This document shows, piece after piece, positions 1 to 64,000 of a stretch of 64,000 bases of DNA (positions are counted from its first letter, which is position 1; each line of letters opens with the position of its first letter). Both the position numbers and the translations under genes were made by a program. The stretch is from Planoprotostelium fungivorum. Its lineage: Eukaryota; Evosea; Variosea; Cavosteliida; Cavosteliaceae. Below the pieces are notes generated by a model. The model did not search any database, had not been told where the DNA came from, and saw only the letters and a program-made list of their open reading frames with translations. Where the stretch lies: the NCBI GenBank assembly GCA_003024175.1, contig MDYQ01000076.1:43046-107045 (forward strand). The letters are read 5' to 3'.

Positions 1-621
1 TCGGCAGTCAGCTCATCAACGACCAAAAGTCGTGGAATGTCTTCTTCCCCTTCATGATCCTCTTCTATGCCGTCGTGTGGATTGGCTTCGGCATAGGATT
101 CTGTTTCTACGGCTACAAGCTCATGCGTGTCATGCCAGAAGCGATGGGCCGAAAGATCAGATGGGTGAGACACATCTTCCGTCGACCGTCGACTGACATG
201 CGAGACAGATCACCATCAAGCTCAACGCGGTCTTGTTCCTTCAAATCGCCAACTGTGTTCAGATCATCCTATTCCTCTCTGTAAGTTTTCTCATCGGCAC
301 CAACACCACCTCTGACGAGAGACACCAGTTCGTCCCAGGATTATCCAACAGCATCTTCGGTCGTAACTCCATCACCTTTGTCATCCGTCTCATCGTCTCC
401 TTCATCATCTTGGAGATCTACATGCCGATCAGCAAGTTCCGTCTTTGGTTCTCAACCGGTGAGTCTGATCTCTTTCGTTCGTCGTAGACTGACATACGGA
501 TGTAGGCCTGCTCACGTCGACGTCCAATTCAGGCGGCAGCAGCTCGAATGGAGGAGCTTCCGGTGAGGCTGCCGGGGCGGTGAACATCGAGATCGGTGAA
601 TGCCCGCCCGGCACCGCTTAA
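1..621 (+). CDS. TOM1/TOM3-like multi-pass membrane protein, copy A (5' partial)
   Basis: The gene enters from the left edge. Exons 1-164, 209-280, 329-458 and 506-621 join in frame through GT-AG introns of 44-48 bases and end at TAA 619-621. The protein has at least four hydrophobic helices. After a helix comes FCFYGYKLMRVMPEAMGRKI, which matches the layout of the plant THH1/TOM1/TOM3 family, where a helix is followed by a YG-L-M-R-P-E-GR-K stretch. The tail is Gly/Ser-rich. Plant TOM1/TOM3 are seven-helix proteins of vacuolar and other endomembranes; the role here is unknown. It is the first of three near-identical tandem genes: bases 1-305 match 2000-2304 with only a few differences. The family assignment rests on pattern, not a search, and the start lies outside the window. 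Confidence 0.6.
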
Positions 622-1070
622 ACCTTCAGCCATTGTACAGTCGAACCGTCCAAAAATAGTATCAAACGAAATAAATCCAAATTTTCTGGTTGGGTCGTTG
701 CTCTCTTCAATCGTGTTGTTGAAGATTCACTCATCCCGTTTCAGCTCACAGCTCCACTGACGATCGGGTTCATCAATATATACGCATATTGTGAGTGTGA
801 GAACAGCACCTTTTGTGAGCGCGAGAACCTGTAGCTGACCTGATGCGACACTTTTTAGACCAATGATCGCCGTTTCGATCTGCGAACGCCCCATCGACTC
901 ACCTTTACCCTCGTATTTCTCTCGTCCAAACGAAATCTCCGTTTAATGCCCGCTTAAATAAGCGTTCACCATAACAACGTCGGCTCAATTCGTAGGGCAT
1001 CTGGGGTAGTGTCATCTTTACGATCGGATCCGTCAGACTAACTCGGCAGGCATTTCTAAGAAGAGAAGAC
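622..1070. other. Intergenic spacer
   Basis: No supportable gene. A likely polyadenylation hexamer AATAAA lies at 669-674 just after copy A. The rest should contain the promoter of the next tandem copy. I see no repeat or RNA gene in it. Confidence 0.6.
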
Positions 1071-2304
1071 ATGAGAGAGACCACCACCCTGTTCATCTTT
1101 GTTCTCTGCAGCTGCATCATCTCATGTGTCGCTGCCGGCGTCAGTCCTTGCACGGACTGCGACGGACTTGGGGTCTGTCAGACCAACGGCAAGTGCCGGT
1201 GTTTTGCAGCGTGAGCGAGCATGCGTGCGGAGACACCTGCTGACTTCTTTAGGTATACGTTTCCCGTGGTGAATGGGACCGCTCAGACGAACTCTTGTGC
1301 AGATAGTGAGGAGACATTACGCGACGGCACGCTGACATTTTCTACAGCCATCCTAAACATCAATCCGGTAGGTGTGAAGACCATCCGAGGAGTCTCCGCC
1401 GGAGTCAGTTTCATCCTCTTCGCTCTCATCATGTGGCGTCTGTATCTGGAGTGTATCACCGATCCGGACAAAATGAGCAACAACGTCGGCCTCAGACGAG
1501 TGGTTCTGTTCTCTCTCGCTATGGACGGTCTCATCTGCTTTCGTGAGGACATCACACCTCGCATATGGACGACTAAATCCAAACAGTCATGTTCTTCTTA
1601 TCCCTTTTGGACTGGTGGGGAAATTTCAACGTCCTGCCGTCACCAGTCTATAATGCACTCTACAACTTGATCGACTGGCTTTACATCGTCCTCTTTGTCG
1701 GCATCCTTCTTCACTGGTGAGAACACCTCTTCATCTCCTCAGCACAAGCATCTGACACAGTGGACAGGGCAGAGCTGTATCAGAAGACAATGAAGTCGAT
1801 CCGCACGCGTGATATGATGAAGAAGGTCAACAGCAACTACAACGGCGAGATCACAGTGGAACAAGTCATGTCCAACCTCACCTTCTTGCAACGCTTCAAG
1901 ATCCCTTTCATCGTCATCGCCGGTGTGACATTTCTCATATGGATCGCCAGGGTGAGAAGCAAGAGTGGCGGGTTGTAGACTGACGTATACGTCAGATCAT
2001 CGGCAGTCAGCTCATCAACGACCAAAAGTCGTGGAATGTCTTCTTCCCCTTCATGATCCTCTTCTATGCTGTCGTGTGGATTGGCTTCGGCATAGGTTTC
2101 TGTTTCTACGGCTACAAGCTCATGCGTGTCATGCCAGAAGCGATGGGCCGAAAGATCAGATGGGTGAGACACATCTTCCGTCGACCGTCGACTGACATGC
2201 GAGACAGATCACCATCAAGCTCAACGCGGTCTTGTTCCTTCAAATCGCCAACTGTGTTCAGATCATCCTATTCCTCTCTGTAAGTTTTCTCATCGGCACC
2301 AACA
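1071..2304 (+). CDS. TOM1/TOM3-like membrane protein, copy B (3' end lost at gap)
   Basis: This copy shows the N-terminus of the family. It starts at ATG 1071 with a signal peptide (TTTLFIFVLCSCIISCVAA), followed by a short EGF-like Cys-rich segment with about six Cys in 30 residues (SPCTDCDGLGVCQTNGKCRC). Helices follow. Exons are 1071-1210, 1253-1542, 1587-1717, 1768-1951, 1996-2163 and 2208-2279, all in frame. The sequence then breaks inside an intron at the N of 2305. A luminal Cys-rich domain ahead of TOM1-like helices is not typical of the plant proteins, so this may be an amoeboid or protist variant of the architecture. Exons from 1996 on are nearly identical to copy A, implying recent duplication or gene conversion. 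The real 3' end is missing from this assembly. Confidence 0.6.
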
Positions 2305-2305
2305 N
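2305..2305. other. Assembly gap inside a tandem gene array
   Basis: A single N joins two contigs. The 305 bases before it match 1-305, and the ~265 bases after it match 1718 onward. Both sides lie in introns of the same gene family but at different positions, so the join is not a simple overlap. The true gap length is unknown and one or more tandem copies may be missing. Confidence 0.9.
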
Positions 2306-3188
2306 TGAGAACACCTCTTCATCTCCTCAGCACAAGCATCTGACACAGTGGACAGGGCAGAGCTGTATCAGAAGACAATGAAGTCGATCCGCACGCGTGA
2401 TATGATGAAGAAGGTCAACAGCAACTACAACGGCGAGATCACAGTGGAACAAGTCATGTCCAACCTCACCTTCTTGCAACGCTTCAAGATCCCTTTCATC
2501 GTCATCGCCGGTGTGACATTTCTCATATGGATCGCCAGGGTGAGAAGCAAGAGTGGCGGGTTGTAGACTGACATCTCACTCCAGATCATCGGCAGTCAAC
2601 GCATCAACGTGGCCAGATCGTGGAGCATCTTCTTTCCCTTCATGGTCACCTTCTATGCCGTCGTGTGGGTTGGATTTGCGATAGGCTTCGGCGTCTACGG
2701 CTACAAGCTCATGCGTGTCATGCCGGAAGCCATGGGACGCAGGATCAGAGGAGTGAGAGTAGAGACATTCGAAAGGAGGCTGATGTAGACAGATGACGAT
2801 CAAGCTGACGGCCGTATTGTTCTTAGAGATCGTCAACTGTGTTCAGATCATCCTGTTCACCACGGTGAGTCGGCCTCCCTCGACATCATCATCATCATCC
2901 ACATCATTGTCACATGCGTCTGACACGACCGAACAGTTGGTACCCGGATTAGCCAACAGTATCTTCGGTCGTAACGCCATCACTTTCGTCATCCGTCTCA
3001 TCGTCTCCTTCATCGTCTTAGAGATCTACATGCCGATCAGCAAGTTCCGTCTTTGGTTCTCGCGCCAACTTTTGGGCACGTCGGCATCCAATGGAAACAG
3101 CAGTGGACGCAGTGGATCACAATCCGGTTATGTTGCTCCCGTGGTCATCGCGATCGACCCAAATGAGCAGCCGTCATCGACTGCTTAA
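2306..3188 (+). CDS. TOM1/TOM3-like membrane protein, copy C (5' end lost at gap)
   Basis: Exons 2356-2539, 2585-2752, 2793-2864 and 2937-3188 read through to TAA 3186-3188. The first exon is identical to copy B 1768-1951. From about 2574 the sequence diverges, while the protein stays similar (GVYGYKLMRVMPEAMGRRIR). Unlike copy A, the last coding segment has no intron after the WF-S position, and the tail is longer and Ser/Gly-rich. So copy C is a distinct paralogue and not an assembly echo of copy A. The N-terminal signal peptide and first helices lie in the unsequenced gap. Likely an endomembrane protein like its neighbours. Confidence 0.6.
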
Positions 3189-3409
3189 GGAAAAGAAAGA
3201 TGATGTTGAATTATTTATAAAAATAGATGAGAGAGGGGCTCCTGCGATTCGATGGAGAGATGATAAGCACGTGATCCTCTGGTTTCCTCTTTCATGATGT
3301 TCAAGTTCTGTCGATATGTTGAAAGATGAAATCATTATAAAACAATTTTTGGTCTACAACGTTCTTGGTTAACTTTGACGTCACACACGTAAAGAAAGAC
3401 AGAAACATC

Positions 3410-5585
3410 ATGGCCCTCTCCAACAAGCTCAGTATCGATCAACTCGACCTCAAGGACAAGAGAGTCCTCATCAGGTGAGATCTTGATTGATTTCAATCGT
3501 ACTCATCGATCGATAGAGTGGACTTCAACGTGCCTCAAGATGATAATGGAAACATCACCAACGATCAACGTATCGTCGCTGCCCTCCCCACCATTAAGTA
3601 TGCATTAGAGAAGGGTAAATCGATCAACTACCATTTTTCTCACGTCTAAACGTTCTTCGTCTGAAAACATATCAGGAGCCAAGAGCGTGGTTCTGATGAG
3701 TCACCTCGGCAGACCCGATGGACAAAGAAACGAGAAGGCAACCATGGCACCTGTTGCCGAAGCCCTCAAGAAGTTACTGAACAGGTATCCATCGTCTGAC
3801 ATCACGAACCATAACATCTGATCTTCTTTACAGAGATGTCAAGTACCTCAAGGACTGCGTCGGCTCTGAAGTCGAGCAAGCCTGCGCCAACCCCGAACAC
3901 GGTGATCATCCATTTCGATCTCCATCATCCAAATCGATTTCTGATCCATTCTCACAGGTACTCTCTTCTTATTGGAGAACCTCAGATTCCACGGTGAAGA
4001 AGAGGGACAGGCCGTCATCGACGGAAAGAAGGTCAAATCCAAGGAGGAAGATGTGAAGAAGTTCCGTGACTCCCTGACCAAACTGGGAGACGTCTTCGTC
4101 AATGATGCCTTCGGTACCGCACACAGAGCTCACAGCTCCATGGTGATCATCTCATATCATCTCTGTCCATAATCACATTGGATGATGGATGACAAGCGCC
4201 ATCATCTCACCTCGATATCAACATGTAAAGAACGTGAACTTTCGTTAAATGCATCGCAGGTCGGAGTCAACTTGGAGAAGGCATCTGGTTTCTTGATGAA
4301 GAAGGAGCTCGAGTATTTCGCCAAGGCTTTAGAAGAGCCCGCCAAGCCTTTCCTCGCCATCCTCGGTGGTTCAAAGGTGATGAATATTTATTTTATTTTA
4401 TTGTTTCACATCCGTCCAATTCGATACAAAGAAGAGACGATCACATTCGTTTTAGTACATCATCCTTTGTTCTGACACGAAAACAAATGCACGAAAATTT
4501 GAGATGAATCTCACATGTCGTGATGAATAGTCAACTTTTAAAATGGACACCGAAACGATTCTTCTGACATCTTCACAGGTCACAGACAAGATCAAGTTGA
4601 TCGAGAACATGTTAGACAAGGTCGACGAGATGATCATCGGTGGAGCCATGGCTTACACCTTCAAGAAGGTCGTCTACAACGTCAAGGTGATTTTCCCGCT
4701 CTTTTCTCCCGCCAATTTTTCCCGCCCAATTTTCCCGCCTGAACAACTCCGCAGATCGGAAATTCTCGCTTTGATGAGGATGGAGCCAAGATCGTTCAAG
4801 GCTTAGTCGAGAAGGCTAAGAAGAACAACGTCAAGCTGCACTTCCCCACCGATCACGTGACCGGTGACAAGTTTGATGCCAAGGCCACCGTGAGAACTCT
4901 TCACCTTCTTCATCGTCACATCATCATCATCTCGATATCATCACGATCACATGTCTCATCCCGATGTCTAGTGATCGTGATGCATTGAGATTGAATTTGA
5001 ATGCAGGTTGGATTGGCCACAGACGAGCAGGGTATTCCAGAGGGCACCATGGGTTTAGACATCGGTCCCAAATCCGTCGAGGAGTTCACAGCTGCCATCA
5101 AGAGAGCTAAGACCATCCTCTGGAACGGGTGAGAATCGATTTCGTCTCATCATCTACATCTCATCTAATCATCTCATCATCTAATCATCACCTTCACCTC
5201 TTTCTATGCATTCGAAGACATCTCATTTATTCTAATTGATTTATGATTTATTTCGTCTCGTTTGGGACTTCGATCTGATGTCATTCTCATCCTCCATCAG
5301 CCCCGTCGGAGTCTTCGAATTCGAATCGTTTCAGAAGGGAACCGTCGCCCTCATGGACGCCCTCGTAGAGGCCACGAACAACGGCGCCATCTCCATCATC
5401 GGAGGTGGAGACACAGCCACCGCCGCCGCCAAATTCGGAGCTGAAGAGAAGGTGAAGAGGAGAAGAGGTTCTAAAGTGACTCTATGCAGGTGTCACACTG
5501 CAGCACCGGTGGTGGTGCTTCTCTCGAGCTGTTGGAAGGAAAGACTCTGCCCGGCGTCGCCGCGTTGACCGACAAGAAGAAGTGA
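3410..5585 (+). CDS. PGK: Phosphoglycerate kinase
   Basis: Glycolytic enzyme making ATP and 3-phosphoglycerate from 1,3-bisphosphoglycerate. Eleven exons: 3410-3474, 3517-3614, 3676-3784, 3834-3901, 3958-4142, 4260-4376, 4579-4686, 4755-4889, 5007-5128, 5301-5451, 5490-5585. The spliced protein is about 417 residues, normal for the family. Visible motifs are RVDFNVP near the N-terminus, SHLGRPDG, the substrate loop [14 protein letters not shown], the hinge [12 protein letters not shown], and the nucleotide-binding C-terminal [13 protein letters not shown] with [14 protein letters not shown]. No targeting extension precedes ALSNKLSI, so a cytosolic enzyme is expected. Introns range from 38 to about 200 bases. 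Confidence 0.95.
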
Positions 5586-5748
5586 CTATCCGGCGCCAGG
5601 TTATAAAGAAGAACGACGTGAGAGATGTTATAGAGGTTGTTCGGTGGACGTGGATGATGAGGAGAGTGCGAAATGTTTCGAAAATTGGAATAATTTGTCC
5701 GTTTGTTTAAACAACGAGACAAAGGGTTGGGGCGTGATGCATCACAGC

Positions 5749-6871
5749 ATGAGCGATAGACAACCTAACGCTCTATACGAAGAGTTAGACTTGACCCCAG
5801 ATGCCACGCCGGAGGATATAAAGAGGAATTATCGAAAGAAGGCACTTTTATATCATCCTGACAAGTGTGGGGATGATCCAGAGGCAACTAAGAAGGTGAG
5901 AGTGAAGAACGTCACGTTATTTATAATCACATGTGTCGATCTTTGTATCTCTCGTTACGCTCGTTATCACATGATTCGTCATCAATCCGTGTGGGGTTGA
6001 GGTTAGCTCGAACGCTAACGGATTTTTTAGTTTCAGAGAGTTTCTCATGCCGCCGAAGTCTTATTAGACCCCCAGAGCCGTTTCGCTTACGACAATAATG
6101 GAGGGAGAGAACAGAGCCAAACGGTGGACCTCACGAACCAAAACGTCGCCGTTGCCTTCATGAAAGGTGATGATACATGATAATCTCATCCCGCGTCTAA
6201 ATGTAGAAAGGTTGTGCCGACGCCATCATCTTCATCGGAGGGGGTCTGGCCGTGGAATGCTTCTGTACTCCTTTCATCTTCCCCGGAATCGTCACGACAT
6301 CATGTAATGATCTCTCAGCTTCGCATGCTGACTCGTCGACAGTCTACGCCTCTCTCGTGTGGATGTCCACCGAATTATACAAGGCGAACCCCACCGATGA
6401 GTCTTTTGCATACCTCCATGGTGCATCCGGTTTCTTTGCCAACGCCATCAGCATCACTCGAAGTGAAGGTCCACTCAAAGCCAGTGAGCCTCCATCATCA
6501 ATTGCATGATCATCATCATCTCTTCACATCGATGCATCATGATGTGATCGTCTTCTAATCACATGATCCAGCTCTTGTCTTCACCGCTTCTGTTCTCTTT
6601 CGAGTGTTTGAGAGAGCCGGTCGAGTCATTCAACTCACGTTGAGCAGCGCCGGCTGCAAAGACAACGACACAGATGAATACGAAAACAGGTGATGTGTTC
6701 ATGTCCATCGATCACCATCACAATCGTTCGACTCATCATGTCCGCAGATTAGAGACAGTGGAGAGGAATTCAATGTATAGAGATAAGTTCGAGAAGTCTC
6801 ATGATGTTCCATCAGCCGGCGGTGTTGACAAGCGGCTGCTGAGTGAAGAAGACTTCTTCGTATTGACTTGA
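5749..6871 (+). CDS. DnaJ-domain protein with membrane segments
   Basis: Exons 5749-5895, 6031-6166, 6211-6303, 6343-6483, 6572-6689 and 6748-6871 give about 250 residues. Residues ~8-75 are a J domain (LYEELDLTPDATPEDIKRNY, then HPDKCGDD with the essential HPD, then FQRVSHAAEVLLDPQSRFAY). J domains stimulate Hsp70 ATPase activity. A hydrophobic stretch follows (DAIIFIGGGLAVECFCTPF and on), so the protein is probably membrane-bound with the J domain exposed to Hsp70 in the cytosol or matrix. No zinc-finger or substrate-binding domain of canonical DnaJ is present. An in-frame ATG at 5737, and a further upstream one at 5644, could also be the start; 5749 was chosen as giving the shortest leader before the J domain. 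Confidence 0.75.
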
Positions 6872-6987
6872 ATAAAATGTAGATAAATCGATTTTATTGT
6901 TTGTCCTCCACAGAATCTTTCCTGTGTCTGGGCGCACCTCCATGTCTTGGATTCAGCTTGGCCAGACATCATCCATAACTCAACGTC

Positions 6988-7428
6988 ATGCCTTCTTCTC
7001 ACGCCCTCCTCCTCTGTTTCTGTCTACTCATCTTCACAGTCCATGCCAGATTGTGCGGAGATGTAGAGTGTCCGAGATCGAATGCATGCTGCTCCGATGC
7101 CGTTCACGGACCGGTCTGCTATTTTCCACAGTTCTACCACTGTGCTGTAGACAGATTCACGCCGTATTCTCAATCTCTCTGTGCCAGGGGAGACGGATCA
7201 TGTGCTACGGTCTGTTATGATGCAAAACGCTACGAGTGAGCCGTGGATGACGATATGGAGAACGTGCTGAAGAAGTGCAGTTGCGTCGGAGGACAGATCA
7301 AGGAGAGGATCAAGCAGAGGTCACCTTTCCCATTCTACCCCTTCAAGAACAGCGAGAACTACTCTCCAATCATCGATGCCATGCCATCCATGATATCCGA
7401 ACAGAAGGAAATGCCAAAGTATAGATAG
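6988..7428 (+). CDS. Small secreted cysteine-rich protein
   Basis: Two exons, 6988-7235 and 7281-7428, joined through a 45-base GT-AG intron that removes an in-frame TGA. The ~131-residue protein has a clear signal peptide (SHALLLCFCLLIFTVHA) followed by a compact domain with many Cys (LCGDVECPRSNACCSD, CYFPQFYHCAVD, SLCARGDGSCATVC), likely forming disulphides. The C-terminal part is Pro/Lys/Met-rich and not Cys-rich. I do not recognise a named family. It is presumably secreted or vesicle-luminal. It sits between DnaJ and malate dehydrogenase with no obvious functional link. Confidence 0.65.
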
Positions 7429-7646
7429 ACGATCTTGTACAACTCTTTTCACTCTCATACCTCCATCTCCTCCGTTCGTGTTGCATTGCTTGCGTGGACA
7501 CGACAAAATCGGGTCCACGTGACTTTTTTGTAGTTTGTATCTGCTGACGTGCCGCTATTACATTCCCCAATTCAAACCACACAACCGAGCTACAGACGTT
7601 CCCTGTATCTCATTCGTTAGACACATCACAAACACAAGCAACAGAC

Positions 7647-8881
7647 ATGGTCAAAGTATTAGTCGCCGGAGCCGCAGGAGGCATTGGACAACCATTATCT
7701 CTCCTCTTGAAGCAGAACCTTCCTGCAGGTGAGATAAAGAACTCAAGATGGCTCATACTCATCCTCTAAGGATCCACATTGGCATTGTTTGACGTCGTCA
7801 ATGTTATCGGAGTGGGAGAGGATTTGTCTCACATCAACACACATGTGAAGCTCGAGGTCCACTTGGGAGATCTGAAGAACCCTTCCAACACGACCGAGGT
7901 GAGAAGATGCATTTTGTCCATCCTCTGAAACCATCATACAGTTAGACAAGGCCACACAAAACTTGGATCTGGCCGTCATCCCTGCTGGAGTTCCTCGCAA
8001 GCCCGGAATGACCAGAGACGACCTCTTCAAAGTCAATGCTGGCATCGTCAAGGGTCTCGTCGAGTCCATCGCGAAGAACTCTCCAAAAGCTCTCATTGCC
8101 ATCATCACCAACCCTGTAAACAGCACCGTACCTGCCGCCGCTGAGGTGTGACGTCATATGGACATCGATACACTTGTCCATCCTCACACGTGCGTTAGAT
8201 CTTGAAGAAGGCCGGTGTCTACGATCCCAAGCGTCTGTTCGGTGTCTCGACATTAGACATTGTCAGAGCTCAGACTTTCATTGGACAACTCAAGGGACAG
8301 AACCCTGCCGAAGTCAAGGTTCATGTCATCGGAGGTCACTCCCCAGAGACGATGCTGCCCATCCTCTCATCCGTGAGACCCTCTTTGCATCTCATTCTCC
8401 ATGTGAGATCTCATATGGCACGATAGGTCTCTGGCATCAGCTTCTCTGAGGAAGAGACTTCATCTCTCAGCACAAAGATTAAGGAGGCAGGAACTGCCGT
8501 CGTCAACGCCAAAGACGGAATGGGATCCGCCACACTCTCCATGGCCTACGCAGGTAACATCATCTCCATCTCGAACCATCTTCCATCTCCAATCATCTTC
8601 CATCATCACCGACGTTCGAAACAGGAGCCCGCTTCGCCCTCGGTCTCGTCAAGGCACTCAACGGAGAGAGCGGCATCATCGAAGACTCATACGTGGACAC
8701 ATCATCCACCGATCTGGGTGTCTCCTTCTTAGCTGTCCCCGTCGAGTTTGGAAAGAACGGAATTGAGAAGATCCACCCTCTTCCTCAGATGAACGAGTCA
8801 GAGAAGAAGCAGCTGGCCGAGCTCATCCCAATCGTCCAGAAGAACATCGACACTGGATTAGAGTTTGCCAAATCGGCTTGA
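7647..8881 (+). CDS. MDH: NAD-dependent malate dehydrogenase
   Basis: Interconverts malate and oxaloacetate. Exons 7647-7738, 7771-7898, 7942-8145, 8199-8372, 8427-8553 and 8625-8881 give ~325 residues. It has the Rossmann glycine motif [15 protein letters not shown], the mobile substrate loop [12 protein letters not shown] with both Arg, the NPVNSTVP stretch, the catalytic Asp in STLDIVRA and the catalytic His in GGHS. This is the mitochondrial/glyoxysomal and bacterial-like clade, but the protein starts directly with [11 protein letters not shown] and has no visible transit peptide, so a cytosolic location is possible. The segment after the catalytic His reads PETMLPILS where most relatives have GVTIVPLLS, a modest deviation. 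Confidence 0.93.
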
Positions 8882-9021
8882 AAATAAAGACGTGAAGATC
8901 GATGGAAGATGATGCAATCGTGTCGGTGATGGACATATTGTGTGATGTTCTAGAAGACCATTTCACTTGTGTATAAACATATTTATCTACTCGGAATCGT
9001 CTGTCTTTCAAACGCATGAGC

Positions 9022-9528
9022 TCATTCTCTTCGTGGCCTCTTTGCACCTCCTTCTCTACACGTGCATTCCTGATGGTTCGACATCCATTCCATGATCCTT
9101 CTACGGGGGATCAACAATTGAGAGGAGAGCCTCTGTCTGTCTTCCATGGGGATGTCTTCTCTTCCATCACGATGGTATGCGCTGGACAATGCCGCCGTCT
9201 GATCGTCCGTGAGGTTGTTGGTTGCTCTCTGTTGGCGTCTGTTGGCCCTGCGGCTCCACCATGTTCTCATGGTCTTGTGGCTGAGGCCAGTGAAGCCACC
9301 CAGCCACTTGAGGTCTTCTTCCGTCCAGGGTCTGTCTTTGTGAAATGAGACTTCCAGCATGATGCGTTGGTCTTGTGTATATACATGGCGTTTAGCGGGT
9401 GTGGCAGTGTGATGGTGAGTTGGCGGAATGGGTATGAAGGGAGAGCTGTCGATGGGTAGCAGCATGCTGTTTGATGGTGCTGTGTCCAGAGGTGTATACA
9501 TAGAGTTGATAGATGAATCAGCTACCAT
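9022..9528 (-). CDS. Divergent double homeodomain-like protein, locus 1
   Basis: Single-exon gene, 168 residues, ATG at 9528. Residues ~45-100 look like a homeodomain (YTQDQRIMLEVSFHKDRPW, WTEEDLKWLGGFTGL, then WWSRRANRRQQ in the recognition helix). Residues ~105-160 form a second, related domain (LSSAYHRDGREDIPMEDRQR and EWMSNHQECTC). The tryptophan of helix 3 is kept in both. The usual Asn51 is replaced by Arg in the first domain and kept in the second. A C-x-C pair follows the second domain. Loci at 15643 and 20996 share this second domain. Probably a nuclear DNA-binding protein; the target and role are unknown. A shadow frame on the plus strand was ignored. Confidence 0.7.
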   Translation of the reverse strand: MVADSSINSMYTPLDTAPSNSMLLPIDSSPFIPIPPTHHHTATPAKRHVYTQDQRIMLEVSFHKDRPWTEEDLKWLGGFTGLSHKTMRTWWSRRANRRQQRATNNLTDDQTAALSSAYHRDGREDIPMEDRQRLSSQLLIPRRRIMEWMSNHQECTCREGGAKRPRRE

Positions 9529-10434
9529 GAGGAAAGAGAAGGCAGAGGGGACTGATTGTCATTAGAACAAAGCGTTATATAATGTGGTCTGCTCACGGAT
9601 GATTTTCGGTTTCGTGTGTTGCGTGTCTTCGTTCATGAATGAAACTGGCGGCTGTGGTACATATCTTAGAGATCCGTCCAACTATCGCATGTCATCATAC
9701 ATGCGTCTGGTGTTCAGAAACTCACAGCTGAAGGCAATCTTCTCTTCCCACAGATGTCTATATCTTCCTCCACGTTCTGTTGCACCCATCGGCCCTGCCC
9801 ACATCAGCATGCGATTATAGACATGCTGACACCTACCCCCTCTGAATCGAATAGCCCTCTCGTCATGGTTAGATCCATGTTTAACATGTTTAGAGTCCTC
9901 TTCTCGTCGTTCCTGCCAGTTCGCGTTGAGAATCGTCAGGAGAATTGGCTGGCGTGAGGTGTCACAGAAATGACAAGAAAGAATTCCTACTGAACATAAC
10001 CCACACCTTATGAAAGAGAGCGTTCCCTTTCTTGCAGGTTGTCTGATCTTCTCTGCAGTAGGTTTGGTCACAGACGATACGGCACCACAGGACCACAGGC
10101 GCAGAATATGACGCTAGCTCTTAAACCCTCCTCCATACGTCCGATGGCGAGTCTTCTCCCCAGGGCCCCCGCTTAAAAATGGACGTACCATGTGTCCAAT
10201 CTTCGGGTCATTTGCGATGGAGCTCGGTATATCCGAGATAGGGCCGCATTCATTCAAAGTCAATTCGCGGCTTCTGACAGCGACTAAAAAGCTCTGAGCG
10301 TTTTACTCCTTTTTATGCATGAACTGACGGCCGTGTGACATAAACGATCCATGAGATGGTGGAGCGTGATGGGCACCTCTTCCCATTTCGGAACAGGATC
10401 ACAGAATTGGAGATGAGCTCGATTTTGAGAATGT
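9529..10434. other. Intergenic region, ~0.9 kb
   Basis: Lies upstream of the minus-strand homeodomain gene and downstream of the minus-strand NUBPL-like gene. A TATATAA-like element at 9575-9582 is a plausible promoter for the former. A 129-codon minus open frame at 9682-10071 has no ATG at its start and no recognisable motif. Nothing else is supportable. Confidence 0.5.
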
Positions 10435-11630
10435 TTATTCGATGGTGATGTCTGGACCGTCCGCGGCCACTTGGTCTAATCGGTTCATCACCTTCACGCG
10501 TTCAGGTTATGAGGTGATGATCGGATGATGATGTCGCACCTTCTCTGCAATGTCGAAGTAATGTTTGGCCTGGGGACTGTCTGGTTGAGCCACCACGATG
10601 GGTTTACCTTCATCGGAGAGCTCTCTGATCTTTCCATGAAGAGGTACCTGTCCCGATCTCAATGATACGCTGCACGTAATCATCACCTCTCCCAAAAAGT
10701 GGAGCTGCATCTTCTCGGCTGTCTTCTTCGCTCCGTCGTGTCCAAAGATATGAGATATCTCGCCGCAGTTGCCACACACATGGTAACTCATGTTCTCAAC
10801 TACACCCAATATCTAAAATCTACATCACTCTTATGTCGCGTCATTCGATGGGCTGCACATGATCTCACCGGGACATCCACTTTTCTGAACATGTTCGCAC
10901 CACGCACGGCGTCTAAGAGGGCGAGGTCTTGTGGAGTGCAGACGATGACGGCACCGTCTAATGGGACCTTCTGACAGATGGACAGCTGCGCATCGCCCGT
11001 TCCTGGCGGCAGATCGATGACCATGCAGTCGATGTCGCCCCAATTGGTTCCTCTCAAGAGCTGATCGATGGCAGACATCACCTATGATGATACGTAAGCG
11101 TCACGCATGCAGATGGACGGACGTACCATCGGGCCTCTCCATATCATGGCGGAATCTTCTTCAACGAGGAACCCCATGGAATTGCATTTGATTCCGTAAT
11201 TGGACAGTGGTATCATGCGATTGTTGGCATCGACTTCTGGCCTCTCGGCTTTCAAGTTCATCAATGTTGGAACGGAAGGTCCATAGATGTCGGCGTCGAG
11301 TAATGCGACCTGATAGACTCGAATCAGCCGAGTGAATAAAAGTATGTCATTTACCCTCTTATCTTTTGATGCTATGGCAAGTGCTAGGTTCACTGCAGAT
11401 GTTGAGCGATCGAATGATCATCTGTATGATATATACATACGATGGATGAATTCACCTGCTGTTGTCGATTTACCCACTCCACCCTTCCCACTGGCCACTG
11501 CTATGATCTTACTGATTCCAGGAAGAGAGACCCGAGTAGGTGGGTGAGCTCCTCGTGTGACACGGCTGTGAAAACGTATCGGTTGGTGGCAATTAACGTG
11601 AGAGACGATGTGATGTGTTGTCCTCAACAT
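10435..11630 (-). CDS. NUBPL: Mrp/NBP35-type P-loop ATPase, NUBPL/IND1-like
   Basis: Exons (descending) 11456-11630, 11355-11392, 11127-11309, 10869-11081, 10687-10812, 10540-10647, 10435-10491. The protein has the deviant Walker [16 protein letters not shown], the [14 protein letters not shown] switch, [16 protein letters not shown], and near the C-terminus a [15 protein letters not shown] segment with the CxxC that binds an iron-sulphur cluster between two subunits. It ends in [18 protein letters not shown]/Ind1 delivers Fe-S clusters to mitochondrial complex I. The N-terminus ([19 protein letters not shown]) is basic and His/Thr-rich with no acidic residue, as a mitochondrial leader would be. 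Cytosolic NBP35/CFD1 is the alternative, but NBP35's N-terminal four-Cys motif is absent. Confidence 0.85.
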
Positions 11631-11707
11631 GGAATCGGCGCGTTTGTGATGTGATTCACATTTACATCATATCATAGCGCAAGCCGCATCTTCTGCGTCA
11701 CGGCAAC

Positions 11708-12572
11708 ATGGGAGGATTATTCTCTCGCTCGAAAGATGCTCCAAAGAAGGTCACAGCCCACGACAGGGCCGTGTTGGATCTCAAAGTCCAGCGTGATAAA
11801 TTGAAGCAGTATAAGAAGAAGGTAGAGTGTTCATCATGTATAAAATTGAATGTCTGTCAGTGTGAAGGCATGGCTGAGAGAGAAACGAAAGTTGCTAAAG
11901 AATTGTTGGCTGCTGGAAAGAAGAAGGAGGCATTACTGGCTTTGAAGAAGAAGAAATATCAGTTGTCTCTGTTGGAGAAGACAGAAGGTCAATTGTCTAA
12001 TGTCGGCGAAATGGTGCGTTTGATGATTTGTCTTAGACGTGACGATTGAAAGTGCAACAGATCGACTCCATAGAATTCGCACAGATCGAAGTCAAGGTAT
12101 TTGAGGGACTGAAGGAGGGAACAAAGGTGACCCATATCCACGTCCCATTTTCATTCATCTCCATCCAGGTACTCAAAGAATTGAACGACCAGATGAAGAT
12201 CGAAGACGTCGAGAAGCTCATGGAAGAAGCCGCCGAGGCCAATGAGACTCGACAGGTGACGACGTCACATCATCCTCTATGATACATTATTCAACGTCTA
12301 CAGAGAATCGAAGAGGCACTCAGTGGTAAATTGACCGAAGACGATGAAGAAGAAGTCTTAGCCGAACTGGCCAAATTAGAAGAGGAAGAGCTGAACCTTC
12401 CATCTGTTCCTAACACAGACATCGGGACGACAACTCCCCCACGGAAAGGTAAAGACATGACCTTCGATCGACACATATTGTCGCACGTCCATCATCTCAT
12501 ACGATCTTCTCATCAGATCATCTGATCTTGACAGAGCCGGATCAAGCACAGAGGACACAACTCGCCGTATAG
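11708..12572 (+). CDS. CHMP6: ESCRT-III subunit CHMP6/VPS20
   Basis: Exons 11708-11821, 11861-12013, 12061-12126, 12169-12255, 12304-12448, 12535-12572. The protein starts MGGLFSRSK, a Gly-2 context suited to N-myristoylation as in known CHMP6. It continues with the basic helix KVTAHDRAVLDLKVQRDKLK and RETKVAKELLAAGKKKEALL, the conserved IDSIEFAQIEVKVFEGLKEG, and an acidic C-terminal region with LTEDDEEEVLAELAKLEEEE. The first intron is 39 bases, a multiple of three, so the frame stays open through it; removing it restores the exact family spacing before the RETKVAKELL segment. CHMP6 links ESCRT-II to CHMP4 on endosomes. Confidence 0.92.
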
Positions 12573-12628
12573 AACCCATTTACATAATAAAAAGAAAAAG
12601 TCCATCATCTTTAATCACATGTCGTCCA

Positions 12629-14906
12629 TCATGCATCTCTCAAGATGAACCGCATGGCCTTGTCTACGCTCTCTCTCGACAATCCATCGATGGTGAGCCA
12701 GCCGTCTGTCCAGTCCACCCAACAGACGTTCTTCTTTCCAACCTCTTTGAGATCGATGGTGGGACGGTTGCATGATGACCTCTTTGTATAGAAGGAGAAG
12801 GCCACGACATCTCTCCTTGTCTTTTCTACGGCATCTGGTAGTCCTAATACAGTCCAGTGGCTGATCTGTCTCAAATTTAATCTTTAAAATTCTCCGACCG
12901 ATTTAATTCTTTTTAGATTGGGACCTCCCACCTTTCCGTACTGCACCATGTGAGAGGACTTTGGTTGTGAGTAGAAGATCGCAGTGGAGTGCTTGGAGGC
13001 TAATTGGTTCATAAAGTCCTTAAGTATGGTGGCGTGAAGGTCTGTCAGCATGTTTGGAATGTGTAAGTGAGTTAACTCTGACATCGTCTTCATCAGCTTC
13101 TCCTGTGCCCTCTTTTTCTCCGATTCTGTGCCTAAAAGAAGATTAAAATATTTTTCGTACGGATTTAATCTTTCACGTGTGATGTCAGCATTCATTCTAT
13201 ATCGTTTCGATTCATTCTATCTCTCTGCGATGTGGAGAAATTCGGGGAAAATTCCTCACCGCTCATGACATATCCCCTGTCGTTCATCTCTGCCTTCACA
13301 TTCTCTTCCGTGAATATTCTTTGAACTTTCTCGTGGTTGCTGTCCACCCACTTCCTCTCCATGATGTCTAGTCTGACTGTCGTTGACTCGATCTCTTTTC
13401 CCGCCTTTTGTACCGTAGAATCTTCCGAGAATCTTCCGGCTAGCTGGGTCGTGTAATCTTCCGAGAATCTTCCGGCGGGTCGAGCGGGAGAATATTCTGT
13501 GAATCTTCCAGGTGCTGCCTCTAGCTCTTTGGCTTGGAAGGTGAATTTGACTCCCTTGTATCTACAACGAGTTGAACATGATGATGAGATGGACATCGTG
13601 ATGATGAGATGGACATCGTGATGATGCGGTGAGAGATGAATGTGTGACGATGTGAGAGTGATGTGAGACGACGATCACAGAGAGGATGAGCGGATGAGAT
13701 CGACATGTGATGATGGAGACATGATCGTCACCTGGCCGATCTGAGACGCATGACCTTTTTCAGATCTGCTCTGGAGGCCACACGAAGGGAAGAGTTGGGC
13801 GAGGTGGGGTGAGTGTGTGCGGTGGTGATGAAGTGCCGCTCGATGAGCCAGCGACAAAATTCTTGTGGGTCACAGCTGTTACCCTCCCATTGAATCGAGA
13901 CGTTGATAGGTTCTTCCACGGGGAGTTTCTGTCTCGATTGAGTGAATCTCGACGTGAGTTTATTCTATTTTATTCTTTTCCTCTCGTATGAGGTGAAGGA
14001 GGAAGAGGAGATGATGTGATGATGATGAGACACACCTCTCCATTAATCCAAATACCTCCATCCTCTCGTAGAATGTCTCTAACATTCGAGTTGATGCACA
14101 TGATGTAGGCGTACTGATCAAAGATGTCCAATCGCATGATGGAGGAGAAGTCGACTTCGTCGAGGGTTTCCTTCAGTGCCACTTTTAATGCCTCGGAGGT
14201 TGTAGCTCCGAGGACCACCATCTCGAACACCTTAGCTTGGGAGAGCTTTATGAGAACACCTTTGATTCGAAGAGTCTCTCTCTGTAAGAGACTATTGACC
14301 TGTTCGAGTCAATATAAGAGATGTGCATGAGCGGTGATAGAGGATGTACCATGAGTGGATCATGAATGGACACGAAAACAGTATCCTCCGTCTCAGTTTG
14401 GACTTGACAATCGGTTTCGTTGAGCTTAAGTGTTTTCATTATCTGGGCAGATAGATCTGCGATGGCCTTCTCGGCTGTGGCTTTAATGATGACTCGAAAG
14501 CTGTCATCTTTTTTCTGCTCGAGATCAGTGTTCGAGATCGGCACGAAGAAAGATGAGATCGAGACATACATCCGTGTTGGGTCGCTCTAGGAAGGTGATG
14601 GCGGCTGGACATCCGAGGAGGTGAACTCCCGTGACTTCGTTCTGTTTGTTTACTTGTTCTTTGACTTTCTCCGCTTGCTGATCGGTGAGAGATACGTAGG
14701 TGGTGGCCCCGTCCAATTGAATTGCATCTTCTTCCAGTTGTAAATCCATCTGCTCGCTGAGTTCTTGAATCAAATCGGCCTTGACGTCTCTAGAATGAGT
14801 CACTCCCCTCGAAATGATGGAGAGGTAAAACCTCCCATCTGCATCGTCACATGAGTCTCGACTTCTTCACGTGAAGAAAGACGCTCTTCTCACCGAAGGG
14901 GATCAT
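12629..14906 (-). CDS. Unrecognised multi-exon protein with repeated alpha-beta segments
   Basis: Spliced by frame from descending exons 14894-14906 (putative start), 14570-14838, 14350-14514, 14036-14299, 13732-13964, 13260-13561, 12932-13131, 12629-12865; about 560 residues. The N-terminal half contains several short segments with hydrophobic strand/helix alternation, such as TTYVSLTDQQAEKVKEQVNK and VIIKATAEKAIADLSAQIMK, which could be small alpha-beta (KH- or RRM-like) folds. The middle has a degenerate short repeat built on AGRFSED. The C-terminal exon ends WVDWTDGWLTIDGLSRESVD. No named family is apparent. The start ATG and the 13132-13259 intron are the least certain parts. It is convergent with CHMP6. 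Confidence 0.5.
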
Positions 14907-15642
14907 CTGTATCTTTCTTTTGATCGTCTCTCGAACATGCGCGAAGTGTGTATGTCATTTTTCAACTTGAAAACGAGATCTTCCGTTTTTCCGGGAAGAC
15001 CAAATCTCCCCCAGCCTTTCTTTTGTTCTCCTCTTACACCCATTGAACTGTGTCTAAAGCATCCATATATCGACTAAGACTCAAGGCTTCTATCGTGACA
15101 GAGTGGGTAAATTGGGTAAACGAGCGGCAGTGGAAAATATCCCTCGTGTAGAAAACTCTCTTGCTCTTTCTTTCCGTTACTTCATCCTTGTCCAATTCGA
15201 GCAGAGAGACCTCCACTCCGCGTCGGAGACGATATAGAGGGAGGGTTCTCAAGGAGAGGCTGTCTCATTGTTCTGCTCGTTCTTATTTTTGGGCCCTTTT
15301 GATCTTCTTTATCTCGCCTGGTTCCGGGATAAAAAAGAAGGCGAACCACCTTTCCCATAGATTTCACATGTCCTGATTCTTAAGGTGGTCGTTTTCTGTT
15401 CTATCTTTTCCAGCCAGCACTCCTCCCCCTCAGCTTCTTCGTTCTCTTCGATTAGCTAACAGTAGAAGGGCACCTGCTTAAATTGACAGCGGCCTGTTTC
15501 TCTCGTGCAGCTTCAGACAGGAATCGTATTGTGCGTCTCGTCACGACGCGAATTTTTGAAGGCGTCGTCTCATCCTTAGAGACTCGTGGCCCGTAGCAGC
15601 GACCAGCAGAGGACATATTACATTGTGGAGGTCTTAAAACAA
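14907..15642. other. Intergenic region between divergent genes
   Basis: About 0.7 kb between the minus gene ending upstream and the homeodomain-like gene at 15643. Several short open frames occur on both strands but none has motifs or convincing splicing. It presumably holds two divergent promoters, and possibly an upstream exon of the minus gene, whose start is uncertain. Confidence 0.45.
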
Positions 15643-16857
15643 ATGGAAAGACTGAAGACCCCGTCGATGATGCCATCAGTGAACGTCTCTATCCTCTTCC
15701 AGACGGTGAGTTGAAGAGATAGAACTCGGCTGACTCTCAACAGGTATATCAACTGTGTTCTGTATTGTCAGTGGACATATCTGGGATAGAAAGTGAAGAG
15801 CAGAGGTGCAGACTATCGAACACGGTGAGAACTTGAGAGATGTAAAACATCTTCTCACCCGATCAGACCGGACAGCTACGGTTTCACATCGAGCATCTGC
15901 AACAGACCTTAGAGGCCATGAATTCCATCACAAAAGATAAAAGGGTGGAAACTTTAGATCGGAAGCCACAAACCAACGAGAGGACAAAGATTTCTGATCT
16001 GTTAGACACTGCCCCAAGTTCATGGTCGAAAGAGACTACCTGCCCCAACACCGTGACTGATGAGACAGAGGAGGAATGGAAAGAGGATGAAGTCCCGAAA
16101 CGAGATGTGATCTGGAGGGGCGCTTCTGTCTTGTCGATGTCGTCCATGCAGAAGGACGTGACCGGTTCGATGCATTCTCGTGAGTCATCAATCAACATTC
16201 GACACAATGTCTGACTCCTTAAAGAAGCCGAAATGAAATGTCCCGTTTTGTCCGCCGTGAAGCAGCATGGTGAGTCTCATTCTTGATCTCTATCATTAAT
16301 ACCTCTCAGTCGAAGGTGTCTTTTCGACACCCGACGACGACTTCAAAGTCACCGAGTTCTCTCACCATCACTTCTCCATATCAGACGCTCGGCCATACAC
16401 TCATCCATCATCTCACCTTGCCTCCCGCCCCATCCTCATGCTCCCCACGAAGAGAGGAAAGAGGTTCACTAACATCCAACGCACCATGCTCGAGTCCGCC
16501 TACAATTCGGACGAGAGATGGACGCAGGAAGACATCAACGGCCTGGTCGAAGCCACGGGCCTTACTGCAGAGCAGATCACCCAGTGGTGGTATAGGAGAC
16601 CCAACAACACCACCTCCCACAGAGAGTCTGTCGAGCTGAGAAAAGCACTCTGCAACGCCTACCACAGCCAAGGCCGCAACGACATACCCGTAGACGAGAG
16701 AGAGACACTTGCCAAACAGCTCAACATACCCAAAGACAAGATATCGTACTGGGTTTGGTACCACAGACAGTACTGTGGATGTAGAGTAGAGGGAGCAGTG
16801 AAGGGAACGAAGCGAAAGAGGGGCTTCTCAGCAGAAGATGCAAAGAAGAACATGTAA
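15643..16857 (+). CDS. Divergent double homeodomain-like protein, locus 2
   Basis: Exons 15643-15705, 15744-15824, 15867-16179, 16228-16269, 16310-16857; about 348 residues. The N-terminal two thirds are polar and acidic without recognisable domains. The C-terminal ~140 residues repeat the two-domain layout of the 9022 gene. The first domain has KRGKRFTNIQRTMLESAYNS and TQWWYRRPN in the recognition helix. The second has LCNAYHSQGRNDIPVDERE and SYWVWYHRQYCGCRVEG. Helix-3 Trp is kept in both; position 51 is Arg in the first and Tyr in the second. The same C-x-C follows the second domain. A basic tail (KGTKRKRG) could be a nuclear signal. Probably a DNA-binding regulator of unknown role. The intron 4 acceptor could shift by three bases. 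Confidence 0.7.
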
Positions 16858-17089
16858 AGACGATTTTGAGTGAATAAATTTTGGAGATGATGATGTGAAT
16901 TTCTCGATGGGAAGCGAAGGCGAGTGTAAGTCTTCCGCATCTAATCATCGACCCATCACGCGGTGTTCAAGCGAACCAATCATGTGATCGTGAACGGACG
17001 AGTCAGCGAGTTGACTCCGACATCGATCAATCGTTTCTCATGACGTCACAACGGCCTTGGCTCGATGAAATAAAAAAGATGCGGCGACA

Positions 17090-18727
17090 ATGGATCAGCA
17101 TCACCCCATAGAGATCCTCTCGAGCGATGAAGAGAGGGATGAGACAGAAGATCGATTTGGATTATTCCTCCGCGGCTCTTTTGACGGCAGAGAGCCCACT
17201 AATGCCATATCCATTCCTGATTCTCCTCCTCGAAAGAAGGCGAGGCGGACAGAACCTCAAAGGGTGTGGGAGTTACCATCTTCCAAGGCGTCGCATTGTC
17301 GATTCAATTCCGATGGTGGGCGTATCATTGCTTCTGTGTGTGATGTGATGTCAGGTAGTATATTATCCGTCTGTTTCTACGACCGGTTAGCGTGAGTGGT
17401 AGACAAATGGTCTCATGATTAACATCACATCAGCCTTTATCGAGTTCCAGAGAAGGAACCTTGGAGAGTGTACCGATCGAAAGATTCTTCTCATGGCTTC
17501 TTATGCTCTTCTTTCGGCACCATTTTGGAAGACAGGAAACTGATCGCGTGTGCATTCGGATCTCTGATTAGAGTCATCCAGTTTTATTCCTCGCGAGTCC
17601 ACATGGTGCGACTATTTGTTCGACACAACCATCGCTTCTCACGAACAATCAGAACTTGCAAGGACATGGACAGAACATATCAGCCATCACCTTCCACCCG
17701 TGTAAAAAAGGGATCTTATTTACCAGCAGTAGCGATAAAAGTTGCAGGATGTGGAGTTTACAACACAAAGGAGTCGACACGAGAGGTCATGTTGTCTAAT
17801 GCATCGTCCATCCCTCTCAAACGATAGAACAGGTAGGGCCAATCGGCAAGGTGTTTGCATTGCCATCTTTGCAACGTACCGACCCACGTTCGACATCATC
17901 TCAATGGACGTCGATGTAGATGGAGATCAGCTCATCCTCTGTGATCAGAGCACCATCGTCATCTTCGCTCTCGATTCAAAAGAGGTGAATCCATCAGAAT
18001 TTTTTCACAAGATATACATTTTAATCGATTTTATCACGACTGGACGACTCAGATCCGGCAGACGAGCCGTTTGGAGGAGTATGAGAATCTTCGAGGAAAT
18101 TTCCAACCCCTGCTGGTAGTGCGGAGTAGAGTGTACACGAAGAGTGCCCACGGAGAGACGAAGAACATGATAGCCGTCAGGTATCATGAAACAACATCAT
18201 CACGTCCATCTCGGCATCACATCACCACCGAAGACATCGTGATCACCATCCATCCGATCATCACACGAATGAAATCGTATCAGGTGCATCGGAAGACATG
18301 TCATCAGTCAATCGAACGACATGCTGCGATGCTGGTCCATCGACAAGAGGGTGACAATCATCATCGTGATGGATGAGACTCACACGGTGATTAGAGGACC
18401 ATCTTTCGGGTAGATGAAGTCATGAGCTGTCCGATAGTGATATCTAGAGACAAGAACATGATGTCTTACGGTCAGCACCTCCATCGACACAAGCACCATC
18501 TCATGTGATCTAACAGGTAACATGAGTGGAGAATTGCACTTCTTGACGATGGAGGGACAGAAGAAGAGCCGATGCAAGGTGAGCATCATCTGAGATGGTA
18601 ATGTCTGATGAAGAAGGTCACCGAGCATGCGATTGCTGCCTTAGACGTGACGGCAAATTTTTTGTGCATCATCGATGATAAGGGGGGAGTTCATCTGATG
18701 TCCTTGACAACAATAGAGGAAGAATAA
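17090..18727 (+). CDS. EED: WD40 protein of the EED/ESC (PRC2) family
   Basis: Nine exons: 17090-17391, 17434-17605, 17653-17785, 17833-17984, 18053-18180, 18284-18350, 18395-18470, 18517-18578, 18614-18727. After an acidic N-terminus with a basic cluster (RKKARR), the protein follows EED block by block. IACAFGSLIRVIQ parallels the block before EED's GHGNAINE motif, then GHGQNISAITFHPCKKGILF and SSDKSCRMWSLQ, then FDIISMDVDVDGDQLILC, then CIGRHVISQSNDMLRCWSID, and finally the KNMMSYGNMSGELHF and EHAIAALDVTANFL blades. EED is the WD40 core of Polycomb repressive complex 2, which methylates H3K27. It lies between a homeodomain-like gene and an enoyl-CoA hydratase. Sequence divergence is high, so the call rests on motif order; a generic WD40 protein is the alternative. 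Confidence 0.7.
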
Positions 18728-18967
18728 ATCTTGTGAACATGTATTTATTTGTGATAGAAAGTCTACTCTTCATACTGATTGAGGATCTAACAGCATGATG
18801 GCGCTCTGTACAAATACCAATATATCCCTTTTTTTTCACTTGGTGCATTTGGATGGCTCGAACATCAGGCTGATCTCCTCTTTACCTCTATAGAACTTGA
18901 TAAGGTGCACGCCAAACTTAAGTTTGGACACAAACAACCAGCCAAATCATCCCGACTTTACAAAACC

Positions 18968-20112
18968 ATGCTGTCCGCTCGTATCATCGGTCAACGTTTT
19001 CGACCATCTTCTGTGCAAAGTAGATCCTTTCGACGCCAACAATCTAGTCTCGTCGAGACACAAGTCTCGGATGGCATCGCAATCATTCGACTCAATCAAC
19101 CTGAGACGCTCAATGCATTAACGGAGAAGATGGGAGACACCTTCTTAGGATGCATCGCAGACTTGAATCGTAGGAGCGACGTGAGGTTTGTGTACATCGC
19201 GATGAAATCTTCGATAATGGAGATAGGTGTGCCGTCCTCACTGGTGCAGGCAAAGCTTTCTCTGCTGGAGGGGATCTTCAATTCCTTCTCGACAGAGCTG
19301 CCGATACACCCCAAAATAATGCAGAGTTGATGAGAAAGTTCTACTCTAGATTCTTATCTGTGCGATCTCTCAAGGTACCAGGTGTGTCTTGTTTCATGAT
19401 CTCTGTTCAGAACCGTATGACTGTGATCGACGTCGCCAACCTGCCTAGTTCTCAGTGCCATCAATGGACATGCAGTTGGTGCTGGTCTCTGCTTAGCTCT
19501 GGCCACAGACATCCGCCTCGCCGCCCGCAGCGCCAAGATGGGAGTCACATTCACCAACTTAGGTGCATATCATATTATCCACCCTCCCATCTCTTCAACA
19601 CCTCACACGCCCCTCCATCACATCGTCTCATCTTCTGATGTAGGGATCCATCCTGGCATGGCAGCGACACATTTCCTTCCATCTCTGATTGGAAACCAAA
19701 ATGCAGCTCATCTGCTTCTGAGTGGTGATCTCGTATCTGCAGAAGAAGCCCAACGATTGGGTGTCGTTCTCAGCGTGAGTCTCACTCGTCCCATCATGTT
19801 GCATCTTGCACGTCATCTCACTTTGGACAGGTGCACGATGATGGAGATCTGATGGACAGAGCGATGGCGATGGCTGCTTCTCTCTCTTCAAAGTCTTCGG
19901 TTGCCATACAGACAACGGTGAGAACTCTAAGAAACAAACAAGAGGTAGACATAGAAACCGCGCTGTGGAGAGAAGGTGATGTCTGCATCCATCACCTCCA
20001 TCGGTCTGATGATCTCCCAGCATCAGCACAAGCAATTTGCTATAGCGCACCTGATATCGTAGAGGGAGTCAACGCAGTGAAGGAGAAGAGGAAGCCAACG
20101 TTCCACAAATAA
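18968..20112 (+). CDS. Enoyl-CoA hydratase/isomerase family protein
   Basis: Exons 18968-19185, 19227-19381, 19449-19562, 19644-19774, 19831-19975, 20027-20112; about 282 residues. The basic, Ser/Arg-rich N-terminus (SARIIGQRFRPSSVQSRSFR) looks like a mitochondrial presequence. The crotonase fold is clear: ALTGAGKAFSAGGDLQFL-type first oxyanion segment (here CAVLTGAGKAFSAGGDL), then SAINGHAVGAGLCLALATDI for the second oxyanion hole, then GVTFTNLGIHPGMAATHFLP and the C-terminal VEGVNAVKEKRKPTF. In true hydratases Glu residues near FANLGxxPE are catalytic. Here the equivalent reads TNLGIHPGM, so the second catalytic acid may be missing, and the activity could be isomerase, hydrolase or other. 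Substrate unknown. Confidence 0.85.
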
Positions 20113-20495
20113 ACGAAGATGGTAGACTTTGTCATCATGCACACAACACTTCACAATAGATTGAGCGATGATGCAGTAGCGAAAAAAGAATATTGAGGTG
20201 GAAGACGAATTCGAGAGACCTCTATCTTTGCATCAACAGCTAATCCATCATCAACGATGGACCATCATGCAGAATCTCACTTTTTCACTCATAGATATAG
20301 ATCCGATGATAATAGATCCGTCCACGTGAATCAGTGTCCATATCTGGGAGGCGTTCCTCAGACTCGTCCTCTACGGAAGTCGTGAGTTGTTTTTCTTCGT
20401 CTCCAGCTGTCACGCAGCGACATCTCAGTTTGTAAAACTAACTCTATCCGTACAACAGACACACCGCATAGACCGACCCCAACAACAGCATCAAG
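20113..20495. other. Intergenic spacer
   Basis: No gene seen in about 380 bases between the hydratase and the next small gene. It should contain the 3' end of one and the promoter of the other. Confidence 0.5.
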
Positions 20496-20812
20496 ATGAA
20501 TACCGCCGCACAGAGACTCCTCCCTCACTTCATCACGAACCCATCGTCGCACATCCTTCAGTACTCGGCAGCAGCCATCGTTGGAGCATCGGCGACATAC
20601 TACTGGTCATCCTCTATCAAAGTCGAGATGGTCGTCAACGATGAGAAGGTGTGGAGTGGAGTCGTAGGACGATTACTCACGATGCGACAGAGACAATATA
20701 AGAAGGATATGCGCTCGTGGTTGCTACACAGACAAACGAGTTCGAAGAGGGACGTGAGATTCAGTACCTCACATTGAATGTATGGGAATCGATTGCACGA
20801 CGTTTGGAATGA
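20496..20812 (+). CDS. Small single-pass membrane protein
   Basis: Two exons, 20496-20655 and 20703-20812, give 89 residues. The 47-base GT-AG intron between them is supported by frame only. The first exon has a hydrophobic helix (HILQYSAAAIVGASATYYW) after a short polar N-terminus that could act as a signal anchor or mitochondrial inner-membrane helix. The second exon reads YALVVATQTNEFEEGREIQY and ends WESIARRLE. I do not recognise a family. An AATAAA-like signal follows at about 20827. Size and layout would suit a small organellar membrane subunit, but that is a guess. Confidence 0.5.
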
Positions 20813-20995
20813 TGTAAGAAGGGAAGAATAAATTAAGAAGTCTATAGATGATGAGTGTCTGTGTGATACTTTGTGTGAACAGTGGATGATGGGTGGTAAT
20901 CTCTTACGCTCGACCATCGATGAGAAAAGAGTGAAACGTGACAAAAAATGAAGCTGATTCTACAACTTCTGTTCAACGGACATCTGATACATCAA

Positions 20996-22350
20996 ATGGA
21001 GGAGGCTTCAGAGAGTGATGCAAACGGAACGAATCCATCCTTCTTGCGAGAAGAAAAAAAGCTGGGCAAGATGCACGACTCGCTAGATACGGATGTGGCT
21101 GTAGCTGACGTGACTCGTTCGATCGGTGACGATGATGCAACTTCCTCCGTACAAGAATTAACGAACGGTTCGGAAATATCGAAACCAATGATCGACAACA
21201 TCGAGATGGTGAGATTACTCGTGCTATGATAGCATTCTGCGAAGATCTTTGATCGGCTGATAAAACTTAGGCTATCCTCGAATTACAGAAGCAGTTCCAA
21301 ATTGAAAGACACCTGAGACGGGAAGCGGGTGATGCTGACACGTTCTAATGACATCCAACTGATACCACGAAGAGGATGAGATCCTTCAACTCAAATCACA
21401 AGTGGAAGAGTTGCAAACGTACATCAGAGATTACCATGCGAGACGATCGAGTGACGGTGTGATTGTCCTTCCACCTCTTACGCTGAACTGTTACAGCTCA
21501 GAGGACTCCACAGAAAGAGAAGAAGAATTCAAAGACATCGCAGAGAGATATGACACCCATTCATGCATCGTCACACATTAAGCCGAGCCAAGAAGCTGAA
21601 GACAAAGAGGTGAAGCGTTACACCGATTTCCAAAGTTTCACGCTTTTGAAAGGACACGAAAGAAGAACAAGAAAAACATGATGAGAAAAAACCAGACAAG
21701 AGAAAGAGACATGAAGACAAGAAGAAGGAAGAGAAGGCGGAGAAGAAGAAACAAAAGAAGGAAGACACATCACCATCAGATGATCCAACTGGTGATGCTA
21801 AATCGAAACCAGAGAAGGTCACAATCAGCAAATCTTACGAGAGGGTATTTTATTTCATTTTATTTCTCATTCGACTCCGTCATCATCCATCTATCCCGGT
21901 GTGATGCGTCACATCTCCTGCATCATCTCTTGCATCATCATCCAGTTACCTCCATCTGATGCATCATCAGCTGAACGGAGGTGACGGCAACATCTACCTG
22001 AGATGGAGGAACCACAACGCTCCCTTCCCCACCGTGGATACCTTTGTGACCCTCTGCTCGACTTTCCACCGTGGAAACACGAAAGACATCTCAGAGGACG
22101 ATCGCCAGGCCATCGTGAAGAAGCATCGTGTGACCGAGGCTCAGGTCAAGAATTGGGTCAATAACCACAAACGTCTCTGTAAATGTATAGTGAAGAAGAA
22201 GGTGAGAATCTCATCATCACGCACCATCATCACGATCATCATGTAACGACCACTGACATCTCTTACCACCTCCAAATACTTCGTCTTCCACCATCCATCT
22301 CATCCATCACATCACTGACATCATCTCAGCCTCCGACGAAAAAGTCATAG
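20996..22350 (+). CDS. Homeodomain-like protein with coiled coil, locus 3
   Basis: Exons 20996-21208, 21271-21328, 21373-21450, 21497-21609, 21653-21844, 21971-22201, 22330-22350 splice in frame; an in-frame ATG at 20948 could also start it. The N-terminal third is acidic. A coiled coil follows (ILELQKQFQIERHLRREAG, then EILQLKSQVEELQTYIRDYH), then a very Lys/Glu-rich linker. The C-terminus carries one domain matching the second domain of the 9022 and 15643 proteins: TFHRGNTKDISEDDRQAIVK then KNWVNNHKRLCKCIVKK. Trp48 and Asn51 of a homeodomain recognition helix are kept, followed by the same C-x-C. This gene lacks a clear first homeodomain. The coiled coil suggests dimerisation. Probably a nuclear DNA-binding protein. 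Confidence 0.65.
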
Positions 22351-22404
22351 AATCCATCCGAGCCGACGCACGTGTCCCTCTCACGAATAAACGTCAGAGT
22401 GTCT

Positions 22405-24128
22405 TCACGATCTTGTATTTGTCACTTTCACGTCGGCGACGCAGTGAAACAGTTTCGGTGCATAGTTCTTAACCGTTCGAAATGCAACGATTTCGATCTC
22501 ATAGCCTTCCACTGTCCACTGCCCCTCTCCAATGGACTCGGTCTCGTCTGCCGCCGGTGTGACGCCCAACCACAGTAAGAGTCCTCTCGTCACGTGCTGC
22601 GCCGCCATCTTTCTATATTCTTCCCTGTGGCAGACGTGGTGGTAGTGGATGACACCTCCTCTCGGTTTGAGGAAAGAGAAGGCCCTGGGTATGAAGTCGA
22701 CGGGTGTGGGAATGTAGCCCATGAGAACACGATCGGAGGTTCCGATGTACAGTTCGCCTTGCTCTCGGTTGTCACCCAAGAGGGGAACGATTTGTGATCG
22801 TCCCTGGTTCTCACTGTTCAAACGGATGAGAAACAGCTCGATGACGTTTCATCGCGATCGCGATCGGGTCGATCGATCGCACGGTCACGATCGCGATCAT
22901 GTTGATGATAGAATGACGATGATGTTTTGTAGATCGATCATGATGACCATCACGATCACATGATGTCCATGATGATGGATGATGTCATCAGCACCTGAGG
23001 TTCTGCACGAGCCACCGATGAGACAGAGGATTCTTCTCGATCGAAATGATCTTCTCCGCATTCGAGCGGGCTGCAAGTGGAGCAGAGAAATAACCGATGC
23101 CAGCAAACATGTCTACGACAACTTCTCCGTCGAGACGGAGGTTGCTGAAGTGCATTCTCTCGGTGCCGTTTCCAGAGGCGAACATCACCTGATGAAACGA
23201 TGAGAATGACTTCGTGATGTGATCTCATCGTGGATGTGTTGATGTGTTGTGATCATGCGATGTGATCATATCGTGATGTGATGGTCAATTTCATTTCATC
23301 GATTGATTTTATGTGATGTCATCTCCGATGAGACTCCACATGTGTCGTCATAAACATTCCACGACATCACTCATCATCACCTCTGATACGTCCAAGTTGT
23401 ACACGATACCATTTTCCACGTGCCGTACCTTTGTCTCCCTTCCCTCCGGTAGCGTCGTGCGTAATATACGTATCGAAGGCTGTCTCAATTCACCGTGGAT
23501 GCCATCTAGATCCTCCACAACCGTCCGGCAGCCTGTCCCCCGTCAGTCTGAGTTTTCACCGAATTTCCCACCCGGTATGACCTTGAGCATACCCTCAGCC
23601 ATTTCCGTTGCGTAAGGAAATTCCTCTGAAAGTTTGTGGATGACGACAACGTGTCCCAGCCTCTCCCAGCCCAACGGTACGTGCTCCACGTCATTTTCGT
23701 CGAAATTTCTGACGTTTTCACGCAGGTAGTGGATGAGTCTGTCCCTGGGGCCTACTGGAGAGGTGGGGCCAAGTGCAGTGATCGCTCTCTGATCGAGCTG
23801 CTCTGAGTGGGCGACGAGAAAAGATTCGATGGAGGGAAAGATGTGGAAGGTGATGGAAGATGCATTGTCGATGTTCTCGATCTGATCGGAGGTGAGTTGA
23901 CGTGTGATGGGTGAATGTGACGAGAGGTGGAGGGGTCGGAGGGCTCACAATGTGTCTGTGATGATCGTCGATGTCATTGGACAATGGGATGAAAGTGTAG
24001 TTGTCGATGGTTCCTAGAGTGGGGAGAGAGCTCCTCGCGCCGATGTCACTGATCTCTTTCATGATCCGTTGTGTGTAGCGCTTAGGACATCGCACTACGA
24101 CAAATGCGTTCGTCACATCGTCTGACAT
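22405..24128 (-). CDS. TYW2: tRNA wybutosine-synthesising protein 2 (TYW2/Trm12-like)
   Basis: Descending exons 23949-24128, ~23572-23881, 23381-23505, 22995-23188, 22405-22813. TYW2 transfers the 3-amino-3-carboxypropyl group of S-adenosylmethionine to the tRNA-Phe wybutosine precursor. The class-I methyltransferase-like core is clear: RHVENGIVYNLDV, SEVMFASGNGTERMHFSNL, the SAM motif VVVDMFAGIGYFSAPL, then IEKNPLSHRW and LLGDNREQGE. TRM5 is the close alternative; TYW2 is preferred for the GNGTER and GDNRE segments. Two introns are longer than usual (181 and 192 bases) and rich in GATC/GATG words. The last exon contains a likely GYIPTP catalytic or binding segment. Confidence 0.82.
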
Positions 24129-24299
24129 GTTTTGGATATGTGATCGCCTGACGCTATCGATTGGCGGTTTGAAACTTGAAGAGATGAACTCACTCGTGAT
24201 GTGATGCGATCGGATGAGATGTGTGTTCGTTGTAATGCTTCACAAATTTGATTGAGACAAATACAAACGCGAGCATCGGGCTCCGGCAGGAGCTAGAAC

Positions 24300-26273
24300 A
24301 TGAAGAAGTCTGCGCTATCTCAGAAGAAAGATGCAGGAGGTTCAACCCACACCGAACCTCTTAAAGATGAAGAAGAGATAACATCTTCCTTCGTTCACCT
24401 TCACAAATCACCAAAGGTAAGCTCTGAAGATGCCTCCAACAACTTTTCCATCCACACGATCCGCTTAATGTTCATTTTTATGACAAATCATACAAGGTAG
24501 AGAGAGAGGCCAAACGCCTTCTTAAGAGATTCTTATCAGGCGATCCTTACTACTCTTGGTTCGAGAAACCACACACACTCACCATCTTATTGCTGTGCGG
24601 AATCGGCCTCGTCATCTTTGCATTCACACGTGAAGGAAGAGGAGATATGGAGACCAACACGAAGCAGTGAGCTCATTCTCCCCGATCAATCATCTCGTCA
24701 TCTCACAATCGACAGTGGCATAGTCGCCCTCTGTCTGTGTTACCTCTTCTATTCCGCAGCTCAGAACAGAGATGGACTTTTCGTCCGACCACACCCCATC
24801 TTCTGGAGAATCGTCATGGGCTGTGGTGTCCTCTACGCGTGTCTCCTCGTCTTTCTCCTCTTCCAGGTTCGTCCATCTTCATCTCTTCGACGATGGTTCT
24901 CATCTTTTATAGACGGCGGAAGATGCATGGTGGCTGTTGAATCGCGTGGACTCTAGATTAGGAATTCCACTTCCAGAGAGGTCTTATGCAGAGAACTGCG
25001 ACATCTATACTCCGAACGATCCCGTGACTTCCTTCCGTAACGTTTGGGTTCGTATCATCGACATTGTCCATCATCAGCCATCGCACACGATGATTCACAT
25101 CATCATCATCATCTCGCCATCAGATCATCACATCACATTTCGCCATCAGATCATCACATCTCGAATCACATGAACGAACGATCCATCTCATCCGACATCA
25201 CGGACTGATGATATCGATAGGATGCCGTCAACGATGAGTTCATGGTGGCCCACTTCTTCGGTTGGGCTTGTAAGGCCATCCTCCTTCGCGATTGGTACTT
25301 GTGCAACTTCATGAGCATCCTCTTTGAACTGCTCGAAATGTCACTCCAACACCTCCTGCCCAACTTTGCCGAATGCTGGTGGGATCATGTGAGAAAATTC
25401 CTAGATCATTCCTCGAATATTCTCAGAAGTGTTCTGCGAATGGTATTGAAGGACTGTACAGTGGATATTGGACGTCTTGACCATGAATTTATTTGGAATT
25501 ATTTTGGGACTTCGATTCGTACGCTATTTCAACTGCACGGTGCGTGGGATACGTAACTCGAAATCTCCACGACTGATGTCTATAGCCCTACGGTTGGGTC
25601 GCTGGCGTCAGACCAGAGATGGAAGAGTACAATTGGGACATCCTCAAGAACTGGAGACGCCTCGCTTCGGTCATCATCCTCATCTTCACCATATCCTCTT
25701 TTATTTCCTTTTATTCTTCGATTTTGGGACCTCCCACCTTGACTCTATCACGTCAACGTGATCGAATTGAATGCCTTCTTCTTGAAGTACGTTCTACACA
25801 TCCCTCCCCCCCACCCAATCAATGTCATACGTCTCTTCCTGTGGTGGGGCTTAGGTTTACCTGCTGCGAGAGAGTTCTACCAATATGTAACCGATCCGTG
25901 AGTATCGATCTGGCCGCCCCTCCCTCCCACGAGGCGTCAGAGCGTCGGCGGAAACGTCCGCGTGGAGGGGGAGGGCGGATCGTTCGAACGAGCGCTCATT
26001 TCGATGTAGAAAGTGTAAGAGGATGGGTTCTATGTGTTGGATCGTTGCAGCGTGTGCTATTCTAGAGCTCCTCCTGTGGATCAAATACGGCTTCTCCAAA
26101 CAGTGTGTGACCTCTCATCATCTTCAACTGACCTCTATAGAATGTTCACGGCACAGGCACCACCAGTGGTTGTCTATTCGTGGATCGTATCGCTGTCTCT
26201 GTTGTTCGTCTGGGCTGTTTATTACTACGGAATACGTGGTGGAACTGACTATAGAAAGAGTAAGACACAATAA
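24300..26273 (+). CDS. PTDSS1: Phosphatidylserine synthase (PTDSS family)
   Basis: Base-exchange enzyme of the ER making phosphatidylserine from other phospholipids. Exons 24300-24416, 24497-24666, 24716-24866, 24913-25047, 25221-25388, 25462-25539, 25586-25690, 25752-25897, 26010-26102, 26141-26273; about 425 residues with many helices. Family motifs include NCDIYTPNDP, NDEFMVAHFFGWACKAILLRDW-like helix (here AHFFGWACKAILLRDWYLC), ELLEMSLQHLLPNFAECWWD, VIELNAFFLKYVLHIPPPHP, RLFLWWGLGLPAAREFYQY and DPKCKRMG. The exon 7-8 junction works only as an AT-AC intron (see that entry). The same gene type is ER-resident in animals and plants. The assignment is firm. Confidence 0.92.
25691..25751 (+). 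other. AT-AC (U12-type) spliceosomal intron in the phosphatidylserine synthase gene
   Basis: The 61-base segment begins ATATCCTC and ends CTATCAC. It contains a near-consensus U12 branch element CCTTGACTC about 10 bases before the end. It has no AG dinucleotide that could serve a normal acceptor. Removing exactly 25691-25751 joins FT to VNVIELNAFFLK in frame and restores the conserved helix of the family; any other reading gives either ~25 spurious residues or a frameshift. Confidence 0.82.
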
Positions 26274-26454
26274 AAGTCTTCCTCTCTTTTCACATGAGTC
26301 TGCATCACACAGATCGTCGTGCAGACATGTCTAAAAACGAACGACAGTATGGATGAGATGGGAGAGTTCATCGTGAGAGATGATGGCGATCTCATTTTAT
26401 GGACATGTTCGATCTCTCATTTGACTCCAGATGAGAAGATGTGATGGATCGACA

Positions 26455-27316
26455 TCAGTCTGCCTTCTCGTTCTTTCTCATGACGTACATGTAATCTAAC
26501 GTAGCTGGCTCGTTGTCTGTCGCACAATAGCCCGGGAAATCTGTCTGCTGTATCACCTGCTCATCATCACCATCTCTGATCCAACAAGATCGGACTCACC
26601 CTCCATCTCAGTTTCTCATCTTGGAGGTAACACAGCCTCCTCTCTGGGATTCCATAAGTGATGACGATGAAGAGACCTCCCGGCTTTAATACTCGACACG
26701 CTTCGAGGCACATGGCGGTGGCAGCGTGTGGATCTTCTGAACAGAGGAGGGCATCCATCGTACCTTTTTCAATGACTGATCGAAAGGTGAGTGGAAGAGA
26801 GAAGAGCTCGGTGTCGCGTGAGACTCACCAATGTCGAATGAGTTGGGTGCATACGACATGTCTGTCACGTCCATTACTTGATATTCAATGTCTTCCGGAT
26901 GACTCCACGCTTCGTGGATGCCTTCTCGCTATCATCGGTTGGTGTCGTTGCATTTTACAAATCAATCACCTCCTCTGAATCTCTATATTCTTTGATCTTT
27001 GCCTCTTTCCTCTTATTCATGGCCGCGATAACAGCTGCAGAGAAGTCTACGTTGATCACAGATCCAAATCCATCGAGAAACAGTTGCTCTCCAAAAAGAG
27101 AGTTACCGCAGCCCAGGTTTAAAATACGAAGTCGCTGTGCAGCTGATTGATATGGCTCGATGATGGGTCTGATGTTTGGAATGAGGGAGTGATAATCTTG
27201 ATACCATTCGAACGTCTCCCTCTTCTCTTTCGTGTATCGCTCTTCCCAATATCTTTGGGTTCCATAATCTGATTCTACTAAGACAGTAACCTAGTCGTAT
27301 CGTTACCTGTCGTCAT
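26455..27316 (-). CDS. SAM-dependent methyltransferase of the EEF1AKMT4/METTL13-N type
   Basis: Descending exons 27307-27316, 26970-27277, 26829-26928, 26600-26775, 26455-26556; about 230 residues. The first exon is only ten bases. The N-terminus YGTQRYWEERYTKEKRETF with FEWYQDY is characteristic of the EEF1A lysine methyltransferase 4 / METTL13 / CSKMT family. Motif I is NLGCGNSLFGEQLF; post-I is INVDFSAAVIAAM; the acidic FDIVIEKGTMDALLC and VLKPGGLFIVITYG follow. Known relatives methylate lysine in elongation factor 1A or citrate synthase. The substrate here cannot be told. Neighbouring genes give no hint. Confidence 0.82.
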
Positions 27317-27410
27317 CGCGATGTGAGCGTGTGTGCGATGATCGTAACATCATGTCCAATTACAACATTTCTAATATGATTCTCTTTTATATTCGAACAA
27401 TTAATTCTCG

Positions 27411-28757
27411 GTGGACAGAGCAGACAGCAGCTCCTTCACTGGCTTTCCCTTGAAAGAGATCTCATAGACGACATGCATCAGAGGGTACCTGATATCATCC
27501 GTCAATCATCATCTCCCAATGTCTCCTCACTCTTTGGTCAAGTTGAGGTTGACGAGGATTCTGTCTACTTCTTCAGCGGTGCCTGTTCCCTGCAGCATCT
27601 GTCCGTTGAGCATCTCAACCTCAAGCTCTTTGAATGTCTTTCCCGTCTTGGCGAAAGCTTCGGCGCACTTTCTGTTTCTTCCCTCCGTGCATGTGACAAA
27701 GAGATCGGCCAGACCGCATGACTCGAAGAAGGTCTCCGTCTTCACTCCCTGGAAGAAGTGTTGGGCGAACTTCTTCATCTCCAACAGACCGATACGGAGG
27801 ATGGCGGCCTTTGTGTTTCCGGGGTATCTTTAGAGGATGAGAAAAGATGCAAGATGATGATGGAAGATGATTCGAGAGGAATTTTGAAGAGCTCACCCCA
27901 TTCCATCGGAGAAACCGGCGGCGAGGGCGACGACGTTCTTCAAGGCACCGCAGATTTCGACACCAGCGATGTCTTCGATGGGCTCACATCGGAAGGTGGG
28001 GGTGTTGAAGAGGGTGACGTAGAGGTCGGCGTTCTTTCTGTTGCTGTATCCTGATGTGATGTGAGACGGTGAGATGAAAAGATGACTCACCGATGGTGGC
28101 CTCAGAGAACATGTCTTTGGCAACTTCGTTGGCGATGTTGGCTCCCATGAGAACAGAGACATCGACGCTGAGGTTGTCTCTGATGATGGAGGAAAGGAGG
28201 ACGGGTCCGGTCTCGTTCAGATCGACTCCCTTCGTTTCCATCAGATGAGAACAAGAATAGAGAACAAGAATAAAGAACATGAAGATCATGATCTCGAGGA
28301 CGAATGTGTGTTGGATCTGGATGAAAAGTGTACCTTGATGAGGGAGATGGCCTTGGCGTTAGAGGGGAGGTGGGCCTTGATGGTAGCACACGTTCTCTTC
28401 AAAAATTGGTGGGGTATTACAAAGACAAGAACGGTGGCATCTTTCACAGACTCGACCAGATCGGGCACAGCGACGACACTGGAGTCGATGGTGATGCCTG
28501 GGAGGTACTTGGGGTTCTGGTGGGTGGTGTTGAAGACCTGGCTGAGTTTCTGTCCCTCATAGTCTTCTTCGTACATCCACATGCGAACCTTTAGAGGTGA
28601 GTCGAAATGGATGTGATACCATTCGGATGATAGAGGACGTTACCTCAGGGTCGAAGACCTCTGGGTTTCTGCGGACGTTGTAGCCAATGATCTTGGCAAT
28701 GGCGCTCCCCCAGTTACCTGAGCCAATGATGGCAACCTTCTCTTTTCCGGTAGACAT
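27411..28757 (-). CDS. GPD1: NAD-dependent glycerol-3-phosphate dehydrogenase
   Basis: Descending exons 28644-28757, 28334-28588, 28091-28229, 27897-28050, 27531-27827, 27411-27488; about 345 residues. It converts dihydroxyacetone phosphate and NADH to glycerol-3-phosphate, feeding glycerolipid synthesis and redox balance. The Rossmann motif is [18 protein letters not shown], followed by [32 protein letters not shown], the catalytic region [20 protein letters not shown] with the essential Lys, [15 protein letters not shown], and [18 protein letters not shown]. The start at 28757 ([11 protein letters not shown]) fits cytosolic members; an in-frame open leader continues upstream, so an organelle-targeted form is possible. 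Confidence 0.93.
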
Positions 28758-28971
28758 GCTTCTAAACTGTCTCACAGAGTCAGCCTTTCCATCGCAATGC
28801 ACTTTCTTACGTTGTGTATGTGTGGTGAAGTTGTGTTGATGCGGAAACAGAATGCTGTGACAAGAGTCAAACGGGGATGGAAGAATAAGAAGAGGAAGAC
28901 GCACCTGACGCCGGTGCTCTCTGTTTTAGACAACGGAGATGAATGATCCGGGACAAGGTAATCGGGAGCAT

Positions 28972-29223
28972 TCAATTTTCCTTGGAATGAAAGGAAGAGC
29001 GGGCAACACGAAGAGGAGGATCAGAAGATGCGGAGAAGGCTGACAGTGCGATAATCCCCGCTCCGCTCATCAGACGGCAGGTGGATCTATAGGTCTGTGC
29101 GGTTGGTGTGTTATATGATCGTGAAAATCCTGTGACAAAGATGGAGAAGCCAACGATGTTACCCCACAACAACGCAGATCTCGTTCCAAAGATGAAGACA
29201 GAAGAACTCGCATGATCCACCAT
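28972..29223 (-). CDS. Possible small membrane protein
   Basis: An ATG at 29223 opens an 83-codon frame with a hydrophobic stretch (SALLWGNIVGFSIFVTGF) and a second weak one (MSGAGIIALSAFSA). A 33-base GT-AG segment inside is a multiple of three, so it may or may not be spliced. No family is recognised. It lies between the minus-strand G3P dehydrogenase and the plus-strand SPFH gene, where a small gene would fit. It could equally be chance. Confidence 0.3.
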   Translation of the reverse strand: MVDHASSSVFIFGTRSALLWGNIVGFSIFVTGFSRSYNTPTAQTYRSTCRLMSGAGIIALSAFSASSDPPLRVARSSFHSKEN

Positions 29224-29438
29224 GATGTACACCGCTTCTAGTGCTTTCGCGCAAATCAGCCAACCAGGGCGTATGGAAAAGAGGAAGGAGAAGCTGCAAC
29301 GGCCGTTGTGTTTTTCGTTTTTAATTTGCTGAGAAGCGGGCTGAAAATGCTTCTTCAGTGTTTTCCGCCCGAACACAACCGTCTTCGGACAGACACAAGT
29401 ACACCATCAGCGACAAGCTGGACAATCGAGTCTTCCCG

Positions 29439-30583
29439 ATGCAAACCCTCACCATGAACACTGATTCTTTAGAGGACGACGACCTCCACGACATCCAAGC
29501 TGGAACTTCACCTCTGGCCGTCTGTTTGGGCGTGGTCTGCTGCCCATTGACGGTCTTCTGCTCGTGGTTCACAGTCCCCGTGAGAGAAGAGGCAGTGCTG
29601 TTGTCATACGGAAAATACACCGGCACCATCACAGACCCCGGATGTCATTTCGCCAACTGCTTTGGAAGAGAGATCATCAAGATCAGGTATGAGCCTATCA
29701 CCACCGGAGGCAGGAACTGTTAATCTGATTGAACCACAGCACGAGAAAACAGTCCATCGAGCTTCCCAACACCAAGGTGAGCTAACCACCTTCACATCCA
29801 TCACCTTCTTACACCTCGGCTCAGATCGTAGATCGTAACGGAAGCCCCCTCATCATCTCCGGAATCGTTGTCTTCCAGTTCATCAACTCCAAGAGAGCCG
29901 CTTTAGACATTCAGAACGCATTGTCGTTCGTGCGAGATCAATCACAAGCCGTGATGAAACAGATCGTATCCGAGTACCCCTACGAGGTGATCTCATCCCC
30001 TCCCTTCACTCCATCTCACACGTCACCGCAGTGCCACGAAGATGTGGACACCGACTACAAGGGTGCATGCCTCAAGACCGAAGCGGCTGAGATCGGGGAG
30101 AAGTTGGTTCAGCGTCTGCAGAGCAAAGTCAACATCGCCGGTGCCAAGGTGAAGATGATCGACCCTCTCATGTTCTATATCCATGAGAATTCAATGCTGA
30201 ATCGATGATTCAGGTTATCTCCTTCCAGTTCAACGAACTCTCTTACGCACCAGAGATCGCTCAGGGAATGTTGAAGAAGCAGCAAGCCATGGCCACAGTC
30301 GGTGCCAGACGCACCATCGTAGAGGGTGATCCTCATCATCGTCACCTCCACGTCCATCACATCATCGAACGTAACATTGACCTTCATCAGGTGCCGTGGA
30401 GATCGCTCACGGAGCCATCGTGAAATTAGAAGGAAAGGGAATCAGATTGGAGCCAGCCGAGCAGACCAGACTCGTCACCAACCTACTGACAGTCATCTGG
30501 TGAGAGGAAGTGAGGAGAGTGATCGTTCTGACGCATCTTTCAGCTCAGAGAACGACGTGCAACCCACCGTGAATGTGGCGTAA
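29439..30583 (+). CDS. SPFH/band-7 domain protein (stomatin/prohibitin-like)
   Basis: Exons 29439-29686, 29740-29776, 29825-29986, 30032-30148, 30214-30325, 30391-30499, 30544-30583; about 275 residues. An N-terminal hydrophobic hairpin (LAVCLGVVCCPLTVFCSWF) is followed by VPVREEAVLLSYGKYTGTI, IELPNTKIVDRNGSPLIISG, VVFQFINSKRAALDI and the C-terminal coiled LSYAPEIAQGMLKKQQAMAT with ARRTIVEGAVEIAHGAI. This matches the SPFH (stomatin, prohibitin, flotillin, HflK/C) superfamily; the AxGxxEIAHG stretch is typical of the podocin/stomatin-like group and of bacterial-type SPFH proteins in amoebae. SPFH proteins scaffold membrane microdomains. Exact subfamily not resolved. Confidence 0.82.
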
Positions 30584-30904
30584 GACAATCGAGATATGTA
30601 TTAGAATAGATGTGTCCTTCTATGTCGTCTCGTCTTGTGTTCTATTCGTGGTAGATGGAGCAGAACACATTAAAATATATTAAATCATACGCGTTGTATA
30701 GGCAAAAAGAGAAGACAATCGCGAATTCGCCTGTACATCCGAGCGGGTGGGTGCATCATCATGCCCGACATCTTCTATGTCTTCTATAAACAACAACCGA
30801 TCGAATATATGCTGTTGACTATCCTTTGAAGACACTGACATCTCTTTTCAGTATCGATCCCATCCCGCTTTCTTCCTTCGATCCGTCACAGCACCTCCTC
30901 GATC
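30584..30904. other. Intergenic spacer
   Basis: About 320 bases. A T/A-rich stretch near 30670-30690 may hold the 3' processing signal of the SPFH gene. No other feature seen. Confidence 0.5.
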
Positions 30905-33900
30905 ATGTTGAAGCGTGTATCGTGGCTGGCCAGTTGGCTGGGTCGTCTTCCGGATGAGAATGCACCGCTCTCACCCGAGGCTTTGAACGAATTCAGACAG
31001 TATCTGATCGATCATATGGTTTCTGAATGGCAGCCCCAATATATCGACTTCGATGCTCTCGTCGCCATTCTTCACAGAGAACTCGAAGCGAAAGGTATGA
31101 CACGGTGGATTCGTAGAACATACAAATGGTAACACGAAATCATCAGACAAGAGGAAGTATCCACGATTGAACGACGGAGGCGAATACGAGAAAGAAGAGG
31201 AGAATACGTTTTTTCAGACGATAGAAGAGGTCGAATCTTGTCGCTCCTCCGCCAATGTCAGTCTGATCGACCTGCAGGCCACTGGTGGTCGACTGTGGGA
31301 GGTGCTGGGGGAGGAATACATCAAGATCAACGATTTCTTTAATGAGATCGACTCCCAAGTCCGCACGACTCTCGATAAATTAGAACAAGAGGCGGCAGAG
31401 GTGAACTATATTCTCATGTTCATCCATCTTACTCGATTAGTTCTCCGTATCCGAAGAGGTCAAGATGTTGAAGAGTAGAAAGCAACTCACAGAGGCCTTC
31501 ATTCAATTGCACAGGGGTATCACCATGTTACAATCGTATTCAGCAGTCAATCATGGTGCGGCATTAGAGGTGAGATCCCATGTGGTGGGGACATGCGATG
31601 ACAAGGTGCAGATCATCAAGATACACGACATGTTATCTCTCAACGAGACGAGAGACTCGCTCATCGAAGAGCACAGGAGGTCATCTCAGGTGATGTCTTC
31701 ACCTGCCGTGATGCATGCGATCTGATTATCGGACAGCAAATCTACCATCTGAACCAACAACCTTTCTGGATCAGATCTCACAGCTTACAAGACATCTTAC
31801 ACAAGACGGAGGTGACTCATCCCTCATCTCGATCATCATCATCACCATCATGTGATCATGTTCACCCCCGTCAGAAAATCTATTCGAAGACCTTCGATCT
31901 CAACATGGACAAGACGAAGGCTGTTCTCAATCGACAGAGGAAGATCCTATCGCAGCAGGCCGTCTTCACCCTCGGCCTGTGGTGCGGTGTCAACCTCGCT
32001 CTCTTCATGGTCTTACTCTTGGTGAGACATCTACACGTCCGATCGATGTCTAAACTGTGACTCAGCTGTTCTTCTGGAACTCTGAACAATTCAATACGCA
32101 GGCTTTTTTCGCGGGATTTCCGTTGTTCCGTGGAATTGGAATGCTGCTGTTCCAGATCTGGTGGTGGGGTGAGAAATTTCGGTGAAAACTCGTGACTGAG
32201 AGAGGCAGGTGTGATGACGTACATCTACAAGGAGTGGAAGATCAACTATGTTCTTATTTTGCACCTGGATCCCCCTTCAGCTCTGGGTCACTACCACATC
32301 TTCAAGGTGAACCTCCAACCATTCCATCCGTCTACAACTCGCCCATTCATCCATCTACAACTCTCCTGACCATCTCAGATCACCGGCTTATTGACCTCCA
32401 TCTGGCTCTCTTGTTTCATTCTCTTCACCGTCCACACGAAGACAGGCTTCTCCCTCTTTGCCCTCCCCCACGAGTGGTTCCCCATCATCATGCTCTGCAT
32501 CTTCTCTGCCCTCGCTCTCAATCCATTTCACTTCTTCTATCGATCCACGAGATGGTGGTTGGCCAAGACCCTCTTCATGTGAGGAAGAGTTGTAGGCGAG
32601 CTGTCTCTGATGAATTCAGGTGCCTCTTTTCACCTCTGACGGACACGATCTTTGTGCATTTCTTCGTGTCGGATATCATGACGTCTATGCCAAAGTTTTT
32701 TGGGGAGGTGAGATGGTTCGATATGTTGTGATATTTATTCCTTTTCGTTTGGGATTTATTTATTTTCATTTGGGATTTATACATTTTCGTCTGGGACTCA
32801 CTTGGTCCAGATCGAATACATGCTGTGCTATCTCATCAGCGGAGATTGGAAGGTCAACGGTGCGTCCCAATTCCCGTCTCAATCCATCTGACTCGTTGTA
32901 GAGAGCGGTCGTTGCACGGCGTGGGTGACCTTCTTGCTGCCCTACACGGTCATGTTCCCCCTCTGGATTCGATTTTGGCAATGCATCAGGCGATATGTTC
33001 AGACGAGAGAGAAAGAACATTTGGCCAACGCTGGAAAATATTTCTCCAGCATGAGTTGTCAAGTCTTTGGCGCCATCAACAAATTTCAGAGTGAGAATCT
33101 CTTTTCCAATTTGAAATTTTTGGTTGGAAAATCTTCGTTTTAGAAAAATTTTTTATTTTTAAGAAAATAGAAAGGCAGTGATGATGAGAGAGCTGATGAT
33201 GAGAAGGTTACAATCCATCGTGGGAGGCGACACGTGTCTTCTGGGCGATGAGCTTCTGTGTGGCCACCATTTACGTCTACGTGTGGGATATCGTCATGGA
33301 TTGGGGTCTAGGACTTCCTCATCGAAAGACGAGGTTTGCCTTCCTCAGAAACAATCTCATCTTTCGTCCGGCCGTAAGTCATCTCATCTAATCATCTCAT
33401 CTAATCATCTCATCTCTAACCATCTCATCTGTAATCATGATTCTCACATCCATCAGGTATACTACCTCGTCATCTTCTTAGACGGTCTCGGACGCTTCTC
33501 TTGGACGTGGGCTCTCACCCNATCGAAAGACGAGGTTTGCCTTCCTCAGAAACAATCTCATCTTTCGTCCGGCCGTAAGTCATCTCATCTAATCATCTCA
33601 TCTAATCATCTCAACTGTAATCATGATTCTCACCTCCATCAGGTATACTACCTCGTCATCTTCTTAGACGGTCTCGGACGCTTCTCTTGGACGTGGGCTC
33701 TCACTCAAACACCCATCCCTGGACTGCACCCCGTCTACGTTCCTCTCATCTTTGCCGGCATAGAGATATCGAGGCGAAGCATGTGGGGCATCATCAGAGT
33801 TGAATACGAGCACTTGAAGAACTGCATCAAGTACAAGGCACTGAGAGAGGTGCCTCTTCCGAAATGGACGCCAACAAAGACACCTTCTTCGTCGGGAAAG

Positions 33901-33909
33901 TTGAATTAA
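30905..33909 (+). CDS. XPR1: SPX-EXS domain phosphate exporter (XPR1/PHO1 type); contains an assembly break
   Basis: Exons 30905-31094, 31147-31400, 31465-31569, 31621-31689, 31737-31811, 31875-32021, 32066-32168, 32209-32306, 32379-32578, 32620-32707, 32811-32859, 32902-33090, 33207-33373, then 33643-33909. The segment 33457-33642 is a second, slightly different copy around an N. The N-terminus (SEWQPQYIDFDALVAILHRE) and later helices are SPX-like; SPX domains bind inositol pyrophosphates. The EXS part has FYRSTRWWLAKTL, VMFPLWIRFWQCIRRYVQTR, HLANAGKYFSS, YVWDIVMDWGLG, RFSWTWALTQ and RRSMWGIIRVEYEHLKNC. XPR1 exports phosphate across plasma or Golgi membranes. The gene is real; only the assembly is defective. 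Confidence 0.88.
33321..33710. repeat. Near-identical direct duplication around an N (unmerged contig ends)
   Basis: Bases 33321-33520 and 33522-33706 repeat the same exon-intron-exon stretch of the XPR1-like gene. They differ by a small deletion of ~15 bases in a simple ATC-rich part of the intron and by single bases. The N at 33521 joins them. Read as one copy, the protein is continuous and matches the family; read as two, an exon is duplicated out of phase. This is almost surely two overlapping contig ends that failed to merge, perhaps from two alleles. Confidence 0.9.
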
Positions 33910-33978
33910 GAGGATGAGCACGAGGTGTCGCTGATGATCCACGATGATGAGGAAAAGAATAAAATAACGAATCGTGAT

Positions 33979-34539
33979 CTATTCTTTGGGCTCGTCTCTG
34001 TTCTTCACTTGAGCGGGAGGGTGTGTTGCCTCTACTGCAGTGAACTTGTCGATGATCTGTCGTTCTCGTCATCATGATGGACGTTAATTCAAGTCGATCA
34101 CCTTGTAGGTGTGTGGAGCACCCTTTGGAACACTCCACGAGTCACCTGCCTTCAGAGAAACGACTTGTTTGTCTGCGAAATGCACTTCGGCATGGCCGCT
34201 GATGACATAACCAACTGTCTCGTAATCTCTCGTGACAAGACTTCCTGCGTCAGAGGGTTCTTCATCTCTCCACAATCTATCTCTGTCAGGCCACGACTCT
34301 TTAGACGATCATGTTTACCTCATAGAGAGGTTCTTGCCTGAAGCAAGATAGACCTGACCCATCTTTCCTTTGGGTGAGAAATCTGACACCACCTTCTGTA
34401 CGCTAGTGTCGGTCCTTAAGAGGTCAGATGCTTGTATGATGTTTGCATCTCACGTGAAGGATCTTCTCGTGTTAAGGCGTACGTTGGCATTACGTGGAAC
34501 GTGGGAGGGATTGATTCTTCTGGATAAGAGGGAGAACAT
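33979..34539 (-). CDS. Small cupin protein with mitochondrial-type leader
   Basis: Descending exons 34454-34539, 34319-34414, 34102-34276, 33979-34056; about 144 residues. The first exon encodes a basic, Ser/Arg-rich, acid-free leader (FSLLSRRINPSHVPRNANVR then LNTRRSF), a good mitochondrial presequence. The rest is one cupin barrel: VGYVISGHAEVHFADKQVV gives the G-x5-H-x-H-type first cupin motif in reduced form, and LKAGDSWSVPKGAPHTYKV gives the second with PxGxPH. Metal ligands are incomplete compared with dioxygenase cupins, so it may be a binding or small enzyme subunit. Function unknown. Confidence 0.72.
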
Positions 34540-34857
34540 GGTTGGTGTTAGCGTGATTCACGAGATTGAATTTTCGTGTGACGTCTCGACTACTCTACAA
34601 CCACACAATCTACCCCAATAATATTGATACTGAGAGGCTGTACAGTTACGAACTTGTGGTGCAGCCTTTGGTTGAGAATTCAAATTGAAGAGGATGACCA
34701 GCTCTTCATCAGACACGATCGATCATTATCTGTTGTTCTGTCTCAATATTCGTACATCTTCGAAACTCATCAACCAATCGTGTGATGTGCATGGAAATGG
34801 AAAAGGCTGCATCGTTTTGTCCGTGATGATGTGAAGGTGACTTGATGTACAGATGTT
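34540..34857. other. Intergenic spacer
   Basis: About 320 bases between the cupin gene start and the end of the next minus-strand gene. No gene or repeat recognised. Confidence 0.5.
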
Positions 34858-35492
34858 TTATGTAACAGTCACCCTCCAGTATTGATTCAAATGAAGTCCC
34901 TCTCGTAACCGCAGAAGCAGCATTGTAACAAGTAGAACAAAGAGCATCACAAACCATCCCAGGATGAACAATTGGAAGAGAAGAAATGCGACCTCCTCTG
35001 AATCGACTCTCTGATCATCATTAGGTCGTGACCATTGAACAATTTGTTACCTTTCTCGTTTGTGGTTTTACATCTGTCTGTATGGTCTTTTCATTAAGAG
35101 TGGGTGCGTGTTTGTTTTTCTTGAAGATGTCCGCTATCGTAGAGCTCAATGTCCTCTTCTTTCTGATGGTATGGTTCGGAACATCCTCCTCCTCTTGATC
35201 TGATAGAGCATTCAACAGAGGTGTGGTCGACACGCTGTCTATATTCTTCTCAGCATTGTTCAGCTCCGAATCGATGTCGAGTGAATTGAGAGAGTGTGTG
35301 ATGTTCGATCGCAGCGTCAGACTCTTTCTCCTCTCTTCCAGGGGAATCACGGGAAGTGAATCTTGTTTCTTTACGAAGAAACTCAATGTACTCCTCCTCT
35401 TCCTCCTCTCTTCCATTCGGGTCGATGCTGATGTCCTCGGATCTTGTCCGAAAAAACAACCGATGCGATGATCATATGATACACCCCTCCAT
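34858..35492 (-). CDS. Acidic protein with one C-terminal transmembrane helix
   Basis: A four-exon gene recovered only by splicing: 35485-35492, 35375-35442, 35051-35334, 34858-35010, with introns of 40-42 bases. All phases agree, giving 170 residues. After EGSEDISIDPNGREEEEEEY comes a long Ser/Thr/Asn-rich polar region with basic patches (QRRKSLTLRSN, RKKRTLSSTIADIFKKNKH). The last exon has one strong helix (FILGWFVMLFVLLVTMLLL) with a short lumenal or outer tail. The layout is that of a tail-anchored or type-II-like protein; Ser/Thr patches next to Arg/Lys could be phosphorylated. No family recognised. It shares a ~200-base divergent promoter region with the receptor-PIP kinase gene. Confidence 0.6.
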
Positions 35493-35701
35493 CTTCTCAC
35501 ATTCACCGTCCTTGTCTTATAGAAGGTTCTAATAATGGACCTTCACCCGTGGCCGTTCGTCGTCAAGAGGGTGAACTTCCGGAACAATGTGAAAAAACCC
35601 CGAAAAAGGACATTTGATGGAAAGGATTCTTGACGAGGGGCGAACATCGGTAGCGGAGGGACGAGAACACATCTTTATTTGATGATACACAAACCATCAG
35701 C

Positions 35702-38700
35702 ATGACTCTGTACTATAAGGTTGCCGGAACACTCGCTGGGTTCTCTTTCGTCGGTGGGTGTTACATCACATCACAAAGATCCTTCACGATGTCAGAATAT
35801 GTCCATATCGACTGAATTCTTAACAGCTTCCCTTATTATCATTATCTCGTACCTTCTAATCAAGCCATTGAGGAAACATCCCACCAATCTCGTATTCTGG
35901 TTGTCCATCTGCGATCTATTCTTCTCATTCAAGTTCCTATTGACGTCCATTATACCTGGCTCCGCTTCACTGGCAAGAGTAGAATGGATCTGTTACTCCC
36001 AAGCCATTTTCTCTCAGTTTTGGGGTACGGCCTCGATATCATGGAACGGAATGATCTCTCTGAATCTCCTCTTTAACATGAGGAATCCATTTGTTAACAC
36101 CCAGTGAGTTTGAAAACACATCTCGATGGGATGTTGAAGACAACTCAGATCTTACAATTTGTGGTATCATCTCTGGGCGTGGGGCCTGAGTCTTACGACA
36201 ACCATTTTCATGATTGCATTCAACACCAATGGCTACGAGGTCATCAGTATCAACGGAGACGGAACGTGGGTCCATCGATATACGACTCCGTCTCAAACGA
36301 TGCAGGTGTTGGACGTATGATCTGTGGCAACTCTTGTTCTTTGCACCTCTATGTCTCTACTTCATCATCTCGTTCGTCACCATCACCATCGGTGAGTCAT
36401 TCCCTCTCATCTCTGATGCTGATCGATCACCTCCAGCCAGTATCCGTATTCGCACGATTCGGACCCAATTGAACAGTTCCACACGAAGAGCAGAAGTCAA
36501 TACACCCAACGAGAGGACGAACCTCTTAAGCTCTCCGGTCGACGATTTGGTGATGCATCATCTTCCATCTCTTCGTCATCTTTCAACCACTGATGGAGAT
36601 GACAGTCACAGAGACACATCCAAGAAGAGAACAGACTCTATTTTGTGGTGCTACTCCGTATGGTCGTTTATGTCGGCCTCTTTGTGCTTCTATGGTCTTT
36701 CCCTCTCGTTCATCGCACACTCACCATCACTCACAAGGTGACATTTTATTTTCATTTTATTTCTTCTCATTCATATCTTCACTCTTTACCATTCACTTTC
36801 ACTCCTTACAAAAACAAAATTCAAATCAAACGAAATCAATCTCACTCCTCACCAGGCGACCGATCAAGAGTCCCCCAACGAGACCCCCCTCCAGTACCTC
36901 GGTTCGTTCATCTACAACCCGCCACTCCTGACCTCCCCCAGACGTCATCGGTATCTGCCTTCAAGGCCTCTCCAACGCTGTCGTCTACTCTACGAATCCA
37001 TCCTTCTGGCGCTTATTCACTCGCAAGATTCGCCACGTTCGCAACGACATCACTTCTCGTATAGAACACAACATCTCACACATGCAATCCAATAGAGTCT
37101 CTCATTTGTCTGAGATCAGCTTCGGCAGTGACAGTGAATCAGAGACGAGCACCAAGAAGAAGAGACACAGCAGCGTGAACAACAACGTCGGGGAGAGTCA
37201 GAGGATAGACATCATTATCAGGAGATACGTCATCTCTTGCATCGTGTCGGGCATCATCGATAACGTGAGTCGTCGGATTCAAAATTTGAAATTCGTCTGA
37301 TGGCGGGAAAAGGTGGAAGACATCACGAGGGCGGGGAGACAGTTCAGAGAAGTGATGCCATCCGATTTCGAAGAGAAATTAGATTCGAGGTGAGAAAAAA
37401 GATGCCGGGAGCGGGATTCGAAATGGTTTACCATCGAGTACAGACCCATCCGAGAGTCCCATCAGCACACGTTCACCGATTACGCTCCCCTCGTCTTCAT
37501 GAGAATGAGACAGACTGCCGGCGTAGACAACGAGACGTACGTGGAGGCGTTGGAGCCGAGAAATTTCATCGAGAACTTGGGTAACCAAAAGTTTTCGGAT
37601 GGAAGGTCGGGGTCGTTCTTTGTCTTCTCACCCTGCAAGAATTTCATCGTCAAGACACTCACTGTGGATGAGGCGGCGCTCGTCATCGATATTCTACCCA
37701 AATTGTATCAGGTAAAAAGATTCACGATCTCCTTTATTTCACGTTCTTGAAGATTTTTATGAAAAAAAGTTTCTTATACGATCCGATGAAAAATTTTCGT
37801 TCGATTTTTATTTCACGGATCTTATCATCTCTCTTATGATGTCAACGATTTCCATCGAAATTTCTTCTGAACATCTCATCATGCGAAACAGCACATGATG
37901 CAAAACCCGGACACCCTCATCAATCGATTCTTTGGTCTCCACGCCATCAGTGTCCTCCACGGAGAGACGACTTACGTCGCTGTCATGGAGAATGTGATCA
38001 ACACGCGTCTAAAATTAGACCGCAGGTACGATCTGAAAGGGTCGTGGGTCAACCGCGAGGTGAGCGTTGTAGATCGGCACGAAAGATTGAGACGGAGGCT
38101 GACGGGAGTAGGTCGGGAGAGCTCACGACGAGGGGTCACAGGGTATGGATTTAGACTTGAAGACGAAGCTAAATTTAGATCCTCACACCAAGAGCCGTTT
38201 CTTGTCCCAAATCCGTTCCGACTCAGAGGTGAATATTTTTATTAAATCGATTTTATTTTCATTTATTCGCCTCAGTTCTTCACGCGGTTGAACATCATGG
38301 ACTATTCTCTCCTGCTGGCCATACACAACGTCACCAGTGGTGATCCCTACGATACGTACGTTACGTCTCCGTCACTCTCACTCACTCTCGCAGCATCGAT
38401 CAGGGTCCATTCCACAGGAGGACGAGGGGTGGTGTCTTGTCTAGAGATGGTAGAGAAGTCTACTTCTTTGGTATCATTGACGTACTACAACTGTGGGATA
38501 GAAAGAAGAAGATGGAGCGATTTTTCAAAGTATACGTCAGAAACAAATCGAAGGTGAGCTCCTCTTCGATCATCATCGACCATCGTGTCCACATCGTCAT
38601 CGCATGATGCAGACTCTCATCATCGTCATCCGTGTCTGTCGAATTGTGTAGCTGAAACTCTTCAGTGGGGAGTGTCAGCACAAGAGCCCAGTATCTATTC

Positions 38701-38740
38701 TCAGAGGTTTGTGGAAGGAATGACGAGAATTATACAGTGA
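35702..38740 (+). CDS. rpkA: Seven-helix receptor fused to phosphatidylinositol-phosphate kinase (RpkA/GPCR-PIPK type)
   Basis: Fifteen exons: 35702-35753, 35827-36103, 36149-36265, 36306-36391, 36437-36549, 36612-36737, 36856-36901, 36942-37264, 37313-37389, 37444-37711, 37892-38059, 38142-38228, 38276-38355, 38394-38553, 38666-38740. Seven helices run from residue ~5 to ~300 (ASLIIIISYLLI, LVFWLSICDLFFSFKFLL, then TM3-TM6, and VIGICLQGLSNAVVY with NPSFWRLF after TM7). The cytoplasmic part is a complete PIP kinase: YAPLVFMRMR, SGSFFVFSPCKNFIVKTL with the ATP-binding Lys, VAVMENVI, RYDLKGSW, NIMDYSLLLAIH and YFFGIIDVLQLWDRKKKMER. Known relatives are RpkA of Dictyostelium and the oomycete GPCR-PIPKs, plasma or endosomal membrane proteins joining receptor and phosphoinositide signalling. 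Confidence 0.9.
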
Positions 38741-38761
38741 TAAAAGAATCGATGAAAAACC

Positions 38762-39095
38762 TGTGAGCACGCGCGATCATCTCGCATCTGCATCATCGAT
38801 CATGCGTGCATGATGGATGTGCTGATCTCGTGCGCGATGGAAGATGGATTCGAAAGACATAGAAACCGAGATGGTGGCCGTTAAGAGGGTGATGAAGATC
38901 TCGCGCATGATGGAGAAAGAACCGATGAGACATGTGTGAGCACGCGCGATCATCTCGTATCTGCATTATCGATCACGCGTCCATGATGGATGGAGGAACT
39001 GATCTCGTGATGGAGATGAAGATGGATTCGGAAGACATACACACCGAGATAGTGGCCTTCAAGAGGGTGATGAAGATCTCGTGCATGATGGAGGT
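38762..39095 (+). repeat. Imperfect tandem duplication, ~170-base unit x2
   Basis: Unit 1 (38762-38934) and unit 2 (38935 to about 39095) both begin TGTGAGCACGCGCGATCATC and share long stretches (for example GTGATGAAGATCTCG near the end of each) with scattered changes. They follow the receptor-PIP kinase stop codon. No open frame explains them. Confidence 0.75.
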
Positions 39096-39873
39096 GATGA
39101 TCACATCGTCACCACGGTGCAGATTTTCATTCTTAAAGGTTCGATATTCAACTGAAGCGGATATCACGTACAGTTCTGAGCCTTTGTCGTATGTTTCTTC
39201 TGAAGATGCGGAAACAGGACGTAAGGCTTCGTGCTCATATCTTTGAGGCTAGCCCTGTTCTCGAAACGAAGACCTTAAGCTAGGGGCTGTGTTTTGGGAA
39301 GCAAGCTGCTCCCCTGCATTCTGCCGAAAGCCTATCGTATCCGAGTAAGCCTCTGACAGCCTGTTGGCTGTTCGCAGATCAGCCTCACCTATGCTCTTTT
39401 TTAAGAAGAACCTTCTCGTTCGTTCTTCTTCTATCAATTGATTTCATCCACATCAGTCCACCGATAGACCAGCCCCACATAGAGAACCATTCCTTCTTCA
39501 CCTATTAGAAAGCCCTCGACCAGATCTGCAGCCCCGTTGCTGTCAACTCGGTCGACTGGGGAAAAGCTGGGAAACACGATGCTATATTAACCGCTCAGAT
39601 CTAAGCCCCGAATCTGGAAGCAGAGTGCGATCTCCATAGAGATAAGCTGTTTCGATAGCTTGCTGTGGTTTCCTGCTTAGGTACCTTTTAAAGATACTGA
39701 CAGCTGAGCACATCGTGGTGGAAACTCTCAGGTGTTGATCTCGTTTTGAGAGAAAAGGCGCCGAAAGGTGCATCGAGGCATTGGACCCACTCAAGCATTC
39801 TAGCTTCTTCCATCTTTCGGGCAGGCTGTGAGATCGCCCGGCCTTTGCAGGTAGAACGATAACATATAGAAAG
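39096..39873. other. Intergenic region upstream of the WSC mucin gene
   Basis: About 0.8 kb with no supportable coding gene. Its base composition is less ATC-biased than other spacers. A perfect 9-base inverted repeat AAGAAGAAC...GTTCTTCTT lies at about 39404-39428. It likely contains the promoter of the large surface-protein gene; an unannotated RNA gene cannot be excluded. Confidence 0.45.
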
Positions 39874-42800
39874 ATGTTGAAGCTTGTAACTCTCTTCGTG
39901 GTGCTGCTGGCAGGTGAGAAGACGGCCGAAGCCGGACCTCCACCTGACTTATTTTTTCAGCTTTTACCGCTGCTCAACAACCAGCCCTTCAGACGGCGGA
40001 CTCATCTTCCATCGGTGTTCCCGGTTATGCTTCGAACCCCACCGTCGTCTGGGACGTGAATCAGTTATTCACTTCAAACTTCACTGGAGCCACTTTTACT
40101 CTCGGAACTACCATCGGATCGAACCTCTTCGTGCTGAACGTGAACAATGGACAGAAATACATTACCCTCATCCAGTCCACCGGCCAGACCTATATCGAGC
40201 TGAATCTGAGGCCCACTTCCGGAAGTACCTCTCAATTTACTCTGTTTGAGCAGAGGTGAAATGTGATCCGCATTTTCCACTCCATCTGAATGTAGGCAGT
40301 TATTCCGGAAATCAAGTTGGTATCGACGCCTCTTCTTTCATCTCTTATTCTGCCGTCGCCACACCGCAACGTGAGACATCTCATCTTCCCGTCGATCCAC
40401 GACTCATTTCCCCCAGAATTCCGCATCACCAACATCAACTCGGCCACGAAGACCTTCCAGATCATCGTCGTCGGTGGTACCACCAGCTATGTCAATTTCA
40501 CCCCCACCACCCGAATCCTCACCACCACCACCGATCCAACCAAGGCAGCCACCTTCTCCCTCTACGCCGTCAACTGGCTTCAGCAGGAGCTCGAGACTTC
40601 GGTCGTCTATCAGTACCAAGGTTGTGCCATCACGAACCCCTACCCTACATCGGCCCCTTACGATCCGACCAAGTACTACTACCCCGCCCTGACCTCGAAG
40701 TCCAGCGCTCAGACTCTGAAGAGTTGCTTGAGGTACTGCTACTACAACGGCTACAACTTTGTCTCCGCGACCCACGCCGACTACTGTGCCTGTGGTAACT
40801 CTCCCGGTCCCATCCTCAACAGTGGTTTCGCCAACTGTGCCACGCAGTGCTCTGGAGACAGTAACGATATCTGTGGAGGTATCTTTGCCGGTGGAAATTG
40901 GACGAGTTCAGTCATCCGAATCTGTAAGTCCAACTCTCTCTTCTACCCTGACGTCTTCCAGACTATGAAAACTCCAACATCCAGCCTCTCGCTCCTTTCA
41001 GCAGTGGCTGCTACTACGATCAGGATCCCACCAGCTCTACCCTCTACCTATCAGATGGAAGCACCGTCGCGGCGAACAACGTTCCCACCGCCCAGAACCT
41101 CCACTCTTTCGGTCTGTACGATTCCAACAACAAGTTCAACGCCTACCAGTGTGGTGTTCGTTGCTACTCGGAAGGTTACGGATACTCTGGAGTCAATGGA
41201 AACAAGGACTGTTTCTGTTTCAATGACTTGAGCCGTTATGCCAGCGCCAGCTCCAGCACTGGGGCTCAGTGTGACAACATGTGTGCGGATGGATCCAGCT
41301 GCGGAAGCACTACGGTCAACGGTAATGCAGGATGGTATTCTGTCTACAACACTGTCCCTGGTGAGTCACGTGACCTCTTTATTCAGTTTCTCACTCGATC
41401 ACAGCCATCCCACAAACGACGACTGAAGCTGAGACTTCCACTGAGCAATACACTTCAACTGAGGTGGAAACATCAACTGAGCAGTACACTACTACTGAGG
41501 CTGAGACTTCTACCGTAGAGTACACCTCGACTGAGGCTGAGACATCAACTGAGCAGTACACTACCACCGAGGCGGAAACGACCACCGAGCAGTACACTAC
41601 TACTGAGGCCGAGACTTCTACCGTAGAATACACATCAACTGAGGCTGAGACGTCCACTGAGGAGTACACCTCTACTGAGGCTGAGACATCCACCGTAGAA
41701 TACACATCAACTGAGGCCGAAACATCTACTGAGCAGTACACCACTACGGAGGCTGAAACGTCAACTGAGCAATACACATCCACCGAGGCGGAGACTTCTA
41801 CTGAAGAATACACTTCGACCGAAGCTGAGACTTCGACTGTAGAATACACATCCACCGAGGCTGAGACATCGACCGAGGAGTACACCACTACCGAGGCCGA
41901 GACATCCACTGAGGAATATACCTCCACTGAAGCTGAGACATCCACCGTAGAATACACATCGACTGAGGCCGAAACTTCTACTGAGCAGTACACCACAACT
42001 GAGGCTGAGACTTCGACTGTAGAATACACATCGACTGAGGCAGAGACATCGACCGAGGAGTACACCACTACCGAGGCCGAGACATCCACTGAGGAATATA
42101 CCTCCACTGAGGCTGAAACCTCTACTGAGCAATACACTTCGACGGAGGCTGAGACATCAACTGAGGCACAAACATCCACTGAGGAGTACACAACTACTGA
42201 GGCTGAGACATCTACTGAGCAGTACACTACCACTGAGGCCGAAACCTCTACAGAGCAGTACACCACCACCGAGGCAGAGACATCGACCGAGCAGTACACC
42301 TCTACTGAGCAGTATACCTCTACTGAGGCCGAAACCTCTACCGAGCAATACACTACCACTGAGGCAGAGACAACGACCGAGCAGTACACCACAACTGAGG
42401 CCGAAACCACTACCGAACGGTACACCACCACTGAGGCTGAGACTTCGACTGAACAGTACACATCCACTGAAGCTGAAACTTCTACCGAGCAGTACACCTC
42501 TACTGAAGCCGAGACCTCCACCGAGCAGTACACCACGACCGAGGCTGAGACCTCATCCGTCGAGTGGGAGTCCACCACCGAGCAATGGTCCACGGCCAAC
42601 GTAGACATCAACCAGTACGTTGACGTGCCCTATTCCTTCCGTCTCTGCACCAAGAAGACCAGAGGTGAATACTGCCTCCACACCGATCTCAGCATCCAGA
42701 ACCCGAATGGCCTCTACTTCACTCTCTACGGTCCCGAGAGCAATTGGGGCTGGACCATCTACCAGTCCGAAGTCTCCGATGCTGCGCTGTCGACATACTT

Positions 42801-45800
42801 GATCTACGACGCGACTAACCGTCCCATCAACCAAGGGGGTGATTCCCTCACTTCGTACCCGGCGTACCTGAAAGCCGATGGTAACCATGACTACCTCACC
42901 TTGACGACTGGTCTGGGACAGCCTCTTGTCTTCTACGCCACGTGGCAGCCCGATCTGACCACCCCCGACGAGACCCAATTTGTGATGGGAACTCTGGACA
43001 ATCCTCCACGCTACGTCTACGCAGACAAGAAGAACAGGCTGAGGTTCACCACCGAGGGAGGCTCCGCCACGCACTTTTACTTCAAGCAGAATCCCATCAC
43101 GACCAACTATCACACGCCCGAGACGTCCAGATTCCAAGGCTGTACGAACCCTGGATTTGCACCGACCAGCCACGCCATCGTTGTGCCTACCCCCTACTTC
43201 AACAACAATGGAACCTCGAACACGAACAACGAGTGCAGTGCCTACTGTACCTTCTTGAACTTGAGATTCGCCGGTACGACCAATGGACAACAGTGCGGTT
43301 GCAGTGGTTCTCTCTCCCACGAATACCTCGTCAACGGTAACATCGGTGCTTGCTCCGTCTCCTGCACGGGTACCACACACGAGAACTGCGGTGGTGTCTA
43401 CGCTACCTCTACCTATCTCATCGAGGACCATCCTCCCTACGTCGACAACAGTCACCCCATCGGTACCTACGAACTCGTCGCCAACTTCCCGCCCGCACAC
43501 TCCGGTCCAAACTTTGCCACCTTTGTGTATCCCAAGATCAACCACGCCGCCAACGGAGGAGTCACCTACGCTACATCCGTTCATTGTAACGCCAGATGTG
43601 CTTCCATGGGTTTCGACTACGCCGGATTCCTCGGTGCACCTGACGCCAGCCGCTCCCAGATCTGCTACTGCGTCCGCAGCGTGGACTCGATGAACGACGC
43701 TGACTTGGCGAGTTTTCCCACCACCTACTGCCCCGACGGTCAGACCCAAGGCTGCGGTTACTTTGATACCGTGACCAACCCGAGTCAGCCCACCGCCTAC
43801 ATGACTCTGTACAAGGTCAGCTTCCAGTACATGATGACGACCACTGAGGCAGAGACGTCCACCATCGCAGAGACGTCCACCGTCGATGAGACCACCACCG
43901 TCTACGATACCACCACGGAGGCTTGGACCACCGAGGCCACCAACGAGACCGCACCCATTCCACCCCCTCCCTCCTTCCTCCTCTGCGTGGAAGAGAACTA
44001 CTGTGCCTTCTGGGACCAGAACGCACTGTTCCAAAACGACAGAGTCAAGAGAGAGGAATCGGAAGACAGCTTTGCCATTCGAATGGTCAACGGTACCATC
44101 TCAGGAGACTTCTCCGTTCTTCAAGAGTCTCCTGCTCTCACGAGCGGTCACTACATTCTGTTTGGACAAGACTTCACCTATGCGTTGAACAGCGACGACG
44201 ACGATCGCTTGTATTGGGCCCCCAACAATCCGATTGCATTCGTATTCTACCCTTCTTACCAGAGACCCGGCTACGTTGTCATCAGCACCGACACTTCATT
44301 TGGACAAGTCCCACAATGGGTGACCATCGATCCCGTCACGGGCTACATGTATCTCACCTACGACACTCTCTCTGCCACCCCCATGTTCTTCTCCGTGTAC
44401 GAGACCGAGCTGACGCCCAGATTCCAGACGCCCATCGTGTACCAGGGCTGCACGATCGAGGCCCTCGGGTACTTGCATGTCGGTCAGAATTCAGTCCTCG
44501 CCAAGAGACAAGGTATTGAATCCAATTATGTCGTATACCAAGATCCCGCCAACATGACCAACTTCCTGTGCTCTGACTACTGCTCCATTCTCAACTACCC
44601 GTACGCCGGAACGATCAACGGCATCGGTTGTGTGTGCTACAACTTCGGCTATTTCGGCGTCAACTCTGCCTTCTCCTACCTCTACCAACAGAGATACCAC
44701 TCGTACTCTCCTTGCTTTGCACAATGTGCAGGAGATGCCGACCAAGCTTGCGGAGATTCTCAGGCTCTGTCCCTCTACTACATCGAGAGGATGAATCCTC
44801 TCTACTTTGATATCCATCAGGAGCCGGGCAACGGAGCCGATCTCATGTGCTACCCTCACCGTGCTCTCGTCGACTATGTGATCTACTTCTCCGATTCTCT
44901 CTATCAGAACAACAACCCTAGTTCGTCCTACACCGATGAACAGTGTTACGCCGCCTGTGCTGCCAACCAATACAAGTACTCTGGAGCGTACTCCTACACC
45001 GACGCAGACCCATCCGACTACCCGGCTGGTTTCGAGGGTCACATCTGCCGCTGTGGTAACAATCTCGTCTTAGACCCAGTCGCCTGCCCTGTCTCAGGAG
45101 GCAAACGAAGCACGGGAGGCTCAATGACCGTTGTGACTCCCAACCCTCACCATCTGGAGACTACCACTGAACAGTACACCACTACCGAAGCTGAGACCAC
45201 TACTGAACGGTACACCACGACCGAGGCTGAGACTACCACTGAACGGTACACAACCACTGAAGCCGAGACTTCGACCGAGCAGTACACTTCGACCGAGGCT
45301 GAGACATCCACTGAACGGTACACTACTACAGAGGCTGAGACTTCCACCGAGCAGTACACCACGACTGAGGCTGAGACCACTACCGAAGCTTACACCACAA
45401 CAGAGGCTGAAACTTCCACGGAACAGTTCACTACCACTGAGGCTGAGACGTCCACTGAGCAATACACTTCGACCGAGGCTGAGACATCCACCGAACAATT
45501 CACCTCCACCGTGTATGAGACTTCTACCGAGCAGTATACCACCACCGAGGCTGAAACCTCAACTGAACAATACACTACCACTGAGGCCGAGACCACTACG
45601 GAGCAGTTCACCACAACTGAGGATCAGACTTCTACTGAGCAGTACACATCGACTGAGGCTGAGACTTCTACTGAACAGTTCACCACGACCGAGGCTGAGA
45701 CCACTACGGAGCAGTTTACTACCACTGAAGCCGAGACATCCACTGAGCAGTACACGACTACTGAGGCTGAGACTTCTACTGAACAGTTCACCACGACCGA

Positions 45801-48344
45801 GGCTGAGACCACTACGGAGCAGTTTACTACCACCGAAGCCGAGACATCCACTGAGGAATTCACTACCACTGAGGCTGAGACATCGACTGAGCAGTACACT
45901 ACCACCGAAGCGGAAACCTCCACCGAACAGTTCACAACCACTGAGGCCGAGACATCGACTGAAGAATTCACTACCACTGAGGCTGAGACTTCTACCGAGC
46001 AGTTCACCACCACCGAGGCTGAGACGTCCACTGAGGAGTACACTTCGACTGAGGCTGAGACTTCGACCGAGCAGTATACCACCACTGAGGCAGAGACATC
46101 GACTGAGCAGTTCACAACCACTGAGGCCGAGACATCGACTGAAGAGTACACTACCACTGAGGCTGAGACATCGACCGAGGAGTACACCACAACTGAGGCT
46201 GAGACATCGACCGAGGAGTACACTTCAACTGAGGCTGAGACATCCACTGAGGAATACACTTCCACTGAAGCTGAGACCACTACGGAGCAGTTCACCACAA
46301 CTGAGGCCGAGACGTCGACTGAACAGTACACTTCAACTGAGGCTGAGACATCCACTGAGGAGTACACTTCCACTGAAGCTGAAACTTCTACCGAGCAGTA
46401 TACCACCACTGAGGCCGAAACGTCCACTGAGGAATTCACTACCACTGAGGCTGAGACTTCTACCGAGCAGTTCACCACCACCGAGGCTGAAACGTCGACT
46501 GAGGAGTACACCTCTACGGAAGCCGAAACATCGACTGAGCAGTACACCACCACTGAAGATCAGACATCTACTGAACAATACACCTCTACCGAGGCTGAAA
46601 CATCCACTGAGGAGTACACTTCTACTGAAGCTGAGACATCGACTGAGGAGTTCACCTCTACAGTTGCCGAGACATCGACTGAGGAGTACACATCTACTGA
46701 AGCTGAGACATCGACTGAGGAGTACACTTCTACAGTTGCCGAGACATCCACTGAGGAGTACACCTCTACTGAAGCTGAGACATCCACTGAGCAGTACACT
46801 ACTACCGAGGACCAGACATCGACTGAGGAGTACACCTCCACTGAATACGAGACTTCCTCCGTAGAATGGACCTCCACTGAGGCTGAGACATCGACCGAGC
46901 AGTACACTACCACTGAGGACCAGACATCGACTGAGGAGTACACTTCCACCATCGATCAGACATCGACTGAGGAGTACACTTCTACCATCGCTGAGACATC
47001 GACCGAGGAGTACACTTCTACTGTCGCCGAGACATCGACCGAACAGTACACATCAACTGAGGATCAGACATCCACTGAGGAGTACACATCAACTGAGGAT
47101 CAGACGTCCACCGAGGAGTACACTTCTACAGTTGCCGAGACATCGACTGAGGAGTACACTTCTACCATCGCTGAGACATCGACCGAGGAGTACACTTCTA
47201 CCGTCGCCGAGACATCGACTGAGGAGTACACATCAACTGAGGATCAGACATCGACTGAGGAGTACACTTCTACCATCGCTGAGACATCGACCGAGGAGTA
47301 CACTTCTACCGTCGCCGAGACATCGACTGAGGAGTACACATCTACCGAGGCTGAAACATCCACTGAGGAGTACACTTCTACCATCGCTGAGTCATCCACC
47401 GAGCAGTACACCACCTCCGTAGCCGATACTACCACCGAAGACCAGACGTCCACTGAGCAGTACACTTCTACCGTGGCTGAGACATCGACTGAGCAGTACA
47501 CCACCACCGAGGCTGAGACATCCACCGAGAGATACACCACCACTGAGGCAGAGACATCCACTCAAGTTCCCACCACAGAACAGCCCACCACCGAAGATCA
47601 GACATCAAGCGAGCAGTTCAACTCCACCACTGACTCGACAGATGTCTTCAACCCCGCCTCCTGCCAGATCTCCATCGGACAGACTGGTTACTGTGACGCC
47701 GGTGCAGCCAAGCCCACCATCCTCACTCTCAGCACACCCCTCAGCGTTGCCTTGGGAACCAATGTTCCCACCACTTACCCCACCATCCCAGCTGGCGCCA
47801 CCTCGCAAGGAGTCGTAGAGGTGAGAAGGAGATCTTCATCGCACGTGTCTGACCCGTATAGATCTCTGCTTACGACAAGAATGGAAACCAGTTGTCCACG
47901 TTCTGGTTCAATTCGACCACCTCGCCCAGCCTGAGCTTCACCTTCACCGGTTCTGCCCCTGACTTGTACTTTTACAACGTGACGAGCCAAACTTACCAGG
48001 CCCACGACTTCACTCAGTGTGGTGCACCCGCTCCCACCGTGAAGGACAACACCATCACCTACTACCTCTGTCACCTCACCCTCTTCTCTTTCATCAACAA
48101 CAACGCTGGATCCACCACCAGTCCAGCCTCTTCCACCGCAGGAGACAACGCGGTTGTCACCAACACGACCGCCAGCAAACTGTCTGGAGGAGCTATCGCT
48201 GGCATCGTCGTCGGCTGTGTCGTCTTCGCGGTCATCCTGATCATCGTCGCATTGATTGTCCTGAAGAAGAAGCAGAACGGAAGTCTGTTCGAGCCCGATC
48301 ACACGTCGCCGACCACTTCACCGAGAGACGATTCGAAGGCTTGA
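39874..48344 (+). CDS. Giant WSC-domain, Thr/Glu-repeat (mucin-like) type I membrane protein
   Basis: Exons 39874-39913, 39961-40255, 40300-40370, 40417-40923, 40962-41360, 41405-47820 (6.4 kb) and 47862-48344; about 2,735 residues. A signal peptide (KLVTLFVVLLAAFTAA) leads into an extracellular region with six WSC-like Cys modules at about 40614-40925, 41010-41350, 43130-43440, 43560-43790, 44440-44790 and 44850-45110 (pattern C-x-C-G ... C-G-G/N). Two long blocks of a 13-residue Thr/Glu repeat separate them. One helix (AIAGIVVGCVVFAVILIIVA) at ~48200-48262 is followed by a 30-residue basic-acidic tail. Known WSC proteins (yeast Wsc1) are O-mannosylated cell-wall sensors; here a surface, adhesion or wall-sensing role is inferred. 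Thr-rich repeats should be heavily O-glycosylated. Confidence 0.85.
41416..42555 (+). repeat. 39-bp coding tandem repeat, block 1
   Basis: About 28 units of a 39-base repeat encoding thirteen residues on the theme TEAETSTEQYTTT. Units alternate EQY/EEY/VEY and TTT/STS endings. Synonymous third-base changes are common while the protein pattern is kept, so the block is under coding selection. A second, shorter stretch lies near 43840-43940. Confidence 0.9.
45163..47610 (+). repeat. 39-bp coding tandem repeat, block 2
   Basis: About 60 units of the same 13-residue repeat. Unit variants form local runs: QF/EF variants in the first half, DQTSTEEYTSTVAE or IAE variants in the second, showing recent unit-by-unit expansion. 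The block sits between the sixth WSC module and the membrane-proximal domain. Confidence 0.9.
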
Positions 48345-48576
48345 GGTATCCACCAAGAATTTTCAAGTACATAAACATCTCATGAAAAGCTGAATCCTTC
48401 TTCTTTCGATGGTGATGGATTTGTGTGGGGAGTACATCAGTCCATGATGAATTGCTGATCGTGTTCGATATTGGTTGGGTTTTGTCTTTTTGTGGAATTG
48501 GAGAAGAAATACAAAAAATCGTTGTAGACAAGGTTTTTTTCTTTCGATCAGAGATCATCAGATTGGGTTTAAGAAG

Positions 48577-49398
48577 ATGCAACGGTTGGTTGTGCAACGT
48601 TCTTTCATCAAGGTGGCCCGTTGTGGTAATGCCATCCAGAAGTCTCAGAGGTGCATTAATCATTCCATAACAAGATGTGATCTCATTCCGACGACTCTAC
48701 AGAGTCAACTCTGTCCCATCGAGGGCCTTCCAGACAACACCCCTGAGGAGACAACTGGATTCCATCGTAAGAGGTCCTGGAGATCCTTACCCTCCCCACA
48801 TCGAGAGACTGGCTACTGAAGTGGCTAGCCTCAGTCTCATCGAATGCAACCTCTTCTTAGAGGCCGTGGGCAAAAAGGTCGGTGCCCCCGTGATACCAGT
48901 TGGCGGTGGTGGTTATGCACCAGGTGGGATGAACTTTCCATCTGTTCTATCTCATCACCTCCCTTCATCGTTGTCGGTCGACTCGCTCGTCATTCGATTG
49001 CATTTTCCAATCTGATTCGATGTCAGGACCAGCAGCCGGAGGTGTCCCAGCTGCCGCTGCCGCTCCCGCAGAGGAGAAGAAGGAGGAGAAGAAGGAAGAG
49101 AAGTCTGGCTTCACAGTCAAGCTGGTCAAGATCGCAGAGGGTGCCAAATACAAGGTTCTCAAGGAGATTCGTACCATCAAGCCCAACCTCTCCCTGCCCG
49201 ACGTGAGTTGTCCTCCATCATCCACAATCATCCATCATCGATCGTCCATCTTCTAATGGATCGACTGAACTTGCTGGCAGTCTAAGCCTTACGTGGACAA
49301 CCTGCCTTCCGTCTTGGGAGAGGGAGTCACAAAGGAGGACGTTGCAAAATGGAAGGAGAAGCTCGCCGCTGCCGGTGGTGAGATCAGCGTGGAGTAGA
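48577..49398 (+). CDS. MRPL12: Mitochondrial ribosomal protein bL12m (L7/L12)
   Basis: Exons 48577-48650, 48703-48923, 49027-49202, 49281-49398; about 195 residues. The N-terminus (QRLVVQRSFIKVARCGNAIQ) is basic and acid-free, a mitochondrial presequence. The N-terminal dimerisation domain (HIERLATEVASLSLIECNLF) is followed by a flexible Ala/Pro/Gly/Glu hinge (VPAAAAAPAEEKKEEKK) and the C-terminal factor-binding domain (FTVKLVKIAEGAKYKVLKEI, then TIKPNLSLPDSKPYVDNLPS). L7/L12 stalk proteins recruit translation GTPases. Confidence 0.93.
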
Positions 49399-49474
49399 GG
49401 GAGAATAAACCGAAAATCATTTCATTTATTCTCATTTATTCTTTCACACCATGCGATCGTCATCAGCGACATCA

Positions 49475-50936
49475 TCACGGATTCGCTTTAGAGGTCAATC
49501 CCTTCCTGTACTTCTCTGGAATACACTCGAAGAGGTTCTTGCTGACCAACCAATCCTTGTTGAACAGTCTCGACTGATATCGATACCCTCCATCACAGAT
49601 GATGGTGACGATGGTGTGACCTGCCCCATCATCAGCCACCATCGCACGTCCATGTCTAATCATCACCCGGCCCCAACTTTTTCGCCAGCTCGACCGCAGA
49701 GGCCACGTTCAAGGCAGAAGAGGCACCGACAAAGTAACCCTCTTCGTAGAGGAGACGAAAGACCATGCCGACCGACATGTCGTCCGTGATGTGCAGAGAG
49801 CCATCGACGGGTGCATCCTTTAGGTTCTCAGTGATCCTCCCCTGTCCAATACCCTCCGTAATGCTGCCGTTACCTGTTCATCGTCATCATCATCCTCTTT
49901 AGAGGTGCACGTGTGACTCGCCCGTCCTCTCTAATTGCCCCGTGGTGAAGTACTTGTAGAGGACGGACCCCGGCGGGTCTGCGACGTAGCACTTGACGTC
50001 GCGGCTCTTCTCCTTTAGATAAGATGAGACGCCCGCGAAGGTGCCTCCCGTTCCTGTGGCGCAGATGAAGGCGTCGATCTTGCCTTCTGTTTGTTCCCAA
50101 ATTTCTGGGCCGGTCGTCTGTTTTAGAGGTTGAATGCGAGATGGTGGTGATCGAATGATACGAATGATATGGAAGATGGAAGGTGGAGATGGGATGATGG
50201 GAGGACGTCTACCTCGTAATGACCCTGTCGGTTGGCCGTGTTGTCGAATTGGTTGCCCCAGATGGCGTTCTCTGTGGATTCTGCATGTCGTCTCGCCTTG
50301 TGATTGTAGTTCTCGGGGTCGTTGAAGGGGACAGCGGGGACGGGAAAGACTTCTGCGCCCAACGATCTCAACAGATCGATCTTCTCTGCGACACGATTAG
50401 AGGATGACGATAATGATGTATGTACATACCCTGAGATTGGGTGTTTGGCATGTAGATGACGAGCTTGTAACCGCTGGCGTTGCAGACGTGGGCCATGCCG
50501 ATGCCGGTGTTACCTGGATGGAGTGAGTGTAATGCATCAGACGCCCGAACGGCTGACCTGCCGTGCCTTCTACGACTGTTCCTCCGGGTTTTAAGAGGCC
50601 TTTCTTCTCTGCATCCTGTGATTTGTCAAAAAATGAAGATGTGGAGAGAGCCACACCTTGATGATAAAATGTGCGGCTCTGTCCTTGACGGAACCTCCGG
50701 GGTTCTGTAATTCTGCCTTCGCTAATCGTCCATATCAGTCTCTCCATTTTGTAATAGAACATCACCCAAGATGTTGCAACCAGTCTCGTCGCTGAGTTTG
50801 TTCAGACGAACGAGAGGTGTCCTTCCCACAGATCCATTGAAACCATCGCGAGCTCCCGCCTGACGTGATATCAGATACCATACGAAACGACGTAAGAGGA
50901 CAATACCCATGCGTTCTTGGCTATAGTGTCTGCCAT
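49475..50936 (-). CDS. Cysteine synthase / cystathionine beta-synthase-like PLP enzyme
   Basis: Descending exons 50907-50936, 50768-50859, 50657-50721, 50558-50615, 50430-50513, 50213-50385, 49918-50117, 49667-49863, 49475-49620; about 345 residues. The fold-type II PLP motifs are plain: [19 protein letters not shown], the PLP-Lys loop [17 protein letters not shown], the phosphate-binding [40 protein letters not shown] and [14 protein letters not shown]. It lacks the heme and CBS domains of animal CBS, so O-acetylserine sulfhydrylase or a minimal CBS is likely. The intron at 49864-49917 is uncertain at its donor. It lies convergent to bL12m and head-to-tail with RasGAP. Confidence 0.88.
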
Positions 50937-51100
50937 GCGGTTCGATGTGTGTAGCGATCGGTGATAACTTTGGAAGATGACGCGACTGACCTTCATATTT
51001 CCAAACATTCCAGATCGCGTTATCCGTTCCACTCGGCGTTGTAGACGAACACGAACATGAGGCTTTAGACGATGGACACGATGCAACACTTGTTCGTTCT

Positions 51101-54100
51101 TCATTGTGCATTCATGTTGGCCAGAAGATCTACAGAGGAAGAACCGGATCCAACGAGGAGGTTGACGAGTGATCCTCTGTTCTTCGTAATGTGAGATGCA
51201 GTCAGTGCGAACTCGGCCTCTATATCGATGACGTGATCGAGTTGTGTGGGTGGAACTCCCTCCCTCACCGTCTGTATTCCGTCAGTCATCTTCTTTAGAG
51301 GATGGTCGGTGATGGTGATGTGACTCACGGATATCTTGTCGATGTATTGCTTGAGGAAGACTTGGTTCGAGACGATGAAGCCGTTCATGAAGCTCATGTA
51401 AGGCTCTTTCCCTCCAAATTGTGCCAAATTACCCAGAGTCTGAACTCTGCGATCATCAGTGTCTATACTGATTGTCCGTGTGTCTGTGTCTATACGTGTA
51501 CGTTCTATGTCTGTGTGTGTGGATAGAGGTAGATATCGACTTACGTCTTCGAGATGAGCGTGAGTGTTCGGGCGGGAATCTTCTTGGGGTGATCAGTGAC
51601 CAGTCCGAATAATTTGGGACCGAGAATGGCGGGAGCCCAAAATCGCAAGAAGATGAAACCAGATGGCGCGGTGTAGTAGGTGTCGCTCTTGCTGCCCCAC
51701 TTTTCCACTACCTTCTGTCGAAGTATGGCGAACATTCTCCTCATCTCTCTGTCATCATCATCATCAGTCTCAGTTGATCATCAGACGATGATGATGTGAT
51801 GAAGAGGTGAGGTGTGATGAATGGAAGAAGACATGAAGATGATGTGATGAGAGGTGATGAAAGATCATGATCGTGATGTGATGGAGGATGATGAGACGAT
51901 GATCTCACATTGGAGTGTCATCTGCGGAGGCGATGATGGCGTGATATACACCCGATATCTCCGTGGTCAGATTCTTCTGATTCTGCTCCACAGTCTCTCC
52001 CTTCTCCAACTTCATCGGATCCACCTTCGTCTCTTCAGTCCCAAATCCGTTTTCACCCGTCCCAAATCAAATGTATAAAATCGAAATAAAATCACCTCGC
52101 AGGATCTCTTTCGGTCCACGGCGTCCTGTAATACTCTACCCAGTGTCCTCCTCAAGAAATTGGTACCGATGAGTCTCATGTACGCATCCACTGCCTTCGT
52201 GGCCAGACTGTTACCACGGAACAGCACCTCGGGGGTACCTATAGAGGTTGAGTGTCGCTGTCACGTCTACAAATCTCACTCGTAGTGTCGATCTCCCTCC
52301 CGATGAGAGAAGAGAGGAGCGTGAGAGCCTCTCCCTTGGCGTGGAAGAGACGAACGAGGGTGCGGGCCACCTGTGGTGGATCAATGTTTTGTGACGATCT
52401 ACAACGGTGTAGATTCACCTCCTCCTTCTCGTGTGTGGCCTCACCCAGAGCGTGGATCATGGAGAAATTGGTCGTGTTGATCATCTTCCACAAGTGGTCA
52501 TACTGCGCCTCGTGGAGCACCCTCAATTCCTGGAGAGGTCATCCATCTACAACGCCGTTGTAGATGAACCCACCGAATAGTGCAGGCGCAGACGGATGTC
52601 CCCGGCGTGTTTTCCGGATTTTTCTCCTTCGGAGGGGTGTGCAGTTAATCCGTACCACTTTGAAGTTTTTCCGTGCCAGATGAGAGAAGAGACGGGAATG
52701 GCCACTTCACCCATGAAGTCGGATTGGGACATGAAGTCCCAATCTCTCACCTGAGGGGGTGGGCACGAATATTTGGGACGGTCGCTCACCTCGATGACGA
52801 TGTCCTTCTTTGGATGCTCCACGGGCACTCGTCTGAATAGAACGTAAGGATAGATTCAATCGAATGGAAATAGAATCCATTTGAATAGTAGGTCATGAGA
52901 TTCAATGCATGAGCATAGTAGTCATCGTTGAATCGAACGGATTGTAATGGATGAAATGATATGTACTCACACAGTGCATTGGTATTTCCACACGGGGTTC
53001 AGTGTCTTCTTCACTGGCTCACTCTTGTACTTCAAGTTCTCTCCATACTTGACGATGACAAATGGCTGATGTCCTTCAGCTCCATCGTACAGTACACAAG
53101 CGGCGGAAGAGAAACGAAACTCACGTCACTGTAACCGTTGGCATCCTTGACCGAGAGGTTTCTGGCTGTCATGATGTCATCATCGTGATCATCATCGATG
53201 ACGATCACCTTCCACCACGGTGATCGAGTAGACGTATTCTCTTCCCGATGAGGTCCAATCGACCTCCACGAACACTTCTCCACTGACAAAATCCTACATC
53301 GTGTCATCCCACGACCTCATTCGTATTCTAGAAGGATGTCCACCTTGGAGTGCATGTGTACGAGAGGCCACCACTGCTCTACGTTCTGTTTCGACTCCGC
53401 GATGATCTTCATGGAGATATCGGCCGATCCGATCTACAACGTTGTAGATGCACGTAGATCCATCTACAACTCACCAACTTGTCCCTCCCGATCTCATCGG
53501 CATCGAAGACGGTCACGGTCATGGTGTCGTTGTAGAAGGTGTTCGAGTCCACAGAGAGGTCGTATTCTTCTGCCCAGAGAGGTTCCGTTGTCTTATACAT
53601 GGTTCGGCTCTTGACAGAGTGTTTACCTTTCATCAAATGAGTGAGATGGTTCGGGATGGACATCTCACCGATGTTGATGACGGCGTATGGGTTCATGGAT
53701 ATGTTGACGAGTTCTTTCACCTTCAATTTTCTCGCCTCCGCGACTGATGAAGAGTCAGATGCCGTTTAGAGTATGAGAGATAGAAGTCATTCACTTCTGA
53801 GATGGAGGAAACCGATGTTACGAATCTGGTTGGAGGATTTGTTCTTGAGGTTCAGCGTCTCCCATCTCTGATTGGAATTTGAGTCTTGGAATGAGATTGA
53901 TTAAGAGCTCACTCGGATGGCCTCGCGAAAGGCGTTTGCCCATGCCAAACTCTCCTCTGGACTCTCACCGTCCAAGATGATCCTTCGGATGTTCGTGTCT
54001 GAACAACTGATTCGAAATGCATTTTCATGTCCCTTCTGTGGAGATTGTTGCACCTGGTCGACCGATCAGAACGAATAGGAATGATGTTACTCACTTCGTT

Positions 54101-54456
54101 ATATTTAGACAGGTCGAAGTAACCTTTCAACTGTTCGTCTCCCTTGAATCACTTGAGTATTCGGTTCCTCCTTTAATTCCTCCATCTCACCTTGTCATTA
54201 TCGAAATAAAAGAAGGTAATCTCGGTCAGGATGCCCCATTTCAACGTCCAGCGGCCGACTGGTCCCTTCGACGAATATTTCTCAATCCATCCAGCCTTAT
54301 ACTTCACACCGGGTATCTTTTTGGGGGTAACCTCCTCAAAACCAATGATCTTGTTCGTCTGCAAGACATTTCCAAACTGGAATCGTTCAGTTACATTCGT
54401 CCATCGTCGGATTCTTTTCAGAGGATATAGAAGAGGTCGTGACTCACAACAGACAT
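51101..54456 (-). CDS. PH-C2-C2-RasGAP protein
   Basis: Nineteen descending exons, among them 54448-54456 (nine bases), 54191-54358, 54095-54129, 53913-54053, 53795-53867, 53475-53743, 53344-53433, 53209-53293, 53125-53165, 52971-53065, 52790-52832, 52574-52750, 52419-52529, 52280-52370, 52096-52238, 51909-52024, 51545-51748, 51329-51446, 51101-51292; all phases agree. A PH domain ([20 protein letters not shown] ... WANAFREAI) is followed by two C2 domains (e.g. [20 protein letters not shown] and [20 protein letters not shown]). Then comes a RasGAP domain with the arginine-finger motif [10 protein letters not shown] and [19 protein letters not shown]. RasGAPs switch off Ras; PH and C2 place it at membranes. 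Animal RASAL/RASA proteins order their domains differently (C2 before PH). Confidence 0.88.
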
Positions 54457-54635
54457 GGTTGATCTCGCCGGTTGGCGTTGTTCTGTTATTCCCGTTCGGT
54501 GACAGACGACATACAACCCAGCAAACTCTTGTCTGTTATATTTAAATCGAAATTAAATGGGTTTATCAATACTCATTCGCGGCAGGCTCCTTCTTTTCAT
54601 ACGCCGAACCTCAACAACCTAACCTCCAAAGTACA

Positions 54636-55126
54636 ATGAAATGCCCCATCATTGATATCAACGCAGAGGCAGTGAGGATCGTGCTGCATTCCAAGGGAGT
54701 CTTTGGCTCGGTCAGTATCACGTCGAGTGATATCTCTAACAACTGGGGTGACAACTACATCGAGGTACTGAAGACATCTGACCCGCTCGTGACCTACAAC
54801 AGATACTGGGAGGCAGTGTTCATGCTTCGTCGCTTCCTTGTGGCCATTGCTTACGTATTCATCACCGATCGTCAATTGTGAGATCGTATTTGTATACATC
54901 TGATGGCGGCGATAGGTCAGCTGCCGTCATGCTCATCTTGATCTTTGTGGGGAATAACGATATGATCCACATGTTTCATCTGGTGAGATTGTAAGGTGTG
55001 GCTGTCTCTGAGAGTACTCAGGTTCTGATCTACACACCCATTGCATTTAGTACCATTCTTGTGATTCATAAGGCGTGGAAAAAGAGCAAGAAGAGAGTCG
55101 AACAGGGCAAAAAGAGATGTTGTTAA
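54636..55126 (+). CDS. Small protein with three membrane helices, possibly a fragment of a larger membrane protein
   Basis: Exons 54636-54877, 54916-54982, 55022-55126; about 137 residues. It reads YWEAVFMLRRFLVAIAYVFI, then a second helix (AAVMLILIFVGNNDMIHMF) and a third (VLIYTPIAFSTILVIHKAW), ending in a Lys/Arg-rich tail. The YWE-x5-RR-L pattern recurs at the C-terminus of large TRP- or adhesion-like membrane proteins of protists, so this may be the truncated remains of one, or a free small protein. It starts cleanly with an ATG soon after an A/T-rich leader. No family named. Confidence 0.5.
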
Positions 55127-55174
55127 TCAATAGAGGACGTAAAGACGCCAAACTCGTTTCATTGGTATTTTGAT

Positions 55175-56984
55175 TTATTGATCTCTCGTCACATAAATCA
55201 TCTTGACATCATCTTCCAATTTTTCCACTGACACCAACTTGTAATGCACGACATCCCCGATAGTTCGAGTCAGACCCTTCTGAATCCAAGGCATTCCTCC
55301 ATCACCCAAGATCGTCGAGCCCTGGTAGACCACCCATCTCTGCACCTTCCCTTCTTGCATCATACGCGTGTGCAGCTGACTTCCACCTTCAACCATCAAT
55401 TGAAGGATCCCACGTTGTCCGAGGTCCTTCAGAACACTCTCGATGACAATTCCATTCGAATCAATTTCGACTTCCTGATGAGAATGAGAGAGTTGTAGAT
55501 GAAGAGTAATGAGAATTGTAGATGGATGGTGTTGTAGAGGATGAAATACCTTGTGTTCGATTCCGTTGCTCTCGTAGAACGATTTGACTTCGGATGTCAC
55601 ACTCCCGGTGTAGACGATGGTGGGTCCAACGTTCTTGTCCATCAGGTGACCTGATGAGAGATCAACTTGATGAGGCACGATGATGCATGACGGTTACGAT
55701 GGATACCGGTGATTGTATGATGATGTTGAACGATGGTGATGATCGTGATGGTGATTGATGATCGTGATGGTGATTGATGATCGTGATGGTGATTGATGGT
55801 TGTGATGGTGATTGATGATCGTGATGGTGATGATCGTGAGTGATCTCACCCTCACGAATGGAACCCTTTGTATCGAGCAAGACACGAAGAGGCTTCACGG
55901 TCTCGCCGTCCAGACGGACGTTCAATTTCGGATCATCCTTCCTGGCAGTGTTACTTCCCACCATGATGGCCTGTGATTGGGATCGTAACACGTGTGCGTC
56001 TCTCCTGGATGCCTCACAAGTGATCCATTGAGATGTTCCGTCTTCACAGGCGATTTTACCTGTTCGGTAGTTCAGAAGGTTCGTTTGATGACCATGAAGA
56101 TGATGATGGTGATGATGTGATGGTGATCACCATCGATGCTGATGGCAACTTTGAGTACGACGTAAGGAAGTCCCGTCCGTCTGTGATAGAGGTAAGGAGC
56201 TAAAATCTCCTTGCCCTTCGTTTCTAAAACCCCCGTTGTCACCTGATCTCCTTCAGTCCCAACTTGAAGATCCAATCGACTCGTTGTAGATGGAGATCTC
56301 TTCACCTCGATACCAGCGTCTCTCAACGCATTCAGCCCCTCTCCGTTCACCCTGCCTTCGGGTCAGTCTGATCGGGATTCGGACTCGGGGTTCGGAGGAT
56401 GACGTCATCGATACGTACCTCTCGTCGGGATCGGAGACGGAGATGACGACCCTCTTGACCTTCTTCTCGATGAGGAGTCGATCGCATGGAGGTGTTCTTC
56501 CGTGGTGATGACAAGGCTCCAGAGTTACGTATGCCGTGGCTCCCTCTAATTCTTCCGTTTTTCCGTTCTTCTCGACGTCCAGTACGGCATTCACCTGTGA
56601 TTCCTCAGCCGAAGATCATCGTGATCATGATGGTGATCGATCGTATTGATGATGGTGATGGTGATCGTGATGAAGACTCACTTCTGCGTGGGCCTGTCCA
56701 GCTCTGACGTGATAGCCTCTGCCGATGATGTTCCTGTTCTTATCTACAATGACGCATCCCACCCATGGATTTGGTGCCGTAGTGGTTCGTCCCTTCATGG
56801 CCTACACAATATTCAACACCATTCCACAATGATGTAGATCGTTGCATGTTGAATGAAGACAGAACAGAATGATGATATCTGGCTATACCTCGAGGAATGC
56901 TTGTTCCATCAGATCTTCATCGACCAACTTTTGATCCCAGACTTCCATCTTCTGTCCTCCACTCCTGTTACTCGTGTCATTCAT
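55175..56984 (-). CDS. ribD: Bifunctional riboflavin biosynthesis deaminase-reductase (RibD-like)
   Basis: Descending exons 56889-56984, 56682-56801, 56419-56594, 56131-56351, 55850-56059, 55550-55650, 55175-55474; about 408 residues. The deaminase half has the zinc site AGQAHAE and [17 protein letters not shown], with [11 protein letters not shown] before it. The reductase half has [42 protein letters not shown] and [19 protein letters not shown]. RibD performs the second and third steps of riboflavin synthesis from GTP. Fungi and plants split or rearrange these activities; a fused bacterial-type order is found in bacteria, plants and some protists. It lies head-to-tail with riboflavin synthase, 81 bases downstream of that gene's stop. 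Confidence 0.93.
55733..55835 (+). repeat. Intronic short tandem repeat, ~21-base unit
   Basis: Inside the 199-base intron 55651-55849 of the riboflavin gene. About five units of the form GATGATCGTGATGGTGATT with small changes. It explains the unusual length of this intron. Confidence 0.8.
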
Positions 56985-57065
56985 GGTGTTTCACTAAGGC
57001 TATGAGGAGTGGATGATGGTCCGATCACGATGATGATGGTAATAGGAAGATGATGTGATGCTGAC

Positions 57066-57841
57066 TCACTGTTCGGCCTGCTGTACGTTATTCATCTTCA
57101 TCGTCTTCAACATGGTGTCAAACTCGATGTTGATCTGATCTCCAACTCTTCGATATTGCAAATTAGTGTGAGCCAGAGTGTGATGGATGAGAGACACTCT
57201 GAACGTCTTGTCTCTTATCTCCGCAACTGTCAGACTGGTACCTGTAATTCATTCAATATCTCAAACAAGTACGTAGAGGTCATGTTTGGCGTGGTGTGAA
57301 CCGCATGATGGACTCACCATCCATGCAGATGGAACCTTTGTGAACGAGATGAATGGCCGAGTTGGGGAAGGAGCTGATGTCGATCCAGACATCTCTCGAT
57401 CCGTCCTTGCGATCGATTATCTCCGACACGCGAGCAACACCGTCCACGTGTCCCAACACATGATGTCCTCCGAGAGAGTCACCGTGCTGAAGGGCGTGCT
57501 CTACGTTGACATTATCTTTACGTTCAAAGTCGTCTCCGATGGATTCGAGATTGGTCAACTTCCTCGTCTCTTCCATAACAAAGAATTTGGCCGTGTCTCC
57601 CTTCACTTTCTCTAGGAGGGTGAGGCACACTCCATTGATGGCGATGGAGTCTCCCGCATTGGCCTTAGACCAGTAGCTGGAGTCGTCGACTGTGACCTTC
57701 CAAGAGTCAGCTTCTATATTGTCACGTGATCCACCTCAATGTTGTTGTTTGATGGGATAAACTTGGCTTTGCCTACCTACAGACGGTCAGCTGAAAACAT
57801 GACCACCTCCCCACCTTCTGAATGATACCCGTAAAGACCAT
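57066..57841 (-). CDS. ribE: Riboflavin synthase (alpha subunit type)
   Basis: Descending exons 57815-57841, 57735-57776, 57318-57696, 57066-57241; about 207 residues. The protein starts MVFTGIIQKVGKAKF as in nearly all riboflavin synthases. The two lumazine-binding repeats are visible: GDSIAINGVCLTLLEKVKGD with FVMEETRKLTN and NVNVEHALQHGDSLGGHHVL in the first, and GSICMDGTSLTVAEIRDKTF with GDQINIEF in the second. It dismutates two lumazine molecules to riboflavin. A 29- or 38-base intron choice near 57697-57734 changes only three residues. Confidence 0.93.
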
Positions 57842-57907
57842 GATGTGTGATCGATTGATGACGTGATGTGTTGTTGTGACCTGCGGAGTTGAATCTTCAA
57901 GTTGAAA

Positions 57908-60636
57908 ATGACCTTCTCAATAGAGAAACTATTTCACCAGAGTCCTCCAATCATTCGGGCCCTAACTGTTTGTTACAGAGGACATTCATTGAAACCGTTC
58001 TCTCCGTTACAGACAACATCTTCAGTCTCCAATCCACGGAACATCTTTCAGCTCAGAAGTGAGAAATCGAGTGATACTGCGATCTGAGAGCACACAGCGA
58101 AAGCAACAACAAATTCAGATATGGAAACCAACAGAGCAGCTTTCAAAAAGTTGTTGACTCAGAGATTCTTCGTCTGCCCTTCATTCGAGATCTATGGAGG
58201 TATCGCCGGTCTCTATGACCTCGGACCCCCAGCTACGGCCATCAAGGCTAACATCCTCAACTTCTGGAGACAGCACTTCATTCTAAACGAGAACATGCTC
58301 GAGATCGATTCCACTTGTGTTACCCCAGAGCCCGTCTTAGTGTGAGCCCTCTTTCCCTCTTCCATCTTCATACCACATTCCGTCCATATCGATCGGAGTG
58401 ATTTCAATCTCTCATCTCAGCAGTGCCTCTGGACACGTCGGTCGTTTCACCGATCTCATGGTCAAGGATCTCATCACAAGCAACTGTTTCAGAGCCGATC
58501 ACATCTTGGAAGGTATCTCATCCTCCATCCCTCGTCTTCCAGTCTCTCATCTTCATCAGATCGTCTGAAGACACTCATCGCCGCCCTCAAGCCGGAAGAG
58601 ACAGACAAGTTGAAGGAGCTGGAGGACGTCAGCGCTCAAGTGGACACGTACACCGAGAAGGAGATGGATGAGATGATCAAGAAGTACGGCGTCGTCGCCC
58701 CCGAAACCGGCAATGGACTGTCTTACCCCGAGCCATTCAACCTCATGTTCAAGACATCCATCGGCCCCACTGGAACCGTCCCCGGGTGACACATCCTCTA
58801 CACCTCATCATCATCGCAACGCATCACGCACGATCATCACGATCGATGTCCATCACGCTCATGCTCTGTGCATCACGTGGAAGACACGACTGACAGTGAC
58901 AGCTACCTCCGCCCCGAGACTGCCCAAGGAATATTTGTCAACTTCAAGAGACTTCTCGAATTCAACGGTGGTAAACTGCCATTCGCCTCCGCCCAGATCG
59001 GTCAGGCCTACCGTAACGAGATCGCCCCTCGTTCTGGTCTGTTACGTGTCCGGTGAGTAGAGGGAATAGGATATTGGCTCATTGTAGATAGAGAGTTCAC
59101 GCTGGCCGAGGTGGAGCACTTTGTCGATCCTGAGGACAAGAGCCACCCCAAGTTTGCCTCCGTTGCGAACGTTCAGATCAATGCTTTCCCCAGGGATTTG
59201 CAATTGGCAGAGAAGAAGGAGACCACTCTGATCTCCATCGGTGATGCCGTCAAGCAGGTCTGTCTTCTTTCTCTTTTTCTCTTCTCTCTTCTCTCTTCTC
59301 TTCTCTTCTCTTTCTTCTCTCTTCTTCCTCTTCTTCTCTTCTGAATTTTTACCTTCTCACGACATTGATTCTATTTTATTTCTTCTCACCTTCTGCACAG
59401 GGCATGATCAACAACGAGACGCTGGGTTACTTCATCGCCAGAGTCCACTTGTTCCTCTTGGGCTGTGGTGTCAAGCCCGACAAGCTCAGATTCAGACAGC
59501 ATCTCGCCAACGAGATGGCTCACTATGCCGCCGACTGCTGGGACGCCGAGATCCTCAACTCTTACGTGAGTCCCTCCCCCCTCCCTCCCACCCTCCTGAC
59601 TTGTACAGGGCTGGACCGAGTGTGTCGGTATCGCAGATCGATCTGCTTTCGATCTCACTGCTCACACCACATCTACAAAACAGTCCCTGACTGCCTTCGT
59701 GGAGTACAAGGATGGAGCCGTATCTTTTTTATTTCCTTTTATTCTTCATTTCTCCTCGACTCGTTGTAGAGGAACGTGGAGGTCCACACCCCCAAATTAG
59801 ACAAGGGAAAGATCGGAAAGTCTCTTGGAAAGAAGGCACAGGCCCTCACTCAGTACTTGTCCAACTTGGACAACCAAGCTGCCGCCAAGCTGGAGGCTGA
59901 TCTGAAGGAGAAGGACTCTGTACCGGTCACCCTGGGTGACGAGACGTACACCATTCAGAAGGACTTCATCTCCGGCTGGAACAAGGAGACAAAGAGGGTG
60001 ACGGGTGCACACATCACCCCCGGTGTCATCGAGCCCTCTTTCGGTATCGGCAGAATCCTCTACAGTGTATTGGAACAGTCTTACTGGTTGAGAGAGAACG
60101 ACGAGCAACGCGCGGTGAGTCATCTCATCATCATCATCTTTCACATCTCCATCTTGTCATCACCATCACCTTCTCATGATGCTCAGGTCTTGTCTCTACC
60201 TGCCGCCATCGCCCCCGTGAAGGTGTCCCTGTTACCTCTTGGTAACCGTCAGAACAACCTCACCGGACCCTTTGTGGAGCTGCTGAGCGAGTACAACATC
60301 TCTTACCGCCTCGACGACACCGGAGCCTCCATCGGTAAGAGGTACAGCAGAGCAGATGAGATCGGCATCCCCTTTGGCATCACCATCGACTTTCAAACCG
60401 AGCAGGACAAGAGCGTCACCTTAAGAGAGAGAGACTCCACCACGCAGGTTCGACTCCAGGTGAGAGATCGACACGGACACGTAGAGGATACATATAGACG
60501 ATGGAGATGCATGATGGCAGATGGTGACATGGAGACAGTTTGACGAAGTAGCCGAAGTGTTGACAAGGTTGGTGCATCACAGAATCAAGTGGGAGGACGT
60601 GCTGAACAAGTACCCGAGAGTGCAACCTCAGGCTTA
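57908..60636 (+). CDS. GARS: Glycyl-tRNA synthetase, with likely mitochondrial leader exon
   Basis: Exons 57908-58058, 58119-58341, 58424-58512, 58560-58785, 58903-59052, 59092-59257, 59401-59565, 59609-59719, 59770-60114, 60187-60459, 60539-60636. The eukaryotic dimeric class-II form is clear: [96 protein letters not shown] and the anticodon-binding C-terminus with [18 protein letters not shown]. The WHEP domain of animals is absent. The first exon opens at ATG 57908 and encodes an acid-poor leader; splicing brings it in frame with a second ATG (METNRAAF) at 58121. Two protein forms, mitochondrial and cytosolic, are therefore expected from one gene. Confidence 0.95.
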
Positions 60637-60733
60637 AGACGTCCGTGATACATTTCCACTGGATTTTATTCTTTGTTTTACAACTTGTGTTTCTGTCGAA
60701 CGTCGTCACACGATCTCGATCTCATGCATCACG

Positions 60734-62485
60734 ATGGAAGGTGCAACACGAAACGGAGTCTCTATCTTCTGGGACATGGAAAACTGTCGCGTGCCGGCGA
60801 CTGTTGAGGGTTCAATGGTAAAATGATTGGACCATTTCTTTCCATTCTGATGTCTTTCAAAGGTTGCGGGGAAATTGTTGAATTTTGCATCCAAGTTGGG
60901 GCCTATTCATCGAATCAATGGCTACGGTAATCTCACTGTAAGAGATTCTATCATGTCCACGTGTGAACGTCCTCTCCTCTTTATCTGACCGATATTAGTG
61001 CTTTCGTAAAGAGACACGAATGGAATTGATGGCTGGAGGGATAGATCTGCATGATGTTCCATCCGGAAAGCCCAACGCCGCAGACATTGCCATCATCGTA
61101 GACATGCTGTTCTATGCCATGGGTGAATCCTCCATCTCTCTGCCATCTTCTCACTCCGACAGAAAATCCCTCCTCTACCATCGTTTTGATCTCTGGCGAC
61201 GGTGATTTCTCCAATGCATTGAGCCGATTACGACAGAAAGGACATCGGATCATGATCATCAGCGCACCCTCTTCCAATCGTTCTCTAGGTCAGTCTCACC
61301 ATCACCTCCCAACATCATCGTCATCAGGATAATCATCTCACCCGGGTAGGTCACGTCTGTGATGAGATCCACGATTGGAACAAACTATTGGGCCTGCAGT
61401 ACATCAGGAATCCCTCCTTGGAAGAATCGAAATCATTCTACGACATCAGAGGAGGAGCTGATGATACGAGTGGATCGATGGTGGTGCAAAGATTGTCCTC
61501 CAGCGTGGGATTCAAGGTAATTGTCATGTTGTGTGGAGAAGTCACGCCGATCAGATGAGAGTGAAAGACATGAGAGATCACGTGATGACAAAGGGAGTCG
61601 ACGGTGATGCGGCCGATGCGATGATCGAAGGACAGATGACTGCGGGAGTGATTCGTGTATATAGACAAAATGATGAACAGTGAGGCAGGTTCATATGTCT
61701 CCCATCTCATCATCATCGCGATCGTGATCATTCATCATGATGACAAAACTAGTTGGATGCGATTGAGATCATCTTACATCGTCGTACCAAACACTGTCGC
61801 CTCCTTAGCCGATCTCGTTGCGGTACTGAACGACATGAAACACGGTAAGATACCGCACCCATCCTCTCTGACCTCCAACAGAATTATTGATCCCCCGAGC
61901 CAATCTAGTTCGTTACAAATTGAACGATCAACTCCAAGAGAACAAGATTACGAAGAGAGATTTCAATACGTTGTTGAACTTGGCACGCCAGGCCAATTTC
62001 ATCCTGCGGGAGACACCAGAGCTCACCGTATACCTCCCCTCAGGTGAAACAATAAAATGAAATAAAAGTACAACTGATGGGAGGACAGGTGAATGGGAGA
62101 CGCCAGATTTAGACAAAGTCTTCCGTGATGACTTTCGTGATGATGAGTGGGAGGATGCGGTGGATGTCCTCAATGGTCTATCGAGTGAGGAGAGGTCCAA
62201 GGTGAGTTGATCTACAACGATGTAGATGATGATCAACGGTACAGACGAATCGATATCAATTGGCGGAGAAGTTGAGATTGTACGGGAGGGAACCACTGAA
62301 GAGACTACCTATGGGACAGGTGCATCCTCTTCTTCCTCCTTCATCACTGTCGTCATCATCGCAGTCATCACCTTCATCGTCTTCTCAAAGAGGCTGAATG
62401 ATACAGTTGATGAAGTTGGTACAAGGACTGTTCAACGCTCATCTGTTTGCATTGAGAGGAAAAGAACTGGTCGACCTCAGTTGAC
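60734..62485 (+). CDS. NYN-domain and LOTUS-like RNA-binding nuclease (MARF1/Limkain-like)
   Basis: Exons 60734-60817, 60863-60937, 60999-61122, 61163-61288, 61350-61516, 61555-61679, 61753-61844, 61882-62043, 62089-62201, 62245-62319, 62407-62485; about 400 residues. The N-terminal NYN domain (PIN-like nuclease fold) has VSIFWDMENCRVP, KPNAADIAIIVDMLF and the acidic TIVLISGDGDFSNALSRL; Asp residues typical of NYN active sites are present. C-terminal segments around LIPRANLVRYKLNDQLQENK and EPLKRLPMGQLMKLVQGLF resemble LOTUS/OST-HTH RNA-binding modules. MARF1 combines NYN with several LOTUS domains and cleaves or silences RNAs in germ cells. The architecture is shorter here. This is the last gene before the subtelomeric region. 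Confidence 0.72.
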
Positions 62486-63538
62486 ATCGTATAAATCAGA
62501 CGAAACGGTGGAGGAAACACAAGGGAGACAGTCTATGACCTCATCTTCACAAATGAATCACCATCTTCGTGTCGATATACAAGAGAGATATCACGAATAT
62601 TTTGAGTAGATTGGATTGTCGTTGACAAAGACGCACAATGATTTAGACATCATTCGAGATGTGATGTTGAATCATCCACCTCGAAGTCGTCATCGTGGGG
62701 CGAGAAGGTGTCTGACGATCAATTTGTAGATGATCGGACAGAGAGACAGAGGCATCTTCACCTACATCACAGTCATCGTCAGAAACCATCGCCATCGTCT
62801 GAAATATTTCGTGTTCTTTGCAAGGTATATTCGTGGCTGTATGATTGATGAGTACTGCAAACTCCTCTCGTACAAGGAGATGGTTTCTGTCCTTGTGCAT
62901 AGCAGTGATAATGGATGCGAAAACCTTCCTGGTCACGCCCAATTTTTACCACGGGGAAAACAACTCGTTGCGCATCATCATCACGATTGCAACAAATTCA
63001 GAGAAGCAGAGGCCCTATGAATAATATCATATCCTGAGGTATGTACCATTATCAACAGTAGAGCATTGGAGGAGAGGAAATCGGTGGCCATACACATTCT
63101 CGTAGACTTTCGTCCTGCTAAATCATTACAGATCAATTCAGACAGACAAGTATAGCTAAACCATTCCAACGTGAATTACCATGATGCGTGGATTGGGTAT
63201 AGTATACATATCTACATTGAAGACATGATATGATGTCCAGAACGATCTCCTTGTCAACGACACTGATTTTGTTGCGGGTACTGGTTCTCTTCAACAATGT
63301 GAAATACGCTCGAGATGAGTTGGGATTCTTTAGTCTATGTCTTTCCCTCTCTGGTCTGGGGCGTATCTCTTTGGGCAATAAAGATCCTCTTGTCTCTGAC
63401 TATTCTTTCTCTCACAGGGGGTAGTGGTGACAGCATCTGTGAGGAGAATTGGCTCAGTCTCCCTTGACCTGGCCAAATTTGGCGCCAAAATTGACAATTT
63501 ATGGGTCTTGCAGCGAGTTTTGAGAGTGCATACCAGGC
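62486..63538. other. Subtelomeric non-genic region
   Basis: About 1 kb with no coding gene I can support. Several open frames of 60-100 codons occur but have no motifs, and no splicing links them. Base composition is similar to other spacers. Confidence 0.5.
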
Positions 63539-63615
63539 GCTCCAATGGCGGAGTGGTAAAGCCCAGCCTCTTGTTTGAGTGTCTGGCCTTTGCGCTCTCG
63601 GTTCGAGTCCGGCGG
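63539..63615 (+). other. tRNA-like element with Pol III A and B boxes
   Basis: A perfect A-box-like TGGCGGAGTGG lies at 63546-63556 and an exact B-box-like GGTTCGAGTCC at 63600-63610, spaced as in a type II (Leu/Ser) tRNA. The D arm can form. The acceptor stem does not pair (GCTCCAA against the sequence after the T arm) and the anticodon arm is irregular. So it is more likely a tRNA-derived element (SINE head or tRNA pseudogene) than a working tRNA. Confidence 0.5.
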
Positions 63616-63937
63616 AAAACCCATCTTATTTACTCACAGAAGAAAATTAGGAACAAAGAGAGAAGAAACACCAACGGCACACGCCGAGAGAGCGACGGAT
63701 TGGACAGTTCAGACTTGCAAGGATGGATTGTCTTGTATCTAAACATGCTGAGGTGAGTAAGATTGGATCATATCACAGTTTGCATATGCGCAGATGCATC
63801 AAAACACATCTAGAACTAACTAAGAATAGGACGTTATATGTATTGACGGTGAGAGCGATACTAAAGGAGGTGGGATGATTTCTAATATCATTCTTGATTT
63901 TAACCTATGGACAAAAATTGGTTGGCACAGCACAGAG

Positions 63938-64000
63938 TTTAGGGTTTAGGGTTTAGGGTTTAGGGTTTTAGGGTTTAGGGTTTAGGGTTTAGGGTTTAGG
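63938..64000 (+). repeat. Telomere repeat (TTTAGGG)n
   Basis: About nine tandem heptamers of TTTAGGG run to the window end, with one TTTTAGGG variant. The G-rich strand points to the right end, as expected for a chromosome terminus. This repeat type is typical of plants and occurs in several protist groups. Confidence 0.97.

Follow-up and report, generated by a model that had tools for sequence, protein, structure and literature searches.

A double-homeodomain family in Planoprotostelium fungivorum with a candidate metal site in its C-x-C subgroup

Three genes in a 64,000-nucleotide stretch of the Planoprotostelium fungivorum genome (the window, which is the end of contig 5) very probably belong to a double-homeodomain DNA-binding family, as indicated by profile matches and predicted models. 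The kind of family, for which the preliminary description had no name, is that of double homeodomains expanded in this genome. We read these genes as double-homeodomain regulators with a candidate zinc site in one subgroup, and we put the probability of this whole reading at about 0.55. The subgroup carries a C-x-C motif after helix 3 of the second homeodomain (HD2), and the candidate metal site in this domain is the testable point that remains.

Gene structure in the window

The coordinates of the three genes and their domains are given in Table 1. Both homeodomains of gene 2 (HD1 and HD2) lie in its last exon. The internal and upstream exons of gene 3 were worked out in part, and its frame stops at 22350. 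Between the helix-1 Leu and the helix-3 Trp, HD2 of all three genes has two extra residues, an addition that the HD1s of genes 1 and 2 lack. The distance from the HD1 helix-3 Trp to the HD2 helix-1 Leu is 24 residues in gene 1 and 21 in gene 2.

Table 1. Features of the three double-homeodomain family genes (window positions).
Feature	Position	Strand	Evidence or remarks
Gene 1, double homeodomain protein, 168-aa frame	9022..9528	-	Open frame; PF00046 40.1 bits across two stretches
Gene 1 HD1, canonical length, residue 51 Arg	9223..9396	-	PF00046 22.3 bits alone
Gene 1 HD2, Ser17, CTC at 9058-9066	9058..9216	-	Domain search and alignment
Gene 2, five exons, one open spliced frame (predicted)	15643..16857	+	Four GT-AG introns of 38-45 bases
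Gene 2 exons (predicted)	15643-15705, 15744-15824, 15867-16179, 16225-16269, 16310-16857	+	
Gene 2 HD1, residue 51 Arg	16447..16608	+	PF00046 23.6 bits alone; tandem 40.4 bits; three-helix model
Gene 2 HD2	16621..16782	+	Cys17 16651-16653, His52 16762-16764, CGC 16774-16782
Gene 3, multi-exon; N-terminal part coiled-coil-like, lysine-rich	20996..22350	+	Last exon 22330-22350 (predicted)
Gene 3 HD2	22028..22186	+	Cys17 22055-22057, CKC 22178-22186; in-frame stretch about 21971-22201

Homeodomain assignment

Two homeodomains stand in tandem in the products of genes 1 and 2, and gene 3 retains a clear HD2 only. The Pfam Homeodomain profile (PF00046, curated cut-off 22.9 bits) matched two stretches in each of genes 1 and 2 with whole-protein scores of about 40 bits, which agrees with the upstream homeodomain copy first described in two of the three genes. 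Single domains scored only around the cut-off, as seen for HD1 in Table 1. Gene 3 had 20.5 bits, lower than the cut-off, and PF00046 was still its best Pfam match. A complete HD1 was sought in gene 3 and was not found. One match of the HD1 profile (E 0.01, 12 bits), on the frame holding HD2, was not counted as an HD1. The R-W-R-N-H stretch directly upstream of gene 3 HD2 may be a relic of the HD1 recognition helix.

We also made a family profile from 21 HD2 sequences of the genome that all lie outside the window. Searched against the six-frame translation of the window, it matched exactly three frames at E <= 1 (2.6e-24, 1.3e-21 and, for gene 3, 3.3e-14), and these are exactly the three loci first reported, which are real and related. 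As a control we searched 20 copies with shuffled residues; 19 of them gave nothing below E 10, and the remaining one gave E 0.018. The pattern W-x(2,3)-[HN][HKR]-x(1,4)-C-x-C occurred three times in the window, all in genes 1-3.

The AlphaFold2 model of gene 2 contains two three-helix units, and the HD2 model of gene 3 is helical with a pLDDT of only 66. The three-helix fold is seen in the predicted models of both genes, with homeodomains as the best fold matches. Foldseek matches were mainly homeodomains, yet all had E > 0.001. HD2 may or may not be of the TALE class: by residue count it has two extra residues, the fold-aligned ranges differ by three for HD2, and the fold matches of gene 3 include TGIF and Exd.

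The preliminary description had interpreted the genes as divergent homeodomain proteins, and this interpretation holds up, with Pfam Homeodomain matches for genes 1 and 2 and three-helix units in the gene 2 model. The helix-2 motif that it gave as DI-x3-(D/E)(D/E)R is present, with the spacing corrected to DI-x2-(D/E)(D/E)R. Its W-x3-H followed by C-x-C needs a similar adjustment: the C-x-C is in all three genes, and the His is separated from it by 3 residues in genes 2 and 3 and by 2 in gene 1. What it missed is that the C-x-C is limited to a minority of the family, accompanies Cys17 and His52, and stands near the end of the frame as read from the sequence.

Family members across the genome

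Used as queries against the assembly (36.9 Mb, 471 contigs), the domains of gene 1 and those of gene 2 each gave 29 places at E <= 1, and the domain of gene 3 gave 10. Queries with three other C-x-C members gave 27, 16 and 13 places. The family, counted genome-wide, comprises 29 listed loci on 13 contigs, often clustered: contig 316 has 11 loci, with six in the interval from 4.6 to 11 kb, and contig 337 has four inside 2.4 kb. HD2 is present in 25 sequences (24 distinct) and a readable HD1 in 23, and 19 carry both in one frame. The HD2 counts omit C460, whose HD2 is identical to that of C374, and the HD1-only loci C337d, C99 and two on contig 316 near 73 kb. Weak matches on contigs 90, 59, 123, 174 and 455 and a second one on contig 99 stand outside the C-x-C count.

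The double-homeodomain family is so far seen in one genome, the comparison collections being viral and prokaryotic. With alignment A3, there were 78 pattern matches in the viral collection (viral_contigs) and 236 in the prokaryotic collection (genome_contigs), and tblastn confirmed 0 in either.

PF00046 matched 145 places genome-wide, or 118-128 once neighbours were merged. Homeobox gene counts are given as 25 for Acanthamoeba and 13 for Dictyostelium in the available part of PMC4053784. Set against these counts, the genome would lend itself to testing how homeobox genes expand outside animals and plants, provided that the species is indeed unicellular.

Cysteine and histidine pattern of the C-x-C subgroup

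The C-x-C after helix 3 was found in 7 of the 24 distinct HD2s, namely in the window genes and in members on contigs 452, 124, 120 and 434. Seven is the count among the sequences that were read, because most of the 145 PF00046 places lie outside this reading. A member on contig 22 has the second Cys of the motif only. There are 20 cysteines in the HD2s of the seven members. Six members have HD2 cysteines at 17, 56 and 58 and at no other position, and gene 1 has Ser17 and its C-x-C at 55 and 57. Cys17 occurs in 6/7 C-x-C members versus 0/17 members without C-x-C, and His52 in 7/7 versus 4/17; Fisher values for these contrasts take no account of descent. His21 and His52 are jointly present in 3/17 members without C-x-C. 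The 30 best-scoring homeodomain loci of the genome supplied 28 distinct ordinary homeodomains for comparison, of which none has Cys17 and one has a Cys at 56. In 7/7 members the stop of the frame read comes 6 to 24 codons after the C-x-C (by eye), a C-terminal place that could be apparent only, if the stop falls in an unrecognised intron.

Judged from these residue positions, Cys17, His52, Cys56 and Cys58 could form a metal site in HD2 of the subgroup, an assignment that we make tentatively and at slightly less than even odds. Homeodomain residues 17 and 52 oppose each other across helices 1 and 3. The model of gene 2 has helix 3 ending at position 55, so that Cys56 and Cys58 come directly after it. 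A His-x3-Cys at the helix end, together with the C-x-C and a helix-1 Cys, is plausible as a zinc site. For gene 1, a site would be different (perhaps with His21) or lost, because Cys17 is absent and the C-x-C is one residue earlier.

The available parts of PMC2893186, PMC8910618 and PMC6573468 do not mention the homeodomain pair 17-52, and a literature search on metal-binding homeodomains gave no matching case among the matches listed, as judged by titles and abstract starts.

The same pattern could also arise in the same family with no metal. Cys17 would then be a small helix-1 residue, the C-x-C would act as a disulphide or redox element or as a tail that docks a partner, and descent would have preserved them in one subgroup. 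Joint descent can explain the linkage of Cys17, His52 and C-x-C, because the seven members may form one clade (AU test p 0.19, no rejection). We built trees from HD2 alone and from HD1 plus HD2, with the trait columns removed from both. On the HD1 plus HD2 tree the C-x-C members cluster, with 4 changes (14 of 500 shuffles as low), and on the HD2-only tree this clustering is absent (300 of 500 shuffles as low). Gene 1, with its C-x-C but no Cys17, also speaks for the explanation by descent. The members are divergent, with 27-42% identity in the domain alignments of the window's three, yet the cysteines stand at the same places and His52 is in 7/7, which argues against it. We give the metal-free explanation a serious chance, though one clearly in the minority.

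Both trees were mostly unresolved, with 1/21 inner branches well supported in each. The co-variation of Cys17 and C-x-C lacks confirmation on the tree because the independent-pair test had one usable pair only on well-supported branches. The tree is too weak to separate shared descent from functional coupling of the residues.

Proposed mechanism

HD1 and HD2, being close together, would read adjacent half-sites, as DUX4 does. The varied residues 50, 51 and 54 would give each paralogue its own DNA site. In the C-x-C subgroup, Cys17 in helix 1, His52 in helix 3 and Cys56 and Cys58 just past helix 3 would bind one zinc ion, which would replace the helix 1-helix 3 side-chain contact of ordinary homeodomains and cap the end of the protein. 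By such a staple between helices 1 and 3, the fold might be kept, or be gated by metal or redox state, while the DNA-reading residues drift; this is a possible function, with the balance tilted somewhat against it. If the metal site is real, it shows that a metal ion can stand in for the salt bridges and the side-chain packing of a homeodomain.

The residues that read DNA are indeed varied. Arg, Asn and Tyr are all seen at position 51, as had been noted at first. The HD1s of genes 1 and 2 both have Arg there, gene 2 has Tyr in its HD2, and the HD2s of genes 1 and 3 have Asn. Residue 51 is also Arg in C452 (by eye). Because Asn51 is in only 10/23 HD1s and 7/24 distinct HD2s, many copies may contact DNA non-standardly or mainly via the backbone. 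The absence of Asn51 from 13/23 HD1s and 17/24 HD2s, the extreme divergence and the lack of a full HD1 in gene 3 would also fit decaying homeobox relics, which have lost DNA binding and are under weak constraint. Such decay is improbable, since the gene 2 frame is open across five exons and the helix-3 Trp (W48) is conserved in 23/23 HD1s and 24/25 HD2 sequences (Phe in C434). The three window genes all keep this Trp, so its described invariance stands for them.

Tandem helix-turn-helix (HTH) domains also occur in Tc1/mariner-type transposases, and gene 3 has a weak HTH_SB match (E 0.087), but an origin of the pairs from a domesticated transposase instead of homeodomains is very improbable and was set aside, since PF00046 is the best Pfam match of all three genes (by far for genes 1 and 2), the fold matches are mainly homeodomains, and the 6-24 codons after the C-x-C leave no downstream room for a DDE domain.

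Comparison with known double homeodomains

In the PDB, the sequences that matched best were those of DUX4, which also accounts for six of the seven top fold matches. Like genes 1 and 2 it has two adjacent homeodomains, which in the DUX group are of PRD-like type. DUX4 has canonical recognition helices and, to our knowledge, no C-x-C, whereas the present family has varied recognition-helix residues and the C-x-C. The available part of PMC4448998 places the origin of DUX in early mammalian evolution, so the likeness is likely convergent.

HOCHOB of Caenorhabditis is described in the same part of that paper as a fast-evolving, lineage-bound double homeodomain with two conserved linker cysteines and a metal site that was proposed and is untested (PMC4448998). 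The present family is similar to it in fast evolution, restriction to a lineage, extra loop 1 residues in the second domain, and in metal binding, which its authors proposed for HOCHOB and which is a candidate property here. It differs in the place of the cysteines: HOCHOB carries them in the inter-domain linker, and the present family carries them within HD2, in its helix 1 and directly past its helix 3. The linker between HD1 and HD2 has no cysteine in genes 1 and 2 and one in the contig 434 member; identity with HOCHOB was set aside because the linker cysteines are absent from genes 1 and 2. If the metal site is real, double homeodomains would have gained metal ligands a second time, with the HOCHOB proposal as the earlier case.

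Double homeobox genes were also reported in Dictyostelium (PMC4901127, available part, citing Clarke 2013). They resemble the present family, as compared by description only, in having paired homeoboxes in a eukaryote of a unicellular lineage. MatA and MatB, the homeodomain-like regulators of Dictyostelium mating, are likewise divergent homeodomain-like regulators in an amoeba, but they have one structured domain by their description in the available part of PMC5580921. Literature searches on protist double or tandem homeodomains, Amoebozoa homeobox and Protostelium homeobox gave no survey of this family among the matches listed. There are thus precedents for paired homeodomains, for their fast evolution and even for a proposed metal site, and the distinct feature of the present family is that its cysteines lie inside HD2.

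Origin of the window cluster

Local birth of the three genes had been suggested from their clustering, and this suggestion stands in part. Three of 29 randomly placed loci fell within 13.2 kb in 0.095% of 20,000 trials, for a list made after the cluster was noticed, and clustering is also found genome-wide. On the other side, the genes are on both strands and interspersed with unrelated genes, and they share no DNA similarity beyond short matches of chance size. Placing the three as one clade was not rejected (AU test p 0.21); their being nearest relatives is neither shown nor rejected. Pfam matches were obtained for 6 of the 9 neighbouring frames searched. An NUBPL-type NTPase (two frames) and the Snf7-like and enoyl-CoA hydratase frames were under the cut-offs, and a second enoyl-CoA hydratase frame and a TRM5/TYW2 methyltransferase were above them.

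Homeodomain number in the genome

In the whole genome assembly of P. fungivorum (36.9 Mb, 471 contigs), the Pfam Homeodomain profile (PF00046) matched at least 145 places on 74 contigs, 140 of them above the cut-off of 22.9 bits (150 of the 173 candidates were scored); this tally counts places and not genes, includes split exons and near-identical pairs, and may omit weaker places. When neighbours at most 1000 to 300 bases apart were merged, there were 118 to 128 places. PMC4053784 gives 13 homeobox genes for Dictyostelium and 25 for Acanthamoeba, and the P. fungivorum total is far higher than both, although it is a figure of places.

Duplicated and clustered loci

The family loci on contigs 374 and 460 are one gene in two copies, with identical second homeodomains (HD2) and 96% identity across 2.4 kb in the best DNA piece. 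Both carry long Arg/Glu-rich repeat tails, whose lengths differ between the copies. Near-identical pairs of homeobox genes also lie inverted within contig 168 and within contig 65, and are due either to an inverted duplication that happened recently or to a fault of the assembly. Close to the start of contig 316, double-homeodomain frames without the C-x-C tail are tightly grouped; several of them bear long charged tails and the sequence W-V-A-A-R within HD2.

In gene 3, an R-W-R-N-H stretch directly ahead of HD2 forms a helix in the predicted model, and is possibly a remnant of the recognition helix of the first homeodomain.

Positions of the homeobox features
Feature	Sequence	Position	Length	Identity of pieces
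Inverted pair	contig 168	23.8 kb and 79.8 kb	~3 kb	99.2-99.9%
Inverted pair	contig 65	12.8 kb and 50.5 kb	~3 kb	96.6-99.6%
Double-homeodomain cluster	contig 316	4.6-21 kb		
R-W-R-N-H stretch	window, gene 3	21971-22030
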